Shown: positions 1 through 64,000 of the stretch, one piece after another | Layout of the letters: every line of letters starts with the position of its first letter | How positions within the stretch are numbered: the first letter of the stretch is position 1 | Assembly (NCBI RefSeq): GCF_004684205.1 | Contig: NZ_SRIO01000005.1 | Coordinates: 1 to 64,000, forward strand | Origin: Candidatus Macondimonas diazotrophica | Lineage (GTDB): Bacteria; Pseudomonadota; Gammaproteobacteria; UBA5335 | Direction: 5' to 3' | Length of the DNA stretch: 64,000 nt | Notes under the pieces: model-generated | The model's input: the letters and a program-made list of their open reading frames with translations, nothing else | Databases searched by the model: none | What the model was told of the DNA's origin: nothing | Program-made: the position numbers and the translations under genes

Positions 1-482
1 TGGCTGGCTTCAAGGGCAAGCCGCTGGTGCTGGTGTTCAACCGCTATGTCGGTTGCCCGGTATGTCAGATGACCACGGTGGAACTGACCCGGGCCGCGCC
101 GGAGTTCGAACGCGCGGGCGTGGCGCTGGCCATCGTATTCCAGTCCAGCCCGGAACGGCTGGCGGCCTTCGCCCAGCGTCAAGGCCAGGGCGCGGCCCTG
201 CTGGGCGATCCCGAAGGCCGGTCCTATGCCGCTTACGGTGTGGAAGCCAGTCTGGCCGGGTATCTGGCACCCGGCAATCTGCCGGTCCTGTTCCGCGCCG
301 TCCGCCAGGGTTATGGCCATGGCGCGTTCGAGGGCCGCGAAACCCAGCAGCCGGCTGCTTTCGTGATCGATGGCAATGGCCAGATCCGCCAAGCCCACTA
401 TGGCCGCAACATCACCGACCTACCCGACCCGAATGTGCTGCTATCCGAGGCTCGGGCGCTGGGCGCGTCGCAAGCCGCTTGA
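1..482 (+). CDS. Peroxiredoxin-like (AhpC/TSA, thioredoxin-fold) protein, 5' end cut by the window
   Basis: The reading frame is open from the left edge, so the N-terminus is missing; the first in-frame GTG at 27 is probably internal. Near the visible start the protein has a YVGCPVCQ motif, a CxxC placed after the first core beta strand. This is the redox-active position of the AhpC/TSA 'peroxiredoxin-like' group. The later part (GDPEGRSYAAYGVE and FVIDGNGQIRQAHYG) is the usual back half of a thioredoxin fold. A role in thiol-dependent peroxide reduction is inferred from the family; CxxC relatives can also act as oxidoreductases. It converges on the next gene with 7 bases between the stop codons. 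Confidence 0.75.
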   Translation, partial: AGFKGKPLVLVFNRYVGCPVCQMTTVELTRAAPEFERAGVALAIVFQSSPERLAAFAQRQGQGAALLGDPEGRSYAAYGVEASLAGYLAPGNLPVLFRAVRQGYGHGAFEGRETQQPAAFVIDGNGQIRQAHYGRNITDLPDPNVLLSEARALGASQAA

Positions 483-489
483 AATCCGC

Positions 490-1371
490 TCAAACCACCT
501 CCGGCAGACAGGCTGGCAAGCCCTGCCGGAGGGTCGGATAGCGTAACCGCACCCCCAATTCCTTGAGCATGCGGCGATTGTCCAATCGCTTCGATTCATT
601 GAGAAAAGACAGCAAGGCCGGACTGAGCATGGCCTGGGCTTCGTCCATGCTGATGATGGGCGGCGCCTCCAGACCGAGCAGATCGGCGATCTGCAACATG
701 TAGTCGGTCATGCTGGTGGGATGGCCATCGCTGACGTTGTAGATGCGGTTGTCCGGCGCGCGCTCGGCCGCCGCGAGGCAGACCTCGACCAGATCATCCA
801 CGTGGATGCGGTTGCTGTAGGCGGACTCTCGTTCATCCACCAGCGGTCCACCGCTCCGCAGCCGCTTGACCGGCAATCGGCCTGGCCCATAGATGCCGGG
901 AACGCGCAGGGTGACGAACGAAACATCCTGGTTTTCACACCACGACTGCAGCATCTGTTCGGCCGCCAGACGGCGCCGCCCGCGGTCGGTATCGGGTGCG
1001 GGGGGGGTTTCTTCGGTGACCCATTCGCCATTGCGATCACCATAAACGGCGCTGGTGCTGATGTAGATCATGCGCCGGGGGCGCCGGTCAGCCGGTATGG
1101 CGCCGAGAAACCGCTGCAGCCGGGGATCGGACTGACCTTCTCGTGGCGGCGGGATCAGATAGTACAGCAGCGAGTCACTCATCCACTCCGGCCATGAAAG
1201 GGCACCGCTCCGATCGAGATCGATCTGAACCGCTTCCATGGACAGCTCACGGAGATAGGCCAGACTCATCGAGGTCTGCACAAAGCCCCATAGCGGCATA
1301 TGACGTTCTGCGAAGCGAACGGCAAGACGTCGCCCGACATCGCCGCAACCCGCGATGATCACTCCCGTCAT
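490..1371 (-). CDS. Extended SDR / NAD-dependent epimerase-like protein (YeeZ type)
   Basis: 293 aa from the ATG at 1371, which has a strong GGGAGGGG ribosome-binding site; the frame stays open further upstream but would run into glgX. The N-terminus carries the dinucleotide-binding motif GCGDVG (residues 8-13). ISTSAVYG follows, with the conserved strand-end serine, then GEWVTEETP, typical of the YeeZ group of extended short-chain dehydrogenases. The canonical YxxxK is not evident: the expected place reads DRGRRRLAAEQ. The protein may therefore bind NAD(P) without classical SDR catalysis. LRVPGIYGPGR and the C-terminal YNVSDG are also family features. The substrate is unknown. It is read away from the trehalose operon. 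Confidence 0.8.
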   Translation of the reverse strand: MTGVIIAGCGDVGRRLAVRFAERHMPLWGFVQTSMSLAYLRELSMEAVQIDLDRSGALSWPEWMSDSLLYYLIPPPREGQSDPRLQRFLGAIPADRRPRRMIYISTSAVYGDRNGEWVTEETPPAPDTDRGRRRLAAEQMLQSWCENQDVSFVTLRVPGIYGPGRLPVKRLRSGGPLVDERESAYSNRIHVDDLVEVCLAAAERAPDNRIYNVSDGHPTSMTDYMLQIADLLGLEAPPIISMDEAQAMLSPALLSFLNESKRLDNRRMLKELGVRLRYPTLRQGLPACLPEVV

Positions 1372-1404
1372 TGACGGCCCCTCCCACATTTTGATGTTTC
1401 TGCC

Positions 1405-1434
1405 CTTATAGCGAGGCCAGGGGCGCGCTGACAA
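1405..1434 (-). promoter_or_regulatory. Putative sigma-70 promoter of the SDR gene
   Basis: On the minus strand TTGTCA (1429-1434, 5/6 match) is separated by 18 bases from TATAAG (1405-1410, 5/6 match). The predicted start point near 1398 leaves a leader of about 27 bases to the ATG at 1371. Confidence 0.5.
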
Positions 1435-1734
1435 GCCCGTTGTCATGACGCCTTCATCGGCAGAAGCCTGGCGCACGACCTCCCGAACCCCAAGCGCGCA
1501 CCTTGCTGGACCCCTGCTGCGGGGGCGAGTAACCTGCCTAGACGCGTTCTCAGAGAAAGCACCCTTGCCTGCCGGGTCGACCGGCTCTGCCGGCCAAGCG
1601 CCGTCTGCCTTGCGAATGATGAGCCCGTATGGCACGGACTTTGCGCGCTGCAAAGAGCGGCAAACCAAATCCGCGGCGATCACGGCTGCACCCGCAAGCA
1701 CCCAGTCACTACAGCATCCCGAGGAATCCAGTCC
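1435..1734. other. Gap upstream of glgX
   Basis: About 300 bases between the SDR promoter and glgX. No open frame with a credible ribosome-binding site or protein family is seen, and no strong sigma-70 or sigma-54 promoter could be picked for glgX. GAGGA at 1721-1725 is the glgX ribosome-binding site. Confidence 0.5.
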
Positions 1735-3900
1735 ATGCCCATGAAGATGGAAATCTGGCCCGGAAGACCGTACCCCCTTGGGGCGACCTGGGACGGACAA
1801 GGCGTCAATTTCAGTCTGTTTTCGGAAAATGCCACCCGAGTCGATCTATGCCTGTTCGATGGTCAGACCGGGCGCCAGAGCGCCTGCATCACATTGAGCG
1901 AACGGACCGACCAATGCTGGCACTGTTACCTCCCGTCGGTGCGGCCGGGACAGCGCTACGGCTATCGCGTCTATGGCCCCTACGATCCGGCACAGGGGCA
2001 TCGTTTCAATCCCCACAAGCTGCTGCTCGATCCCTACGCCAAGCAGATTACCGGCCAGATGCTCTGGCACGATCACCACTTCGGCTACACCATCGGCCAC
2101 CCGGACGAGGATCTGTCCTTCGACACCCGCGACAGCATGGCCGGCACCCCCTTGTGCCAAGTGGCCGATCCGGCCTTTGTCTGGGGGGACGATCGCCGGC
2201 CCAACATACCGTGGGACAAGACCGTTCTCTACGAACTCCATGTCAAAGGCTTCACCCGCAACCACCCCAAGGTACCGGAACACCTGCGCGGAACCTACGC
2301 CGGGCTGGCGACCCAGCCGGTGATCGAATATCTGCAGCGACTGGGCGTGACCAGCGTTGAGCTGATGCCGATCCACGAATTTCTGGACGATCGCCACCTG
2401 TTGGATCGCAATCTCACCAACTACTGGGGCTATAACACCATCGGCTTCTTCGCCCCCACAGTGCGCTACAGCGCGACCGGCGAGCTCTCCGAATTCAAGA
2501 CCATGGTCAAAACCCTCCACAGCGCCGGGATCGAGGTGATCCTGGATGTGGTCTACAACCACACCGCCGAGGGAAACGAGCGCGGTCCGACCCTGTGCTT
2601 TCGCGGCATCGACAACGCGTCCTACTATCGCCAGAGCCCGATCGATCCGCGTTACTACATGGATTTCACCGGCTGCGGCAACACGCTCAACATGCTTCAT
2701 CCGCGCGTGTTGCAGCTGATCATGGACAGCCTGCGCTATTGGGTGACCGAGATGCACGTGGACGGCTTCCGCTTCGATCTCGCCGCGGCGCTGGCACGGG
2801 AACTCTATGAAGTGGACCGGCTCTCGGCCTTTTTCGAAATCATCGGTCAGGACCCCATCCTTTCCCAGGTCAAGCTGATCGCCGAGCCCTGGGATGTCGG
2901 CGAAGGCGGTTATCAGGTCGGCAATTTCCCGGTCGGCTGGACGGAATGGAACGCCGAATACCGGGATGTCATGCGCGCCTACTGGAAGGGCGATGGCGGC
3001 CGCACCGGCCATCTGGCCTACCGGCTGACCGGATCGTCCGATCTGTACGAGAGCTCAGGGCGGCGCCCCTACGCCAGCATCAACTTCATCACCGCCCACG
3101 ACGGCTTCACGCTCGAAGACCTCGTCAGCTACAACGAGAAATACAACGAGGCCAACGGCGAGGACAACCGCGACGGGCACAACCATAACCTGAGCTGGAA
3201 CTGCGGCATCGAGGGCCCGACCGACGATCCCGAAGTCAACGCGCTGCGCCGGCGCCAGAAGCGGAACCTGCTGGCCAGCCTGCTGCTGGCGCAGGGTGTG
3301 CCCATGCTGCTGGCCGGCGATGAAATCGGGCGAACCCAACAGGGCAACAACAATGCCTATTGCCAGGACAACGAACTGAGCTGGCTCGACTGGCATCTGG
3401 ATGAAGATCGGCAGCGGCTGTTTCATTACGTTCGCCGCCTCATCGCGCTGCGTCAGGAACACCCGGTGTTTCGCCGCAAGCATTTTTTCCAGGGGCGCAG
3501 CATCGCCGGCGCGGATGTCAAGGACATCATGTGGCTCAACCCCGATGGCCGCGAAATGACCACGCAGGATTGGGATCAGGAACACCGCCGCTCGCTGGCC
3601 GTGTTCCTCGGCGGCGAAGTCCTGGGAGAACTCGACGCCCATGGCAAGCAGATGACAGACGACAATTTTCTGCTGCTGCTCAACGCCGACCATGAACCGA
3701 TGACCTTCACACTGCTCAAACTCAACGGTCGCACCCGCTGGCAAATCGTGCTGGATACCACGACCGAAGACGGCATCGGCCGTCCGCGGCACCTGCGCGG
3801 CGGGAGTCGGCTGACACTTGGACCACGTTCCCTGGTCCTGTTGCGCGAGCATTCGAATCATCAGGAGGTCGACGATGAGTGGTCCCTGCTTTCCCCTTGA
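1735..3900 (+). CDS. glgX: Glycogen debranching enzyme (isoamylase type, GH13)
   Basis: 721 aa. The ATG at 1735 has GAGGA nine bases upstream. Residues about 10-110 form a CBM48-like N-terminal domain ([20 protein letters not shown]), followed by the GH13 barrel. The four conserved regions are DVVYNHT (Asp271), DGFRFDLA (nucleophile Asp348), AEPWD (acid/base Glu384) and AHDG (His455-Asp456). The enzyme hydrolyses alpha-1,6 branches of glycogen, releasing linear maltodextrins. It is the first gene of a tight operon with treZ and treY, so here it most likely plays the TreX role of feeding linear chains to the TreY/TreZ trehalose route. Its 3' end overlaps the treZ start by 26 bases. Confidence 0.95.
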
Positions 3901-5719
3901 GCACGAGATGCCGTTCGGCCCCTTGCGCTTGGATGATGGCCGCATCCGCTTCCGCCTGTGGGCACCGGCCCAGCGGGCACCCAAGCTGCAGATCTCCGAC
4001 GACCGGGCCGAATACGTGCTGCCCATGGACCCATGCGGCGACGGCTGGTTCGAATGCGTGACCAATCGGGCCCGCACTGGTCAAACCTACTGTTTTCGGC
4101 TCGATAGCGGCCTGGCCGTCCCGGATCCGGCGTCGCGCTTTCAACCGCGCGATGCCCATGGGCCGAGCGAGCTGATCGACCCGCACGCCTACCGGTGGCG
4201 CCACGAGGACTGGCGCGGACGCCCCTGGCGCGAAGCGGTCATCTACGAACTGCATGTCGGCAGCTTCAGTCCCGAGGGAACCTATCAGGGCGTCATCAAG
4301 CGTCTCGATCATCTGGTGGAGTTAGGCATCACGGCAATCGAATTGATGCCGGTGGCGGACTTCCCGGGCCGGCGCAACTGGGGTTATGACGGGGTCTTGC
4401 CGTTCGCGCCCGACAGTGCTTATGGCCGGCCCGAAGATCTGAAGGCCCTGATCGATGCCGCACATGCGCACGGACTGATGCTGTTTCTGGACGTGGTCTA
4501 TAACCACTTTGGGCCAGACGGCAACTATCTGAACGCCTATGCCCCGTCTTTCTTTACGCCCCGTCACCATACGCCTTGGGGCGAGGCCATCAATTTCGAT
4601 GACGACGACAGCGCCACGGTGCGTGCTTATTTCATTCACAATGCACTGTATTGGCTGGAGGAGTATCGCTTCGACGGGCTGCGGCTCGATGCCGTGCACG
4701 CCATTCGCGACGACTCGGAGCCGCATGTGCTCACGGCGCTGGCCGAAGCCGTACGGGGACGCTTCGGCGAGGATCGCCACATTCACCTGGTTCTGGAAAA
4801 CGATGCCAACCAGGCCCGTTTCCTGACGCGCGCCGCCGCTGGCCAGCCGGTGCACTACACGGCCCAATGGAACGATGACTTCCATCATGCGGCCCATGTC
4901 TTGGCGACCGGAGATGGAGCAGGCTATTACCGAGATTTCGTCGATCAGCCGTTACACCAGCTGACCCGCTGCCTGAGCGAAGGATTTGCCTATCAGGGAG
5001 ATCCCTCCCCGTTCCGGAATGGCGAACGTCGCGGCGAACCCAGCGCTCACCTCCCTCCGCTGTGCTTCGTCAACTTTCTCCAGAATCACGATCAAATCGG
5101 CAACCGTGCCCTGGGCGAGCGACTGACGCAGCTCGCGCCGCCCCACCGCGTGCGCGCCCTGACCGAAATCCTGCTGCTGGCGCCTAGCCCGCCATTGCTG
5201 TTCATGGGACAGGAATGGGGCAGTGTCCGGCCATTCCTCTTCTTTTGCGGATTTGAAGGTGAGCTGGGCGACGCGGTGCGTGAAGGACGACGCAAGGAGT
5301 TCGCAGCCTTTCCGGAGTTCGCCGACCCCCAGGCCCGCGCCCGCATCCCGGACCCCACGCATCCCGATACCTTCGCCCAAAGCTGCCTGCATTGGGGCGA
5401 GATCGACGAGGCCATCCATCGGGACTGGCTGGCGCTGCACCAGCGGCTTCTGACGCTGCGCGCCACCCATGTCGTTCCCCTGCTCGGCGCGTCCACACCC
5501 AGGACCGACGTCGACATCAGCGGATCACGGCTCCAGCTCCGCTGGCACTGGCCCGATACCGGCAGCCTGAGCTTGATCGCCAACCTGGGCGACACAGCGG
5601 TAGCCGCGCCGGCTGCGGCTGGAGCCTCGGTCATCTATCGCAGCGATTCGGCGGCTGCCGCCGCGGATGACTTGCCGGGATGGAGTGTGATGTGGTCGAT
5701 CATGGCGGGAGAGGAATAA
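3875..5719 (+). CDS. treZ: Malto-oligosyltrehalose trehalohydrolase
   Basis: 614 aa from the ATG at 3875, chosen because a perfect AGGAGG lies six bases upstream (3863-3868), inside the glgX end. GH13 enzyme with an N-terminal beta-sandwich ([19 protein letters not shown]) and barrel motifs [22 protein letters not shown] (nucleophile Asp272), LENDANQ (Glu308) and [14 protein letters not shown] (Asp406). The LVLENDAN and NHDQIGNRA strings are typical of TreZ rather than of the glycogen branching enzyme it otherwise resembles. It releases trehalose from the terminally rearranged maltodextrin made by TreY. It is followed three bases later by treY. Confidence 0.93.
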
Positions 5720-5722
5720 TCC

Positions 5723-8590
5723 ATGCGTGCACGCTATCGGCCCACGGCCACCTACCGCCTGCAGCTGCATGCGGGCTTTACCTTTGCCGATGCCGCCGCA
5801 ACGGTGCCCTATCTGGCTGCCCTGGGGATATCCCACGTCTATCTCTCCCCGGTTCTGCAGGCCAGACCGGGCAGCACGCACGGCTACGATGTGGTCAACC
5901 ATTGCGCGCTCAACCCGGAACTGGGGGGAACGAAGGGATTCGAGTCCTTGAGCCAGACACTCGAAGCGCATGACATGGGACAGATCTGGGATATCGTGCC
6001 CAACCACATGGGGGTGATGGGGGACGACAATCCCTGGTGGCTGTCCGTTCTCGAAAATGGTCCGGCGTCGCCCTGGGCGGACTTTTTCGACATCGACTGG
6101 CATCCGCTCAAACGCGAGCTCCATGGCAAGGTACTCGTCCCCATCCTCGGGGCCCCCTATGGCGAGACCCTGGCGGGTGGCGAACTGGTATTGCGCTTTG
6201 ACCCCGAGGTCGGCAGCTTTTCCCTGCACTACTACGAACACCGATTTCCGCTCGATCCGTCCACCTATCCACGAATCCTGAATCTCGAACTCGATGCATT
6301 GCGCCAGCGGCTGGGGGGGAGCCATCCGGATCTGCTGGAGTTCGAAAGCCTCATCACCGCATTCGGCCATCTGCCGTTGCGTTCCAAAAGCGATGGCGAG
6401 GCCCTGCGCGAACGCGAGCGGGACAAGGAAATCCACAAGCGCGCCCTCGCCGCCCTCAGCGCCCGCAATCCGGCAATCGATGCCCATATCGCGCATCAGG
6501 TGGCCACCATCAATGCTCATCATGGCGATTTTTCCCGAGACGACAGCCTGCATGGCCTGCTCGAGCAGCAGCCTTGGCGGCTCTCGTTCTGGCGGGTGGC
6601 CGTCGACGAGATCAACTATCGGCGCTTTTTTGATATCAACGATCTGGCCGGACTGCGCATGGAACGGCCGGAAGTGTTCGAGGCCACCCACGCGCTGATC
6701 CTGGAACAGGTCCGGCTCGGCCGTGTCCACGGTCTGCGCATCGACCATCCCGACGGACTCTATGATCCCCTGGCCTACTTCACTCAGCTGGCTGCCGCCA
6801 CCCGGACCGCCCTGGGACAGCCGCCCGGAACGGAACCAGCGGTCTATACCGTGGTGGAAAAAATCCTGGCCGATCACGAATCGCTGCGGGGATCCTGGCC
6901 GGTCCATGGAACGACCGGCTATGAGTTCATCCGGCTCATGAACGGACTGCAGGTCGATGGCAACGGACTGACCGCCCTGCGGGACAGCTTCAGTGCATTC
7001 ACTGGACGAACTGGATCCATGGCCGAGGTGGTGTATGCGGCCAAGCGAACATTGATGCGCAATACCCTGGCCAGTGAGCTCAACGTGCTCGCCAACCGGC
7101 TGGGGCGACTGGCGGAGGGGGACCCATTCACGCGTGATTTCACGGTCAACGCCTTGCGCGCAGCGCTGGGTGAGATCGTGGCAGCGTTTCCGGTTTACCG
7201 GACCTATGTCGACCGCCAAGGCGCTCAGGAAGAGGACCGCCGCGATCTCGATTGGGCGGTAGCCCAAGCCAAGAAGCGCCGTGCCCGCGAGGAAACCACC
7301 ATCTATGATTTCATCCATCGCGTGCTGGCTTTGGACGTGGCTGACGACGTTCCCCGCTTGCAGCGGCTGGCGATGCAGGATTTCGCCATGCGTTTTGCCC
7401 AATATACGGGCCCTGTGATGGCGAAATCGGTGGAGGACACCGCGTTTTATCGCATGTTCCCCCTGGCTTCGCTGAACGAGGTGGGCAGCAATCCAGCGCG
7501 CGCGGAAATCAGCATCGCCGCCTTTCACCATCACAACCAACGGCGCGCTCAACTGTTTCCTCACCAGATGCTTGCCAGCACGACTCATGACACTAAGCGC
7601 AGTGAAGATGTCCGGGCGCGAATCAATGTGCTGTCCGAGTGCCCGCAGGCGTTTGCCGACGCACTGCAACGCTGGGCGCGGATCAATCGCCGCCACCTGA
7701 CCGAGATGGATGGCGAACGGCTACCGAGTTCCCATCACGAATACCTGCTCTACCAGACGCTCATCGGCACCTGGCCCGAGCGCGTCGTCGCCGCAACCGA
7801 GCCCGACTACGCCGATCGCATCGTGGCCTACATGCAAAAGGCGGCTCGCGAAGGCAAGGAGCAGAGCTCCTGGTTCAGCCCCGACATGGCCTACGAGGGC
7901 GCACTGGAGCGTTTCATCCGCGGTATCCTCGAAGCGGGCGCCAACAATCCGTTTCCCGATGACCTGACCCGATTCGTCACCCAGTTGATCCCCTTCGGCC
8001 GTTGGAACAGTCTGGTTCAGAGCCTGCTGCAGACCACAGTGCCCGGCATGCCGGATATCTATCAGGGGATCGAACTCGAAGCCCTGAGCCTCGTCGACCC
8101 GGATAACCGCCGCCCCGTGGACTACGCGAAACGGCGCGAACTCCTCGATCGCCTGCTCAAGCACCCCGCGCCGGCCGACCGATGGGAAACCGCATGGGCC
8201 GCACGCGATGAGGGGACACTCAAGCTGCACCTGCTGGTCACGATCCTGACCTGGCGCCGGGAAGACCCGGCCCTGTTCCAGCGCGGCAGCTATCTGCCCC
8301 TGACCGTCAGCGGTCCACGGGCGGATCATCTGTGCGCCTTTGCTCGGATCTTCGAAGATCGCGCAATGATCGTTCTGGCGCCGCGCCTGCTGCATACCGC
8401 CTGCCAAGGGGATCCGGAGCAACTGAACGCAACGCTTTGGACAGGGACGCGCCTGCAACTCGATGCCGACCTTCCAGCAGGACCGTGGCAGAACTTGCTG
8501 ACTGGCGCGCCCTGTCCGCCTGACGCGTGGGACGATCTGTCGGTTGCCCTGTCCGCCGCCCCCATGGCCGTGCTGCGCGCCGGATCGTAG
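5723..8590 (+). CDS. treY: Maltooligosyl trehalose synthase
   Basis: 955 aa. The ATG at 5723 follows the treZ stop by three bases and has GGGAGAGGA within the treZ end. The start (RPTATYRLQLHAGFTFADA) and DIVPNHMG are characteristic of TreY. Catalytic regions are GLRIDHPDG (nucleophile Asp341), VVEKIL (Glu379) and TTHDTKRSED (His622-Asp623). The enzyme isomerises the terminal alpha-1,4 bond of maltodextrins to alpha,alpha-1,1, giving maltooligosyl trehalose for TreZ. The length is somewhat above that of short homologues but within the family. No otsAB or treS lies in this window, so the operon is a complete glycogen-to-trehalose path in itself, likely for osmotic or desiccation stress. Confidence 0.94.
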   Translation: MRARYRPTATYRLQLHAGFTFADAAATVPYLAALGISHVYLSPVLQARPGSTHGYDVVNHCALNPELGGTKGFESLSQTLEAHDMGQIWDIVPNHMGVMGDDNPWWLSVLENGPASPWADFFDIDWHPLKRELHGKVLVPILGAPYGETLAGGELVLRFDPEVGSFSLHYYEHRFPLDPSTYPRILNLELDALRQRLGGSHPDLLEFESLITAFGHLPLRSKSDGEALRERERDKEIHKRALAALSARNPAIDAHIAHQVATINAHHGDFSRDDSLHGLLEQQPWRLSFWRVAVDEINYRRFFDINDLAGLRMERPEVFEATHALILEQVRLGRVHGLRIDHPDGLYDPLAYFTQLAAATRTALGQPPGTEPAVYTVVEKILADHESLRGSWPVHGTTGYEFIRLMNGLQVDGNGLTALRDSFSAFTGRTGSMAEVVYAAKRTLMRNTLASELNVLANRLGRLAEGDPFTRDFTVNALRAALGEIVAAFPVYRTYVDRQGAQEEDRRDLDWAVAQAKKRRAREETTIYDFIHRVLALDVADDVPRLQRLAMQDFAMRFAQYTGPVMAKSVEDTAFYRMFPLASLNEVGSNPARAEISIAAFHHHNQRRAQLFPHQMLASTTHDTKRSEDVRARINVLSECPQAFADALQRWARINRRHLTEMDGERLPSSHHEYLLYQTLIGTWPERVVAATEPDYADRIVAYMQKAAREGKEQSSWFSPDMAYEGALERFIRGILEAGANNPFPDDLTRFVTQLIPFGRWNSLVQSLLQTTVPGMPDIYQGIELEALSLVDPDNRRPVDYAKRRELLDRLLKHPAPADRWETAWAARDEGTLKLHLLVTILTWRREDPALFQRGSYLPLTVSGPRADHLCAFARIFEDRAMIVLAPRLLHTACQGDPEQLNATLWTGTRLQLDADLPAGPWQNLLTGAPCPPDAWDDLSVALSAAPMAVLRAGS

Positions 8591-8645
8591 AACACCGGTT
8601 CTGCCGCACCCATTTAGCGCAAAAGACGCACCAACTCAAAGAGGC

Positions 8646-8663
8646 TGCATCAAAGATGGTGCA
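8646..8663. promoter_or_regulatory. Possible enhancer site resembling an NtrC box
   Basis: TGCATC-N6-GGTGCA is an imperfect inverted repeat close to the NtrC consensus (TGCACC-N5-GGTGCA), but its spacer is one base longer. It lies about 180-200 bases upstream of the sigma-54 promoter, a normal enhancer distance. Assignment is inference. Confidence 0.35.
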
Positions 8664-8845
8664 TGATGCCTCTGACGAGCGATATCGGGGGCCTCAGAGT
8701 GCCCCTCAACCGTGCACTCCGCCGGCGGGATGCGCCAGACCGGTGGTCGCGTGTCGCTCCCAACGCACTGAATAGCCGACGATGTCGTCGAATGACGCGG
8801 ACGGTGCGCCGTTTGCATCGGGACGCTGCACCCGATGGCGCCAAC

Positions 8846-8860
8846 TGGCGCGCATATTGC
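8846..8860 (+). promoter_or_regulatory. Sigma-54 (RpoN) -24/-12 promoter of the nitrate transporter
   Basis: TGGCGCG-N4-TTGCTT, with the invariant GG (8847-8848) and GC (8859-8860) exactly ten bases apart; compare the consensus TGGCACG-N4-TTGCW. The start point should be near 8872, about 29 bases before the ATG at 8901. This is expected for nitrogen-controlled nitrate assimilation, and it excludes a start codon for the transporter upstream of the promoter. Confidence 0.75.
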
Positions 8861-8900
8861 TTGTCTCCGGCCATCACTTCCTTTTCAGGCCGGGATCGCC

Positions 8901-10367
8901 ATGTCGGAGAAACTCAACCTATTATCCTTCAAAGGAAACATGCGCATCCTGCACTTAAGTTGGATCGCCTTTTTCATCTCTTTCGCTGTCTGGTTCAACC
9001 ACGCCCCGCTCATGGCTGCGCTGCGGCAGAACTTTGGCCTGAACGAACAGGAAGTTGGCATCCTGCTGATCCTGAACGTGGCGCTGACCATTCCCGCACG
9101 CATCGTGGTTGGCATGCTGGTGGACCGCTTCGGCCCGCGGCGGATGTTTACCATCATTCTCATCAGCTCTGGGCTGATGTGCTTTGCCTTCGCCTTGGCG
9201 CAGAATTTCGAGCAGCTGGCCGTGACCCGATTCCTACTTGGCTTTGTCGGTGCGGGATTCGTGGTCGGCATCCGCATGATCGGCGAGTGGTTTCCGGCGC
9301 GACAGACGGGGATCGCACAGGGAATTTATGGCGGCTGGGGCAATTTCGGTTCGGCCGCCTCCGCCATGTTGCTGCCCACCTTGGCCTTATGGTTCGGCGG
9401 CGCCAACGGCTGGCGCTATGCCATCGCGGCGACCGGCGTAGTCGCCATCGCCTACGGGGTGGTGTACTACCGGTCGGTCACCGATACCCCCAAGGGCTCG
9501 ACCTATTTCAAGCCCAAGAAGATGGGCGCGATGGAAGTCACCAGCCGCGGCGATCTCGCGCTTTACCTGCTGATGAGCCTGCCCATCTACGGCGCACTGG
9601 CGTTGCTGGTCTGGAAGCTTTCTCCCGCCGGGCTCGCCTGGTTTTCTCCGGCCACCAGCAACATCCTCTATCTGGGCATCGCCACCGTCTGCGGCTATCA
9701 GGGCTGGAAGATCTACCAGGTAAATCGAGAGGTCCTGTCCAAACCCGTACCGGAGCTCTTCCGCTATCGATTCCGACAGGTCGCGATTCTGGATCTGGCC
9801 TATCTTGTCACCTTCGGCTCCGAATTGGCGCTGGTTTCCATGCTGCCGCTGTTCTATCTCGATGAGTTCAAGCTTTCTCCGGTCACAGCTGGGATTCTGG
9901 CGGGTACCTATCCTGTGATGAATCTCATCGCCCGTCCGGCTGGCGGCATCCTGAGCGACCGCATCGGTCGGCGGCTGAGCCTCCTGATGCTGTTCTCCGG
10001 CATCACCGGGAGCTTTCTGCTGCTGGGACAGGTCACGCAGGAATGGCCGGTCGCGCTGGTTGTCGCCAACACACTGCTGTGCGGCCTGTTCGCCAAAGGC
10101 GGATCGGGCGCAGTATTCGCCATGGTGCCCTTGATTCAGCGTCGCATGACTGGCCAGATTGCGGGCATGGCGGGGGCCTACGGCAACGTCGGCGGACTCG
10201 TTTTCCTGACCGTGCTGTCGCTGGTATCACCTCAGGTGTTTTTCATGGTCATCGGCGGTACTGGATTGGTGGTCCTGGTCCTGATCGCGTTGCTCCTGGC
10301 CGAACCGCGCGGCGAAACCGCTGAAGTTCTGCCCGATGGCACCGTCCAGATGATCAAGATCGGTTGA
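8901..10367 (+). CDS. nasA: Nitrate/nitrite transporter, NNP family of the major facilitator superfamily
   Basis: 488 aa from the ATG at 8901; the frame stays open to 8835, but that start would precede the promoter. About 12 hydrophobic segments. After TM2 there is an MFS loop (ARIVVGMLVDRFGPRR), and in TM5 a glycine-rich stretch (GIAQGIYGGWGNFGSAAS) corresponding to the nitrate signature of NarK/NasA proteins. A second such segment (MAGAYGNVGGLVFL) lies in the C-terminal half. It probably imports nitrate for assimilation, judging from the sigma-54 promoter and the kinase-phosphatase that follows, an arrangement also seen next to nas/nir genes in Pseudomonas. The gene symbol follows pseudomonad usage for the transporter; nitrite export cannot be excluded. 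Confidence 0.85.
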   Translation: MSEKLNLLSFKGNMRILHLSWIAFFISFAVWFNHAPLMAALRQNFGLNEQEVGILLILNVALTIPARIVVGMLVDRFGPRRMFTIILISSGLMCFAFALAQNFEQLAVTRFLLGFVGAGFVVGIRMIGEWFPARQTGIAQGIYGGWGNFGSAASAMLLPTLALWFGGANGWRYAIAATGVVAIAYGVVYYRSVTDTPKGSTYFKPKKMGAMEVTSRGDLALYLLMSLPIYGALALLVWKLSPAGLAWFSPATSNILYLGIATVCGYQGWKIYQVNREVLSKPVPELFRYRFRQVAILDLAYLVTFGSELALVSMLPLFYLDEFKLSPVTAGILAGTYPVMNLIARPAGGILSDRIGRRLSLLMLFSGITGSFLLLGQVTQEWPVALVVANTLLCGLFAKGGSGAVFAMVPLIQRRMTGQIAGMAGAYGNVGGLVFLTVLSLVSPQVFFMVIGGTGLVVLVLIALLLAEPRGETAEVLPDGTVQMIKIG

Positions 10368-10420
10368 TCGCCGCGCGGGATGCGCGTGGCCGTGCTCGGC
10401 CGGCGAGTTGGAGACTCAGG

Positions 10421-12133
10421 ATGACGCTCGAGGCCCGCGCAATGGTGACGGTCGGACAGTATTCCGACCGGGGCGCCAAAACCGAGAACCAAGACAGTTA
10501 CGGCGTCCTGATTCCGGAATCGCCACTGCTGGAGAGCAAGGGCATCGTCGCCGTGCTGGCCGATGGCGTGAGTGGCAGCGCCGCCGGACGCGTCGCCAGC
10601 GAAACCAGCGTCAAAAGTCTGCTCCACGATTATTTCTGCACCGCCGAATCCTGGACGGTGAAAACCTCCGTGGAAAAGGTGCTGCTTGCCACCAACCGCT
10701 GGCTATGCGGTCAGGGCGCCGACAGTACGCGGCGCAGTTGCGCGACGACACTAAGCGCGCTAGTGGTGAAGTCCACCACGGCGCATCTATTCCACGTCGG
10801 CGACACCCGTATTTACCGGCTGCGCCGCGGTGAGCTCACCCAGCTCACCCAGGACCACCGCATCTGGGTGTCGGAGGACCGGAACTTCCTCACGCGCGCG
10901 CTGGGTATCGACCTGCATCTGGACATCGACTACCACCATTTTCCGGTCGAAGTCGGTGACCTCTTCCTGTTCACCACCGACGGCGTGCATGAGTATGTCA
11001 GCGATCAAGCACTGATCGCCGCGATTCAGGCCCACCCCGATCACCTGGACCGAGCAGCGCGGGAAATCGCTACCCGTGCCTTACATGCCGGCAGTCCGGA
11101 CAACGTGAGTTGTCAGATTATGCGTTTCGACGCGCTCCCCCAGACCGATGCGCAAGGCTGGTTCGACCAGCTCACCGAGAAGCCGTTTCCCCCGGAGCTC
11201 GATCCCGGGATGCGGATCGACGGCTACCGGATCATCCGCGCCCTGTACGCCAGCGCACGCAGCCAGGTCTATCTCGCCGTGGATGAGGACAGCGGCGTCC
11301 AGGTCGTGATCAAGACCCCCTCGGTCAACTATCAGGACGATCCGGTCTATCTCGACCTGTTTACGCACGAGGAGTGGGTCGGCAAGCGTTTGCACAGTCC
11401 GCATGTGCTGCGCGTGATCGAGCCCAGCCGCCCCCGGCAGTTTCTCTATACGGTTTCGGAGTACATCGCGGGTGAGACGCTGCGGCAGTGGATGCATGGG
11501 CATCCGCAGCCGGACCTGCATCGTGTCCGTGACCTGGTCGGCCAGATCGCCCGCGGCCTCATGGCCTTTCATCGCCTGGAGATGATTCATCAGGATCTGA
11601 AGCCCGAAAACATTCTCATCGATGCGGACGGAACGGCCCGGATCATCGACTTCGGTTCGACCAAGATCGCCGGGGTGGAAGAGATTACCTCCCCCATCCA
11701 GCGCCTGACGCTGCTCGGCACGCGACTCTATACGGCACCGGAATATCTGCTCGGCGAGCCCTGCAGTTCACGCTCGGATCTCTTTTCGCTCGCGGTCATC
11801 ACCTATGAGCTGCTCACCGGCCATCTGCCTTACGGCGAGCACTACGATGAAACCACCATCCGCCGCCTTACCTACACCCCGGCGCGCCAGTGGGTGCCGG
11901 ACCTGCCACTGTGGGTCGACTGGGCACTGGAGAAGGCCCTGAAGCGCAATCCCGAGTTGCGTCAGGCAGAGCTTTCCGAGTTTCTTCACGATCTCACCGA
12001 GCCCAACCCCGCTTTCGTCACGGCGCGCCGCCCGCCCATCCTCGCCCGCGATCCGGTCGCCACCTGGCGCGGCTTGTTCATCATCAGTGCCTTGGGAAAT
12101 CTGGCCCTTCTGTTCCTGATCAGCCGACTGTGA
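10421..12133 (+). CDS. Fused PP2C-type phosphatase / Ser-Thr protein kinase, C-terminal membrane anchor
   Basis: 570 aa from the ATG at 10421 (GGAG seven bases upstream), 53 bases after the transporter. Residues 1-230 form a PP2C domain: SDRGAKTENQDSYG, ADGVSGS, HVGDTRIYRL, TTDGVHEYVSD and GSPDNVSC supply the metal-binding aspartates. Residues about 265-540 form a protein kinase: VVIK (Lys298), HQDLKPEN (Asp392), DFG (Asp410), GTRLYTAPEY and SDLFSLAVITYELLTG. The nucleotide loop reads ALYASARSQV, without the usual glycines. The last 20 residues form one membrane segment, placing the enzyme at the inner membrane. Such fusions occur beside nitrate transporters in other Proteobacteria; the target protein is not known from the sequence. 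Confidence 0.88.
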   Translation: MTLEARAMVTVGQYSDRGAKTENQDSYGVLIPESPLLESKGIVAVLADGVSGSAAGRVASETSVKSLLHDYFCTAESWTVKTSVEKVLLATNRWLCGQGADSTRRSCATTLSALVVKSTTAHLFHVGDTRIYRLRRGELTQLTQDHRIWVSEDRNFLTRALGIDLHLDIDYHHFPVEVGDLFLFTTDGVHEYVSDQALIAAIQAHPDHLDRAAREIATRALHAGSPDNVSCQIMRFDALPQTDAQGWFDQLTEKPFPPELDPGMRIDGYRIIRALYASARSQVYLAVDEDSGVQVVIKTPSVNYQDDPVYLDLFTHEEWVGKRLHSPHVLRVIEPSRPRQFLYTVSEYIAGETLRQWMHGHPQPDLHRVRDLVGQIARGLMAFHRLEMIHQDLKPENILIDADGTARIIDFGSTKIAGVEEITSPIQRLTLLGTRLYTAPEYLLGEPCSSRSDLFSLAVITYELLTGHLPYGEHYDETTIRRLTYTPARQWVPDLPLWVDWALEKALKRNPELRQAELSEFLHDLTEPNPAFVTARRPPILARDPVATWRGLFIISALGNLALLFLISRL

Positions 12134-12315
12134 TAGCGTCAAGCCGGTCTTCCCGTGCATCCACGCGGCAGAGGACGGTTAGGCCAAGTTGACGCCAATT
12201 TTGCGGCTCTTATCCGGGCAAAGGCTGCCTCAGAGCCGCTACAACCGTTGACGGGCCGGCGAACGCCTTGGCGCCACGACACCAGCACGGCATGCAGAGC
12301 CTAAGTTGCCGGATG

Positions 12316-13434
12316 TCAGCCTTTATCGCCGATGTGCGAGGTGGGTTCGTCGATATGCGCCTTGGCCAAGTGGCTCTTGTCCAGGAATTTGTCAAAGTGG
12401 ATGTGTTCACCAGGGATGCCAGCACCCTTCAACACCTCAATGGCGGCATCGAGCATCGGCGGGGGGCCGCACATATAGGCATGGCAGGTCGCAAGCTCAG
12501 GCACCTCACGAGTGAGGAACTCCGTCACCAGACCGCGCGGGCCGGTCCAGTCGCTGTCCTCAGGCTCCTCGGAAAGGATCGGAATGTAGCGGAACCGACC
12601 CTTCCATTGGGCGGCGATCCGATCCATGTCATCCTGACAATACAGATCTTTCTGCGACCGTGCGCCAAATAGGTAGGTACAGTCCCGTTGCACACCATCG
12701 ACGAGCGCCTGCTCAAGCAGGGCCTTGATCGGTGCCATGCCGCTGCCGCCCGCCACACAGACCATCGGCGCTGCCGCAGAACGCAGGCGGAAGTCGCCAA
12801 ACGGCCCGCGCAGCTCCACTCGGGCGCCGATGCGGTCGGCTTGGTGCAGCCATTCGGTAAATTTTCCACCCGGAACTTTGCGGATGTGGAAGATCACCCG
12901 ATTGGCCTGTGCAGGATCAGGACGGGCCGCGAAGGAATAAGAGCGGAACTCATCCAGTACGCCCGGCACGCGCATATCGGCGTACTCGCCCGCCGTATAC
13001 GCCATCGGGCCGTCCAGCTCGATGCGCACTTCCACGATGTCGTGGGTGAGGTGATTGAGCGCCTTGATCAGCCCCGTCCGGTTGACGACCTCATGGACGG
13101 ACGCCTGGGCCTCGGCCGACAGATCCAGTCCATCGACCTGAATCCGGACATCGGAGCGGGGCTGGCACTGACAGGACAGGATATAGTTGGCACGCAGTTC
13201 CTCCTGACTCAACAGGTAGGTCTTGTCGGTGAATTCCTTCACCTTGCCTTCCAGAAGCCGAACCTTGCAGGTACCGCAGCCACCCACACGGCAGCTATAG
13301 GGAATCGCGATGCCATCACGCAGCGCAGCCGACAGGATGAAGGTCTTTTCGTCACACTCCACCGGCTTGTCGACACCTTCGATGTGGACGAGATGAGGAC
13401 CGACCTTTTTCTTCCCGAATAGCTTGCCGAACAT
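12316..13434 (-). CDS. 2Fe-2S ferredoxin / FAD / NAD(P) oxidoreductase (oxygenase-reductase type)
   Basis: 372 aa from the ATG at 13434, preceded by AGGAAGAG. Domain order is ferredoxin, FAD, NAD. Cysteines 48, 53, 56 and 88 (SCRVGGCGTC, then LSCQC) bind a plant-type 2Fe-2S cluster. RSYSFA is the flavin-binding motif, GGSGMAPIKALLE binds the nucleotide, and MCGPPPML is the C-terminal electron-transfer motif. This layout is that of electron-transfer components of multicomponent mono- and dioxygenases, fatty-acid desaturases (DesC type) and related reductases. No oxygenase, hydroxylase or desaturase gene lies beside it, so the electron acceptor is unknown. A TetR gene on the same strand starts upstream, 127 bases away. 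CDP-glucoseen reductase-like proteins are an alternative. Confidence 0.82.
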   Translation of the reverse strand: MFGKLFGKKKVGPHLVHIEGVDKPVECDEKTFILSAALRDGIAIPYSCRVGGCGTCKVRLLEGKVKEFTDKTYLLSQEELRANYILSCQCQPRSDVRIQVDGLDLSAEAQASVHEVVNRTGLIKALNHLTHDIVEVRIELDGPMAYTAGEYADMRVPGVLDEFRSYSFAARPDPAQANRVIFHIRKVPGGKFTEWLHQADRIGARVELRGPFGDFRLRSAAAPMVCVAGGSGMAPIKALLEQALVDGVQRDCTYLFGARSQKDLYCQDDMDRIAAQWKGRFRYIPILSEEPEDSDWTGPRGLVTEFLTREVPELATCHAYMCGPPPMLDAAIEVLKGAGIPGEHIHFDKFLDKSHLAKAHIDEPTSHIGDKG

Positions 13435-13561
13435 GTCTCTTCCTGTCAGCGGGGCCGGGTGCAATCCCCGGGATCATGATGAGCCGGTAGAAAATGGGCG
13501 GGCTCGCCACCAGCTGGGGGCGAGCCGGGCGGTCCACTATAGAAACCGCTGCGCGGGGGTG

Positions 13562-14230
13562 TCAAGAAATTGGGGCTGGTACCCCGCTCGCCAGCGTTTC
13601 GTACCCCAGCTCCGCTGGTGGTTTGGCACCGCAGGCAAGAAAGAACCCTAATGCGAGGCGGTGCACCGCATCAGCTGTCTGCTCGGCTGTATCAGAGCGC
13701 GCCTGAACAAGACACCCTTCTAATACGATGAACAGTGCCCGCGCGACTGGCAAGGCATCCCCAAGAAAACGGAAGTGCTTGAATTGTCGGCCGTTTTCGA
13801 GAATGCTTGCGAGAAACTGTTCCGCATCCCGGCGCGCACGCACCCGGAACTCCTTGATCAGATCCCGATCAACGCGCCCCACGCCGATCAGCAGGCCCGA
13901 AACACTTTCGAGATTCTCTGAATCCTTGAGGATGCTCTCGATTCCCTGAAAGAACTTCAACATCTGCTCGCAGGGATTATCAGCACCGGCCATCGGACCG
14001 TAGATATGGGCCACGAACAGCTTGCGCAGCCGCTTGACACACTCGACGAACAGAGCTTCCTTATTCCGGAAGTACCAGTACATCGCGCCCTTGCTCAGGC
14101 CGCAGGCTTTGGAGATCTGGTCGATGGAAACACCGTCGTAGCCATAACGACCAAACATCTCGAAAGCGGTTTGCAGAATTCGCTCACGCGTCTCGAGGTC
14201 GATCACGGCTGGCTTGGGAGGTTGAGTCAT
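13562..14230 (-). CDS. TetR/AcrR family transcriptional regulator
   Basis: 222 aa from the ATG at 14230; a TTG nine bases earlier is possible, and neither has a strong ribosome-binding site. Residues about 17-63 form the TetR helix-turn-helix (RERILQTAFEMFGRYGYDG, then ISKACGLSKGAMYWYFRNKEALF). The C-terminal ligand-binding part is all helical and not assignable to a known ligand. It probably represses its own promoter through the palindrome at 14257-14268, and may control the ferredoxin-type reductase downstream on the same strand. That second link is inferred from position only. Confidence 0.85.
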   Translation of the reverse strand: MTQPPKPAVIDLETRERILQTAFEMFGRYGYDGVSIDQISKACGLSKGAMYWYFRNKEALFVECVKRLRKLFVAHIYGPMAGADNPCEQMLKFFQGIESILKDSENLESVSGLLIGVGRVDRDLIKEFRVRARRDAEQFLASILENGRQFKHFRFLGDALPVARALFIVLEGCLVQARSDTAEQTADAVHRLALGFFLACGAKPPAELGYETLASGVPAPIS

Positions 14231-14256
14231 GGCTGTCAAGAGAGGTACCGTATTTT

Positions 14257-14268
14257 AATTGAACAATT
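14257..14268. promoter_or_regulatory. Candidate TetR operator
   Basis: AATTG-AA-CAATT, a 5+5 inverted repeat set in an AT-rich patch (flanks TTTT and TAATAC) within otherwise GC-rich DNA. It starts 27 bases upstream of the TetR ATG, in the gap between divergent genes. Confidence 0.35.
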
Positions 14269-14367
14269 TAATACATAAATCCGATAGATGGCAATATCTT
14301 GAATATAGAGCAGTCGCCAGTATCCATGCGACAATTGATCATTTGAATCACGCGTTGTTATCCCGTC

Positions 14368-15078
14368 ATGCCATTATCCCATGCTGCATCCCCATCGGCG
14401 TTGATCCAGCGCCGCCTGCTGTTGATTTGCGTCCTAGCTGGCGTGGTCTTGCTGTTCATGGGCGTTCAGCGACTGGTCTTCCAGATCCGGCAAGTGGAGG
14501 GATTCCGCGCGATCCCGGCCGCCGTCGTGGATCGCGGAATCCGTTCCGTCGAGGACGATCGCTTCGTTCCCTACGTCGCCTACCGTTTCAGTGTGGGCCA
14601 AGAAGTCTTGCGCACCGATCAGTTGTTTTCCCGGCGCATTCCACTGTCACGCCAAGCGGCCGAAGCGGCCCTTGAACCGTACGCGATCGGCCAGACGGTA
14701 ACGGCATACTTCAATCCAGCCATACCGGAACGGACTTTCCTCCGCCTCAATCTGGCCTTTGGGCCCTATGTACTCTGCCTCATGGGCGTGGCCTTGTTGG
14801 CAACCGGATTGGCGCTGTCGCGCTGGCAGGGTCGCTACGGCGTCCGGGCCGAACCACCCCCGCGAACACGGGCCATCGCCGCACTGGCGTGCGCCGTGAT
14901 CTGGCAGCTTGGCGGCGCATTGGTCTGGAGCCATTACCTGCATCACCAGCCGCCCCCCTACCCCTGGACCGTCTGGGTGGTGCTCCCGCTCTACGGGTTG
15001 GGCGGTCTGGTACCGCTCGCCATCGCCCTGCGTTTTGCCCGCTTACATCGCGCGCAGCGCCGCACGGAGCCCACCTGA
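14368..15078 (+). CDS. DUF3592-like membrane protein
   Basis: 236 aa. One membrane segment near residues 15-37, then a soluble domain of about 75 residues rich in beta strands (FVPYVAYRFSVGQEVL... IGQTVTAYFNPAIPERTFL) as in DUF3592, then three further segments in the C-terminal part. The pattern of strand, 'V.A.YNP..P..A.L' and membrane segment matches that domain, whose function is not known. The stop codon overlaps the tatD start in TGATG, so the two are translationally coupled. The TetR gene lies divergently upstream. Confidence 0.65.
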   Translation: MPLSHAASPSALIQRRLLLICVLAGVVLLFMGVQRLVFQIRQVEGFRAIPAAVVDRGIRSVEDDRFVPYVAYRFSVGQEVLRTDQLFSRRIPLSRQAAEAALEPYAIGQTVTAYFNPAIPERTFLRLNLAFGPYVLCLMGVALLATGLALSRWQGRYGVRAEPPPRTRAIAALACAVIWQLGGALVWSHYLHHQPPPYPWTVWVVLPLYGLGGLVPLAIALRFARLHRAQRRTEPT

Positions 15079-15917
15079 TGGATCTGTTCGATATCGGCGC
15101 CAACCTGACCCACGATGCCTTCGATGCCGACCGCGAGTCGGTCCTGGATCGCGCGATAGCTGCCGGCGTCTCCGGGATGATGGTCACAGGCAGCTCGCTC
15201 ACCTGCAGCCGGAAAGCGCTGGCGCTCGCCCAGTCGCACCCTGCACTTCTGCGCTGCACGGCCGGGGTTCATCCGCACCATGCAGCCGAGCATGATTCCG
15301 CGCAGCTCCATGACCTGGCGACGCTGTGGGACGCGCCCGAAGTGCTGGCCATCGGAGAAACGGGCCTGGATTTCTTCCGGGATTTCTCGCCTCGTCCGGC
15401 GCAGGAGCGCGTTTTCGAGTGGCACCTGGAACAGGCCGCACATCTCGGTTTGCCGCTTTTCCTTCACGAACGCGATGCCCACGAGCGCTTCTTGGCGATG
15501 ATCCGGGCCGCGCGCGATGCCATCGGCGATGCCGTGGTGCATTGCTTCACAGGCGATCGGACCGCGCTGTATGCCTACCTCGACCTAGACCTGTACGTCG
15601 GCATTACCGGCTGGATCTGCGATGAACGCCGGGGACGGCATCTGCTGGAACTGGTACGCGACATTCCCGCCGATCGACTGATGATTGAGACCGACTGCCC
15701 CTACCTGCTGCCGCGGGATCTGCGTCCGCGTCCGCGCGATGGACGCAATGAGCCTGCCTTTCTGCCCCATGTGCACGCAGCAGTGGCACGCGCCCGGGGT
15801 GATGATCCCGTCGAGCTGGCCCGGCGCACGACCGCCAACGCCCGGCGCTTCTTCCGCTGGCCGGCCGCAGCAGAGGGACCAAGTGAGGAGGCTGCAGCCC
15901 GCATGCGGCTCCATTGA
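15078..15917 (+). CDS. tatD: TatD family metal-dependent deoxyribonuclease
   Basis: 279 aa from the ATG at 15078, overlapping the previous stop. It begins MDLFDIGANLTH, as in E. coli TatD (FDIGVNLT). The metal-binding and family motifs are all present: TAGVHPHHA, AIGETGLDFFRDFS, LFLHERDAHERF, VVHCFTGDR, GITGWICDERRG and ETDCPYLLPRD. TatD proteins are TIM-barrel 3'-5' exonucleases acting on single-stranded DNA or RNA and linked to repair of oxidative damage. The distinctive GWICDERRG and YLLPRDLRP strings point to TatD itself rather than YcfH or YjjV. Confidence 0.9.
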   Translation: MDLFDIGANLTHDAFDADRESVLDRAIAAGVSGMMVTGSSLTCSRKALALAQSHPALLRCTAGVHPHHAAEHDSAQLHDLATLWDAPEVLAIGETGLDFFRDFSPRPAQERVFEWHLEQAAHLGLPLFLHERDAHERFLAMIRAARDAIGDAVVHCFTGDRTALYAYLDLDLYVGITGWICDERRGRHLLELVRDIPADRLMIETDCPYLLPRDLRPRPRDGRNEPAFLPHVHAAVARARGDDPVELARRTTANARRFFRWPAAAEGPSEEAAARMRLH

Positions 15918-16017
15918 TTGACCGCCTCTGCCGAGCCCGCACAAGGGGAGTGCCCCCCACTCAGACGCTCGAGCCTTCGCGAACCGATTTTCTGACTTCC
16001 CATGTGGAGGACTGTCG

Positions 16018-16974
16018 ATGAACCAGTTGGAACAATTGCGTGCCTATACCACGGTGGTCGCCGATACCGGCGATATCGAGGCGATCGGGCGCTACCGGCC
16101 CACCGATGCGACCACCAATCCGTCCCTGATCCTCGCGGCAGCCGGCCAGCCGGCTTACCGGCATCTCATGGAAGAAGCGGTACGGTTCGGACAGGCCCAG
16201 AGTGGCACCGCTGAGCAGCGCCTGGACGCCGCCATGGACAAGCTGGCCGTCAACTTCGGCATGGAGATCCTGCGGATCGTACCGGGGCGCGTCTCGACCG
16301 AAGTCGATGCCCGCCTGTCCTTTGACGTTCCGGCCAGCCTCGCCAAGGCACGTCGGCTGATTGCACTCTATGAAGCGGCCGGGATCGACCGCCAGCGCGT
16401 GCTGATCAAACTGGCCAGCACCTGGGAGGGGATCGAAACGGCTCGTGTGCTGGAACGCGAAGGCATCCGCTGCAACATGACACTGCTGTTCTGCCTAGCC
16501 CAGGCAGTGGCCTGTGCTGAGGCCGGGGTTCGGCTGATTTCGCCCTTCGTGGGTCGGATCACCGACTGGTACCGCCAACGCGACGGGGTGGAAGCCTACC
16601 TGCCCGAGAATGACCCCGGTGTCGGATCGGTCAGCGCCATCTTCAACTACTTCAAGAAGTTCGGCCATGACACCGAGATCATGGGGGCCAGTTTCCGCAA
16701 CGTCGGCCAGGTGACCGCGCTGGCAGGCTGCGACCTGCTCACCATTTCTCCTGTCCTGCTGTCAGAGCTTGAGTCTCGGCAGGATCCCCTGCCGCGCCGG
16801 CTCGATCCGGCCACGGCCCGCACCGCAGACCTGGCACGTCTCGACCTGTCCGAAAGCCGGTTTCGCTGGCTGTTGAACGAGGACGCCATGGCCACGGAAA
16901 AACTGGCCGAGGGGATCCGGCGCTTCGCCGTCGATGCCGTTCAGCTCGAAAAGCTCATCGCCGGCCTGTCCTGA
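16018..16974 (+). CDS. tal: Transaldolase
   Basis: 318 aa. ATG at 16018 with GGAGG seven bases upstream. Class I transaldolase of the TalB subfamily, matching the usual length of about 316. Key motifs are [11 protein letters not shown] (residues about 29-39), [12 protein letters not shown], the Schiff-base lysine in [12 protein letters not shown] (Lys131), [12 protein letters not shown] and [11 protein letters not shown]. The enzyme interconverts sedoheptulose-7-phosphate plus glyceraldehyde-3-phosphate with erythrose-4-phosphate plus fructose-6-phosphate in the cytosolic pentose phosphate pathway. It stands alone and converges on the diguanylate cyclase. Confidence 0.94.
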
Positions 16975-17041
16975 CCCAGGCGTGCGCGGCTTGGGCACGG
17001 ACCGGGTTCCGATCACTGGAGGCCGGCAACGTGCACCCCGG

Positions 17042-18346
17042 TCACGCCGGCAGCCGGACGATGATGCGATTGCGTCCCTGATTCTTGGCTTGATAGAGGG
17101 CCTGATCGGCCATTCCCAAGAAAGCCGCCACCTCAAGATGCGGCGCCTCACCCAGGTGCGCGATCCCGATGCTCACGGTGACGATCGAAGCCACCGGGGA
17201 ATCCTCGTGCGGAATGTTCAGCTCCTCGATGTTCGCCATGACGCGCAAGGCCACATTCTCGGTACCCTCCAGCGTGGTCTCGGGCAGCAGCACCGCAAAC
17301 TCCTCGCCGCCATAGCGAGCGGCAAGATCGCCCAAGCGCAGCGTCGCACGGCGGATGGCCCCGGCCACCCGGCACAGACAATCGTCACCCGCCATATGGC
17401 CATACCGATCGTTGTAGGCCTTGAAGGCATCGATATCCACCAGCAGCAAACCGAGCCCGGGGCGCTCGGCTGAATCACTGACGCGCTGCTGCCCACTCCG
17501 CGCGGTTCCGCGTGTGTGACGAAACCACTCCCGGTGCAGGCTCTCATCAAAGCAGCGCCGGTTGGCGACGCCCGTCAATCCGTCGGAAAGCGAAACCTGC
17601 CGCAGGTTTTCATTGGCCTCAAGCAGCGCTCTCGACCGCAGGTCCAGCGCCTGGCGCTGCCGCCGGATCAGACGGGTCTGCTCGGCCTGTTGCTTGTAGA
17701 GATGAGCGAGGCCATCCCGGCGCCCCCGCTGAAAGCTGTTAGCCATGGCCATCACACTGCAAATGGCCAGCGCACTCCCGACACAGAGAAACTCTTCCTC
17801 AGGCTGAAACAGGCTGCTTTCAGTGCGGCCCACCAGATAGAGGCTGTGTAGGACAAGTGTGAGCGCAACGCCGACCAGAAAGCTGATGCGCCCACCATAT
17901 TGAATTCCCAGATAGCACTGCAGCGTCACCAAACCCAGCAAGCTGCCGAAGGCACTCAGGTATCCGTACTCGTCGATCCGGATCAGCTGCATCAGCACGA
18001 GAAACTGCAGGCCGATCGCCACAGGTGTGATCAGCGGCAAAAGCACGGGTTGACGGCTCATCAGGCGGGGCTTGAAGAATGTCTGCATCGATAGCGCCAG
18101 GAGGACCCCCAAGCCAATCAGCGGCATGATGTCCCAGAGACCGAGGCGGGTCAGTCCCAGATCGATCGCCAACACCGCCAATAAACCCAGCAAGAGCCAG
18201 AACAGGGCGCTTGCCCGCGTCACCCGGCGGCCAAGGTGTAGTTTTCGTTCCAAACTGGCAGGTGACACAACCGGAGCCAGCGATCCGAAAGACAATGGAC
18301 CGCCGGTAAGGCGGACAAATCGATCGGCGATTGGACAAAGCGGCAT
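17042..18346 (-). CDS. Membrane diguanylate cyclase (GGDEF)
   Basis: 434 aa from the ATG at 18346, chosen because GGAGG lies five bases upstream; an ATG 12 bases earlier overlaps this ribosome-binding site. Residues about 50-230 hold roughly six membrane segments with short loops, followed by a coiled-coil linker (QTRLIRRQRQALDLRSRALL) and a GGDEF domain (SDGLTGVANRRCFDE onward). The active site reads GGEEF (346-350), the common active variant. An RLGD five residues before it is the product-inhibition I-site (RxxD). It should make cyclic di-GMP in response to a membrane signal of unknown nature. Confidence 0.88.
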   Translation of the reverse strand: MPLCPIADRFVRLTGGPLSFGSLAPVVSPASLERKLHLGRRVTRASALFWLLLGLLAVLAIDLGLTRLGLWDIMPLIGLGVLLALSMQTFFKPRLMSRQPVLLPLITPVAIGLQFLVLMQLIRIDEYGYLSAFGSLLGLVTLQCYLGIQYGGRISFLVGVALTLVLHSLYLVGRTESSLFQPEEEFLCVGSALAICSVMAMANSFQRGRRDGLAHLYKQQAEQTRLIRRQRQALDLRSRALLEANENLRQVSLSDGLTGVANRRCFDESLHREWFRHTRGTARSGQQRVSDSAERPGLGLLLVDIDAFKAYNDRYGHMAGDDCLCRVAGAIRRATLRLGDLAARYGGEEFAVLLPETTLEGTENVALRVMANIEELNIPHEDSPVASIVTVSIGIAHLGEAPHLEVAAFLGMADQALYQAKNQGRNRIIVRLPA

Positions 18347-18450
18347 TGTCGCCTCCATCCCTGAAAAAGCGCTCAAGCCTGCGATTCTGGACTCGAATAT
18401 CGGACGCCCCACGGAAAACTTGAGCGCCTCTTTTTCTCGAAAAAGCGCAT

Positions 18451-18481
18451 AAAAAAACCCTGGCTGGAAAACCAGCCAGGG
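18451..18481 (-). terminator. Rho-independent terminator of the acyl-CoA dehydrogenase operon
   Basis: Perfect 10-bp stem (CCCTGGCTGG / CCAGCCAGGG, 18458-18467 and 18472-18481) with a 4-base loop. Read on the minus strand it is followed directly by seven U residues (the A-run 18451-18457). It ends transcription coming from 18531 and separates it from the diguanylate cyclase. Confidence 0.85.
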
Positions 18482-18496
18482 CATTTCGATCAAGCA

Positions 18497-18521
18497 TGGC
18501 AGATGCGCGGCGCATCTGCCA
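18497..18521. repeat. Perfect 12-bp inverted repeat just after the acyl-CoA dehydrogenase stop
   Basis: TGGCAGATGCGC at 18497-18508 and its exact complement at 18510-18521, with one base between; in RNA this gives about 11 pairs and a 3-base loop. It lies nine bases beyond the stop codon and 15 bases before the terminator hairpin, and has no U-run of its own. It may protect the mRNA 3' end. Confidence 0.7.
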
Positions 18522-18530
18522 GCCTGGGGA

Positions 18531-19730
18531 TCAGCGCAGTTCCTTGGAGCTCTTGCCCAACACCTGACGGGCAACGATGAGCTGCTGAATCTGCTGGGTG
18601 CCTTCGAAGATATCCAGAATCTTCTGGTCGCGCGCCCATTTCTCCAGCAGATGCACTTCGCTGTAGCCCAGATTACGGGTCAGTTCGACGCAGCGCAGGA
18701 CGATGTAGTTGCCCACGCGCCCGGCCTTGGCCTTGCACATGGAAGCTTCCTTGGAATTGGGCTGACCGTTGTCAGCCATCCAGGCCGCGCGCATGGTCAG
18801 GAGATAGGCCGATTCCCACTCGGACTCCATCCACTCGATCTCGGCGCGCAGCGCATCATTGGTCCAACGGGACTTCTGGTACTCCAGAACGACGCCTTCC
18901 TTCGCCAGGAGCTCCTTGGTCAGATCCAGAGAAGCGCGGGACACGCCCAACGACATCGCGGCCACTGGTGGACGCGTGTTGTCGAAGGTCTGCATGACCC
19001 CACCGAAGCCTTCCTTCTTGTCCTTGATTTCCTCGGAACCGAGCAGGTTGTCCTTGGGAACGCGGACGTTGGTGAAGGTGATGGCAGCAGTATCCGACGC
19101 GCGGATCCCCATCTTCTTCTCCAGGCGCACCAGCTCGACACCGGGCAGATCTTTCGGCACCACGAACGACTTGATGCCCGCTTTGCCCTTGGTGGGGTCG
19201 ATGTTGGCCCACACCACCACGTGACTGGCACGGCCACCCGCGGTGATATAGATCTTTTCGCCGTTGATGATGTAGTCGTCACCATCTTTCTTGGCGGTGG
19301 TCTTGATGTTGCCGGCATCCGAACCAGTGCCCGGTTCGGTGATGGCCATGGCAGCCCAGCACTTACCGAACTTTTCCTTCTGCTCGGGTGTTCCGGCCGC
19401 CATGATGGCCGCGTTGCCCAGGCCCTGACCGGGGATGGCGAGGGCCAGACCCGCATCACCCCAGCACATTTCGGTCATGGCGGCGATGGCGATCATGTTG
19501 CCGCCATTCTTGACGCCGGGCTTGGCTTCCTTGTCCTTGCCGCCACCGCCCAGGCCACCCATGCCGCCGCCACCGCCGCCCAGCATCGACTTCAGCGCAT
19601 CGAGCTCCTTCGGGGGCGTGTGCTCGGCCTTGTCGTACTTGCGGGAAATGGGGCGGAACATGGACTTGGCCAGACCGTTGGCCATCTTCTGCATGTTCGC
19701 GACATTCGGCGGAAGTTCCAGATAAATCAT
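18531..19730 (-). CDS. Acyl-CoA dehydrogenase with a glycine-rich insert
   Basis: 399 aa. ATG at 19730 with GAGGA seven bases upstream. Middle and C-terminal domains are normal for the family: AITEPGTGSDAGNIKTTA (flavin and substrate contacts), INGEKIYITAGG, GIRASDTAAITFTNVRVP, and the C-terminal FEGTQQIQQL carrying the probable catalytic glutamate. The N-terminal helical domain is odd. After residue 50 there are 12 glycines in 14 residues (51-64), then a lysine-rich stretch, before NGGNMIAIAAMTEMCWGD. FadE-like oxidation of acyl-CoA to enoyl-CoA is expected; the substrate is unknown. It lies 30 bases downstream of a second, non-identical dehydrogenase gene, so a heteromeric enzyme is likely. 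Confidence 0.87.
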   Translation of the reverse strand: MIYLELPPNVANMQKMANGLAKSMFRPISRKYDKAEHTPPKELDALKSMLGGGGGGMGGLGGGGKDKEAKPGVKNGGNMIAIAAMTEMCWGDAGLALAIPGQGLGNAAIMAAGTPEQKEKFGKCWAAMAITEPGTGSDAGNIKTTAKKDGDDYIINGEKIYITAGGRASHVVVWANIDPTKGKAGIKSFVVPKDLPGVELVRLEKKMGIRASDTAAITFTNVRVPKDNLLGSEEIKDKKEGFGGVMQTFDNTRPPVAAMSLGVSRASLDLTKELLAKEGVVLEYQKSRWTNDALRAEIEWMESEWESAYLLTMRAAWMADNGQPNSKEASMCKAKAGRVGNYIVLRCVELTRNLGYSEVHLLEKWARDQKILDIFEGTQQIQQLIVARQVLGKSSKELR

Positions 19731-19760
19731 TGCGTCATCCTCAAAATCGGCATGTCGGGA

Positions 19761-20888
19761 TCAGATGTTGAAGCAGCCTTCCAGCACGGCCAGACCGCGC
19801 AGGTTGCGATACCACATCTCCTCGGAGTACTCGCGCAGGAAACCGGCGCCGCCGAGGATCTGCACCCCGTCGGTCCCCACCTGCATCATGCGCTCGGCGC
19901 AGTTGATGTAGGCAAGATGGGCCTGACGATGAAAATCCAGGCCGTTCTCGGCCTGGGCCGCAGCGCGCCAGACCATCAGACGCATGCCGTCCAGTTCGAT
20001 CGCGATGTTGGCCACCATGAACGCCACCGCCTGGCGATGGGAAATGGGCTCGCCGAACGCGATACGCTCGTTGGCGTATTCGGTCACATGCTCCAGTAAT
20101 GCCTGAGCGGTACCCACCGCGGCAGCACATGCGCCCAGACGCGACAGGTCGATCAGCCGCTGGTAATCGAAGGTTTTTTCGCCTTCGCCCAATTTGGCCG
20201 CGGCTTCGACGCGGACATTCTCGAGCGTCACCACGCCCAGCCCCAGGCCATGCAGACCCAGATAGCCCTGCGCCTGCACACTCAGACCTTGCGCACCTTT
20301 CTCGACCAGGAAGACCTGCGGGCCTTCTCCGTCGACGTCGGCCACGATCGCGAAGTGTTCGGCTGTGGTGGCCAGCGGAACCATCCCCTTGGTGCCGTTC
20401 AGGACATAGGCGCCGCCTTCGGCCACAGCCTTGGTCTGCAAGGCGTGCACGTCCGAGGTGGCGCGCGGCTCGCTGATGGCAATCGTCGCGGGCACAAACG
20501 CTTCACCCGCAAATATGGGCAGATACTTGGCCTGTTGTGCGGCCGAACCCTGATCGATCAGCAGATTCACGAAGCCGAGCGGTGCCAGAATGTGCAAGGC
20601 CAATCCCATGTCGCCCTTGCCCAGGTCTTCGGCGATCAGCACGTTCGAAACGGGGGAGCGGGGCGAGCCGGCGCCGCCATGATCTTCCGGCACGGGCAGC
20701 AGGGTAATGCCCAGTTCATGGGCCTGTTGCAGCATCTCGGCCGGGATTTCGTTGGATTCATCGATTGAGCGCGCTTGGGGCTTGATGACGGTTTCGGCGA
20801 AACGCTGCATGGTTTCGCGCGTGATGCGCTGTTCGTCCGTGAGGGTCAGATCGAACGGAAGCGCTGGTTTGGCGCCGGGCTGGGTCAT
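19761..20888 (-). CDS. Acyl-CoA dehydrogenase, C-terminally short partner subunit
   Basis: 375 aa from the ATG at 20888 (GAGGA seven bases upstream; a TTG eight codons earlier is less likely). All three domains are visible: an N-terminal helical part (LTDEQRITRETMQRFAETVIKP), the sheet domain (IAISEPRATSDVHALQTKA), and the C-terminal helices with YANERIAFGEPISHRQAV and QILGGAGFLREY. The chain stops at NLRGLAVLEGCFNI. Most relatives continue from the YEGT-type loop through roughly 15 more residues (..QRLVIARSLL). A glutamate is kept in LEG. First gene of a two-gene operon; with the following gene it may form a mixed oligomer in fatty-acid or side-chain beta-oxidation. No other beta-oxidation genes are nearby. 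Confidence 0.85.
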   Translation of the reverse strand: MTQPGAKPALPFDLTLTDEQRITRETMQRFAETVIKPQARSIDESNEIPAEMLQQAHELGITLLPVPEDHGGAGSPRSPVSNVLIAEDLGKGDMGLALHILAPLGFVNLLIDQGSAAQQAKYLPIFAGEAFVPATIAISEPRATSDVHALQTKAVAEGGAYVLNGTKGMVPLATTAEHFAIVADVDGEGPQVFLVEKGAQGLSVQAQGYLGLHGLGLGVVTLENVRVEAAAKLGEGEKTFDYQRLIDLSRLGACAAAVGTAQALLEHVTEYANERIAFGEPISHRQAVAFMVANIAIELDGMRLMVWRAAAQAENGLDFHRQAHLAYINCAERMMQVGTDGVQILGGAGFLREYSEEMWYRNLRGLAVLEGCFNI

Positions 20889-21023
20889 GGGTGAGTCCTC
20901 TTCATCAGACAAGGCTTAGGAACAAAGGGGGAAGATGTGCCTCTCTCTAGAGACCGGACAGATTAAACCCCTAATGGTCGCCAATACTGAATGAAAAGGC
21001 AATTGACACACCCACAGCCCATG

Positions 21024-22853
21024 CTAGATGACACTCAGACGGCGCCCGAATTCGGATTCGGTGTGGGTGGTGAGCACCAGTGTATAAATGGCACGGGTCA
21101 TGGCCACGTACAGCAGCTTGGCCTCGCTGGCCATGTTATCGGCATCGAGCGTGATCGTGCCCACATCGGGGATGACGACCATCGGAAATTCGAGCCCCTT
21201 GATGCTGTGCATGGTCATGATCTTCACGGAATCCGCGGTCGGGTCGAAGGCTTTCTTTCCGCACCGATCTGCGAGAGTCTGGACCGGGATACCACGCCGG
21301 CCCAGACCGGCGGCCATCTTGTCGATCAGCCAGCGGGCCCGACAGGCAATCGCTACATCCCGCCATCCAAGACCATCCTTGCGCGCCTTGCTCAGCGTCT
21401 CGGCGGCAAACGCGATTTCCTCCTCCAGCGAGCCGCAATGCTTGAAGCACACCGGCGGTCCATGTCGCCCGGCCGCTTCCGGCGCCACCAGTGGGACATG
21501 ATCCTCGTCGGTTTCTCCCGGAGTCAGGTAGTGCCGCGCGAATCGATACGAAAAATCGAGAATTTCCCGCGTATTGCGGTAGTTGATGCGCAGGATACTG
21601 GTTCGGCCACGGGCTTGAATCCCGACACTGGACAACGCGAAGTCGAGCGTTCCTTTCGGCCGATAGATCGACTGGGCGTCGTCATAGAGCAGGAGCAGCG
21701 AACCGTCGTCGGGATCGAGCATCTGGACAATCAATCGCAGCCAGTCTGCATCAAAGTCCTGGCCTTCATCGATCATCACGGCGCCATATTGTGCCCGCGG
21801 GATCTGCCCTTTATCGACGGCTGCGATGACGGCACGCACCAGCGCATCGATGTAGTCACCCGGACCGATCGGCGAAGTCACGTGATAACGGCGCAGTTGC
21901 TCGCCGCACCAGTCATGGAAGTGATAGACGTGAACCTGATCCTCCACACCCTCGCTCTGCATGATCCGGCGCAGATGCGTCGCCAATACGATGTTGAAGC
22001 AGGTCACCAGAATCGGTTTGCGCAACTGGCGGGCCAGATGCAGACAGCGGTAACCGAGGATCATGGTCTTGCCCGAACCAGCCACCCCATGGATGACCCG
22101 ATGGCCCGCCCCGAGGCTCCGGGCAAGCTGCTCCTGCTGCAGATCCATCAGACGGATCACGTCCGGAATCTCGGGCGGCGATGCGGCCTCTGAAGACGAC
22201 GCATCGAACAACCCGTCCTGCAGGCCGGCGACGCGGACTTCGGGGAACAGGTGCCATCGCACCCGATCGATCTGCGGCAGCGTCATCTGCACTGGAAACG
22301 GGGCATTGAACATATCCCAGAGGCGCTTTTGGAACGCCTCGGCCTCTACCGATTCGGTCATCTCATCGGCGCACAGAACCTGATGCGCCGGCATCACCTG
22401 ATCCAGGCCATGCGCTTCGAACTGGCGGCGGGTCATGCGGCTGAGCACTACGCCATACCCATAGGGAAACGCCAGCTTGCCGCGCCGCGCCCCATCGGGC
22501 TGGATCAGTTGCGGATCGCGATCGAGGACCTTGAGCAGGCGATAGGCACATTGCCGCACCTGCTCGATCGGATTGGGCACGATCTTGAGCCCGCTACCGG
22601 TGAGCAGCGTGACCGTCGCACGGTCCAGTGCTCTGATCGTGTCGAGCTTCCAGTCCTTCACTTCCAGCAACAGCAAGCCGCGCCCGGGATGAAGAACGAT
22701 GAAATCGGTGTATCGCGCGCGCTTGCCGACGGGAATCTCATACCAGCAGAGGTAATCGTCTTCCAGATGACTTTGCAGGCGCTCGGCCACTCGCCGCTCG
22801 CCCGCCTGCATACGCCCGACGCAACTGTTGAGCGAAGGAATCAGACTCGCCAT
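21024..22853 (-). CDS. NERD nuclease domain / superfamily 1 (UvrD-like) DNA helicase
   Basis: 609 aa from the ATG at 22853 (GAGG six bases upstream). Residues 17-130 form a NERD domain with the nuclease-like TDFIVL...LLEVKDW (Asp50, Glu64, Lys66). The helicase follows: Walker A GVAGSGKT (Lys262), motif II IDEGQD (362-366), an [10 protein letters not shown] motif IV region, [17 protein letters not shown] (motif V) and [10 protein letters not shown] (motif VI). The Q-motif region is [18 protein letters not shown]. The order NERD then helicase suggests coupled DNA unwinding and cleavage. It is a single gene read divergently from rimO; whether it serves repair or phage defence cannot be told from here. 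Confidence 0.87.
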
Positions 22854-22977
22854 CGAACGCCTCGAGAGACAATCGGCCCACTTCTCCGGATCGGCCGAAT
22901 GTTGTCGGAATTGAGGTATACGGGTGCGCGAACGACGCGCTGCGGCAAGCGGGCCCCGCAAGACCGCCCGTCGAATC

Positions 22978-23007
22978 TTTCACAGCCTCCTGAAAGCCCG
23001 ATAAAAT
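22978..23007 (+). promoter_or_regulatory. Possible sigma-70 promoter of rimO
   Basis: TTTCAC (22978-22983), 18-base spacer, TAAAAT (23002-23007). The -35 match is modest. The start point would lie about 25 bases before the rimO ATG at 23040. Confidence 0.35.
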
Positions 23008-23039
23008 CAGCCTCCCATCGCGCCCGAGGCCAGATCCCC

Positions 23040-24362
23040 ATGAGCACACAGGTTCGCAAAGTCGGCTTCGTCAGCCTCGGCTGCCCCAAGGCGCTGGTCG
23101 ATTCCGAACGCATCCTCACCGAGCTGCGCCGTGAGGGCTATGCGGTTTCGCCCAGCTACGACGATGCCGATCTGGTGGTGGTGAACACCTGCGGCTTCAT
23201 CGATGCCGCCAAGACCGAATCACTGGAAGCGATCGGCGAAGCGCTGGCCGAGAACGGCCGGGTCATCGTCACCGGTTGCATGGGCGCGAAGCCCGAAGAC
23301 ATCCGTGCGGTGCACCCCGCTGTCCTCGCGGTGACCGGCCCACACGCCTATGAGCAGGTCATGGAAGCGGTGCATGCTCACCTTCCGCCCATGCCCCACG
23401 ATCCGCACATCGATCTGGTCCCACCCCAGGGCATCAAGCTCACCCCACGCCACTACGCCTATCTGAAGATTTCCGAGGGCTGCAACCACCGCTGCAGCTT
23501 CTGCATCATCCCCGCCATGCGCGGCGACCTGGTCAGCCGTCCCGCCGGCAGCGTACTGGGCGAAGCCGAACGGCTGGTGGCAGCCGGCGTGCGCGAGCTC
23601 CTGGTGATCTCACAGGACACCAGCGCCTATGGCGTGGATCTCCGGTACCGTACCGATTTCTGGAACGGCCAGCCCGTACGCACCCGCCTGACCGAGCTGG
23701 CCCGCGCCTTGGGCAGCCTGGGCGCCTGGGTGCGCCTGCACTACGTCTATCCCTATCCGCACGTCGATGAGCTGATCCCGCTCATGGCTGAGGGGGCGAT
23801 CCTGCCCTATCTCGACGTGCCGCTGCAGCACGGCAGCCCGCGTATCCTGAAGCGCATGAAACGCCCGGCCGCCGCCGAGAATACCCTTGAACGCCTGCAG
23901 GCGTGGCGTCGCATCTGCCCCGAGCTGACCCTGCGCAGCACCTTCATCGTCGGCTTTCCGGGCGAAACCGACGCGGATTTCGAGGCGCTGCTCGATTTCC
24001 TGACCGCCGCGCAGCTCGATCGCGTCGGCGCCTTCACCTATTCTCCGGTGGACGGCGCGGCTGCCAACGCCCTGCCCGACGCGGTGCCTGAGCCGCTCAA
24101 GCAGGAGCGCCTCGAGCGACTCATGGCGCATCAGGCGGCCATCAGCGCCGCGCGTCTGCAGCAGAAGATCGGGCGCACGCTGGAGGTGCTCGTCGATGCG
24201 GTGGACATGGACGGCCCCATCGCCCGCAGCGCCGGGGAGGCGCCGGAAATCGATGGAGTGATCTATCTCGACGCGGCACCGGACGTCAAACCTGGGGACA
24301 AGCTGCGCGTTGTAGTGACCGATGCCGACGAACACGATCTCTATGCCGAGCCGTGCGACTGA
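23040..24362 (+). CDS. rimO: Ribosomal protein S12 methylthiotransferase
   Basis: 440 aa from the ATG at 23040; the frame is open far upstream, but only from here does the protein family begin. The N-terminal MTTase domain binds one 4Fe-4S cluster through Cys15 ([11 protein letters not shown]), Cys51 (NTCGFI) and Cys80 (TGCMG). The radical SAM domain has CxxxCxxC at Cys148, Cys152 and Cys155 ([12 protein letters not shown]). A TRAM domain closes the protein. The protein adds a methylthio group to the conserved aspartate of ribosomal protein S12. [10 protein letters not shown] separates it from the tRNA enzyme MiaB. Confidence 0.95.
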
Positions 24363-24398
24363 CCGGGCAGCCACGCGAATCCGGAGACGCATCATCGC

Positions 24399-25769
24399 TC
24401 AGTACGCCGGTGCGCCCAGGACAATCCGCGCCAGATGTGCCATGTCGCCATCGAAATGGTGCCCGCCCGGCAGCGCCATGACCGGCAACGTCCCCGCCAG
24501 ACGCGGACAGATCGATTCCTCGGCTTCATCCTGACCATAAACGCACAGCGTGCGCTCACCCGGCAACCGGCGCGCCGCGGGCAGGACGTCGTAATTGCCC
24601 GTATCTTTGCGCCACCACTGACTCACCTGAAACGCGAAGGCCGCCCGCTCGCCGGGCCCGAGCAAGACGAGTCGGGCCACACGTGCCTGCAACTCGGCCG
24701 GCAAGCGCTGGTAGGCAAACGGCAGGACGTTGGCGCCTTGCGAGTAGCCGATCAGGATCACCGCTCTGTCAGGCCAGCGCGTCTGGTAGCGTGTCAGGAT
24801 GCGCCTGAGATCCTGGGCCAGACCCTCCGGCGTGCGTGGCTGCCAGAAATAGCGTAGGGAATCGAAGCCCACCACGGCGACCCCCTGGGCCGCCAGCAAC
24901 CTGGAAAGATCTCGGTCCAGACCTGCCCAGCCACCGTCCCCGCTCATCAACAGTGCCCAGACCGGCGCATTCGCGCCCATGGCGGGAACCTCGATGAGCG
25001 GGAGCTGCCCGGCGTCGAGTCTGGTGATCGGCGGCTGTTGGGGAAGCCGGCTGCGCAGCGCCCGATCGGCGCGCTGCAGTGTTTCGCGCAAGTGAGGCAA
25101 GGGATCGGACACAGGCGGGAGTTCAGCGACCACGGCCACCGCGTCGGGCGCGTGATTCACAAACCGTCGAACGAATGCCGGGTCACGTGACATTGGCGAG
25201 ACCACCCAGGGTGCCACGGGCTGCGCGTCCGGCTGCAGACTGCTTCGGCCTTGCCGGGCGTCGAAATTCGCCCGCAGGCCCCGGCCCGGACAGAAGGGGA
25301 CTGCGGAGGCCAGGGTCGCATCGAAGTCCAACGACAACCCCCCGGCGAAACCGCCGGTCGGCGCCTGGGCCAGCGCCGCGTATGCCAGGGCAGCGCCGCC
25401 CCCCCGCCCCGCCAGCACCGGCGGCACATAGCGATCCAATCCCACCTGGGCCTGGGTTTCCCGCGCCAGATTGTCCAGATCGCCGGCCGGCAGCAGACAT
25501 TCATCGCCATCCTCGGCCATGCGTGCGAGCAGGCCCGGGGCGCTCACGCTGATCACCAATGCGCCCTTGTTCACCAGCAGCTCACCCAGGCGCCGGTCGA
25601 TGGCGGTGCGGCTGCGTCCGGGCATCAGCCAGATCACCACGCTGTGCACCGGTCCGCTGGGGACACCCAACCACACGCGCTCGAACCGGCCATGGGGGGT
25701 CGGCGATTCGTGCCGCTGACAGGCGGTCAGCAACACGCCCAGCACCAACAGCCATACCAGGCGACTCAC
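24399..25769 (-). CDS. acvB: AcvB/VirJ-like lipoprotein, probable aminoacyl-phosphatidylglycerol hydrolase
   Basis: 456 aa. GTG start at 25769, overlapping the mprF stop in GTGA. The N-terminus is a lipoprotein signal (VLGVLLTAC, lipid-carrying Cys17), predicting a membrane-anchored periplasmic protein. The C-terminal half is a VirJ-type alpha/beta hydrolase: SGDGGWAGLDRDLS, nucleophile in GYSQGA (Ser343), probable acid Asp414 (YGQDEAEESICP) and His437/438 (GGHHFDGD). The N-terminal half looks like a degenerate copy of the same fold, as in AcvB of Agrobacterium, which is paired with a lysyl-phosphatidylglycerol synthase and hydrolyses its product. Here the pairing with mprF points to the same job; the lipid substrate is inferred. 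Confidence 0.82.
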   Translation of the reverse strand: MSRLVWLLVLGVLLTACQRHESPTPHGRFERVWLGVPSGPVHSVVIWLMPGRSRTAIDRRLGELLVNKGALVISVSAPGLLARMAEDGDECLLPAGDLDNLARETQAQVGLDRYVPPVLAGRGGGAALAYAALAQAPTGGFAGGLSLDFDATLASAVPFCPGRGLRANFDARQGRSSLQPDAQPVAPWVVSPMSRDPAFVRRFVNHAPDAVAVVAELPPVSDPLPHLRETLQRADRALRSRLPQQPPITRLDAGQLPLIEVPAMGANAPVWALLMSGDGGWAGLDRDLSRLLAAQGVAVVGFDSLRYFWQPRTPEGLAQDLRRILTRYQTRWPDRAVILIGYSQGANVLPFAYQRLPAELQARVARLVLLGPGERAAFAFQVSQWWRKDTGNYDVLPAARRLPGERTLCVYGQDEAEESICPRLAGTLPVMALPGGHHFDGDMAHLARIVLGAPAY

Positions 25770-28375
25770 TTGGTGATGACACCGCGCAAGCCGCCACCGA
25801 TCAGGGTAGCCACGTCGGCCAGCGCCAACAGCGGCGCCATCCCGCCCGGCGCCGCCAGATAGCGCGGCTCCCAGACCGGGTTGAACTTTTCCTTGAACCG
25901 GCGAACGCCCTGGAAGTTGTAATATCGTTCACCGTGCTCGTACACCAACCGACCCGCCTGCTGCCACGCCGGTGCGCGCTCATGCTGGGCCATTCCGGCA
26001 AGCGGCGCCATCCCGAGCCCGAATCGCGCCATCCCCTCCGCTTGGTAGTGACGCATCAGCTCGATGAGCAGAAAATCCATCGTACTCGGCGGTGCGTCGG
26101 GGAGCGCACGCATCAGGTCGATCCGCACTTCCCGCTGCATTCCGGTTCGCAGCACGTTGGCAAACGCGATGATCTGGCCATCGCGGCGCACGATGGCCAC
26201 CGGCAAGCGCTCGAGATAAGCGGGATCGAACGTCCCTAGCGAGTAGCCCTTCTCACGGACGCGCTGGTTGGCGAGCCAGGTGTCGGAGATCACGCGAAGC
26301 GTCTCGATCACCGCCCCAACCGATCCCGGTGGCAGGATTTCCAGGCTCAACCCTTCGCGCCGGGCGCGGTTGTATGCATGCCGAAGCGGTGCACGCTGAG
26401 GCCCCTCCAGCCCGAAGTCGGTGAGCGGAATATGTGCCGCTTCGCCGAGCTTGAACGCCCGCAGTCCGGCGTCCAGATACCATGGCAGTGCCGCCGGTGT
26501 GACTTGATAGAACACCGCGCGGCCGCCATGGGCGCTGGCAGTCTCAACGAATCGCCACACCAGATTCGGGGCTCTGGACGGATCGCCGACCGGATCACCC
26601 AGGGCGATCCATGAACGACCACTTTGTCCGTACATGATGAACGCCGTCTCGTCGATGGAAAACAGGAGGGATTTGTCGCCCATCAAGACCAGACAGGCTT
26701 CCGCCGAATCCTGGCGGTGCGTGATGTCAGCGGCCAACGCCAGCTTCTCGGTCGTGGGCGGCAAGGCCGCACTCCCCGCGGGTCGAAACAGCTGCCACAA
26801 GCCGATACCACCGGCCACGACCGCGACCACACTCGTTGCGCGCAGCGACCTCGACACGTGCGCATCGAACGCGAATTGCCACCACAGGTCATGGCGATAG
26901 GTGATGTCGCGGTAGCTCAGAAACAACAGCCAGATCATGGCGGCCACCACCAGGCCAATCGCGACCAGCCACTCCGGCTCCAAAGTCTGCGACCGCAAGG
27001 TCGAATGGCGGCCGAACTCGGCCCGGAATACCCATAACAGCGTGCCGAGAATCACGAGCCCGGTTGCTTCGGTCCAGGCGATCCCTTTCGGCAAGGCCAG
27101 CACTGCGGCAAGGAACGTCAGAATCAGCGCCGCCCACCAAGCCGCATCCAGACGATGCAACAAGCCGCGCGCGACAAACAGCAGCGTCAAACCGGTCAAT
27201 CCACCGAGCATATGGGCGATTTCGACCAGCGACAAGGGAACATGCAAGGCCAGAATATCGGTCGTTTCAATCGTCGTGGGCGTCACGCCCGAGGCGAGCA
27301 GCCAGATGCCGGCGATGAAGACGAGAATGGCGAGGAGCACCGGCGAAAGCCGCGCCGCCGCGCGCCCGACCGGCGTATCGGTCGCGCGATGCAGTTCATG
27401 GCCCACCAGCAGCAATGTCGCCAGTGTCAATGGCAGCAGGAAATACACGCCGCGGAACAGGATCAAGGCACCGAGAATCGCCTCGGTCGGTGCATGCGGA
27501 CCGTAGGCCAGCAGCATGACGGCTTCGAAAACGCCGAGACCACCCGGAACATGGCTCAATACCCCCAGGCTGATCGCGATCGCGAAGTAGACCAGGAAGC
27601 CCGCGAAAGAAACCGCCGTTTCGGGCATCAGGCACCACAATGCCGCTGCGCAGGCCGCCAGATCGATGACCGAAATGACCACCTGTTGCACGAGCAACCT
27701 CGCGGGCGGCAGGTTGAACGTCGTCCAATGACCGATGCGCAGTCGCGCCCGCATCCCGCACAATGCGATGAATCCGCCGATAGCCAGCAAGGTCGCCCCA
27801 GCAGCGCCCTGGAGAACCAGCGGCGGCAACGGCAGCAGAGTGCCGACGTTTTCGGCGCCCGCGACCATGCCGGCCGCGCCGAACACCGTTACGCCCAGCC
27901 CGAACGCGCCGGCATTGAAACCGATGACGCGGAAAATCTGACTGGTTTCAAGTCCGGCCGCGGTGTAAAGCCGCATGCGCACCGCGCCACCGGTCATCAC
28001 GCCCAATCCAACGGAATTTCCCACCGCGTAAGCAATAAAGGCCGTCAGCATGACCGTAGCCGGCCGCATCCTGGCGCCCAGGTACCGAAGCGCGGAGAAA
28101 TCGTAGCCGGTCAGTGCCAGGTAGCTGAACAGGGTGGCCAGAACCGCCATGACGAGACGATCCCCCGGCGTCGCCTTCATGGCGCGCGTGAGCGCCTCGT
28201 AGTCCAGGCTCTGGACCAGATGCCGCAGTCCCCCCAGCACCGCCACGCCGAGCACGATGGCCGCGAGCATGAGCAGCGGGAAGCGCCAGCGCGCAATGAA
28301 GTCCTTCAAGCCTTGCAAACGCTGCGACATGGGGTGCTTGGCTGGTGAGTCACGGGAGGCCGGAGGATAGCGCAT
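25766..28375 (-). CDS. mprF: Aminoacyl-phosphatidylglycerol synthase/flippase
   Basis: 869 aa from the ATG at 28375, which has GAGGA upstream; an ATG at 28330 is an alternative with a poor site. Roughly 13-14 membrane segments fill residues 30-520, the flippase region. The C-terminal soluble domain (about 545-869) is the DUF2156 acyltransferase that moves an amino acid from charged tRNA to phosphatidylglycerol (ALGDPVGDPS, AVFYQVTP, YNRARREGLSLEIL, GMAPLAGM, YNFQGVRRFKEKFNPVWEPRYL). The product should be lysyl- or alanyl-phosphatidylglycerol, which lowers membrane negative charge and protects against cationic peptides and acid. It forms a two-gene operon with the hydrolase acvB. Confidence 0.9.
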   Translation of the reverse strand: MRYPPASRDSPAKHPMSQRLQGLKDFIARWRFPLLMLAAIVLGVAVLGGLRHLVQSLDYEALTRAMKATPGDRLVMAVLATLFSYLALTGYDFSALRYLGARMRPATVMLTAFIAYAVGNSVGLGVMTGGAVRMRLYTAAGLETSQIFRVIGFNAGAFGLGVTVFGAAGMVAGAENVGTLLPLPPLVLQGAAGATLLAIGGFIALCGMRARLRIGHWTTFNLPPARLLVQQVVISVIDLAACAAALWCLMPETAVSFAGFLVYFAIAISLGVLSHVPGGLGVFEAVMLLAYGPHAPTEAILGALILFRGVYFLLPLTLATLLLVGHELHRATDTPVGRAAARLSPVLLAILVFIAGIWLLASGVTPTTIETTDILALHVPLSLVEIAHMLGGLTGLTLLFVARGLLHRLDAAWWAALILTFLAAVLALPKGIAWTEATGLVILGTLLWVFRAEFGRHSTLRSQTLEPEWLVAIGLVVAAMIWLLFLSYRDITYRHDLWWQFAFDAHVSRSLRATSVVAVVAGGIGLWQLFRPAGSAALPPTTEKLALAADITHRQDSAEACLVLMGDKSLLFSIDETAFIMYGQSGRSWIALGDPVGDPSRAPNLVWRFVETASAHGGRAVFYQVTPAALPWYLDAGLRAFKLGEAAHIPLTDFGLEGPQRAPLRHAYNRARREGLSLEILPPGSVGAVIETLRVISDTWLANQRVREKGYSLGTFDPAYLERLPVAIVRRDGQIIAFANVLRTGMQREVRIDLMRALPDAPPSTMDFLLIELMRHYQAEGMARFGLGMAPLAGMAQHERAPAWQQAGRLVYEHGERYYNFQGVRRFKEKFNPVWEPRYLAAPGGMAPLLALADVATLIGGGLRGVITK

Positions 28376-28440
28376 CGACCATCCTCATGACCGGGTTGAG
28401 ACCGGATCGTGCGTGGTCCACGCCAGATTGGCCGATGCGC

Positions 28441-29394
28441 TCAGCCATATGACGACCACAACCCGCGGATGGCCGCAATGCCCTGTCCCCCAAAGCGGCG
28501 GACCGTATTGAGATCCGCCACTTGCATGCCGCCCAAGGCATACACCGGCAGACGCGCATCGCGAACCCAACGTGCCCAGGTTCGCCAGCCAAGCGGCGGA
28601 ACGTTCGCATGACCAGGTGTCGACCGCACGGGGGAAAGCACCGCAAAATCCACTTCCAGCGCCGTCGCGCGCGCCAGATCGCCCGGATTGTGGCAGGACG
28701 CTGCGACCCAGCTCAGTCCTGCTGGCTTGCCCGGGAATGAAGCCAGACGCTGGCCGGTCAGATGCACGCCGTCGTACCCCCAGGCCAAGGCCTGCTCGGG
28801 CGAACCGTTCAGCAGCGCGATGAGCCCATGGCTTTCACGCATGGGGCGCAGGAGGTCCGCCAGTGCCGCCAGCTCGTCGGGGACTGCGCCCGGCCGGCGA
28901 ATCTGAATCAACCGGATCCCCCGGTGGACGGCTTGCTGCAGGCCTGCCGCCAATGCGGACAGTGGCATCGGGTCGGGCGGCGTGATGAGGTAGCGGTCGG
29001 GAAGGTGACAGGCACGGCGAATCACCCGGTTGGCCGGCGGCATCGCCAGCGCATCCAGCTCTTTCGCCGCCACCCAGCTCAGCGCCTGACCCTCCCGGCC
29101 GACCGGCTTGCCTTCATAGGACGCCACCTGCCAGACATCGAGCAGCACCGCCGACGCAGGACCCGGCTCGGCCATCAGGCGAATCAGCGGCACCCCTTGG
29201 CGTGCTTCGATGCCCAGTTCCTCGTGCAACTCACGCACCAGGGCCTGCCAACGGGTTTCGCCGGGCTCGCGCTTGCCGCCCGGGAATTCCCAATAACCCC
29301 CCCAGGGCTTGCCAAGCGCCCGGCGGGCCACCAGGAACCGGCCTTGCGCATCGGTCAGCACGCCCACGGCCACCGGCACAGCGGAGAATTTCAT
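28441..29394 (-). CDS. Nudix hydrolase fused to a thiamine-phosphate-synthase-like domain
   Basis: 317 aa. Residues 1-130 form a MutT-type Nudix domain whose box is a full match to GX5EX7REUXEEXGU (GGKREPGE...RELHEELGI). FPGGKREPGET and 'YWEFPGGK' suggest 8-oxo-dGTP or a similar nucleotide as substrate. Residues about 140-317 are a ThiE/TenI-like barrel (LIQIRRPGAVPDELAALADLL, YDGVHLTGQRLASFPG, ALGGMQVADLNTVRRFGGQGIAAIRG). This fusion directly downstream of secA-argJ is a standard gammaproteobacterial arrangement. Whether the barrel half is catalytically active is unclear. It starts six bases after argJ. Confidence 0.88.
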   Translation of the reverse strand: MKFSAVPVAVGVLTDAQGRFLVARRALGKPWGGYWEFPGGKREPGETRWQALVRELHEELGIEARQGVPLIRLMAEPGPASAVLLDVWQVASYEGKPVGREGQALSWVAAKELDALAMPPANRVIRRACHLPDRYLITPPDPMPLSALAAGLQQAVHRGIRLIQIRRPGAVPDELAALADLLRPMRESHGLIALLNGSPEQALAWGYDGVHLTGQRLASFPGKPAGLSWVAASCHNPGDLARATALEVDFAVLSPVRSTPGHANVPPLGWRTWARWVRDARLPVYALGGMQVADLNTVRRFGGQGIAAIRGLWSSYG

Positions 29395-29400
29395 ATCGGG

Positions 29401-30612
29401 TCAGGTACGGTATTCCGCATTGATCCGCACATAGTCGTGCCCCAGGTCGCAGGTCCAGATACGGACTGCAGCGTCGCCACGCGCCAAACGCACCGTGATG
29501 GTGATGTCCGTACGATCCATGACCCGCTGCCCATCGGTCTCACGATAGGCCGAGGCAAGGCCACCGGCGCGCACCACGCCGATCTCATCCAGATCGACCT
29601 CCACCCCGTCCAAGGCAAGATCGTCGACACCGGCGCGCCCGATCGCGGCGAGGATACGCCCCCAGTTCGGATCGCTGGCGAAAAACGCGGTCTTGACCAG
29701 CGGTGAATGGGCGATGGCATCGGCCACCCGGCGCGCTTCCGCGACGTCACGAGCCTGTTCGATCCGTATCGTGATGAACTTCGAGGCGCCTTCACCGTCG
29801 CGCACGATGGCTTGGGCCAGGGACAGACAGGTTTCATTCAGCGCTGCCTGGAAAGCCGGCCAGCCCGGATCAGCCGGTGCAAGCCGTGGCCCTTCGCCGG
29901 TTGCAACCAGACAACAGGCGTCATTGGTGGAGGTATCCCCGTCGACCGTGATGCAGTTGAAGCTGTCCGCGACCGCTTGCGCGAGCGTGCGCTGCAGATC
30001 ATCCGGCTCGATGGCCGCATCGACCGCCACGAACGCCAGCATGGTCGCCATGTCGGGCCGAATCATGCCCGCACCCTTGGCGATGCCGTTCACGGTCACC
30101 TTCTGCCCCGCCACCTCGAAGGTGCGGGTGACGGCCTTGGGTTGCGTGTCGGTGGTCATGATGCCCCACGCGGCATCCGGCCAGCCATCCGGCGTGAGCG
30201 AAGCCACTGCCGCAGGCAGCGCGGCGATGATGCGGTCCACCGGCAGTCGCTCGCCGATCACGCCGGTCGAAAACGGCAGGACCGTCTCGGACGCGCAGTT
30301 CAGCAGTGCAGCCAGCGACGCGCAGCACCGCCGTGCGTCACTCTCGCCGGTCGAACCGGTTCCGGCATTGGCGTTCCCAGTATTGATCAGCAACGCGCGA
30401 GGGCGCGCCGCCTGCAAGTGGCGACGGGCCAGAATGACCGGCGCAGCACAGAACGCATTGCGGGTGAATACGGCGGCCGTGGTGGCCTGCTCGCCGAACT
30501 CGAACAGCACCAGATCCCGCCGACCTGCCTTGCGAATTCCGGCCATGACGGTGCCCACACGAAGGCCGCGCACAGGCGGCAACGTGTCGAAGGGAATCGA
30601 TCCAGCCGCCAT
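29401..30612 (-). CDS. argJ: Glutamate N-acetyltransferase / amino-acid acetyltransferase (ornithine acetyltransferase)
   Basis: 403 aa. ATG at 30612, four bases after the secA stop. The protein is made as a precursor that cleaves itself before the threonine in [15 protein letters not shown] (Thr190), the future nucleophile of the beta chain. Other ArgJ motifs are [34 protein letters not shown]-type (here [14 protein letters not shown]) and the C-terminal [15 protein letters not shown]. It recycles the acetyl group between acetylornithine and glutamate in arginine synthesis in the cytosol. Whether it can also use acetyl-CoA is not readable from sequence. Confidence 0.94.
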
Positions 30613-30616
30613 GAAT

Positions 30617-33316
<2,700 letters not shown>

Positions 33317-33379
33317 CACAAATGACTTTGGTGGGTGGACACGTCAATCCGGCATCGCCGCGACTGGCAAAGGGACTAC

Positions 33380-33408
33380 ACCATATGCGCGCGACGGGCA
33401 CGGGTCAA
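33380..33408 (-). promoter_or_regulatory. Putative sigma-70 promoter of secA
   Basis: TTGACC (33403-33408), exactly 17 bases, TATGGT (33380-33385) on the minus strand. The start point near 33373 gives a leader of about 57 bases. Confidence 0.45.
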
Positions 33409-33522
33409 TCGGGCGGGAAGACGGGGGATGGATTCGTCATGGCGACGCGTTCGAGCCCCCGTAGTTGCATCCACAGGCGAGCTTGAAGGAGCATGTCGGT
33501 TCGACAACGACAGGATGCGTTC

Positions 33523-33972
33523 ATGTCTTACGGCCCCAGACTCCTGTTACGGCATTTTGGCCACAAAGGCGAGGCCGCCGACCTGATGACGCGGGCCGCG
33601 GCACTCGCGCTCCTCAATCAGCGCCTGCGCCCTTACCTGCCCGAACCCTTGGATCAGCATTGCACACTGGCCAACGTTCGGGGCCAGACCGCCATACTCG
33701 CGGCGGACAGTCCCGGCTGGGCCAGCCGACTTCGCTATCTCGGACCCGCCCTGCTGCCGCGACTCGTCGAATTCGGATTCGGGGTCACGCGCATTGAGGT
33801 GATCGTCATGCCGACCGACCGGCAGCCGACCGCCCCCCCAGCGCGACGAATCCCTGCGCCATCCGCCGAGGCGGCCCGTTCGCTTGAACAACTGGCCGCG
33901 CACAGCTCAGACGCCAGCTTCGCCGACGTTCTGCGGCGTCTGGCTGCCCGCGCGAAAGCGCCGATGCGCTAG
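33523..33972 (+). CDS. dciA: DciA-like DUF721 protein (replicative helicase loader)
   Basis: 149 aa from the ATG at 33523 (AGGA seven bases upstream); an ATG at 33493 has AAGGAG only one base away. The core ([48 protein letters not shown]) is the KH-like DUF721 domain near residues 32-95. A disordered, Pro- and Ala-rich tail follows. DciA helps load the DnaB helicase in bacteria without DnaC. The position between secA and lpxC on the opposite strand is typical of gammaproteobacteria. The stop overlaps the lpxC stop in a CTAG. Confidence 0.82.
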
Positions 33973-34886
33973 GACAATGCCGCAGCCAGCGTTGGTGCGT
34001 AGCGCAGCGGCGCCTCGTCCTGACGCGCGAAACTGACCCGTTCCCAAGCATCAGGCTGGGCCAGCAACGCCCTCAGCAGCTTGTTGTTGAGCCCATGGCC
34101 GGATTTGTACCCGCGAAATGCGCCAATGAGTCCCTCGCCGAGCAGGTACAGATCCCCGATGGCATCGAGGATCTTGTGCTTCACGAATTCGTTCTCATAC
34201 CGTAAACCGTCTTCGTTGAGCACGCGGTAATCGTCGAGCACCACCGCATTGTCCAGGCTTCCGCCGAGCGCAAGATTGTTCTGTCGAAGGGCTTCGATGT
34301 CGCGCATGAATCCGAATGTTCGTGCCCGGCTGATCTCCTTCACAAACGAGGTCGTGGAAAAATCGACTTCCGCATGCTTGGCGTGTTGTTTGAAGACAGG
34401 GTGGTTGAAGTCAATGGTGAAGCCCACCTTGAAACCTTCATAAGGATCAAACCGCGCCCACTTGCCGTCTTCTTCGACCCGAACCGTTTTCTTGATCCGG
34501 ATAAACCGCTTGGCCGCGTTCTGCTCCTCGATGCCGGCGGACTGAATCAAAAAGACGAAAGGTCCCGCGCTTCCATCCATGATCGGCACTTCAGCAGCAC
34601 TGAGATCCACGAACGCGTTGTCGATGCCCAATCCGGCCAACGCCGACAGCAGATGTTCGACGGTCGCGACACGCACCCCGCCTTGAATCAGCGTGGTGGA
34701 CAGCCGGGTATCCCCGACGCATTCCGGACAAGCCCGAATGCTGGGACAGCCTGGTAGATCCACACGGCAAAATGTGATTCCGGCATTCACCGGTGCCGGC
34801 CGCAGGGTCATGAACACCTTTTGTCCGGAATGCAGACCGACCCCGGTTGCCCGGATCGTGTTTTTCAATGTGCGCTGCTTCAGCAT
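33969..34886 (-). CDS. lpxC: UDP-3-O-acyl-N-acetylglucosamine deacetylase
   Basis: 305 aa, the normal length. It catalyses the first committed step of lipid A synthesis, a Zn-dependent deacetylation. The zinc ligands are His78 in [11 protein letters not shown] and the His and Asp of [17 protein letters not shown]; the C-terminal [12 protein letters not shown] carries the catalytic-site histidine. The frame starts [21 protein letters not shown], as in E. coli. It closes the division cluster downstream of ftsZ and has its own gap of 141 bases with a probable promoter. The stop codon interlocks with that of dciA. Confidence 0.96.
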
Positions 34887-34908
34887 GCTTTCACCTGTAC
34901 TATGAGCC

Positions 34909-34930
34909 CCGTTTTCCGGTCGGAAAACGG
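34909..34930. repeat. Inverted repeat in the lpxC leader
   Basis: CCGTTTTCC-GGTC-GGAAAACGG, a perfect 9-bp stem with a 4-base loop, 22 bases before the lpxC ATG. No U-run follows on either strand, so it is not a standard terminator. Confidence 0.65.
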
Positions 34931-34972
34931 CCGCAGCCCGCCAGGATACTCCCTGTCGAGCAGTCGAGCCTG

Positions 34973-34990
34973 CCGATTATACCTAATCGG
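34973..34990 (-). promoter_or_regulatory. lpxC -10 box inside an inverted repeat
   Basis: CCGATTA-TACC-TAATCGG on the plus strand reads CCGATTAGG-TATAAT-CGG on the minus strand, a consensus TATAAT (34976-34981) embedded in a perfect 7-bp inverted repeat. No good -35 is seen 16-18 bases upstream. The start point near 34969 would give an 83-base leader including the hairpin at 34909. Confidence 0.45.
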
Positions 34991-35027
34991 TGTAACAGGC
35001 ATCACCGCGATACGCTGACCGACGACC

Positions 35028-36173
35028 TCAATCGGCCTGTCGGCGCAGAAATGCCGGGACATCCAGATAGTCGAGATCGCTCTCGCCGGCACGGATACCG
35101 CGTTCCTGGACGCTGCGCTTGCGATTGATGGCGGGCCGCTCCAGATCGCTGTAATTGACCTCCCCAGAGGCGTTGCGCTGCACCAGACGGACCGGCGGCT
35201 CTTCGACGCGCGCCTGCGCCCGATCCAATCCGGTCGCCACTACAGTGACCCGGATGTCCTCATCCATCTCCGGATCGATCACCATCCCGACCACCACCGT
35301 GGCTTCGTCGGATGCGAACTCGCGCACCGTCTCGCCCACTTCCTGGAACTCACCGATCGAGAGCTTCGGGCCGCCCGTGACATTGACCAGGATGCCACGC
35401 GCACCGGCCAAATCCACATCATCCAGCAGCGGACTGCGGACGGCTTTCTCGGCCGCCAAACGGGCACGGTCATCGCCGTTGGCCAGACCCGTCCCCATCA
35501 TCGCGACACCCATCTCGGCCATGACCGTCCGCACATCGGCAAAGTCCACGTTGATCAGCCCCGGACGCGTAATGAGATCAGCGATGCCCGAGACGGCGTT
35601 GTGCAGCACTTCATCAGCAGCCCGGAAGGCATCGAGCAGGCTGATTTTCTTGCCCAGAACCGCAAGCAACCGCTCATTGGGGACCGTGATCAAGGAATCG
35701 ACGTGCTTGGCCAGCTCGGCGATTCCATCCCGTGCGACCTGCATGCGCTTGGTGCCCTCGAAAGAGAACGGGCGGGTGACCACCGCGACGGTGAGAATTC
35801 CCATTTCCCGTGCGACCTGGGCGACGACCGGAGCCGCACCAGTTCCCGTCCCGCCACCCATGCCGGCGGTGACGAAGAGCATGTCGGTGCCGCGAATCAC
35901 TTCCTGAATGCGCTCCCGATCTTCCATGGCCGCCTGACGCCCCACCTCCGGATTGGCACCAGCACCCAGCCCTTTGGTAATCCCGGAGCCCAACTGTAGC
36001 AGCGTACGGGCGCCCGTCGCAGACAACACCTGAGCGTCGGTGTTTGCAGCGATGAAATCCACGCCTTCGATGCCTGCACGCACCATGTTGGCCACGGCAT
36101 TGCCGCCTCCACCGCCGACCCCGATCACCTTGATGATCGCGTTTTCCGAAACACCATCAACGATTTCAAACAT
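35028..36173 (-). CDS. ftsZ: Cell division protein FtsZ
   Basis: 381 aa from the ATG at 36173 (AGGAG eight bases upstream); the first five in-frame codons before it are leader. Tubulin-like GTPase: GVGGGGGNAVANM, the signature GGGTGTGAAP and the T7-loop region INVDFADVRTVMAEMG. After a variable linker the last residues LDYLDVPAFLRRQAD form the conserved tail that binds FtsA and ZipA. It polymerises into the Z ring at midcell. A small GCGCC-AAGC-GGCGC hairpin (36190-36203) sits just upstream of its ribosome-binding site, in the 65-base gap after ftsA. Confidence 0.97.
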   Translation of the reverse strand: MFEIVDGVSENAIIKVIGVGGGGGNAVANMVRAGIEGVDFIAANTDAQVLSATGARTLLQLGSGITKGLGAGANPEVGRQAAMEDRERIQEVIRGTDMLFVTAGMGGGTGTGAAPVVAQVAREMGILTVAVVTRPFSFEGTKRMQVARDGIAELAKHVDSLITVPNERLLAVLGKKISLLDAFRAADEVLHNAVSGIADLITRPGLINVDFADVRTVMAEMGVAMMGTGLANGDDRARLAAEKAVRSPLLDDVDLAGARGILVNVTGGPKLSIGEFQEVGETVREFASDEATVVVGMVIDPEMDEDIRVTVVATGLDRAQARVEEPPVRLVQRNASGEVNYSDLERPAINRKRSVQERGIRAGESDLDYLDVPAFLRRQAD

Positions 36174-36238
36174 AACCTTTCTCCTCACTGCGCCAAGCGG
36201 CGCTTCGTTTCGTTAAGACACGCTGCCCCAACGCTTCA

Positions 36239-37468
36239 TCAGAAATTGCGCTGAAACCAGGACTTCATCCGATCCCAAATACTGCGCACCGCCGTATGTT
36301 GCGCGGGAGCCTCCATTCCGACGTGATCGGCGCCGTACATCAGCAAGCCGACGCCTGTGGCATACATGGGGTTCCGCACCACATCCGCCAGCCCGGTGAG
36401 GTGATCGGGAGCGCCAATCCTCACCTGGGCGTGAAACACTTCCTCGGCCAGTTCCGCAACCCCTTCCATACGGGAACTCCCCCCGGTCAGGACCACGCCA
36501 GCGGCCATCAGGTCTTCGAGCCCCGCCCGACGGATCTCGGCCTGAATCAGATTGAACAGCTCCTCGAAGCGCGGCTCGACGACCTCGGCCAAGACCTGGC
36601 GGGCCAATCGGCGCGGTGGCCGATCACCGACACTGGGCACCTCCACGCTCTCCTCGCTGGACACCAGCTGCGGCAAAGCGCAGCCGAAACGCAGCTTGAT
36701 TTCCTCGGCATGGTGCGTAGGGGTACGCAGTGCCACGGCGATGTCATTGGTGACCTGATCGCCGGCAATCGGAATCACTGCGGTGTGACGGATGGCGCCA
36801 TCGGTAAACACCGCGATATCGGTGGTTCCCCCGCCGATGTCCACCAGGCACGCACCGAGATCCTTTTCATCCGGCGTCAACACGGCGTAGCTGGATGCGA
36901 GTTGTTCGAGAATGATGTCCTGCACATGCAAACCGCAGCGCTCGACACACTTGACGATGTTCTGGGCAGCACTGGACGAACCGGTGACGATATGCACCTT
37001 GGCCTCGAGCCGGACACCGGACATGCCGACCGGCTCGCGGATGCCGTCCTGCTCGTCGATGATGAATTCCTGCGGGAGGGTATGCAGGATGCGCTGATCG
37101 GCCGGAATGGCCACCGCCCGCGCGGCATCGATGACGCGCTCGACATCCTCATCGCGCACTTCGCGATCGCGGATGGCGACGATGCCGTGTGAATTCAGGC
37201 TGCGCACGTGGCTACCGGCGATGCCGACATAGACCGAACGGATCTCGCAATCCGCCATCAACTCGGCCTCATCGACTGCCCGTCTAATCGACTGCACCGT
37301 CGATTCAATGTTGACCACCACCCCCTTCTTGAGTCCGCGCGAGGGATGGCTGCCCAGGCCGATGATTTCGATTCGCCCGCCCGGGCTGACCTCGCCCACG
37401 ATGCACACCACCTTCGATGTGCCGATATCCAGGCCGACGATGAGATTGCTTTCCTGCCGCTTGGCCAT
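36239..37468 (-). CDS. ftsA: Cell division protein FtsA
   Basis: 409 aa. Actin-fold ATPase with the phosphate-1 motif VGLDIGTSKV, the 1C domain, the phosphate-2 motif LVDIGGGTTDIAV and the adenosine motif VVLTGGSSRMEGV. The C-terminal amphipathic helix SIWDRMKSWFQRNF tethers FtsZ filaments to the inner membrane. It starts five bases after ftsQ. Confidence 0.96.
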   Translation of the reverse strand: MAKRQESNLIVGLDIGTSKVVCIVGEVSPGGRIEIIGLGSHPSRGLKKGVVVNIESTVQSIRRAVDEAELMADCEIRSVYVGIAGSHVRSLNSHGIVAIRDREVRDEDVERVIDAARAVAIPADQRILHTLPQEFIIDEQDGIREPVGMSGVRLEAKVHIVTGSSSAAQNIVKCVERCGLHVQDIILEQLASSYAVLTPDEKDLGACLVDIGGGTTDIAVFTDGAIRHTAVIPIAGDQVTNDIAVALRTPTHHAEEIKLRFGCALPQLVSSEESVEVPSVGDRPPRRLARQVLAEVVEPRFEELFNLIQAEIRRAGLEDLMAAGVVLTGGSSRMEGVAELAEEVFHAQVRIGAPDHLTGLADVVRNPMYATGVGLLMYGADHVGMEAPAQHTAVRSIWDRMKSWFQRNF

Positions 37469-37473
37469 GCCAG

Positions 37474-38283
37474 TTATCCTTCTGCGCGCCCGTTATCCGG
37501 GCGCTCCTTGGGTTTGATCGAAAAGCCGTTCGGGTAGCGCATATCGACATAAGCCACGGCAGCCAGCTCGGAGCGCAACAACGGCAATACCTTGTTGATG
37601 AAGCGATTGAATGCCAACTGTGGATTCCCGGGACCCAGACGCAGTTCCACGCCGTCTTCGAGGGTGGCGCGCCAGCTACCGCGGTGATCCACGACCAACT
37701 GCCGAAGACCGGTACCCTGCGCAGACAGCTGCGACTGGAACAGCCGATAGGTATCCAGTACCCGACGCTCGGACCCCTCCGGCCCATTGAGCAACGGCAG
37801 GTCCACCTCGCCGGATTCGATCTGGAAACGCACGCCGCGCGCATCCAGCAAGCCGACCTCGCCCCAACGCGCGACCGGCCGGTACTCCCAGATGCGCACC
37901 AGCAACGCGTCGGGCCAACGGCGCCCCACCTGCACCCGAGCGACCCAGTCGAGTGACCGCAGATCTTCCAGCAGGACATCGAGGTCCACCTGCCAGAGAT
38001 GCGGTGCGCCGTGCCGACGTATGGTCTGCTCGAGGACTTCCTGCGGAACCTGCCGGAACGGCGCTTCCACCAGCACGCGACGCAAGGCGAACCAACCTTG
38101 CGCCTGCGCTTGCCATGCCAGAAAGCCGAGCATTCCGACACCCAGCGCCACGCCCACGCTGCGACCGAACCAGCGACGAAGCGTCGGCCCACCTGGCGCA
38201 ACCGCGGGGATTCGACTCGCGCGCAGACGACGCGCAGTTGGCGCCGGCGAGCGCATGCGATCGGGCGACGGAATGGCCCTCAT
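37474..38283 (-). CDS. ftsQ: Cell division protein FtsQ
   Basis: 269 aa from the ATG at 38283, which overlaps the ddlB stop in TGATG; GGAG lies eight bases upstream. The short basic cytoplasmic tail (about 35 residues) is rich in Arg. One membrane segment follows (VGVALGVGMLGFLAWQA), then a POTRA domain (FALRRVLVEAPFRQVPQEVLEQTI) and the beta domain binding FtsL/FtsB. A bitopic inner-membrane divisome scaffold. Confidence 0.92.
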   Translation of the reverse strand: MRAIPSPDRMRSPAPTARRLRASRIPAVAPGGPTLRRWFGRSVGVALGVGMLGFLAWQAQAQGWFALRRVLVEAPFRQVPQEVLEQTIRRHGAPHLWQVDLDVLLEDLRSLDWVARVQVGRRWPDALLVRIWEYRPVARWGEVGLLDARGVRFQIESGEVDLPLLNGPEGSERRVLDTYRLFQSQLSAQGTGLRQLVVDHRGSWRATLEDGVELRLGPGNPQLAFNRFINKVLPLLRSELAAVAYVDMRYPNGFSIKPKERPDNGRAEG

Positions 38284-39233
38284 CACCGTTGCTCCATGCT
38301 GGTTTCGAGGATCCGCCAGACCAGCTCCTCGAACGACAAGCCTGCTGCCCGAGCAGCCATGGGCACGAGACTGTGGTCCGTCATACCCGGCACGCTGTTC
38401 AGCTCCAGCAGCCAGGGCGCCCCAGCCCGGTCGATCATGAAATCGACGCGTCCCCAACCCCGGGCATCAAGCCCCTGGAAAGCGGCCAGTGCCAGATCAC
38501 TGAGTGCTGCCTCCCGATCGGGCATCAAGCCGCTGGGACAGTGGTAGCGCGTGCTGTCCGCGCGGTATTTCGCTTCGAAGTCATAAAACGCATGCGGCGT
38601 TTCCAGGCGAATCGATGGCAGCGCAACATCGCCCAGAATCGCAACCGTGTACTCTCCGCCCGTGATCCATCGTTCCGCCAAGACCCGATCGTCCCATTCC
38701 CGCGCACGGCGGAAGGCCGCGGCCATCTCTTCGGGCGCACTCACCTTACTCATGCCGAGACTGGACCCTTCACGCGCAGGCTTGACGATCAGCGGCAACC
38801 CGAGGCTCTCCAGTGCCTGCTGCGCATCTGGCTCGTCCACCAGGACCATGTACGGCGGAGTGGGCAGTCCTTGCGCCTGCCACAACTGTTTGGTGCGCAA
38901 TTTATCCATGCTGATCGCACAGGCCGCCACGCCGCTGCCGGTATAGGGGATCCCGGCCAGCTCCAATGCGCCCTGAATGACGCCGTCCTCGCCGCCGCGG
39001 CCATGCAGCGCGATAAACGCGCGGTCACATCGCAGCGTTGGCAGCCGCGCGAGAAAATCCGACTGCACGTCGACAGCGATCGCCGCCACCCCCGTACTGC
39101 GCAACGCCTCGAAGATGGCGGCACCGCTGCGGAGCGAAATCTCCCGCTCCCCTGAGTGCCCACCCATCAGCACGGCGACCCGCCCGAATGCTGCGGGGTC
39201 CTGGATCCGGCGACCCTCGGCATGTGCGCTCAT
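38283..39233 (-). CDS. ddlB: D-alanine--D-alanine ligase
   Basis: 316 aa from the ATG at 39233 (GGAGG five bases upstream), overlapping the murB stop as ATGA. ATP-grasp enzyme: VAVLMGGHSGEREISLRSG at the start, the central LIVKPAREGSSLGMSKV, EYTVAILGD, and the C-terminal metal and substrate motifs GWGRVDFMID and LLELNSVPGMTDHSL. It makes the D-Ala-D-Ala used by MurF in the cytoplasm. Confidence 0.95.
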   Translation of the reverse strand: MSAHAEGRRIQDPAAFGRVAVLMGGHSGEREISLRSGAAIFEALRSTGVAAIAVDVQSDFLARLPTLRCDRAFIALHGRGGEDGVIQGALELAGIPYTGSGVAACAISMDKLRTKQLWQAQGLPTPPYMVLVDEPDAQQALESLGLPLIVKPAREGSSLGMSKVSAPEEMAAAFRRAREWDDRVLAERWITGGEYTVAILGDVALPSIRLETPHAFYDFEAKYRADSTRYHCPSGLMPDREAALSDLALAAFQGLDARGWGRVDFMIDRAGAPWLLELNSVPGMTDHSLVPMAARAAGLSFEELVWRILETSMEQR

Positions 39234-40126
39234 GCGGGCCTCCCGACAATGCGTACTTCCGGCATCAGGTCCACCCCACATTCGGTGCGAACCTGCTCCT
39301 GGATCTGGACGATCAGCCGTTCGATGTCGGCTGCACGGGCATGGCCCAGATTGATAATGAAATTGGCGTGCTTGGGTGAGACCTGGGCATCGCCGATCCG
39401 CGCACCCTTCAAGCCGACAAACTCGATCAAGCGCGCAGCGTGATCACCCGGCGGATTGCGGAATACCGAACCACAGCTCGGGAGCCCCAGCGGCTGGGTA
39501 GCCGCACGACGCGCGAGCAGTTCACGGATATGCGTATGCCCGTTCGGCCCCACTGCGGGGTCGAACGCCCACTCGCCGGTGATGAACCATTCCTCAGCGG
39601 CCGGCATGACCACATGGCGATACCCGGCCTGGAATTCACTGGCGGGGCGCCAGCGCCGCTCACCCTGGCGGTCGATCGTCTCGACCCGGCTCACCTGCGT
39701 CCAAGTCTCTCCCCCGAAAGCGCCGGCATTCATCGCCAGCGCACCTCCCAGCGTCCCGGGAATGCCGGCAAAGAATGCCCCGTCGGCGAGCCGCTCGCGC
39801 TCACAAAGACGCGCCAGCTTGGCGCAGGGAACACCCGCCTGTGCCTGCACCCGGCCAGGCCCCGATCGGTGCAATCCGCCCAATCCGGGATGGGTTGCAA
39901 TCACCACCCCGTCGATGCCGCCGTCGCGCACCAGCACATTGCTGCCCAGACCAAGCCAGAACAACGGCGTTTGCGCCGGCAAAGCACTCAGGAAATCGGC
40001 CAGATCTGCGACGTCGGCCGGCTCGAAGAACAGCGCTGCCCGCCCCCCCACGCGCCAACTGGTGTGGGCCATCATGGGCTCGTTGTGACGCAGGCGCCCG
40101 CGCACCGTGTCGCGCTGTGCGTTCAT
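39230..40126 (-). CDS. murB: UDP-N-acetylenolpyruvoylglucosamine reductase
   Basis: 298 aa from the ATG at 40126 (GGGAGGG upstream), overlapping the murC stop as ATGA. FAD-binding motifs are [13 protein letters not shown] and [21 protein letters not shown]. The catalytic serine lies in [19 protein letters not shown], followed by [15 protein letters not shown]. This arrangement and the length fit the shorter type II MurB rather than the type I enzyme of E. coli. It reduces the enolpyruvyl group to lactyl, giving UDP-MurNAc. Confidence 0.95.
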
Positions 40127-41556
40127 GATCGACCCTCCCAGCGGCGGCACAGCCTGCCCGGCAACGCACCGATGTCGCCAGCGCCCAGAGTCAGCACCAC
40201 ATCTCCGGGCTGCAGCAGGCCTTCCAATGCCTCGGGCAGGGCCTCGACCGTCGGCACGAACACCGGCTCCAGTCGACCGTGCGCCCGGGTGGCCCGTGCC
40301 AGGGTGCGTCCGTCGGCCTGGGCAATGGGCGCTTCGCCCGCTGCGTAGACGTCGGTCAGCAGCAATACATCGGCTTTCGACAGCACCCGCGCGAAATCTT
40401 CCAATAGATCCCGGGTGCGGCTGTAGCGATGCGGCTGAAACGCCACCACAAGCCGTCGCTGTGGCCAGGTTTCGCGCGCCGCCGCCAGTGTCGCCTCGAC
40501 CTCGGTGGGGTGATGCCCGTAGTCGTCGACCAGATCGATCGAGCCGGCCGGACTCTCAATCACCCCATAGCGCTGGAAACGCCGCCCGATCCCCTGGAAG
40601 TGTTCCAGGGCCTGCGCCATGGCCGCAGGCGCCACTCCCAGTTCGTGACCCACGGCCAGCGCGGCCAATGCGTTCTGGATATTGTGTCGGCCGGGCAGAT
40701 TCAGGGTCAGGGCATGCTCGGTCCCGTCGCCAAAAGCAATCTCCAGATGATTGCGGCCGGCTTGCGGATGCGCGACGCGTACCCGGACATCGGCATCCTC
40801 CGCAAAGCCATAGGTCAGAATCGGTCGGCCGATATCGGTGCGCATTGCGGTGAGCACGGGATCGTCCGCGCAAATCACGGCCAGCCCGTAGAACGGAAGA
40901 TTGTGCAGAAACTCCAGGAACGTCTGGCGCAACCGGTCAAAATCGCCGCCATAGGTATCGAGATGGTCGGCATCGATATTGGTGACGACCGCGATCATGG
41001 GCTGCAGATGCATGAACGATGCGTCGCTTTCGTCCGCCTCGGCCACCAGGTAAGGCCCCGTCCCCAATCGCGCGTGTGTTCCCGCCTGGTTCAGCCGTCC
41101 GCCGATCACGAACGTGGGATCCAGGCCACCATCGGCCAACACGCTGGCGATCAGGCTGGTGGTGGTGGTCTTGCCATGTGTCCCGGCCACGGCAATGCCA
41201 TAGCGAAAGCGCATCAGTTCGGCGAGCATCTGCGCGCGCGGGATCACGGGAATGCCCTGGGTCCGGGCCGCAACAACCTCGGGGTTCTCGGTGCCGATCG
41301 CGCTCGAAATCACCACCACATCCGCGCCGGCAATTCGATCAGCGCCATGTCCCAATGTCACCGCCGCACCCAAGGTCGCCAAGCGCTGAAGTGCGGCGCT
41401 GTCCCGCATATCCGAGCCGGAAACCTGATAGCCCAAATTCAGCAGCACTTCCGCGATGCCGGCCATGCCGACACCCCCCATGCCCACGAAGTGAATGCGC
41501 CGTACCCGCCGCATCCAGGCCTGTTGCAACAAGGCGGCCGGCAATACGCTGCTCAT
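40123..41556 (-). CDS. murC: UDP-N-acetylmuramate--L-alanine ligase
   Basis: 477 aa; the ATG at 41556 overlaps the murG stop in ATGA. The N-terminal Rossmann domain begins [23 protein letters not shown]. The ATP loop is [17 protein letters not shown], and the C-terminal ligase domain has [17 protein letters not shown] and [12 protein letters not shown]. It adds L-Ala to UDP-MurNAc, the first peptide-stem step. Confidence 0.96.
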
Positions 41557-42629
41557 GCCATGCCCCCTTCGGCGCGCAACACGGCCGCCACCGTGGCGGT
41601 TGCATCCCCGCGGGCCAGCTCACGCGCCCGCACGGCCATCTCGCCCAGGCGCTGCCGGTCGGCCAGAAGGGCGCCCAGTGTTTCGGCAAGCGTCGTGTCG
41701 GTCAGCGTGTCCTGGGGCTGCAGGACGGCGGCGCCAGCGCTGACCAGGTATTCGGCATTGCGGGTCTGGTGATCGTCCACGGCGTGGGGATAGGGCACGA
41801 GGATGGAACCCACTCCGGCGGCGGCCACTTCCGCCAGTGTCAACGCCCCCGCGCGGCAGACCAGCAGATCGGCCCAGGCATAGCTCGCTGCCATGTCGTC
41901 GATGAAGGCGTGAACGTCCGCCGGTACACCCAGACGCGCATAGGTCTCGCGCGTGGACGCCTCATCCCGGTTGCCGGTCTGGTGAATCACCTGGACGGGG
42001 ATTTTCCGGGACACTTGTGCAAGCGCCTCGGGAACCCGTTGATTCAGCGCGCGGGCGCCCTGACTCCCACCCAGCACCAAGACCCGCATCGCGCCTTCGC
42101 GACCGGCAAAACGGACCTCGGGCGTCGGTAGCGCCGCGATGGCCGGGCGCACCGGATTGCCCACCAACTCTGCACCGGGCAACGCATTGGGATACGCTGC
42201 CAAGGTCCGTCGCGCAAACCGCGACAGCAGCCGATTGGTCCATCCTGCCACGGCGTTTTGTTCATGGACCACCAATGGTCGCCGCAGCAGCCATGCCGCG
42301 AGACCACCGGGACCGGCGGCGAATCCACCCATACCGAGCACCACGCGGGGACGCAGCCGCATCATCACCCCGAGCGCTTCGGCCACCGCCAGCAACAGGC
42401 GCACCGGCATCAGCAACCAGGTCAGTGCACCCTTGCCGCGCAATCCGCGAATATGCAGACCATGGAACGGAATGCCATCAGCTGCCACGACCCGTTCTTC
42501 CATGCCGCCGTGGCTGCCCAGCCACGCGACGGCAATACCCGCGCGACGCAGATCACGTGCCACGGCCAATGCCGGGAAGACATGCCCCCCCGTACCACCC
42601 GCCATGATGAGGACGACTTCGCTGCTCAT
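41553..42629 (-). CDS. murG: Lipid II synthase (UDP-GlcNAc transferase)
   Basis: 358 aa from the ATG at 42629, overlapping the ftsW stop as ATGA. GT28 enzyme with the N-terminal glycine loop [36 protein letters not shown], the second glycine loop [13 protein letters not shown], and the donor-binding [25 protein letters not shown] region. A peripheral enzyme of the inner membrane's cytoplasmic face. It adds GlcNAc to lipid I. Confidence 0.96.
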
Positions 42630-43813
42630 GATTTTCGCCCCGGCTTCCGGGTCTGCACGGGTGGATCGGCATTTTCGATCCCGATCCGCAAGATGAGCCC
42701 GATGATCGTGCACACCACCAGCAAGCTGCTGCCGCCGTAACTCATGAGCGGCAGCGTCAAGCCTTTGGTGGGCAGCAAGCCCATGTTCACGCCGATATTG
42801 ATAAACGCCTGACTGGTCAGCCACACGCTCAAGCCAACGGCAAGATAGGCACCGAACCAGCGACCGGACCGAGCCGCCGCATCGGCGATGCGCAGGCTGC
42901 GCCAGAACACCAGGGCATAGAGCATCACCACACTGAGCGATCCCACCAGTCCCAGTTCTTCGGCCAGAATGGCGAACAGAAAGTCGGTATGCGCCTCGGG
43001 CAGGTAGAACATCTTCTGGACGCTGCCACCAAGCCCCAGGCCGAACCAATGCCCGGATCCGATCGCCATCAATGACTGCGTGAGCTGAAAGCCGGTATTG
43101 AAAGGATCTGCCCAGGGATCCATGAAGCCGGTCAGCCGTGCTAGCCGATAGGGCGACAAGGCTATCAGCAAGTACAACGACCCCATGCCCATGAACAACA
43201 AAAGAACGAACGGCAGCATCGGCGCACCGGCCACCCAGAGCATGGCCATGACCGCCAGTGCCAGGACCACGGCTGCGCCCAGATCCGGTTCGGCCAGCAG
43301 CAAGAGCCCCGCGGCGGCCAGCAGCGCCATCACCTTCCCCACGCCGAAGAACGTGTCACGCACCTCCACCTGCCGACGCACCAAGAACCCGGCCAGAAAT
43401 ATCAGCAGGCCCAGACGCGCCGGCTCGGAGACCTGAATGCGGATCACAAACAGATCCAGCCAGCGGGCGCTGCCATTGACCACCTTGCCGACGCCGGGGA
43501 TCAGCACGACGATCAGCAACACAAAGCTGACCGCCATCAGCGTAAAGCCCAGCTGCTGCAGCCTCGCCAACGGCATCTTCAGTGCTGCGGCGGCGATCGC
43601 CACGCCGAACACCGCATAGACCAGTTGGCGCCGCAGGAAGCGGAAGGGGTCATCGAAGCGATGATCCGCCAGCGGCATGGAAGCCGATGCCACCATGATC
43701 AGCCCCAGCATCAACAGCCCGATCGCAGCGAGCGCAAGCGGTGCGTCGACACGTGCCACCAGCGTCCGCCAATCATGGCGAGTCTTGGCGCGAGGCAGGG
43801 TGACGGCACTCAT
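42626..43813 (-). CDS. ftsW: Septal peptidoglycan polymerase FtsW
   Basis: 395 aa from the ATG at 43813, overlapping the murD stop as ATGA. SEDS family with about ten membrane segments. Characteristic stretches are DPWADPFNTGFQLTQSLMAIGSGHWFGLGLGGSVQK, the catalytic-loop region AHTDFLFAILAEELG, and LLPTKGLTLPLMSYGGSSLL. It polymerises lipid II at the septum together with FtsI. Confidence 0.96.
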   Translation of the reverse strand: MSAVTLPRAKTRHDWRTLVARVDAPLALAAIGLLMLGLIMVASASMPLADHRFDDPFRFLRRQLVYAVFGVAIAAAALKMPLARLQQLGFTLMAVSFVLLIVVLIPGVGKVVNGSARWLDLFVIRIQVSEPARLGLLIFLAGFLVRRQVEVRDTFFGVGKVMALLAAAGLLLLAEPDLGAAVVLALAVMAMLWVAGAPMLPFVLLLFMGMGSLYLLIALSPYRLARLTGFMDPWADPFNTGFQLTQSLMAIGSGHWFGLGLGGSVQKMFYLPEAHTDFLFAILAEELGLVGSLSVVMLYALVFWRSLRIADAAARSGRWFGAYLAVGLSVWLTSQAFINIGVNMGLLPTKGLTLPLMSYGGSSLLVVCTIIGLILRIGIENADPPVQTRKPGRKS

Positions 43814-45171
43814 GCGCCCAACTCCCGGACAGCCGCGGCGAAGGCCTCGCCCCGGTGGTGGTAGTTTCGAAACATGTCGAGGCTGGCGCATGCGGGCGAC
43901 AGCAGCACGGCATCCCCGGGACGCGCTTGATTTGCCGCCAGTCGCACGGCTTCATCCATATCGCCGGCACGCAGCAGTGTCGTGGCGCCATCCAGGGCAG
44001 ATGCCAGCTGGTCAGCATCCTCGCCCATCAGAACGGCCGCGCGCACCTTGCCTGCCACCCACGGCCGCAGCGCGGAGAAATCCTGCCCCTTGCCCTGCCC
44101 ACCGGCAATCAGCACCAGCGGCCCCGGAACCCCCCGCAGGGCGGCCACTGTCGCGCCCACGTTGGTTCCCTTGGAGTCATCGATGAACCGCACCCCCCCG
44201 ATTTCCATCAGCAGCTGTGTGCGATGCGGCAATCCCTGAAACCGCCGCAAGGCGTCCAGACAGGCCGCTCTCGGCAATGCGAGTGCATCGGCCATCGCCA
44301 GCGCGGCCAAAGCATTGGCCTGGTGGTGCTCACCAACCAGCGCCAGTTCCGATACCGGCAGCAGCCGGTCATCCCCTGCGGCCAGCCAGCGACGATCACT
44401 GTGCCTGACGACGCGATAGTGGCTTTGTTCCTCGCTGGCCAGACCAAACCAACGCACGGGAACGCCTGGCGACGCCATGGCCACGACCGCGGGATCCTCG
44501 ACGTTCAGCACGCGGACCGGCACCTCGCGGTCCGGCGCCGCATTGAAAATGCGCGCCTTGCATGCGGCGTATCCGGCCAGCGAACCATGGCGGTCGATGT
44601 GATCTTCCGAAAGGTTAAGGACTGCTGCGACCCGGGCGTTCAGCACGTCGGTGGTTTCGAGCTGGAAGCTGGACAGCTCCAGCACGTACAGATCGCGGTC
44701 ATCGGCGAGCAGATCCAGCGCCGGCTCGCCCAAATTCCCACCCACGCCGACCCGCAAGCCGGCCAAGCGCGCCATTTCCCCGAGCAACGTGGTGACCGTG
44801 CTCTTGCCGTTGGAGCCGGTGATGGCGGCGATCGGCGCACCGGCAGCGCGGGCAAACAACGCGATATCGCCTTCCACCCGGGCGCCGCGGGCCCGCGCCT
44901 CGCGCAGTGCGGGTTCCTGTGGCGCCACCCCCGGCGACACCACGATATGCCGGGCGCCCGCGAAAACGTCCGGTGAAAAGGGCCCGAAATGCACTGGCGC
45001 ATCTGGACAGATCTCGTGCAACGCCGCTTGATGTGGCGGCGCTGGGCGACTGTCCACGACCCGGAACGGCTGACCCAGCCGCTTGAGGTATCGCGCAACG
45101 GACAGGCCGGTCACCCCCAGGCCCACCACGACGGTGGGGGGAACAGCAGCGGAGACAGCGCAAGCAGTCAT
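43810..45171 (-). CDS. murD: UDP-N-acetylmuramoylalanine--D-glutamate ligase
   Basis: 453 aa. ATG at 45171, directly preceded by GGAGGAGGT. Starts VVVGLGVTGLSVARYL. The ATP loop is AITGSNGKSTVTTLLGEM, and the later motifs are LNLSEDHIDRHGS and FIDDSKGTNVGATVAAL. It adds D-Glu to UDP-MurNAc-L-Ala. Ten bases separate it from mraY. Confidence 0.96.
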   Translation of the reverse strand: MTACAVSAAVPPTVVVGLGVTGLSVARYLKRLGQPFRVVDSRPAPPHQAALHEICPDAPVHFGPFSPDVFAGARHIVVSPGVAPQEPALREARARGARVEGDIALFARAAGAPIAAITGSNGKSTVTTLLGEMARLAGLRVGVGGNLGEPALDLLADDRDLYVLELSSFQLETTDVLNARVAAVLNLSEDHIDRHGSLAGYAACKARIFNAAPDREVPVRVLNVEDPAVVAMASPGVPVRWFGLASEEQSHYRVVRHSDRRWLAAGDDRLLPVSELALVGEHHQANALAALAMADALALPRAACLDALRRFQGLPHRTQLLMEIGGVRFIDDSKGTNVGATVAALRGVPGPLVLIAGGQGKGQDFSALRPWVAGKVRAAVLMGEDADQLASALDGATTLLRAGDMDEAVRLAANQARPGDAVLLSPACASLDMFRNYHHRGEAFAAAVRELGA

Positions 45172-45181
45172 ACCTCCTCCC

Positions 45182-46264
45182 TCACCGCAGCTTCAACGAC
45201 GACAAGCCGATCAGCACCAGAATCACGGTGATGATCCAGAAGCGGACGATAACCCGTGGTTCCGGCCAGCCCATTAACTCGAAGTGGTGGTGAATCGGCG
45301 CCATGCGGAAAATGCGCCGGCCGGTGAGCTTGAACGAAGCCACCTGCAACATCACCGAGATGGTTTCGGCGACGAACACTGCACCCATGATGCCGAGCAC
45401 GATCTCCTGCCGGACCACAACCGCCATAGTCCCCAACGCCGCGCCCAGCGCCAACGCACCGACATCCCCCATGAACACCATGGCGGGGTAGGTGTTGAAC
45501 CAGAGAAACGCCAGTCCGGCGCCCCCGATGGCCGCGCAGAAGATGAGCATTTCCCCCGCGCCCGGAACGTGCGGGATGCCGAGGTAGCTGGCGAACTGGG
45601 CATGGCCGCCAACATAGGCGAATACCCCAAGTCCCGCGGCGACCAGTACCGTGGGCATGATGGCCAGCCCATCGAGACCGTCGGTGAGATTCACCGCGTT
45701 GCTGGCACCGACGATGACGAAATAGGCAAAGGGGACGAATGCCCAGCCCATCGCCCAGGCGACATCCTTGAAGAACGGAACGATCAGCGTGGTCTCGGCG
45801 GGGACATTGGCCGTCAGGTAGAGAGTCATTGCAGCGCCCAGACCGATCAGCGACTGGCCGAGGTACTTCTGCCGCGCGCTCAATCCGTTGCTCGAACGGC
45901 GGTAGATCTTCAGATAGTCATCCAGCCAGCCGACCATGCCGAACAGCAGCGTGGTCAACAGCGCGATCCAGATGTAACGGTTGCCCAGATCGGCCCACAG
46001 CAGGGTGCTCGATGCGATGCTCAGCAAGATCAGTGCCCCGCCCATGGTCGGCGTGCCGGCTTTGGACAGGTGCGACTGGGGTCCATCACTGCGAATCTGT
46101 TGGCCGAGCTGCCGCTGTGCCAGATGCGCAATGAGCACGGGCCCGAGCAACAACCCCAGCCCCAGCGCGGTTAGCATGCCCATGATGGCGCGCAGCGTAA
46201 TGTAGCTGAAGGCATGAAAGCCGCTGTGATAGGCCACCAGTTGCTGAGTCAGCCAGTACAACAC
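45182..46264 (-). CDS. mraY: Phospho-N-acetylmuramoyl-pentapeptide transferase
   Basis: 360 aa, ten membrane segments. Active-site loops are [10 protein letters not shown] (aspartate pair), [16 protein letters not shown] and the histidine-rich [14 protein letters not shown]. It transfers phospho-MurNAc-pentapeptide to undecaprenyl phosphate, making lipid I. One base separates it from murF. Confidence 0.97.
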
Positions 46265-46265
46265 G

Positions 46266-47642
46266 TCAGTCTTCCTGTCTCAGGGCGGCAACCACCCGTT
46301 CCATGGCCATGTAGCGCGATCCTTTGACAAGCAGCGTCAGCGTTGCGGCGGAACGCTTCAGTTCCTGGGAAAGACATGCGATCAGCTCGTCTTGGTCGGC
46401 AAAATGCCGACCCCCGCCCCCAAACGCATCGACGGCCGCGGCGCTGAGCGATCCCAAGGCATAGAGCCGGTCAATCCCCTGCGCGCGAGCACGGGCACCC
46501 ATCTCGCCATGCAGGGCGGCCGCCTCGGCACCGAGTTCTCCCATATCGCCCATCACGAGCCAGCGTTCACCAGTCATTTCAGCCAATACATCGATCGCTG
46601 CGGCCATCGAGGTGGGATTGGCGTTATAGGTATCGTCAATTACCCGAACACCGTCCGAACCGATGAGCCAGTTCAGCCGACCGGGGGCCGGACGCGCCGC
46701 CCTCAGGCCGGTTGCGATAGTCTCGATGGGCAATCCCAGCGCTTCCCCCACGGCTGCCGCAGCCAAAGCATTGCGCACGTTGTGCCGCCCCGGAAAACCC
46801 AGGCGCACCGGCGCCTCGCCCGTGGGGGTTACGAGCGTGAACGCCTGCGACAGACTGGCCGCATCGATGACCACCCGACATGCTGCGGGATCGGTTCGCA
46901 CCGCAGCCTCGGGCGCGAGACCGAAGTACACCACGCGTCCCTTAGCCAGCCCGGCCCAATACGCTGCAAAACGGTCATCGCCGTTGATCACCGCAACGCC
47001 CTGCGCGGACAGCCCCGCAATCAGTTCACCCTTGGCACGGGCAACACCCTCCAATGAACCAAAGCCTTCCAGGTGCGCCCGCCCGGCCTGCGTGATGAGC
47101 CCGACATCGGGGCGGACCCATTCGGTCAACTGGGCGATTTCGCCCGCATGATTGGCGCCGAGCTCGAACACCGCCGCGACATGCCGCTGCGGATCCAAGC
47201 CCAGCAGACTCAAGGGCACACCCAATGCGTTGTTGTAGTTCCCCGGGGTGGCCCAAACCTCGCCTTGGACGCCGAGAATGCTGGCGACCATTTCCTTCAC
47301 GGTGGTTTTGCCATTGCTACCCGTCAGCGCCACCACCGGCCCCTTGAATGCGGCGCGCCAGTCAAGGGCCAGCGTCACCAACGCTGAGTGACCGTCAGGC
47401 ACCACCAACTGCGGCAAATCGACCGTAGGATCCAGACGCATCACCACCGCGCCGGCCGCACCAGCCGCGCGGGCGTCGGCCAGAAAGGCATGGCCATCGA
47501 CTCGGCTGCCGGGCAATGCCACGAACAGGGCGCCCGGCACGAGGCGGCGCGTATCGATGGCCACACCAGCGAACGATCCGCCGGTGCCGTGCTGTTCTGC
47601 ACCCAAGCGCTCGGCAATTGCACCCAGTTCACCCCGAATCAC
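46266..47642 (-). CDS. murF: UDP-MurNAc-tripeptide--D-alanyl-D-alanine ligase
   Basis: 458 aa. GTG start at 47642 within a GTGA overlap with the murE stop. Motifs are the N-terminal [23 protein letters not shown] loop [40 protein letters not shown], and [20 protein letters not shown]. It adds D-Ala-D-Ala from Ddl, completing the pentapeptide. Confidence 0.96.
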
Positions 47643-49156
47643 GCCGCCTCCCGGAACCAGTCTTCGATCACGGCCAGATCCGAGAAGGGTTCCTCGCGAT
47701 CCGCAAAGATCTGACCCGTTTCATGTCCTTTCCCGGCCACCAGAACCCAGTCTCCGGCGCTGGCGGCCTGCAGAGCACCCACGATGGCGGCGCGCCGATC
47801 GCGCTCGATGCGAACCGGCACGCCTGCGGGTATTCCTGCGCGAATGGCGGCGATGATGGCATCCGGTGGTTCGCTCCGTGGATTGTCGTCAGTCAGCACC
47901 ACCGAATCGGCCAGACGACCGGCCACCTCGCCCATGAGCGGACGCTTGCCACGATCACGATCGCCGCCACACCCGAACACGCAGACCACATACCGCGCGC
48001 CGTGCTCGCGACACGCCGCGATCGCCTGAGCCAAGGCATCGGGGGTATGGGCATAGTCGATGATGGCCTGGGGCAGGCGCCCGCCGCCCACCCGCTGCAT
48101 GCGCCCGGGAACCGGTTGCACTGCGGCCAGACGCGCCAATGCCGCCGACCACGGCAGGCCGCCACCCACCAGCGCAGCCAGGACGAGCAAGGCGTTGGCC
48201 ACGTTGAACCGCCCCAGCAGCGGAAGATGCACGGCGCCCTCGCCCCAATCTCCGTCCAGAACCAAATCGACGCCGTTCGCCCGGGGCTTCGTGGCGCGGA
48301 CCCATAGCCGGGCAGCGCCGGCAGGTAACGTGGCGCGTGCTCGAGGCGTCAAGCCGGCCCAGACTTGCCGGCAGTCGGCCGATAGCGCTGAAGCCATGGT
48401 GTAAGCCGCCGGATCCTCGGCCCACATCACTGCCATACGCAGCTCCGGCATTTCGAATAGGCGCCGCTTGGCAGCCGCATAGGCCGCCTCGGTTCCGTGA
48501 TAATCCAGATGATCGCGGGTGAGATTGGTGAAGATAGCGGTATCGAAATGCACCGCAGCCACGCGCGCCTGATCGAGGGCATGAGAGGAAACCTCCATGG
48601 CCACCGCTCGCACGGCTTCCTCCCGAAACCGGGCCAGCCAGGCCTGCACGCTCACGGCATCGAGCGTGGTGTGGCTCGAGGGAACCAGATGGCCGGGCCG
48701 GCCATTGCCCAGCGTCCCAAGGATCGCGGCCGCACCCGGGGGATCGTCCAGTGTCTGCGCCAGTAGGTGCGCGCAACTGGTCTTGCCGTTGGTGCCGGTG
48801 ATGCCGATGACCCGCATCGACGTCGAGGGGGTACCATAAAATTGGTCCGCCAAGGCGCTGGCCTGCCCGGCCAGATCCGGAATCGGGACCAATGGAACGG
48901 ACAGATCCGGCAATTGCGATCGCCCCTGTGCGGGATCGAAGGCCACGGCAGCAGCGCCTCGCCGGACGGCCTCCTCAGCGTAGTCGAGGCCGTGTCGGGA
49001 CAGTCCGGCGCAGGCGAGGAACAGGTCGTTCGGCTTGACGGCGCGCGAATCGAGCGTCAAACCACCGATGCGGATATCATCCCCTACCGTTGCCGTCGAC
49101 ACACCCCATGGTGTCAACAAGCGATTCAGCGTCCAGTTCACCGTCCGCGCGCTCAC
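47639..49156 (-). CDS. murE: UDP-MurNAc-dipeptide--2,6-diaminopimelate ligase
   Basis: 505 aa. GTG start at 49156, GTGA overlap with ftsI. Motifs are LTLDSRAVKPNDLFLACAG, ATP loop ITGTNGKTSCAHLLAQ, and FTNLTRDHLDYHGTEAAYAAAK with the carbamylated-lysine region. The specificity signature reads DNPR (in VLTDDNPRSEPPDAI), which marks meso-diaminopimelate as substrate rather than lysine and fits a Gram-negative wall. Confidence 0.96.
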   Translation of the reverse strand: MSARTVNWTLNRLLTPWGVSTATVGDDIRIGGLTLDSRAVKPNDLFLACAGLSRHGLDYAEEAVRRGAAAVAFDPAQGRSQLPDLSVPLVPIPDLAGQASALADQFYGTPSTSMRVIGITGTNGKTSCAHLLAQTLDDPPGAAAILGTLGNGRPGHLVPSSHTTLDAVSVQAWLARFREEAVRAVAMEVSSHALDQARVAAVHFDTAIFTNLTRDHLDYHGTEAAYAAAKRRLFEMPELRMAVMWAEDPAAYTMASALSADCRQVWAGLTPRARATLPAGAARLWVRATKPRANGVDLVLDGDWGEGAVHLPLLGRFNVANALLVLAALVGGGLPWSAALARLAAVQPVPGRMQRVGGGRLPQAIIDYAHTPDALAQAIAACREHGARYVVCVFGCGGDRDRGKRPLMGEVAGRLADSVVLTDDNPRSEPPDAIIAAIRAGIPAGVPVRIERDRRAAIVGALQAASAGDWVLVAGKGHETGQIFADREEPFSDLAVIEDWFREAA

Positions 49157-50871
49157 CCCAGCTCCTCCGGGCTCGCCGCCGAATGCACCAGGCCGGTGCC
49201 ATCGGGGAGGTCATCGGGCGGAATCTCCATCAGCCGCAGGGCGCCGGCCATGATGCGTGCGAATACCGGAGCGGCCACGGCACCTCCGTAGTAGGCGCCG
49301 GCACTGGGTTCGTCGATCACCACCACGGCGACGAGTCGCGGGCGGCTGGCCGGGACATACCCCGCGAAGACGGCCTGATACCGACGTTCGGAATATCCGC
49401 CGACCCCAGCCTTTCGAGCAGTGCCGGTCTTGCCAGCCACTCGGTAACCGGGGATTGCGGCGGCAGTCGCCGTGCCTTCCCGCACGACCCGTTCCAGCAT
49501 CTGGCTGACCTGCGCTGCACTGCCGGCGCTGATGACGCGATGGGCCGGGGGAAGCTGCTTGGTCGTGAAGAAACTGACCGGACGCCGCTCACCGCCATTA
49601 GCCAATACCGCATAGGCACTGGCCAACTGCAGAGTTGTGGTCGACAAGCCGTATCCGTAGGCCACGGTCGCATGGTCGATCGGACGCCAATCCTGGAAAT
49701 GGCGGAGGGTGCCGCCACGCTCGCCCGGAAAGCCGCTGGCGGTCATCTCACCGAATCCGAAGCCACGCAACGCCTCCCAGATGCGATCGGAAGACATCGC
49801 CAGGGCGATACGGCTCGCACCCACATTGCTGGACTTGGCCAGGATACCGCCCAAGTCCAGAACACCGTAGTTGTGGATGTCCCGGATGGTATTGCCCTGA
49901 ACGGTAAACCAACCGGGTCGCGTATCAATCACGCTGGCGGGCTGAAACAGCCCCTGATCCAAGGCTGTGGCCACGATGAACGGCTTGAGCGTGGAACCGG
50001 GCTCGAACAGATCGACGACAGCCCGATTGCGTGCGAGCCGCGGCACAATCGCCTCACGGTTGTTGGGATTGAACGAGGGCTGGCTCACCATGGCCAGGAT
50101 TTCACCATTGCGGGGATCCAAGACCACCACAGAGCCGACCTTGGCACGATGGGCGACCATTGCCGCCTTGAGTTCCCGGTAAGCCAGGTACTGAATCCGC
50201 CGATCCAGGCTGAGCTGTAGATCGCGGCCGGGGCGGGCCTCACGAATCTCGCCCAGATCATCAATCACTTTCTTGCCGGCGTCGATCAATACGCGGCGTT
50301 TTCCAGGCTGGCCCGCCAGCCAGCTATCGAATGACAATTCCAGCCCTTCGAGCCCGCGATCGTCGATATTGGTGAAGCCCAGCAGCTGCCCGGTGATCTC
50401 GCCGGTGGGATAGTAGCGGCGATATTCCCGCTGCGCGTACAGACCATCGAGTTTCATCGCCAATATTCGCTTGGACTGATAGGGGGGAAGTTGCCGCTTC
50501 ACATAGACGAATTCCCGCTCTTGACGATCCTCAAGTTTCTTGCGCAACGAGCCGGCGGGAATATCCAGCGCGGAGGCCAGCTTCTCTACAGCACCTTCGT
50601 CGTCCAGAAAGGGTCGGGGATTGACCCAGATTGAATCCACCGGAGTGCTCGCCGCCAAAGGCTCGCCATGCCGATCCACGATCATGCCCCGATGCGCGGA
50701 GATCTCGAGAACGCGCATGTGACGCTCGCGCGCCTGCCCGTGAAGAAAACCTTTGTCGAACACATGCAGCTGCACGGCGCGCCCAACAAGCACAACTCCA
50801 AGCAGTGCCAGGAGCAACGCCATCATGCGGGTGCGCCATGACCAGACCGGATTGCCGAGACGCTTATTCAT
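49153..50871 (-). CDS. ftsI: Septal transpeptidase, penicillin-binding protein 3
   Basis: 572 aa. ATG at 50871, overlapping the ftsL end by eight bases. Short cytoplasmic tail, one membrane segment (MMALLLALLGVVLVGRAV), a dimerisation-type N-terminal domain, and a class B transpeptidase. Active-site motifs are STLK (Ser293, Lys296), the SSN of AKSSNVG, and KTG in VAGKTGTARKAG. It crosslinks septal peptidoglycan as FtsW's partner and is a beta-lactam target. Confidence 0.96.
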   Translation of the reverse strand: MNKRLGNPVWSWRTRMMALLLALLGVVLVGRAVQLHVFDKGFLHGQARERHMRVLEISAHRGMIVDRHGEPLAASTPVDSIWVNPRPFLDDEGAVEKLASALDIPAGSLRKKLEDRQEREFVYVKRQLPPYQSKRILAMKLDGLYAQREYRRYYPTGEITGQLLGFTNIDDRGLEGLELSFDSWLAGQPGKRRVLIDAGKKVIDDLGEIREARPGRDLQLSLDRRIQYLAYRELKAAMVAHRAKVGSVVVLDPRNGEILAMVSQPSFNPNNREAIVPRLARNRAVVDLFEPGSTLKPFIVATALDQGLFQPASVIDTRPGWFTVQGNTIRDIHNYGVLDLGGILAKSSNVGASRIALAMSSDRIWEALRGFGFGEMTASGFPGERGGTLRHFQDWRPIDHATVAYGYGLSTTTLQLASAYAVLANGGERRPVSFFTTKQLPPAHRVISAGSAAQVSQMLERVVREGTATAAAIPGYRVAGKTGTARKAGVGGYSERRYQAVFAGYVPASRPRLVAVVVIDEPSAGAYYGGAVAAPVFARIMAGALRLMEIPPDDLPDGTGLVHSAASPEELG

Positions 50872-51139
50872 GGGGCACCAACCGGATGTCTTTGGCGACC
50901 GGTGTGCTCATGCCAAGCCGGTCACGGGCCAGTCGCTCGATGCGCGGCGCCGTCGCCCAAGCGCCGAGCTCGAGCTGCAAACGGCTCCATTCACCTTCCA
51001 GTTCGTCGCGCGCCTCCTGCAACTGTTGCAACTCCGACCACTGCTCCCGATTCTTGAACTTCACGTACACGAGGGCCAAGCTGCTGACGAACACCGCCAG
51101 CGCCATCAGCAGGTTGAATAGCGTGCCGATCCTGTTCAA
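50864..51139 (-). CDS. ftsL: Cell division protein FtsL
   Basis: 91 aa if translation starts at the TTG at 51139, which forms TTGA with the rsmH stop and has GGAG about nine bases upstream; no ATG fits before the membrane segment. NRIGTLFNLLMALAVFVSSLALVYV is the single membrane segment, followed by a leucine-zipper-like coiled coil (QLQEARDELEGEWSRLQLEL) and the end RLGMSTP found in FtsL. It forms the FtsQLB complex. Confidence 0.88.
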   Translation of the reverse strand: MNRIGTLFNLLMALAVFVSSLALVYVKFKNREQWSELQQLQEARDELEGEWSRLQLELGAWATAPRIERLARDRLGMSTPVAKDIRLVPHE

Positions 51140-52053
51140 CCCAATTTCTCCACCACCCGCAGCGTGGCGCTGCGCGCACGCGGATTGGCCGCACATTCGA
51201 CAACACCCGCACGGACCTGCTTGGCCACCCACCTCAACGTCGGTTCAGGTCGGTTGAATCCCAGGGGATCCGATGGCGGCTGCACACCTTGACGCATGAA
51301 TCGTTTGACCACGCGATCTTCCAACGAATGAAAACTGATGACCGCGAGCCGTCCGCCCGGGGCCAGCAACTGCACCGCAGCCGTCAACGCTTGCTCCAGT
51401 GACTCCAGTTCACGATTGATGTAAATCCGAATGGCCTGAAATGTCCGCGTCGCCGGGTGCTTATGGCGCCCCCCAGGCGGCAAGGTTTGCCCCACGATCT
51501 CGGCCAGTTCGCGGGTTCGCGTCAGGGGCTTGTTCGCCCTTGCCGCGACAATTCGGCGCGCGATACGCCGCGATTGACGCTCCTCTCCATACCGCCATAA
51601 CACCTCGGCCAGTTCGCTTTCATCGACGCTGCCCAGCCACTGCGCCGCACTCTGGCCTTTTGAAACGTCCATCCGCATGTCCAGCGGTCCGTCATTCATG
51701 AAGCTGAATCCCCGCGCGGGATCATCCAGCTGGGGCGACGACACCCCCAGATCGAACAGAATGCCTTGCACGCCCTCGCGCCAGCGGACCACTTGCGCGC
51801 ACTGAGCGAGATCGGCGATATTGGCATGCACGATGGTGACGCGCGCATCCTCGGCCCAGCGCGAGCGGGCATGGGCAATCGCCTCAGGATCCTGATCCAC
51901 GACCATGAGTCGTCCGTCTGGCCCCAATGCCGACAAAATGCATTCGGCATGTCCTCCTCGCCCATAGGTGCCGTCGATGTAGCGATCGCCGGCACGAGGT
52001 GCCAATGCCTCTAAAGTCTCCGCCAGCAAAACCGGCTGATGCAGCGCATCCAT
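51136..52053 (-). CDS. rsmH: 16S rRNA (cytosine1402-N4)-methyltransferase
   Basis: 305 aa from the ATG at 52053; a TTG five codons earlier is possible. It begins with HQPVLLAETLEAL, then the SAM-binding motif YIDGTYGRGGHAE, DQDPEAIAHA and ILFDLGVSSPQLDDPARGFSF, and ends with VISFHSLEDRVVKRFM. Formerly MraW. It methylates C1402 in the ribosomal P site; RsmI, also in this window, modifies the 2'-O of the same nucleotide. Confidence 0.96.
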   Translation of the reverse strand: MDALHQPVLLAETLEALAPRAGDRYIDGTYGRGGHAECILSALGPDGRLMVVDQDPEAIAHARSRWAEDARVTIVHANIADLAQCAQVVRWREGVQGILFDLGVSSPQLDDPARGFSFMNDGPLDMRMDVSKGQSAAQWLGSVDESELAEVLWRYGEERQSRRIARRIVAARANKPLTRTRELAEIVGQTLPPGGRHKHPATRTFQAIRIYINRELESLEQALTAAVQLLAPGGRLAVISFHSLEDRVVKRFMRQGVQPPSDPLGFNRPEPTLRWVAKQVRAGVVECAANPRARSATLRVVEKLG

Positions 52054-52073
52054 GACCTCAGCCCTCAATCGCT

Positions 52074-52529
52074 TCAGATCGACAGCTTCTGCAGCGCGGT
52101 AGACATTTCACCGTCCTCCATGCCCAGGTCAGCCAGCCATTCGGCCTGATTCTTCTCCCAGCGCTCCTCGGACCACAGCTCGAATTTGTTGCCTTGACCG
52201 ATGAGCATGCCGCGGCTTTCCAAATACGCGAATTTCCGAAGCGGGGGCGTGAGCTGCAAACGTCCCTGACCATCCATGGACACCTCCGTGGCGTAGCCCA
52301 TCAAGAGCCGCTGCAACTGGCGCGCGTGTCGATCCAGATTGGCCAGCTGCATCAGCTCGACCTCGACCGCCTCCCAGGCCGGAAGTGGATACACCAGCAA
52401 ACACTGGTCGCGATCCACGGTCACGATCATCTGGCCCGCACAAAGCGTGGTCAGATGGTCGCGATAACGCGTCGGAATGGCCACTCGGCCCTTCCCGTCG
52501 ATCGCTACCTGGCTGGCACCCCGAAACAT
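52074..52529 (-). CDS. mraZ: Division/cell-wall cluster regulator MraZ
   Basis: 151 aa. ATG at 52529. Two AbrB/SpoVT-type DNA-binding repeats, each with the DxxGR motif: DGKGRVAIPTRYRD near the start and DGQGRLQLTPPLRKF in the middle. MraZ is a ring-forming repressor of its own operon, first gene of the cluster; the candidate binding repeats are at 52542-52577. Confidence 0.95.
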   Translation of the reverse strand: MFRGASQVAIDGKGRVAIPTRYRDHLTTLCAGQMIVTVDRDQCLLVYPLPAWEAVEVELMQLANLDRHARQLQRLLMGYATEVSMDGQGRLQLTPPLRKFAYLESRGMLIGQGNKFELWSEERWEKNQAEWLADLGMEDGEMSTALQKLSI

Positions 52530-52541
52530 CTGTCCTCAAAA

Positions 52542-52577
52542 CCCCCCAATACGCCACTTCCCACCATAATTCGCCAC
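52542..52577 (-). promoter_or_regulatory. Possible MraZ-binding GTGG repeats in the mra leader
   Basis: On the minus strand GTGGC (52573-52577), GTGGG (52560-52564), GTGGC (52553-52557) and TTGGGGGG (52542-52549) lie between the promoter and the mraZ start. MraZ sites elsewhere are TGGG repeats with five-base spacers; here the gaps are 8, 2 and 3 bases, so the match is only partial. Confidence 0.35.
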
Positions 52578-52586
52578 TCAAGACAC

Positions 52587-52615
52587 ACTATGGAAGCCTT
52601 GACCCACCCTGTCAA
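52587..52615 (-). promoter_or_regulatory. Sigma-70 promoter of the division and cell-wall cluster
   Basis: A perfect TTGACA (52610-52615), a 17-base spacer, and CATAGT (52587-52592, 4/6). The start point near 52580 leaves a leader of about 51 bases before mraZ. Confidence 0.65.
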
Positions 52616-52678
52616 GCAGAAGCGAGGGGGCTTGAACAAAAGACTTTTGTCTTTTATTACAGACGCTTAGGCAAGCAG

Positions 52679-52709
52679 AAAACCCCCGGGCGTGAACAAC
52701 GCCGAGGGC
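52679..52709 (-). terminator. Rho-independent terminator downstream of rnpB
   Basis: Minus strand: CCCTCGGCGT (52699-52708), a 5-base loop, ACGCCCGGGGG (52683-52693) with one bulged C, then four U. It lies about 80 bases beyond the mature rnpB 3' end and insulates the mra promoter. Confidence 0.65.
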
Positions 52710-52788
52710 TTTGAGAATCAAGTCATTAGCGCGGATAGATAAAGAAAAATCTTACGCAGCGCCCCGCGCATGCCCTGCACGGGGGGAG

Positions 52789-53161
52789 ATGGAGCCGGCC
52801 GATAAGCCGGGTTCTGTCATGGGCAGCCATTCATCTGGGATGCGCGTCACCGCGCACCTCAAGCGATCCACCCGGGAACTGCGCACGGGCCGCGCGCCGG
52901 GAGACGAAGCCCCATGTTCCCCTATTCGATCTTGCTCCGGATGGGGTTTACCCTGCCGCCGCGTGTTACCACCGGCGCGGTGCGCTCTTACCGCACCTTT
53001 TCACCCTTACCCGACCCGAAGGCCGTCGGCGGTATATTTTCTGTGGCACTTTCCGTCGGCTCTCGCCGCCCAGGCATTACCTGGCATCCCGCCCTGCGGA
53101 GCCCGGACTTTCCTCCCCTTCGGCACAAAGCCCAAGGAGCGACTGCCTGGCCGACTCCATC
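52789..53161 (-). ncRNA. rnpB: RNase P RNA, type A
   Basis: About 373 nt. The universal core is present on the minus strand: GAGGAAAGTCCGGGCTCC near the 5' end, GGGTAAGGGTGAAA, GCGGTAAGAGCGCACCG, GGTAAACCCCATCCGGAGCAAG-like, and near the 3' end GACAGAACCCGGCTTATC. The ends were set by helix P1: GATGGAGTCGGCC (from 53161) pairs over 13 bp with GGCCGGCTCCATC (ending at 52789). It is the catalytic RNA that matures tRNA 5' ends. It sits between mraZ and rsmI as in pseudomonads. Confidence 0.95.
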
Positions 53162-53165
53162 CGAT

Positions 53166-53171
53166 ATTATA
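53166..53171 (-). promoter_or_regulatory. rnpB -10 box overlapping the rsmI stop codon
   Basis: A consensus TATAAT on the minus strand ends five bases before the predicted RNA 5' end at 53161. Its bases include the TAA stop codon of rsmI (53167-53169). No good -35 hexamer is visible. Confidence 0.6.
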
Positions 53172-54045
53172 GATCAACCGCGGCCCGCAGGGCGATGGCA
53201 CGCTGATACCAGTGCGCGCGTCCACCACCAAACCAGCGGTCCATCAGCCGGGCCACCTGCGAGGCAGGCAACTGCGCCACCAGATCAGCCAGGATGCGCT
53301 CCGCGTCCGCATTCCCAGCGGCGTCTTCGGTCGCGGATGCCACTGCCCCCGCCACCAGGAGCACACATTCTCCGCGCAAGGCATCGGAATGGGTCGTCAG
53401 GACCGACTGAACGTCAGCAAGCGTGCCGCGATAGACCGTCTCGAACCGTTTGGTCAGTTCGCGCCCCAGACACGCTTTCCGCTCCCCGCCCAGCACCTCG
53501 ACACAGTCAGCGAGAACCTCGACCAGGCGACGCGGAGACTCATAGAAAATCAATGTGCGGCGCTCGCGCGCCAGTTGTTGCAAGCGGGTGCGCCGCGCCG
53601 GCCGGCGCGGTGGCAAAAACCCTTCGAAGACAAAGCGATCGGTCGGCAATCCACTCACCGACAGGGCGGCAATAGCGGCACAGGGCCCCGGAATTGGACT
53701 GATTACAACGCCGGCTGCCGCTGCCGCCGCAACCAAGCCGTAGCCGGGGTCGCTGATCAACGGCGTACCCGCATCGCTCACCAGCGCGATCGCCGCGCCG
53801 GCCTGCAAGCGCGCTATCAGCATCTGCATCTGTCGCGCCTCGTTGTGCTCATGCAGGGGGATCAACGGCTTCTGTATCCCGAAATGGGTCAAGAGCCCCC
53901 GGGTGTGGCGCGTGTCCTCCGCCGCGATGAGATCGACCGCGCCGAGAACTTCCAAGGCACGGGAAGAGAGATCACCCAGATGTCCAATCGGTGTCGCCAC
54001 GACATACAGCGTGCCCGGCGTCACCCCCGCGTTCTGCGTTACCAT
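53167..54045 (-). CDS. rsmI: 16S rRNA (cytidine1402-2'-O)-methyltransferase
   Basis: 292 aa from the ATG at 54045 (GAGGA six bases upstream); a GTG six codons earlier is less likely. Tetrapyrrole-methylase fold: GTLYVVATPIGHLGDLSSRAL, AAEDTRHTRGLLTHFG, ALVSDAGTPLISDPGYGLV, ISGLPTD-like SVSGLPTDRFVFEGFLPPR, and FYESPRRLVEVL. It acts with RsmH on C1402. Its start codon is 32 bases from that of the divergent lpoA. Confidence 0.95.
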   Translation of the reverse strand: MVTQNAGVTPGTLYVVATPIGHLGDLSSRALEVLGAVDLIAAEDTRHTRGLLTHFGIQKPLIPLHEHNEARQMQMLIARLQAGAAIALVSDAGTPLISDPGYGLVAAAAAAGVVISPIPGPCAAIAALSVSGLPTDRFVFEGFLPPRRPARRTRLQQLARERRTLIFYESPRRLVEVLADCVEVLGGERKACLGRELTKRFETVYRGTLADVQSVLTTHSDALRGECVLLVAGAVASATEDAAGNADAERILADLVAQLPASQVARLMDRWFGGGRAHWYQRAIALRAAVDL

Positions 54046-54077
54046 GTCATCCTCTTTCACCAAATACTCCTGCCGGC

Positions 54078-55565
54078 ATGCACCATTTCGATCGTTCCTT
54101 CATCCTGCCCCGCCGCAAGGGCTCGCGGTATGCGTGCGCCCCCACCGTCGCGCTCATCCTGGCGCTCTCCGCCTGCACCCCGGCGCTCCCCCCTTCTTCG
54201 GGTCATTCTGCTGCAACCGAGGCAAAAGCCACACCGAGCGCGCTTCAGGCGACCTTCGATACCGCAGAAGGCATCGAGCGCATTGAACCGGGACTGGCTG
54301 CGGCGCAGGCCTGGCTGGATGCAGGTGAAGTGCAACGTGCTGGGAATGTGCTCGAAAAATTGGCGGATATTCCGGGAACAATCGACCAGCAAGCTCGCTA
54401 CGCCGTCCTGATGGCCGAAACCCGCTTGGCGCAGAATCGCCCTCTGGACGCGCGCCGATGGCTTGAGCGTGGCGCCGAAGGTCTCCCTGCATCCTGGCAG
54501 GCGCGACGTTTGCGTGCGCTGGATCGCATGGCCGAAGCGAACACCCCCGCTCCATCCGCCGAGTCGGTGGCCCTCCCCGATCCGAATACCCATCTCGTCG
54601 CCACATTGCTACCAGTGTCCGGGCGCTGGAGCGCCGCCGGCCAAGCCATTCAGGATGGGATCCTGCGGGCCTATCTCGAGGAATCCCCGTCGCGACGTCC
54701 CACCCTGCGTTTTTTTCCGGTCACCGAACAATCCGTCAGCGTCGAAGCGGCCGCCCGCGACGCGCTTGCGCTGGGTGCACGCAGTGTGATTGGACCACTC
54801 GACAAGGCCATGGTTGAAAAGGCCGCGGCCGTCATACCCCCTTCCGTGCCAATGATCGCATTGAACCGAATCGACCAAGCCCGACCCGGTTTGTTCCAGT
54901 TCGGTCTCCCGCCGGAGGATGAGGCTCGAATCGTCGCGCAGCAGGCAATGACCCTCGGCCATCGTCGGGCATGGGTGATCGCTCCGGCCAGCGAATGGGG
55001 AACCCGTTTGCATTCGGCCTTTGGGGACACCTTCGCCGCGCAGGGCGGGGAAGTTCTCCACATCACCCGCTACGACGCGGCACAATCCGATTTCCAAGCC
55101 GCATTGCGCGAGGGCCTCGCACAGGCTTCGGATGCCGACATGATCTTTCTGGCGGCCTTCATGTTTCAGGCGCAACTCCTTCAACCTCAGATCCGTTTCG
55201 TGGGCGGGGGAAACCTACCGATCTACGCCACCTCGGCAGTCTACGGCCAACCAGCCAAGCGAGATGGCAGCACCGATCTCAACGGTGTGCGCTTCCCTGA
55301 CATGCCATGGCTGCTCAGCGCCGATCCGGCCGTAGCGCCAGCAGTTGCCCGCCTGCAGGCGTTGGGCATCGATGCCTATCGTGTATGGCATCAGCTGGCA
55401 AGCGTTCCTCAGCCCGACGCGGTCAGTATGGTCGGCGCAACCGGCACACTGGCCTTGGATTCAGATGGCCGAATCATCCGCCGCGATTTACCCTGGGCGC
55501 ACTTCAGCGACGGAACGGTGCAGCCGGGTTTGCCTGTCGAAGACGCCCCGGTCACCGTGCCGTGA
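54078..55565 (+). CDS. lpoA: Penicillin-binding protein activator LpoA (LppC family lipoprotein)
   Basis: 495 aa from the ATG at 54078. The signal peptide ends in the lipobox LSAC, giving an outer-membrane lipoprotein. Residues about 60-180 are a helical, TPR-like region that is shorter than in E. coli LpoA. The C-terminal part is a periplasmic-binding-protein fold (VATLLPVSGRWSAAGQAIQDGILRAY, IGPLDKAMVEKAA, IYATSAVYGQP, LNGVRFPDMPWLL). In E. coli it activates PBP1A from the outer membrane. It is divergent from rsmI and coupled to yraN. Confidence 0.9.
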   Translation: MHHFDRSFILPRRKGSRYACAPTVALILALSACTPALPPSSGHSAATEAKATPSALQATFDTAEGIERIEPGLAAAQAWLDAGEVQRAGNVLEKLADIPGTIDQQARYAVLMAETRLAQNRPLDARRWLERGAEGLPASWQARRLRALDRMAEANTPAPSAESVALPDPNTHLVATLLPVSGRWSAAGQAIQDGILRAYLEESPSRRPTLRFFPVTEQSVSVEAAARDALALGARSVIGPLDKAMVEKAAAVIPPSVPMIALNRIDQARPGLFQFGLPPEDEARIVAQQAMTLGHRRAWVIAPASEWGTRLHSAFGDTFAAQGGEVLHITRYDAAQSDFQAALREGLAQASDADMIFLAAFMFQAQLLQPQIRFVGGGNLPIYATSAVYGQPAKRDGSTDLNGVRFPDMPWLLSADPAVAPAVARLQALGIDAYRVWHQLASVPQPDAVSMVGATGTLALDSDGRIIRRDLPWAHFSDGTVQPGLPVEDAPVTVP

Positions 55566-55921
55566 GCGGATCAGGCGCCCAAGCCGAAGATATCGCCTTG
55601 GAGCACCTGCTTGGACGGGGACTGCAGCTCATCACGCGCAACTACCGGTGCAGAGGCGGAGAAATTGACCTGATCATGAGCGATAAGCAGATTCTGGTCT
55701 TTATCGAGGTGCGCCATCGAACACGTACCGATTTTGGAACTCCAGAAGCCACTGTCAGCCATTCCAAGCGCCGCCGTCTGGTTCTGGCAGCACGCACCTA
55801 CCTATATACCCACCTGATGTACGCCGCGCGGCCGATGCGCTTCGATGTGCTGGCCATTCAGGGCCCTCTGCTCGAACGTCGGATCCGTTGGGTACAAAAT
55901 GCGTTTGCCAGCGATGAATAA
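55562..55921 (+). CDS. yraN: UPF0102 family endonuclease-like protein YraN
   Basis: 119 aa. GTG start at 55562, overlapping the lpoA stop in GTGA. Small restriction-endonuclease-like fold: AEDIALEHLLGRGLQLITRNYRCRGGEIDLIM then LVFIEVRHR, giving a D-(E)xK-like active-site pattern; FDVLAI closes the core. Function is not settled in the family; the link to lpoA is conserved in gammaproteobacteria. Confidence 0.9.
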   Translation: MSGSGAQAEDIALEHLLGRGLQLITRNYRCRGGEIDLIMSDKQILVFIEVRHRTRTDFGTPEATVSHSKRRRLVLAARTYLYTHLMYAARPMRFDVLAIQGPLLERRIRWVQNAFASDE

Positions 55922-55947
55922 GGGCGCGAGCATGCACCGTACCGTGA

Positions 55948-56343
55948 TCACTTGACGACACTGAGCTTGGGGCGCCCGCCGGATCCGGAAGATGGGTCGA
56001 CGGGCGGATTGTCCGGCGGGGGCTCGTCACCGTCATCCGCCTCACTGAACATCAGACCCTGACCGTTCTCGCGCGCATAAATCGCCAATACGGCACGCGG
56101 TGGAAATCGGATGTGACGCTCATGGCCATTGAAGCGCGCGGAGAAGTCGATCCCTTGGTTGGTCATGCTCAACCGGTGGGCCGCCATGGGCGAGATATTC
56201 AGGACGACACGTCCATCGCGGATCACTTCTGCAGGAACCTCGACACCCGGCTGCTCGCAGTCGACCAGCACATGCGGCGTCATGCCGTTGTCGCAAATCC
56301 ATTCATGGATGGCCCGCAGCAGATAAGGCTTTCGGGAAAGCAT
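55948..56343 (-). CDS. sspB: ClpXP protease specificity-enhancing factor SspB
   Basis: 131 aa from the ATG at 56343, 16 bases after sspA. The substrate-binding domain (PYLLRAIHEWICDNGMTPHVLVD... VLAIYARENGQG) binds ssrA tags. A Pro/Asp-rich flexible linker leads to the ClpX-binding tail GGRPKLSVVK. The linker is clearly shorter than in E. coli SspB. Confidence 0.94.
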   Translation of the reverse strand: MLSRKPYLLRAIHEWICDNGMTPHVLVDCEQPGVEVPAEVIRDGRVVLNISPMAAHRLSMTNQGIDFSARFNGHERHIRFPPRAVLAIYARENGQGLMFSEADDGDEPPPDNPPVDPSSGSGGRPKLSVVK

Positions 56344-56359
56344 GCGCCGGAAACCCGAT

Positions 56360-56998
56360 CTAAAAAGACAAGGCACGCATGGTGCCTTCCTGTCCGGACA
56401 GACTGCGACCGAACGCGGGACGCTGAAAAATGCGCTCCGCATACTCCCGCAGGATTTTCGTTTCGGGCGTCCAATCGATACCGAACTGTTCCAGCCGCCA
56501 CAGCAGCGGGGCCATCGTGATGTCCACGAGGGAGAAATCATGACCCAGAAAATAAGGCGGCGATGCGAACAGACGTTGGGTTTCTTTCAGTGAGTCCTGA
56601 AGCTTCTGGATCAAGGCGGTGCGTTCGGCAGATCCGCTGAGCGCCATCAGATTTTCGGCAACCGAGTACCAGTCCCGCTCCATGCGAAGCATGGCGAGCC
56701 GAAAGCGCGCGCGCGATGCGGGATCGACGGGCATCAACGGGGGATGCGGGAAGCGCTCGTCAAGATACTCCAGGATGATCCGCCCGTCATAAAGGACCAG
56801 ATCGCGATCCACCAGGGTCGGCACGCTCCCGTAAGGACTCAGATCCAACAGGTCCTCATGGATCCGCTCTGGATCGGGATAGACGATCTCGCACGACACC
56901 CCTTTTTCAGCCAACACCAAGCGAACCCGATGGCAATCGAGGCAATTGGCCTTGGAAAACAAGGTCATGCTGGAGCGGCGGGAAACCGTCGAACCCAT
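56360..56998 (-). CDS. sspA: Stringent starvation protein A
   Basis: 212 aa. ATG at 56998 (GGGAG upstream), giving the usual extension RRSSMTLFSKANCLDCHRVRLVLAEKGV. GST fold with a thioredoxin-like N-terminal domain (YGSVPTLVDRDLVLYDGRIILEYLDERFP) and a helical C-terminal domain. SspA binds RNA polymerase in stationary phase and lacks GST activity in known cases. Operon with sspB. Confidence 0.94.
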   Translation of the reverse strand: MGSTVSRRSSMTLFSKANCLDCHRVRLVLAEKGVSCEIVYPDPERIHEDLLDLSPYGSVPTLVDRDLVLYDGRIILEYLDERFPHPPLMPVDPASRARFRLAMLRMERDWYSVAENLMALSGSAERTALIQKLQDSLKETQRLFASPPYFLGHDFSLVDITMAPLLWRLEQFGIDWTPETKILREYAERIFQRPAFGRSLSGQEGTMRALSF

Positions 56999-57087
56999 TA
57001 CGTGCTCCCTGGACGATATTCCTGGAGAAAAAGACTGCGATCAGCGCAACAAGCTCCCACGCAACTTTCGCGCATAGGAGCGTATGC

Positions 57088-57852
57088 TCAATGAACGTCC
57101 TTCCAGTACTCTTTCTTCAATAAATATGCAAATACCCCAAAGACCGCCAGGAAAAGCAGAACCCACACGCCGACCTGGGTGCGCTTGAGCTGCGCCGGCT
57201 CGGCGATGTAGCTCATATAGGTCACCAGATCACGCACCGCGCGATCATACTCTTCCGGCGTCAACTGGCCTTCACTGACCTGTACGAACGGTGATCCGGC
57301 CGTTGCGCCGTGGCCAGCCTCACCGTGGGCATCGGCGTCGTGGTCTCCATCATCCGACTTGAGTGCCTGCCAACCCTGCAGTTCCCACAGGACATGCGGC
57401 ATCCCCACATCCTTGAATACAAGATTGTTCACACCCAAGGGTTTACTCGGGTCGACATAGAAGGACTTGAGGTAGGTGTAGAGCCAATCGACCCCGCGCT
57501 GACGCGCCGTCAGCGTCAGATCCGGCGGCGCCTTGCCGAACCAGTTCGCCGCATCCGCGGCCGGCATGGCAACGGTCATGGTTTCGCCGACCTTTTCGCC
57601 AGCAAACATCAGGTTATCCACAACCAGATCGGGCGGAAGATTCAGATCCTCGGCCATGCGCGAATACCGCATGTACTGGGCCGAATGACAGCTCAGACAG
57701 TAATTGTGGAAGAGCTGTGCGCCTCGCTGCAGGGACTGCACGTTGCCCACATCGATATTGGCATGCTCAAGATGGACATCTGCGCTGGCCGCAGAAGCCA
57801 ACGAAGGTAACAGGGAAAACCCCAAGACCGCAATGCGTTTCCAAACGTTCAT
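57088..57852 (-). CDS. petC: Cytochrome c1 subunit of the bc1 complex
   Basis: 254 aa. Signal peptide to about residue 23, heme-binding CLSCH (Cys52, Cys55, His56) followed by SAQYMRYSR, conserved GMPHVLWELQG with the likely methionine-ligand region, and a C-terminal membrane anchor (GVWVLLFLAVFGVFAYLL). A short His/Asp-rich insert follows WELQGWQALKS. It transfers electrons from the Rieske protein to soluble cytochrome c. Last gene of petABC. Confidence 0.95.
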   Translation of the reverse strand: MNVWKRIAVLGFSLLPSLASAASADVHLEHANIDVGNVQSLQRGAQLFHNYCLSCHSAQYMRYSRMAEDLNLPPDLVVDNLMFAGEKVGETMTVAMPAADAANWFGKAPPDLTLTARQRGVDWLYTYLKSFYVDPSKPLGVNNLVFKDVGMPHVLWELQGWQALKSDDGDHDADAHGEAGHGATAGSPFVQVSEGQLTPEEYDRAVRDLVTYMSYIAEPAQLKRTQVGVWVLLFLAVFGVFAYLLKKEYWKDVH

Positions 57853-57867
57853 CAGTTTCCCCTTCCG

Positions 57868-59109
57868 TCAGGTCAGCCGATCAGGTACAGGCTTGGTCGA
57901 ATCCAGCCGGCTGTAGATCGGCATGGCCAAGAAGAACAGGAAATAGATCACGGACAACACCCGGGCAATCAGCGTGTAGGTGGGGCTTGGCGGATTCATC
58001 CCCAGATACCCCAGGCCGAGGAAGCTAACCACGAAGAGTGTCAGGGCAGTCTTGTAGATTGGGCCCTTGTAGCGGATCGATCGTACCTTCGACCGGTCGA
58101 GCCACGGCAGCAGCGCCAGAATCATCACCGCGCCACCCATCGCAATCACGCCGCCCAGCTTATCGGGGACGGCACGCAAGATCGCGTAGAACGGTGTGAA
58201 GTACCACACCGGCGCAATGTGCTCCGGCGTTTGCAGCGGATCGGCGGCCTGGAAGTTGGCGTGCTCCAGGAAATATCCGCCAAACTCGGGCGCGAAAAAG
58301 ATGATCACCGAAGCCAGGGCCAGGAAGATCACCACGCCAAAGATATCCTTCACCGAGTAATAGGGATGGAAGGGAATACCATCGACCGGGATCCCGTTTT
58401 CATCCTCATTATCGTGAATCTCGATGCCGTCGGGATTGTTGGATCCGACTTCATGCAAGGCCATCAGATGCGCCACGACGAGACCCAGCAGCACCAGCGG
58501 CATCGCGATCACATGCAAGGCGAAGAATCGATTCAAGGTGGCATCGGAGACGACAAAATCACCTCGAATGAACTGTGCCAGTGCTTCACCAACGAAGGGT
58601 ACGGCACCAAACAGCGAGATGATCACCTGTGCGCCCCAGTAGGACATCTGGCCCCAGGGCAGCAGATAGCCCATGAACGCCTCGCCCATCAGCACCAGAT
58701 AGATCAATACGCCGAAAATCCACACCAGTTCCCGCGGCTTGCGATAGGATCCGTAAAGGAGTCCACGGAACATGTGCAGATAGACCACCACGAAAAACAG
58801 CGACGCTCCGGTGGAGTGCATGTAGCGGATCAGCCAGCCCCAGCTAACATCGCGCATGATGTACTCGACTGACGCAAACGCGTCTTGAGCGCTGGGCTTG
58901 TAGTTCATGGTCAGCCAGATTCCGGTAAGCAGCTGATTGACCAGAACCACCAGCGCCAGACTTCCGAAGAAGTACCAGAAGTTGAAGTTCTTCGGCGCGT
59001 AGTACTCGGATACCTGTTCCTTCCACATCTTGGTGACGGGAAGGCGCTCATCGACCCAGTCGAGACCCCAAAGCATCAGCTCACGGGCATTGTTCATCAC
59101 ACCGCGCAT
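57868..59109 (-). CDS. petB: Cytochrome b subunit of the bc1 complex
   Basis: 413 aa, full-length (not split) cytochrome b. ATG at 59109 with AAGGAG upstream, overlapping the petA stop in TGATG. Four heme histidines in two H-x13/14-H pairs (RYMHSTGASLFFVVVYLHMF and FFALHVIAMPLVLLGLVVAH). The Qo-site motif reads PVWY (IAPVWYFTPFY), the variant usual in beta- and gammaproteobacteria, in place of PEWY. GYLLPWGQMSYWGA is the other Qo segment. Confidence 0.95.
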   Translation of the reverse strand: MRGVMNNARELMLWGLDWVDERLPVTKMWKEQVSEYYAPKNFNFWYFFGSLALVVLVNQLLTGIWLTMNYKPSAQDAFASVEYIMRDVSWGWLIRYMHSTGASLFFVVVYLHMFRGLLYGSYRKPRELVWIFGVLIYLVLMGEAFMGYLLPWGQMSYWGAQVIISLFGAVPFVGEALAQFIRGDFVVSDATLNRFFALHVIAMPLVLLGLVVAHLMALHEVGSNNPDGIEIHDNEDENGIPVDGIPFHPYYSVKDIFGVVIFLALASVIIFFAPEFGGYFLEHANFQAADPLQTPEHIAPVWYFTPFYAILRAVPDKLGGVIAMGGAVMILALLPWLDRSKVRSIRYKGPIYKTALTLFVVSFLGLGYLGMNPPSPTYTLIARVLSVIYFLFFLAMPIYSRLDSTKPVPDRLT

Positions 59110-59705
59110 CAGGCCGCTCCTTTGTCATCGCCGATCATGATCTGGGAATTGCCCACGAAGCGATGGGGCGGAACCGCCATGTTGAGCGGCGCAGGTACCC
59201 CGGCAAACACCCGTCCGGCCATATCGAACCGTGAGCCATGGCAAGGACAGAAGAATCCACCCGGCCAATCGCCTCCTAAGTCCGCCGCACCCGGTTCGGG
59301 GCGATAGGTCGGCGAGCACCCCAGATGCGTGCACAGCCCAATCAGAACGAGAAACTCAGGCTTGATGGAACGATAGGTATTCTGAGCGTAGGGCGGCTGT
59401 TGATCTTGCGCCGAATCAGGGTCACGCAACTCGCTTCCCAACCCGTCCAGCTTCGACAGCATGTCCGGCGTGCGCCGAACCACCCATACCGGCTTGCCGC
59501 GCCACTCGACGGTCAAACGAGCACCCGGCTCCAATTTGCTGATATCGACTTCCACCGGCGCGCCAGCCGCTTCAGCGCGAGCGCTGGGCTGCATGGCCGC
59601 GAGGAAGGGATAAACTCCGAACACCGCACCGGCGCCGCCAACCGCCGCAGTGGCGACGGTCAGAAAGCGTCGCCGACTGGTATCGACACCCCCGTCATTG
59701 CTCAT
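59109..59705 (-). CDS. petA: Ubiquinol-cytochrome c reductase Rieske iron-sulfur subunit
   Basis: 198 aa from the ATG at 59705 (GGAG ten bases upstream; a TTG seven codons earlier rejected). N-terminal twin-arginine segment SRRRFLTVATAA with one membrane helix. The cluster-binding boxes are CTHLGC (125-130) and CPCHGS (153-158), giving two Cys and two His ligands plus a disulfide. First gene of petABC. Confidence 0.95.
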   Translation of the reverse strand: MSNDGGVDTSRRRFLTVATAAVGGAGAVFGVYPFLAAMQPSARAEAAGAPVEVDISKLEPGARLTVEWRGKPVWVVRRTPDMLSKLDGLGSELRDPDSAQDQQPPYAQNTYRSIKPEFLVLIGLCTHLGCSPTYRPEPGAADLGGDWPGGFFCPCHGSRFDMAGRVFAGVPAPLNMAVPPHRFVGNSQIMIGDDKGAA

Positions 59706-59737
59706 TCGTGGGATTCTCCATAGCAACTATCTTGACT

Positions 59738-59776
59738 GGGATGCCGGATCGACGACCGCCGATGGCCGGTCATCCC
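59738..59776. repeat. Imperfect inverted repeat upstream of petABC
   Basis: GGGATGCCGG (59738-59747) pairs with CCGG-T-CATCCC (59766-59776), ten pairs with one bulged base and an 18-base loop. It lies 33-71 bases before the petA ATG, so it could be in the leader or overlap the promoter. Confidence 0.5.
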
Positions 59777-59783
59777 AACGTAA

Positions 59784-59799
59784 TCCTGCCCGGGCAGGA
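59784..59799. repeat. Perfect 16-bp palindrome upstream of petABC
   Basis: TCCTGCCCGGGCAGGA, two exact 8-bp halves with no spacer. An A-run follows on the plus strand, so it is not a terminator in either direction. A protein-binding site for petABC control is possible. Confidence 0.5.
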
Positions 59800-59839
59800 A
59801 AAATTCGAGCGCGATTCTACACCTGCCAATCGGCATTGC

Positions 59840-60961
59840 CTACTTGCCGCCGTCAACATTCAGCGATTCCAGACGCGTCCGCAAGGCATCCAGAAATCGT
59901 CTGTTTTCATCCGGTCGACCGACCGTCACACGCAAGCAATCGCTCAGAGCTGGGTGCGTACCGTCCATCAATTTGATGAGAATGCCGTCCTGACGCAGCC
60001 CGTCATGAAGCGCATGCGCACACCCGTGTGGAACCCGGAACAACAGGAAATTCGCTGCTGAAGGATAAACCATCAGACCAGGGAGTGCCGCCAGGCCCGA
60101 TGTCAGCCGTGTCCGCTGATTGCAAATTTCCGTCGCCTGCTGCTGCCACACCGCAGGGTACTGCATCGCCACCGTGGCCGTGATCTGGGTCAATACATTG
60201 ATGTTGTAGGGAAGCCGCACCTTGTCAATTTGCGCGATCCACGCTGCTGGACCGGCCAAGACCCCGAGACGCAAGCCCGCAAGACCCGCCTTGGACAAAG
60301 TCCGCATCACCAGCACATTGCCGAAGCGGCCCGCCTGGGGCAAAAAACTGTCCGAAGCAAAGGGAGCGTAGGCCTCGTCCACCACCACGATCCCCGACGC
60401 TGCTTCGATGATTGCGCACATGTCCTCACGCGCGAACGGATTGCCCGTTGGATTATTGGGGTAGGCGAGAAACACCACGGCGGGACGATACTGCTGGATG
60501 GCGGCGATCATTGCCGCGCGATCGAGGCTGAAATCGTCGTCCCGTAACGGCACCCCGACGAAACGCACCCCGAGCCACCGCGCAATGAGCCGGTACATGG
60601 CGAAGGTGGGTTCCGGCGCAAGCACCACCGCGCCGGGGCGCGCGAGTGCCAGGATGATCATCTGGATCAGCTCGTCGGAACCGTTTCCGAGCAATACCTC
60701 GGCGGCGTCCGGAATCGCCAGCGCCGAGCGCAGGACAGGCATGAGTTCGCCCGAACGGGGATCCGGATAGCGATTCAAGGCTGCTTGCGCGATTGCCGAT
60801 AGCCACGGCTGCATGAGATCGGCTGGCCAGTCATAGGGATTTTCCATGGCATCAAGCTTGATCAAGCCGTCTGCGGGATGGACGCGATACGGCGAGAGGG
60901 CCTGGATGTCTTCACGCACCCAATCCCGCATACGCCCGTCGGCACCCTGATCAGCGCTCAT
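59840..60961 (-). CDS. hisC: Histidinol-phosphate aminotransferase
   Basis: 373 aa from the ATG at 60961, overlapping the hisD stop in TGATG. Class II PLP enzyme: KLDAMENPYDWP at the start, LLGNGSDELIQMI, VFLAYPNNPTGNPF, IVVDEAYAPF, and the PLP lysine in RTLSKAGLAGLRLG. Seventh step of histidine synthesis. Confidence 0.95.
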   Translation of the reverse strand: MSADQGADGRMRDWVREDIQALSPYRVHPADGLIKLDAMENPYDWPADLMQPWLSAIAQAALNRYPDPRSGELMPVLRSALAIPDAAEVLLGNGSDELIQMIILALARPGAVVLAPEPTFAMYRLIARWLGVRFVGVPLRDDDFSLDRAAMIAAIQQYRPAVVFLAYPNNPTGNPFAREDMCAIIEAASGIVVVDEAYAPFASDSFLPQAGRFGNVLVMRTLSKAGLAGLRLGVLAGPAAWIAQIDKVRLPYNINVLTQITATVAMQYPAVWQQQATEICNQRTRLTSGLAALPGLMVYPSAANFLLFRVPHGCAHALHDGLRQDGILIKLMDGTHPALSDCLRVTVGRPDENRRFLDALRTRLESLNVDGGK

Positions 60962-62280
60962 CACAGGCCCGTCCGGGCGACCGCAGAACCCGCATGCGCC
61001 GCAAAACCCTCGCCAGTCGCCAGGGTAGCGGCCAGCCGCCCGAGAACCGCTCCGCCTTGTGGGCCACACTGGATGATGCTGCTGCGCTTTTGAAAGTCAT
61101 AGACCCCGAGCGGTGAGAAAAAGCGCGCGGTTCCCGCGGTCGGCAGGACGTGATTGGGACCCGCGCAATAATCTCCGACAGCCTCGGGCGTATATCGACC
61201 CATGAAAATCGCACCGGCATGCCGAATCGACGGTAACAGCGACTCGGGGTCCTCAACCGAGAGCTCGAGATGCTCGGGAGCCAACCGATTGGCAATTTCG
61301 GCCGCTTCATCGAGATCACGCGTTTCGATGAAGGCACCGCGACGGGACAGCGCGCGCGCGATGATGGTCTGGCGCGGCTGATCCGGCAGCAACACGGCGA
61401 TCCGATCCGCGACCCGATCGAGAAATGCTCGATCGGGGCTGATCAGGACCGACTGGGCGTCCTCATCGTGCTCGGCCTGCGAGAACAGGTCGAGCGCAAT
61501 CCAGTCCGGATCGGTCTGGCCATCGCAGATGATCAGGATTTCCGACGGGCCGGCGATCATATCGATCCCAACCTGCCCGAATACCAGCCGTTTGGCTGTT
61601 GCGACGAAGCGGTTTCCCGGCCCCACGATCTTGTCCACCCGGGGGATGGTGTCCGTGCCGTAGGCCAGCGCGGCGACCGCTTGGGCGCCGCCCACGGCGA
61701 AAACCTGCTCCACGCCGACAATCGCGGCCGCAGCAAGCACCAGATCGCTGCGTCGACCCTCCGGGGTCGGCACACACAGGATGATCTCGGGCACGCCGGC
61801 CACCTGCGCCGGAATCACGTTCATCAATACCGAGGAGGGATAGGCGGCTTTGCCGCCGGGCGCATAGATGCCAACCCGATCGAGCGGACGCACCTCCTGG
61901 CCCAGCACGTTGCCCAAGCCGTCCGTGTAACGCCACGATTCGAGGCGCTGGCGTGCGGCATATTCGCGCAACCGATCGGCAGCGCTCTCCAGCGCCTCAC
62001 ACAGCTCCGGTGCGATCCGATCCCGGGCGGCGGCCAGTTCGGCAGGTGGAATTTGCAGATCCGCCGCAGTCGCGCCAGTCGCCCATCCATCGAAACGGCG
62101 GGTATAGGCCAGCAGCGCCTCGTCTCCCTCGCGCCGGACCGCATCCAAGATTTCCTGCACCGCATGCTGCACTTCAGCCTGCTGGAGCTCGGCCTGAACC
62201 CGGAGCGCACCAAGCGCCTGCTCGAAATCCGGCTGAGCCGTCGTCAATCGGAGCAAACGCAGCGGATCGCCTGTGCTCAT
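60961..62280 (-). CDS. hisD: Histidinol dehydrogenase
   Basis: 439 aa. ATG at 62280, ATGA overlap with the hisG stop. Zinc-dependent NAD enzyme: [71 protein letters not shown] and [15 protein letters not shown]. It performs the last two oxidations from histidinol to histidine. Confidence 0.96.
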
Positions 62281-62927
62281 TGCACTCCCCTTTCGGCTTC
62301 AACCACCTCGGCCAAGGCAGCCACCAGTGCCCGCACCGACGCGTGCTTGGTCTTCCAAGATGCCGGATTGACCACCAGACGCGCGCTGATCTCCATGAGA
62401 GTCTCCAATGGGACCAAGCCATTGGCACGCAGCGTATTGCCGGTATCCACCAGATCGACGATCCAGTCCGCCAGACCGACCAGGGGTGCCAGCTCCATGG
62501 ATCCATAGAGCTTGATGACATCGACCTGCTGTCCCCGCGCGGCAAAAAAGGCGCGGGTGGCCGCAACATACTTGGTCGCCACCCGCGGTTGCGCGCCGGC
62601 CTGACCGCGCCCCTCGCGACCCGCCAAGACCAGACGGCACCGCCCGATCCGGAGGTCCAGGGGCTCGTAAAGAATCGACCCGCTCTGTTCCATGAGAATG
62701 TCCTTTCCGGTCACGCCAAGGTCTGCGCCGCCATGGAGGACATAGGTTGGCACGTCCGTCGGCCGCACGATGATCAGCCGGACCGACGGTCGGGACGTTC
62801 CCAGAATCAGACGCCGGCTGGATGCGGGGTCCTCTTCCGGAACGATCCCGACGCGCGCCAGCAGCGGCAGCGTTTCCTCAAGGATGCGCCCTTTCGACAG
62901 GGCCAGCGTCAACTGAGATTCGCTCAC
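62277..62927 (-). CDS. hisG: ATP phosphoribosyltransferase, short form
   Basis: 216 aa. GTG start at 62927 with a weak ribosome-binding site. [33 protein letters not shown], and the C-terminal [16 protein letters not shown] phosphoribosyl-binding loop. It lacks the C-terminal regulatory ACT-like domain of the long form, so it should need the HisZ partner, which is not in this window. First step of histidine synthesis. Confidence 0.95.
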
Positions 62928-62969
62928 GATCTTCTACTCACCATCGCCTGCATCGGCCGCCGCCGGCGC

Positions 62970-64000
<1,031 letters not shown>

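Follow-up and report, generated by a model that had tools for sequence, protein, structure and literature searches.

Acyl-CoA dehydrogenases (ACADs) of the ChsE type are described as alpha2beta2 enzymes in which each alpha-beta dimer has a single conserved Glu and a single FAD (PMC8399759), with the FAD at the interface and two sites per tetramer (PMC8399759, PMC11153573). In Mycobacterium tuberculosis, two ACAD genes are found in the order impC-pflA-fadE24-fadE23-fadB4 (PMC2834668), fadE24 has been placed in the SigE regulon (PMC9936260), and PMC11980559 refers by name to a 'FadE23-FadE24 complex'. Here we describe an ACAD gene pair in a stretch of 64,000 nucleotides of the Candidatus Macondimonas diazotrophica genome (hereafter, the window). 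We conclude with high confidence that the pair is a bicistronic operon for one heteromeric alpha2beta2 dehydrogenase of the ChsE/FadE kind, orthologous to mycobacterial FadE24-FadE23; it would be a two-subunit ACAD of a widespread, already known kind.

Both genes are encoded on the minus strand, head to tail and in the same frame, with a single TGA dividing them. The upstream gene (19764..20888, ATG at 20888, stop codon at 19761-19763) encodes a protein of 375 aa that we assign, on the basis of Pfam matches and retained cross-dimer FAD contacts, as the non-catalytic, FadE24-type subunit. The downstream gene (18534..19730, ATG at 19730, stop codon at 18531-18533) encodes a protein of 399 aa which, judging from Pfam and the invariant FAD and base residues, is the catalytic, FadE23-type subunit. 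The spacer between stop codon and next ATG (19731..19760) is 30 nt long, as had been noted previously from the sequence. About 50 nt past the downstream stop codon, on the same strand, lies a hairpin of 11 pairs followed by a T tract (18457..18482), which resembles an intrinsic terminator; it is the strongest of the three terminator-like sites found in the region, against 2.5 expected by chance, and is located at the expected place. Given this hairpin after the second ACAD gene, the pair probably constitutes a two-gene operon. The neighbors checked in the window encode a TetR regulator, a transaldolase, a GGDEF protein and a NERD/UvrD helicase, so the statement of the sequence-only reading that no beta-oxidation gene is close holds for these genes; it does not extend to some relatives, where genes for FadJ, a thiolase, a FabG4-type reductase or an acyl-CoA ligase are located within 6 kb of the pair.

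The N-terminal, middle and C-terminal ACAD domains of Pfam were matched in both proteins. To compare the two subunits, both sets of homologues were aligned with MCAD and residues were counted at the FAD-contact and base positions established from MCAD structures; the counts, 92 upstream and 96 downstream homologues, are not fully independent, a few loci having been fetched twice. The downstream subunit is invariant (96/96) at the equivalents of T136, G141, S142, R256, E376, T378 and Q380 (MCAD numbering) and, across the same 96 homologues, lacks the cross-dimer residues R281, G285, Q292 and Q349, with G353 mostly gone as well. The upstream subunit is invariant at the equivalents of R281, F284, Q292, Q349, G352 and G353 (92/92); among its homologues, G141 is mostly replaced by L, T or R, S142 mostly by F, T168 mostly by P and T378 mostly by G, A, V or C, and R256 is retained in 71 of the 92. 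The catalytic Glu376 is thus conserved in one subunit only, in all 96 downstream proteins versus 60 of the 92 upstream ones, the remainder of which carry D, F, A, N, S or other residues at this position. The upstream protein of the window retains the motifs ERxAFG, HRQ and QILGG, that is, the cross-dimer FAD contacts, has lost most of the FAD cradle, and still has Glu and Arg at the base positions, without the cradle.

Judged by residue conservation, then, the cradle of the FAD site comes from the downstream subunit and the cross-dimer contacts from the upstream subunit, and neither would have a complete FAD site as a homodimer, unlike the MCAD and SCAD homotetramers. An alpha-beta dimer would contain exactly one complete flavin site and a homodimer of either subunit none. 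In the enzyme that we propose, the downstream subunit would supply the cradle for the flavin, the catalytic Glu (MCAD 376) and the Arg that partners it, and the upstream subunit, having lost its own flavin site, would be an obligatory dimer partner whose Arg281, Phe284, Gln292, Gln349 and Gly353 equivalents reach across and thereby close the downstream flavin site. From this arrangement we infer one FAD and one active site per alpha-beta dimer and two per tetramer. The published description of the alpha2beta2 dehydrogenases fits the pair in the window as far as can be told from sequence.

Reading the TGA between the genes as Trp yields a natural in-frame alpha-beta fusion of 785 residues with an 11-residue linker. 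The AlphaFold2 model of this fusion (22 paired rows) had a mean pLDDT of 84.1 and a pTM of 0.88, which indicates confident relative placement of the two halves but does not show a preference for this arrangement over homodimers. Both proteins keep the full three-domain ACAD fold in the model. In a Foldseek search with the fusion, each half matched ACAD chains, mostly single chains over half of the model, and these matches are no test of the interface. The proposal of a ChsE-like heteromer with shared active sites, raised in the sequence-only reading, is accordingly supported at the level of prediction by the complementary loss of flavin contacts, the adjacency of the genes, the fusion model and the synteny with FadE23-FadE24 described below.

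The same reading had pointed to two oddities of the pair that it considered complementary, the short C-terminus of the upstream protein and a glycine-rich insert in the downstream one. The first is real: the upstream protein ends in ...RGLAVLEGCFNI (EGCFNI, 19764..19781), 5 residues beyond the position of MCAD Glu376, its match to the C-terminal ACAD domain of Pfam stops at model position 137/150, and in 92/92 homologues the protein stops at precisely this point, 5 residues past the Glu376 column. The C-terminus of the downstream protein, FEGTQQIQQLIVARQVLGKSSKELR, is complete as claimed, extending 23 residues beyond the Glu, the same distance as in all 96 homologues. The common truncation point is more than chance, and the identical end in 92 homologues rules out a frameshift or assembly error as the source of the short upstream C-terminus. 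The tail (T378, Q380 and the last helix) normally lines the FAD of the subunit to which it belongs. As the upstream subunit of the proposed enzyme would no longer bind a FAD itself, its tail would have become dispensable and then been lost. The glycine run, GGGGGGMGGLGGGG (residues 51-64 of the downstream protein, in the N-terminal helical domain; 19539..19580), does hold 12 Gly in 14 residues, compared with mostly 3-7 Gly in the richest 14 residues of homologues; it corresponds to residues 438-456 of the fusion model, where the pLDDT is below 50. A role as functional complement of the missing tail was rejected in view of its varying length and composition and its predicted disorder, and the run is best described as a predicted disordered loop specific to the lineage. 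As far as the alignments indicate, the true counterpart of the missing upstream tail is the set of ERxxFG, HRQ and QxxGG contacts that is missing from the downstream subunit.

The closest described relatives of the pair appear to be mycobacterial. In mycobacterial relatives, a gene for an impC-type phosphatase of the inositol-monophosphatase family (PF00459) is located just upstream of the pair; it was identified by Pfam in the mycobacterial-family loci L164 and L166 and by inspection of the N-terminus in L173-L176, and no pflA lies between it and the pair at these loci. Since this synteny matches the published M. tuberculosis order, FadE24 is the most likely counterpart of the upstream subunit and FadE23 that of the downstream subunit, a probable orthology to Rv3139/Rv3140 that is based on gene order, subunit order and family breadth. 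Like the pair in the window, FadE24-FadE23 (Rv3139-Rv3140) has the truncated non-catalytic subunit first and the catalytic subunit second; FEGTQQIQ and TFDNTRP are present in 19/19 of the mycobacterial-family catalytic subunits matched, and the 26 partners matched have the same short ending after EG as the upstream subunit of the window. The window differs in the lack of the impC-pair gene order, the GGDEF and transaldolase genes beside the pair, the glycine-rich loop of the downstream protein and a shorter upstream protein, with 375 aa versus about 455-485 aa in actinobacterial relatives. The upstream subunit of Actinobacteria and many Gammaproteobacteria (e.g., L161-L176) has an N-terminal extension of ~60-100 residues, which the protein of the window lacks.

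When species genomes of bacteria and archaea were scanned with the downstream protein, in line with the suggestion of the sequence-only reading, 80 best loci were obtained, in 79 of which the partner lies directly before the catalytic gene; at the remaining one, the contig ends where the upstream partner would lie, so that the pair is adjacent at every locus with flanks. The labels of these loci include Gammaproteobacteria, Actinobacteria, Myxococcales, Bacteroidetes/Chitinophagales and Spirochaetota, among others. Within the class (274 genomes), the 7 genomes with a strong match to one subunit are also the 7 with a strong match to the other, and the catalytic subunit is present in 56/61 genomes of one mycobacterial family. 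Homologues of either gene that stand mostly alone were looked for among the scanned loci and the class genomes and were not found. At two loci (L006:1501-3969 and L022:6001-8456), the catalytic subunit is duplicated in tandem behind a single non-catalytic subunit. Distances for one subunit track those for the other (r = 0.78), a correlation that common descent by itself could also explain. With dN/dS versus relatives of 0.07-0.28 for the upstream and 0.03-0.13 for the downstream gene, both are under purifying selection.

The steroid ACADs ChsE4-ChsE5, ChsE1-ChsE2 and Tcur3481-Tcur3483 resemble the pair in consisting of two ACAD subunits with flavin contacts split between a catalytic and a non-catalytic one, and in the solved structure of a T. 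curvata ACAD (6wy8), the small subunit shows a matching pattern of residue split. PimC-PimD shares the large/small subunit architecture; the NCBIfam pimD and pimC models (TIGR03204/TIGR03203), however, scored only 81.6/51.4 bits for the upstream and 48.5/57.3 bits for the downstream protein, far under the cut-offs of 652.7 and 623.85, and other pairs of the Macondimonas genome are much closer to PimC/PimD. These PimCD-like pairs of the genome took the place of the ChsE catalytic subunits when base positions were compared: the pair in the window has Thr255 and Glu376, whereas the catalytic subunit of the PimCD-like pairs has Glu255 and Gly376. Position 255, in helix G, is the base site of IVD and LCAD. 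A tree of 40 rows places the two kinds of catalytic subunit in separate ACAD lineages, and holding them together was rejected by the AU test (p = 0.021), a mild result given that the grouping was picked with the tree already in view. The non-catalytic subunits of both kinds may have a single origin (92/94 support). The tail past the Glu376 position is 5 residues long in the window and 15-33 in the other non-catalytic subunits. Both subunits share the fold of MCAD, a homotetramer, and the downstream one also its catalytic Glu/Arg and FAD cradle, but neither subunit of the window has the complete FAD site of MCAD. We tentatively propose, at somewhat less than even confidence, that the FadE23/FadE24-type enzymes are a separate heteromeric lineage, present in at least five phyla, that evolved apart from PimCD/ChsE (base at 255) and serves general fatty acid oxidation rather than steroid breakdown; its catalytic subunit, MCAD-like with the base at 376, would have ceded the flavin contacts across the dimer to a partner devoid of the tail.

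These comparisons bear on an alternative that concerns the substrate only, namely a heteromer organized as proposed but acting, like ChsE4-ChsE5 or ChsE1-ChsE2, on a steroid or other polycyclic acyl-CoA. The characterized alpha2beta2 members do use steroid acyl-CoAs, and fadE24 belongs to a cholesterol-responsive gene set of M. tuberculosis; however, the base is located at MCAD 376 and not at helix G 255, the catalytic subunit belongs to another ACAD lineage, the genes nearby in some relatives serve the general beta-oxidation of fatty acids, and the pair occurs in Corynebacterium, Pseudomonas and Chitinophagales, so that we consider a steroid substrate unlikely. The proposed heteromer would most likely act on fatty acyl-CoAs, catalyzing the alpha,beta-dehydrogenation of acyl-CoA in beta-oxidation with transfer of electrons to ETF.

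Two other readings dispense with the heteromer. Most ACADs are homotetramers, and the full three-domain fold of both proteins would also be expected of two independent homo-oligomeric ACADs that prefer different substrates and have no more than an operon in common, but half of the needed flavin contacts are gone in each protein across all 92 and 96 homologues, and neither subunit is found without the other, which makes this explanation very improbable. Least probable of all is that the upstream gene encodes a pseudo-enzyme, a paralogue in decay or with a regulatory role that contributes nothing structural to the active site, as its truncated C-terminus, lost flavin cradle and catalytic Glu in only 60/92 homologues might suggest, given its dN/dS values, the absolute conservation of its cross-dimer flavin contacts and the confident alpha-beta fold of the fusion model.

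The Macondimonas genome (2.8 Mb) encodes further ACAD pairs, with the identical residue split. A second pair (G000:C1:262337-264721; L177:5305-7721, minus strand), with the split features in adjoining genes, has a catalytic subunit 42% identical to that of the window, and in the related genome G004 this second pair adjoins the studied one divergently (L178). Three more pairs are of the PimCD/IpdE kind (G000:C6:109560-111990, L184; G000:C6:24785-27164, L185; G000:C2:77894-80518, L183), one of which adjoins a thiolase-like lipid-transfer protein. In addition, on G000:C24 and G000:C14 (L186:4431-10743 and L187:3375-7237), ACAD-like genes lie beside genes for short repeated proteins (...LPDAIPTGSAMGVTHLALPGL...) and further genes of oxidoreductase-like character, in what look like duplicated clusters. 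The three PimCD/IpdE-type pairs suggest a specialized repertoire for acyl-CoA degradation. The genome also encodes thiolases and two ETF pairs, and the N-terminal domain of ACADs was matched 14 times in it; for 3-hydroxyacyl-CoA dehydrogenase (PF02737), only weak matches were obtained across the whole genome, none of them convincing, which reflects either an incomplete assembly or another type of reductase for that step.

As far as can be predicted, then, the pair in Macondimonas most likely serves as a fatty acyl-CoA dehydrogenase that feeds ETF. Complementarity at the level of residues shows that two separate ACAD genes, widely distributed as a pair, are to be treated as encoding a single enzyme, and knockout of a single gene or expression of either gene on its own would be misleading. 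In mycobacteria, catalysis is predicted to reside in FadE23, with FadE24 closing the cofactor site, and the predicted activity of a FadE23-FadE24 dehydrogenase would conflict with a remark in PMC11980559.
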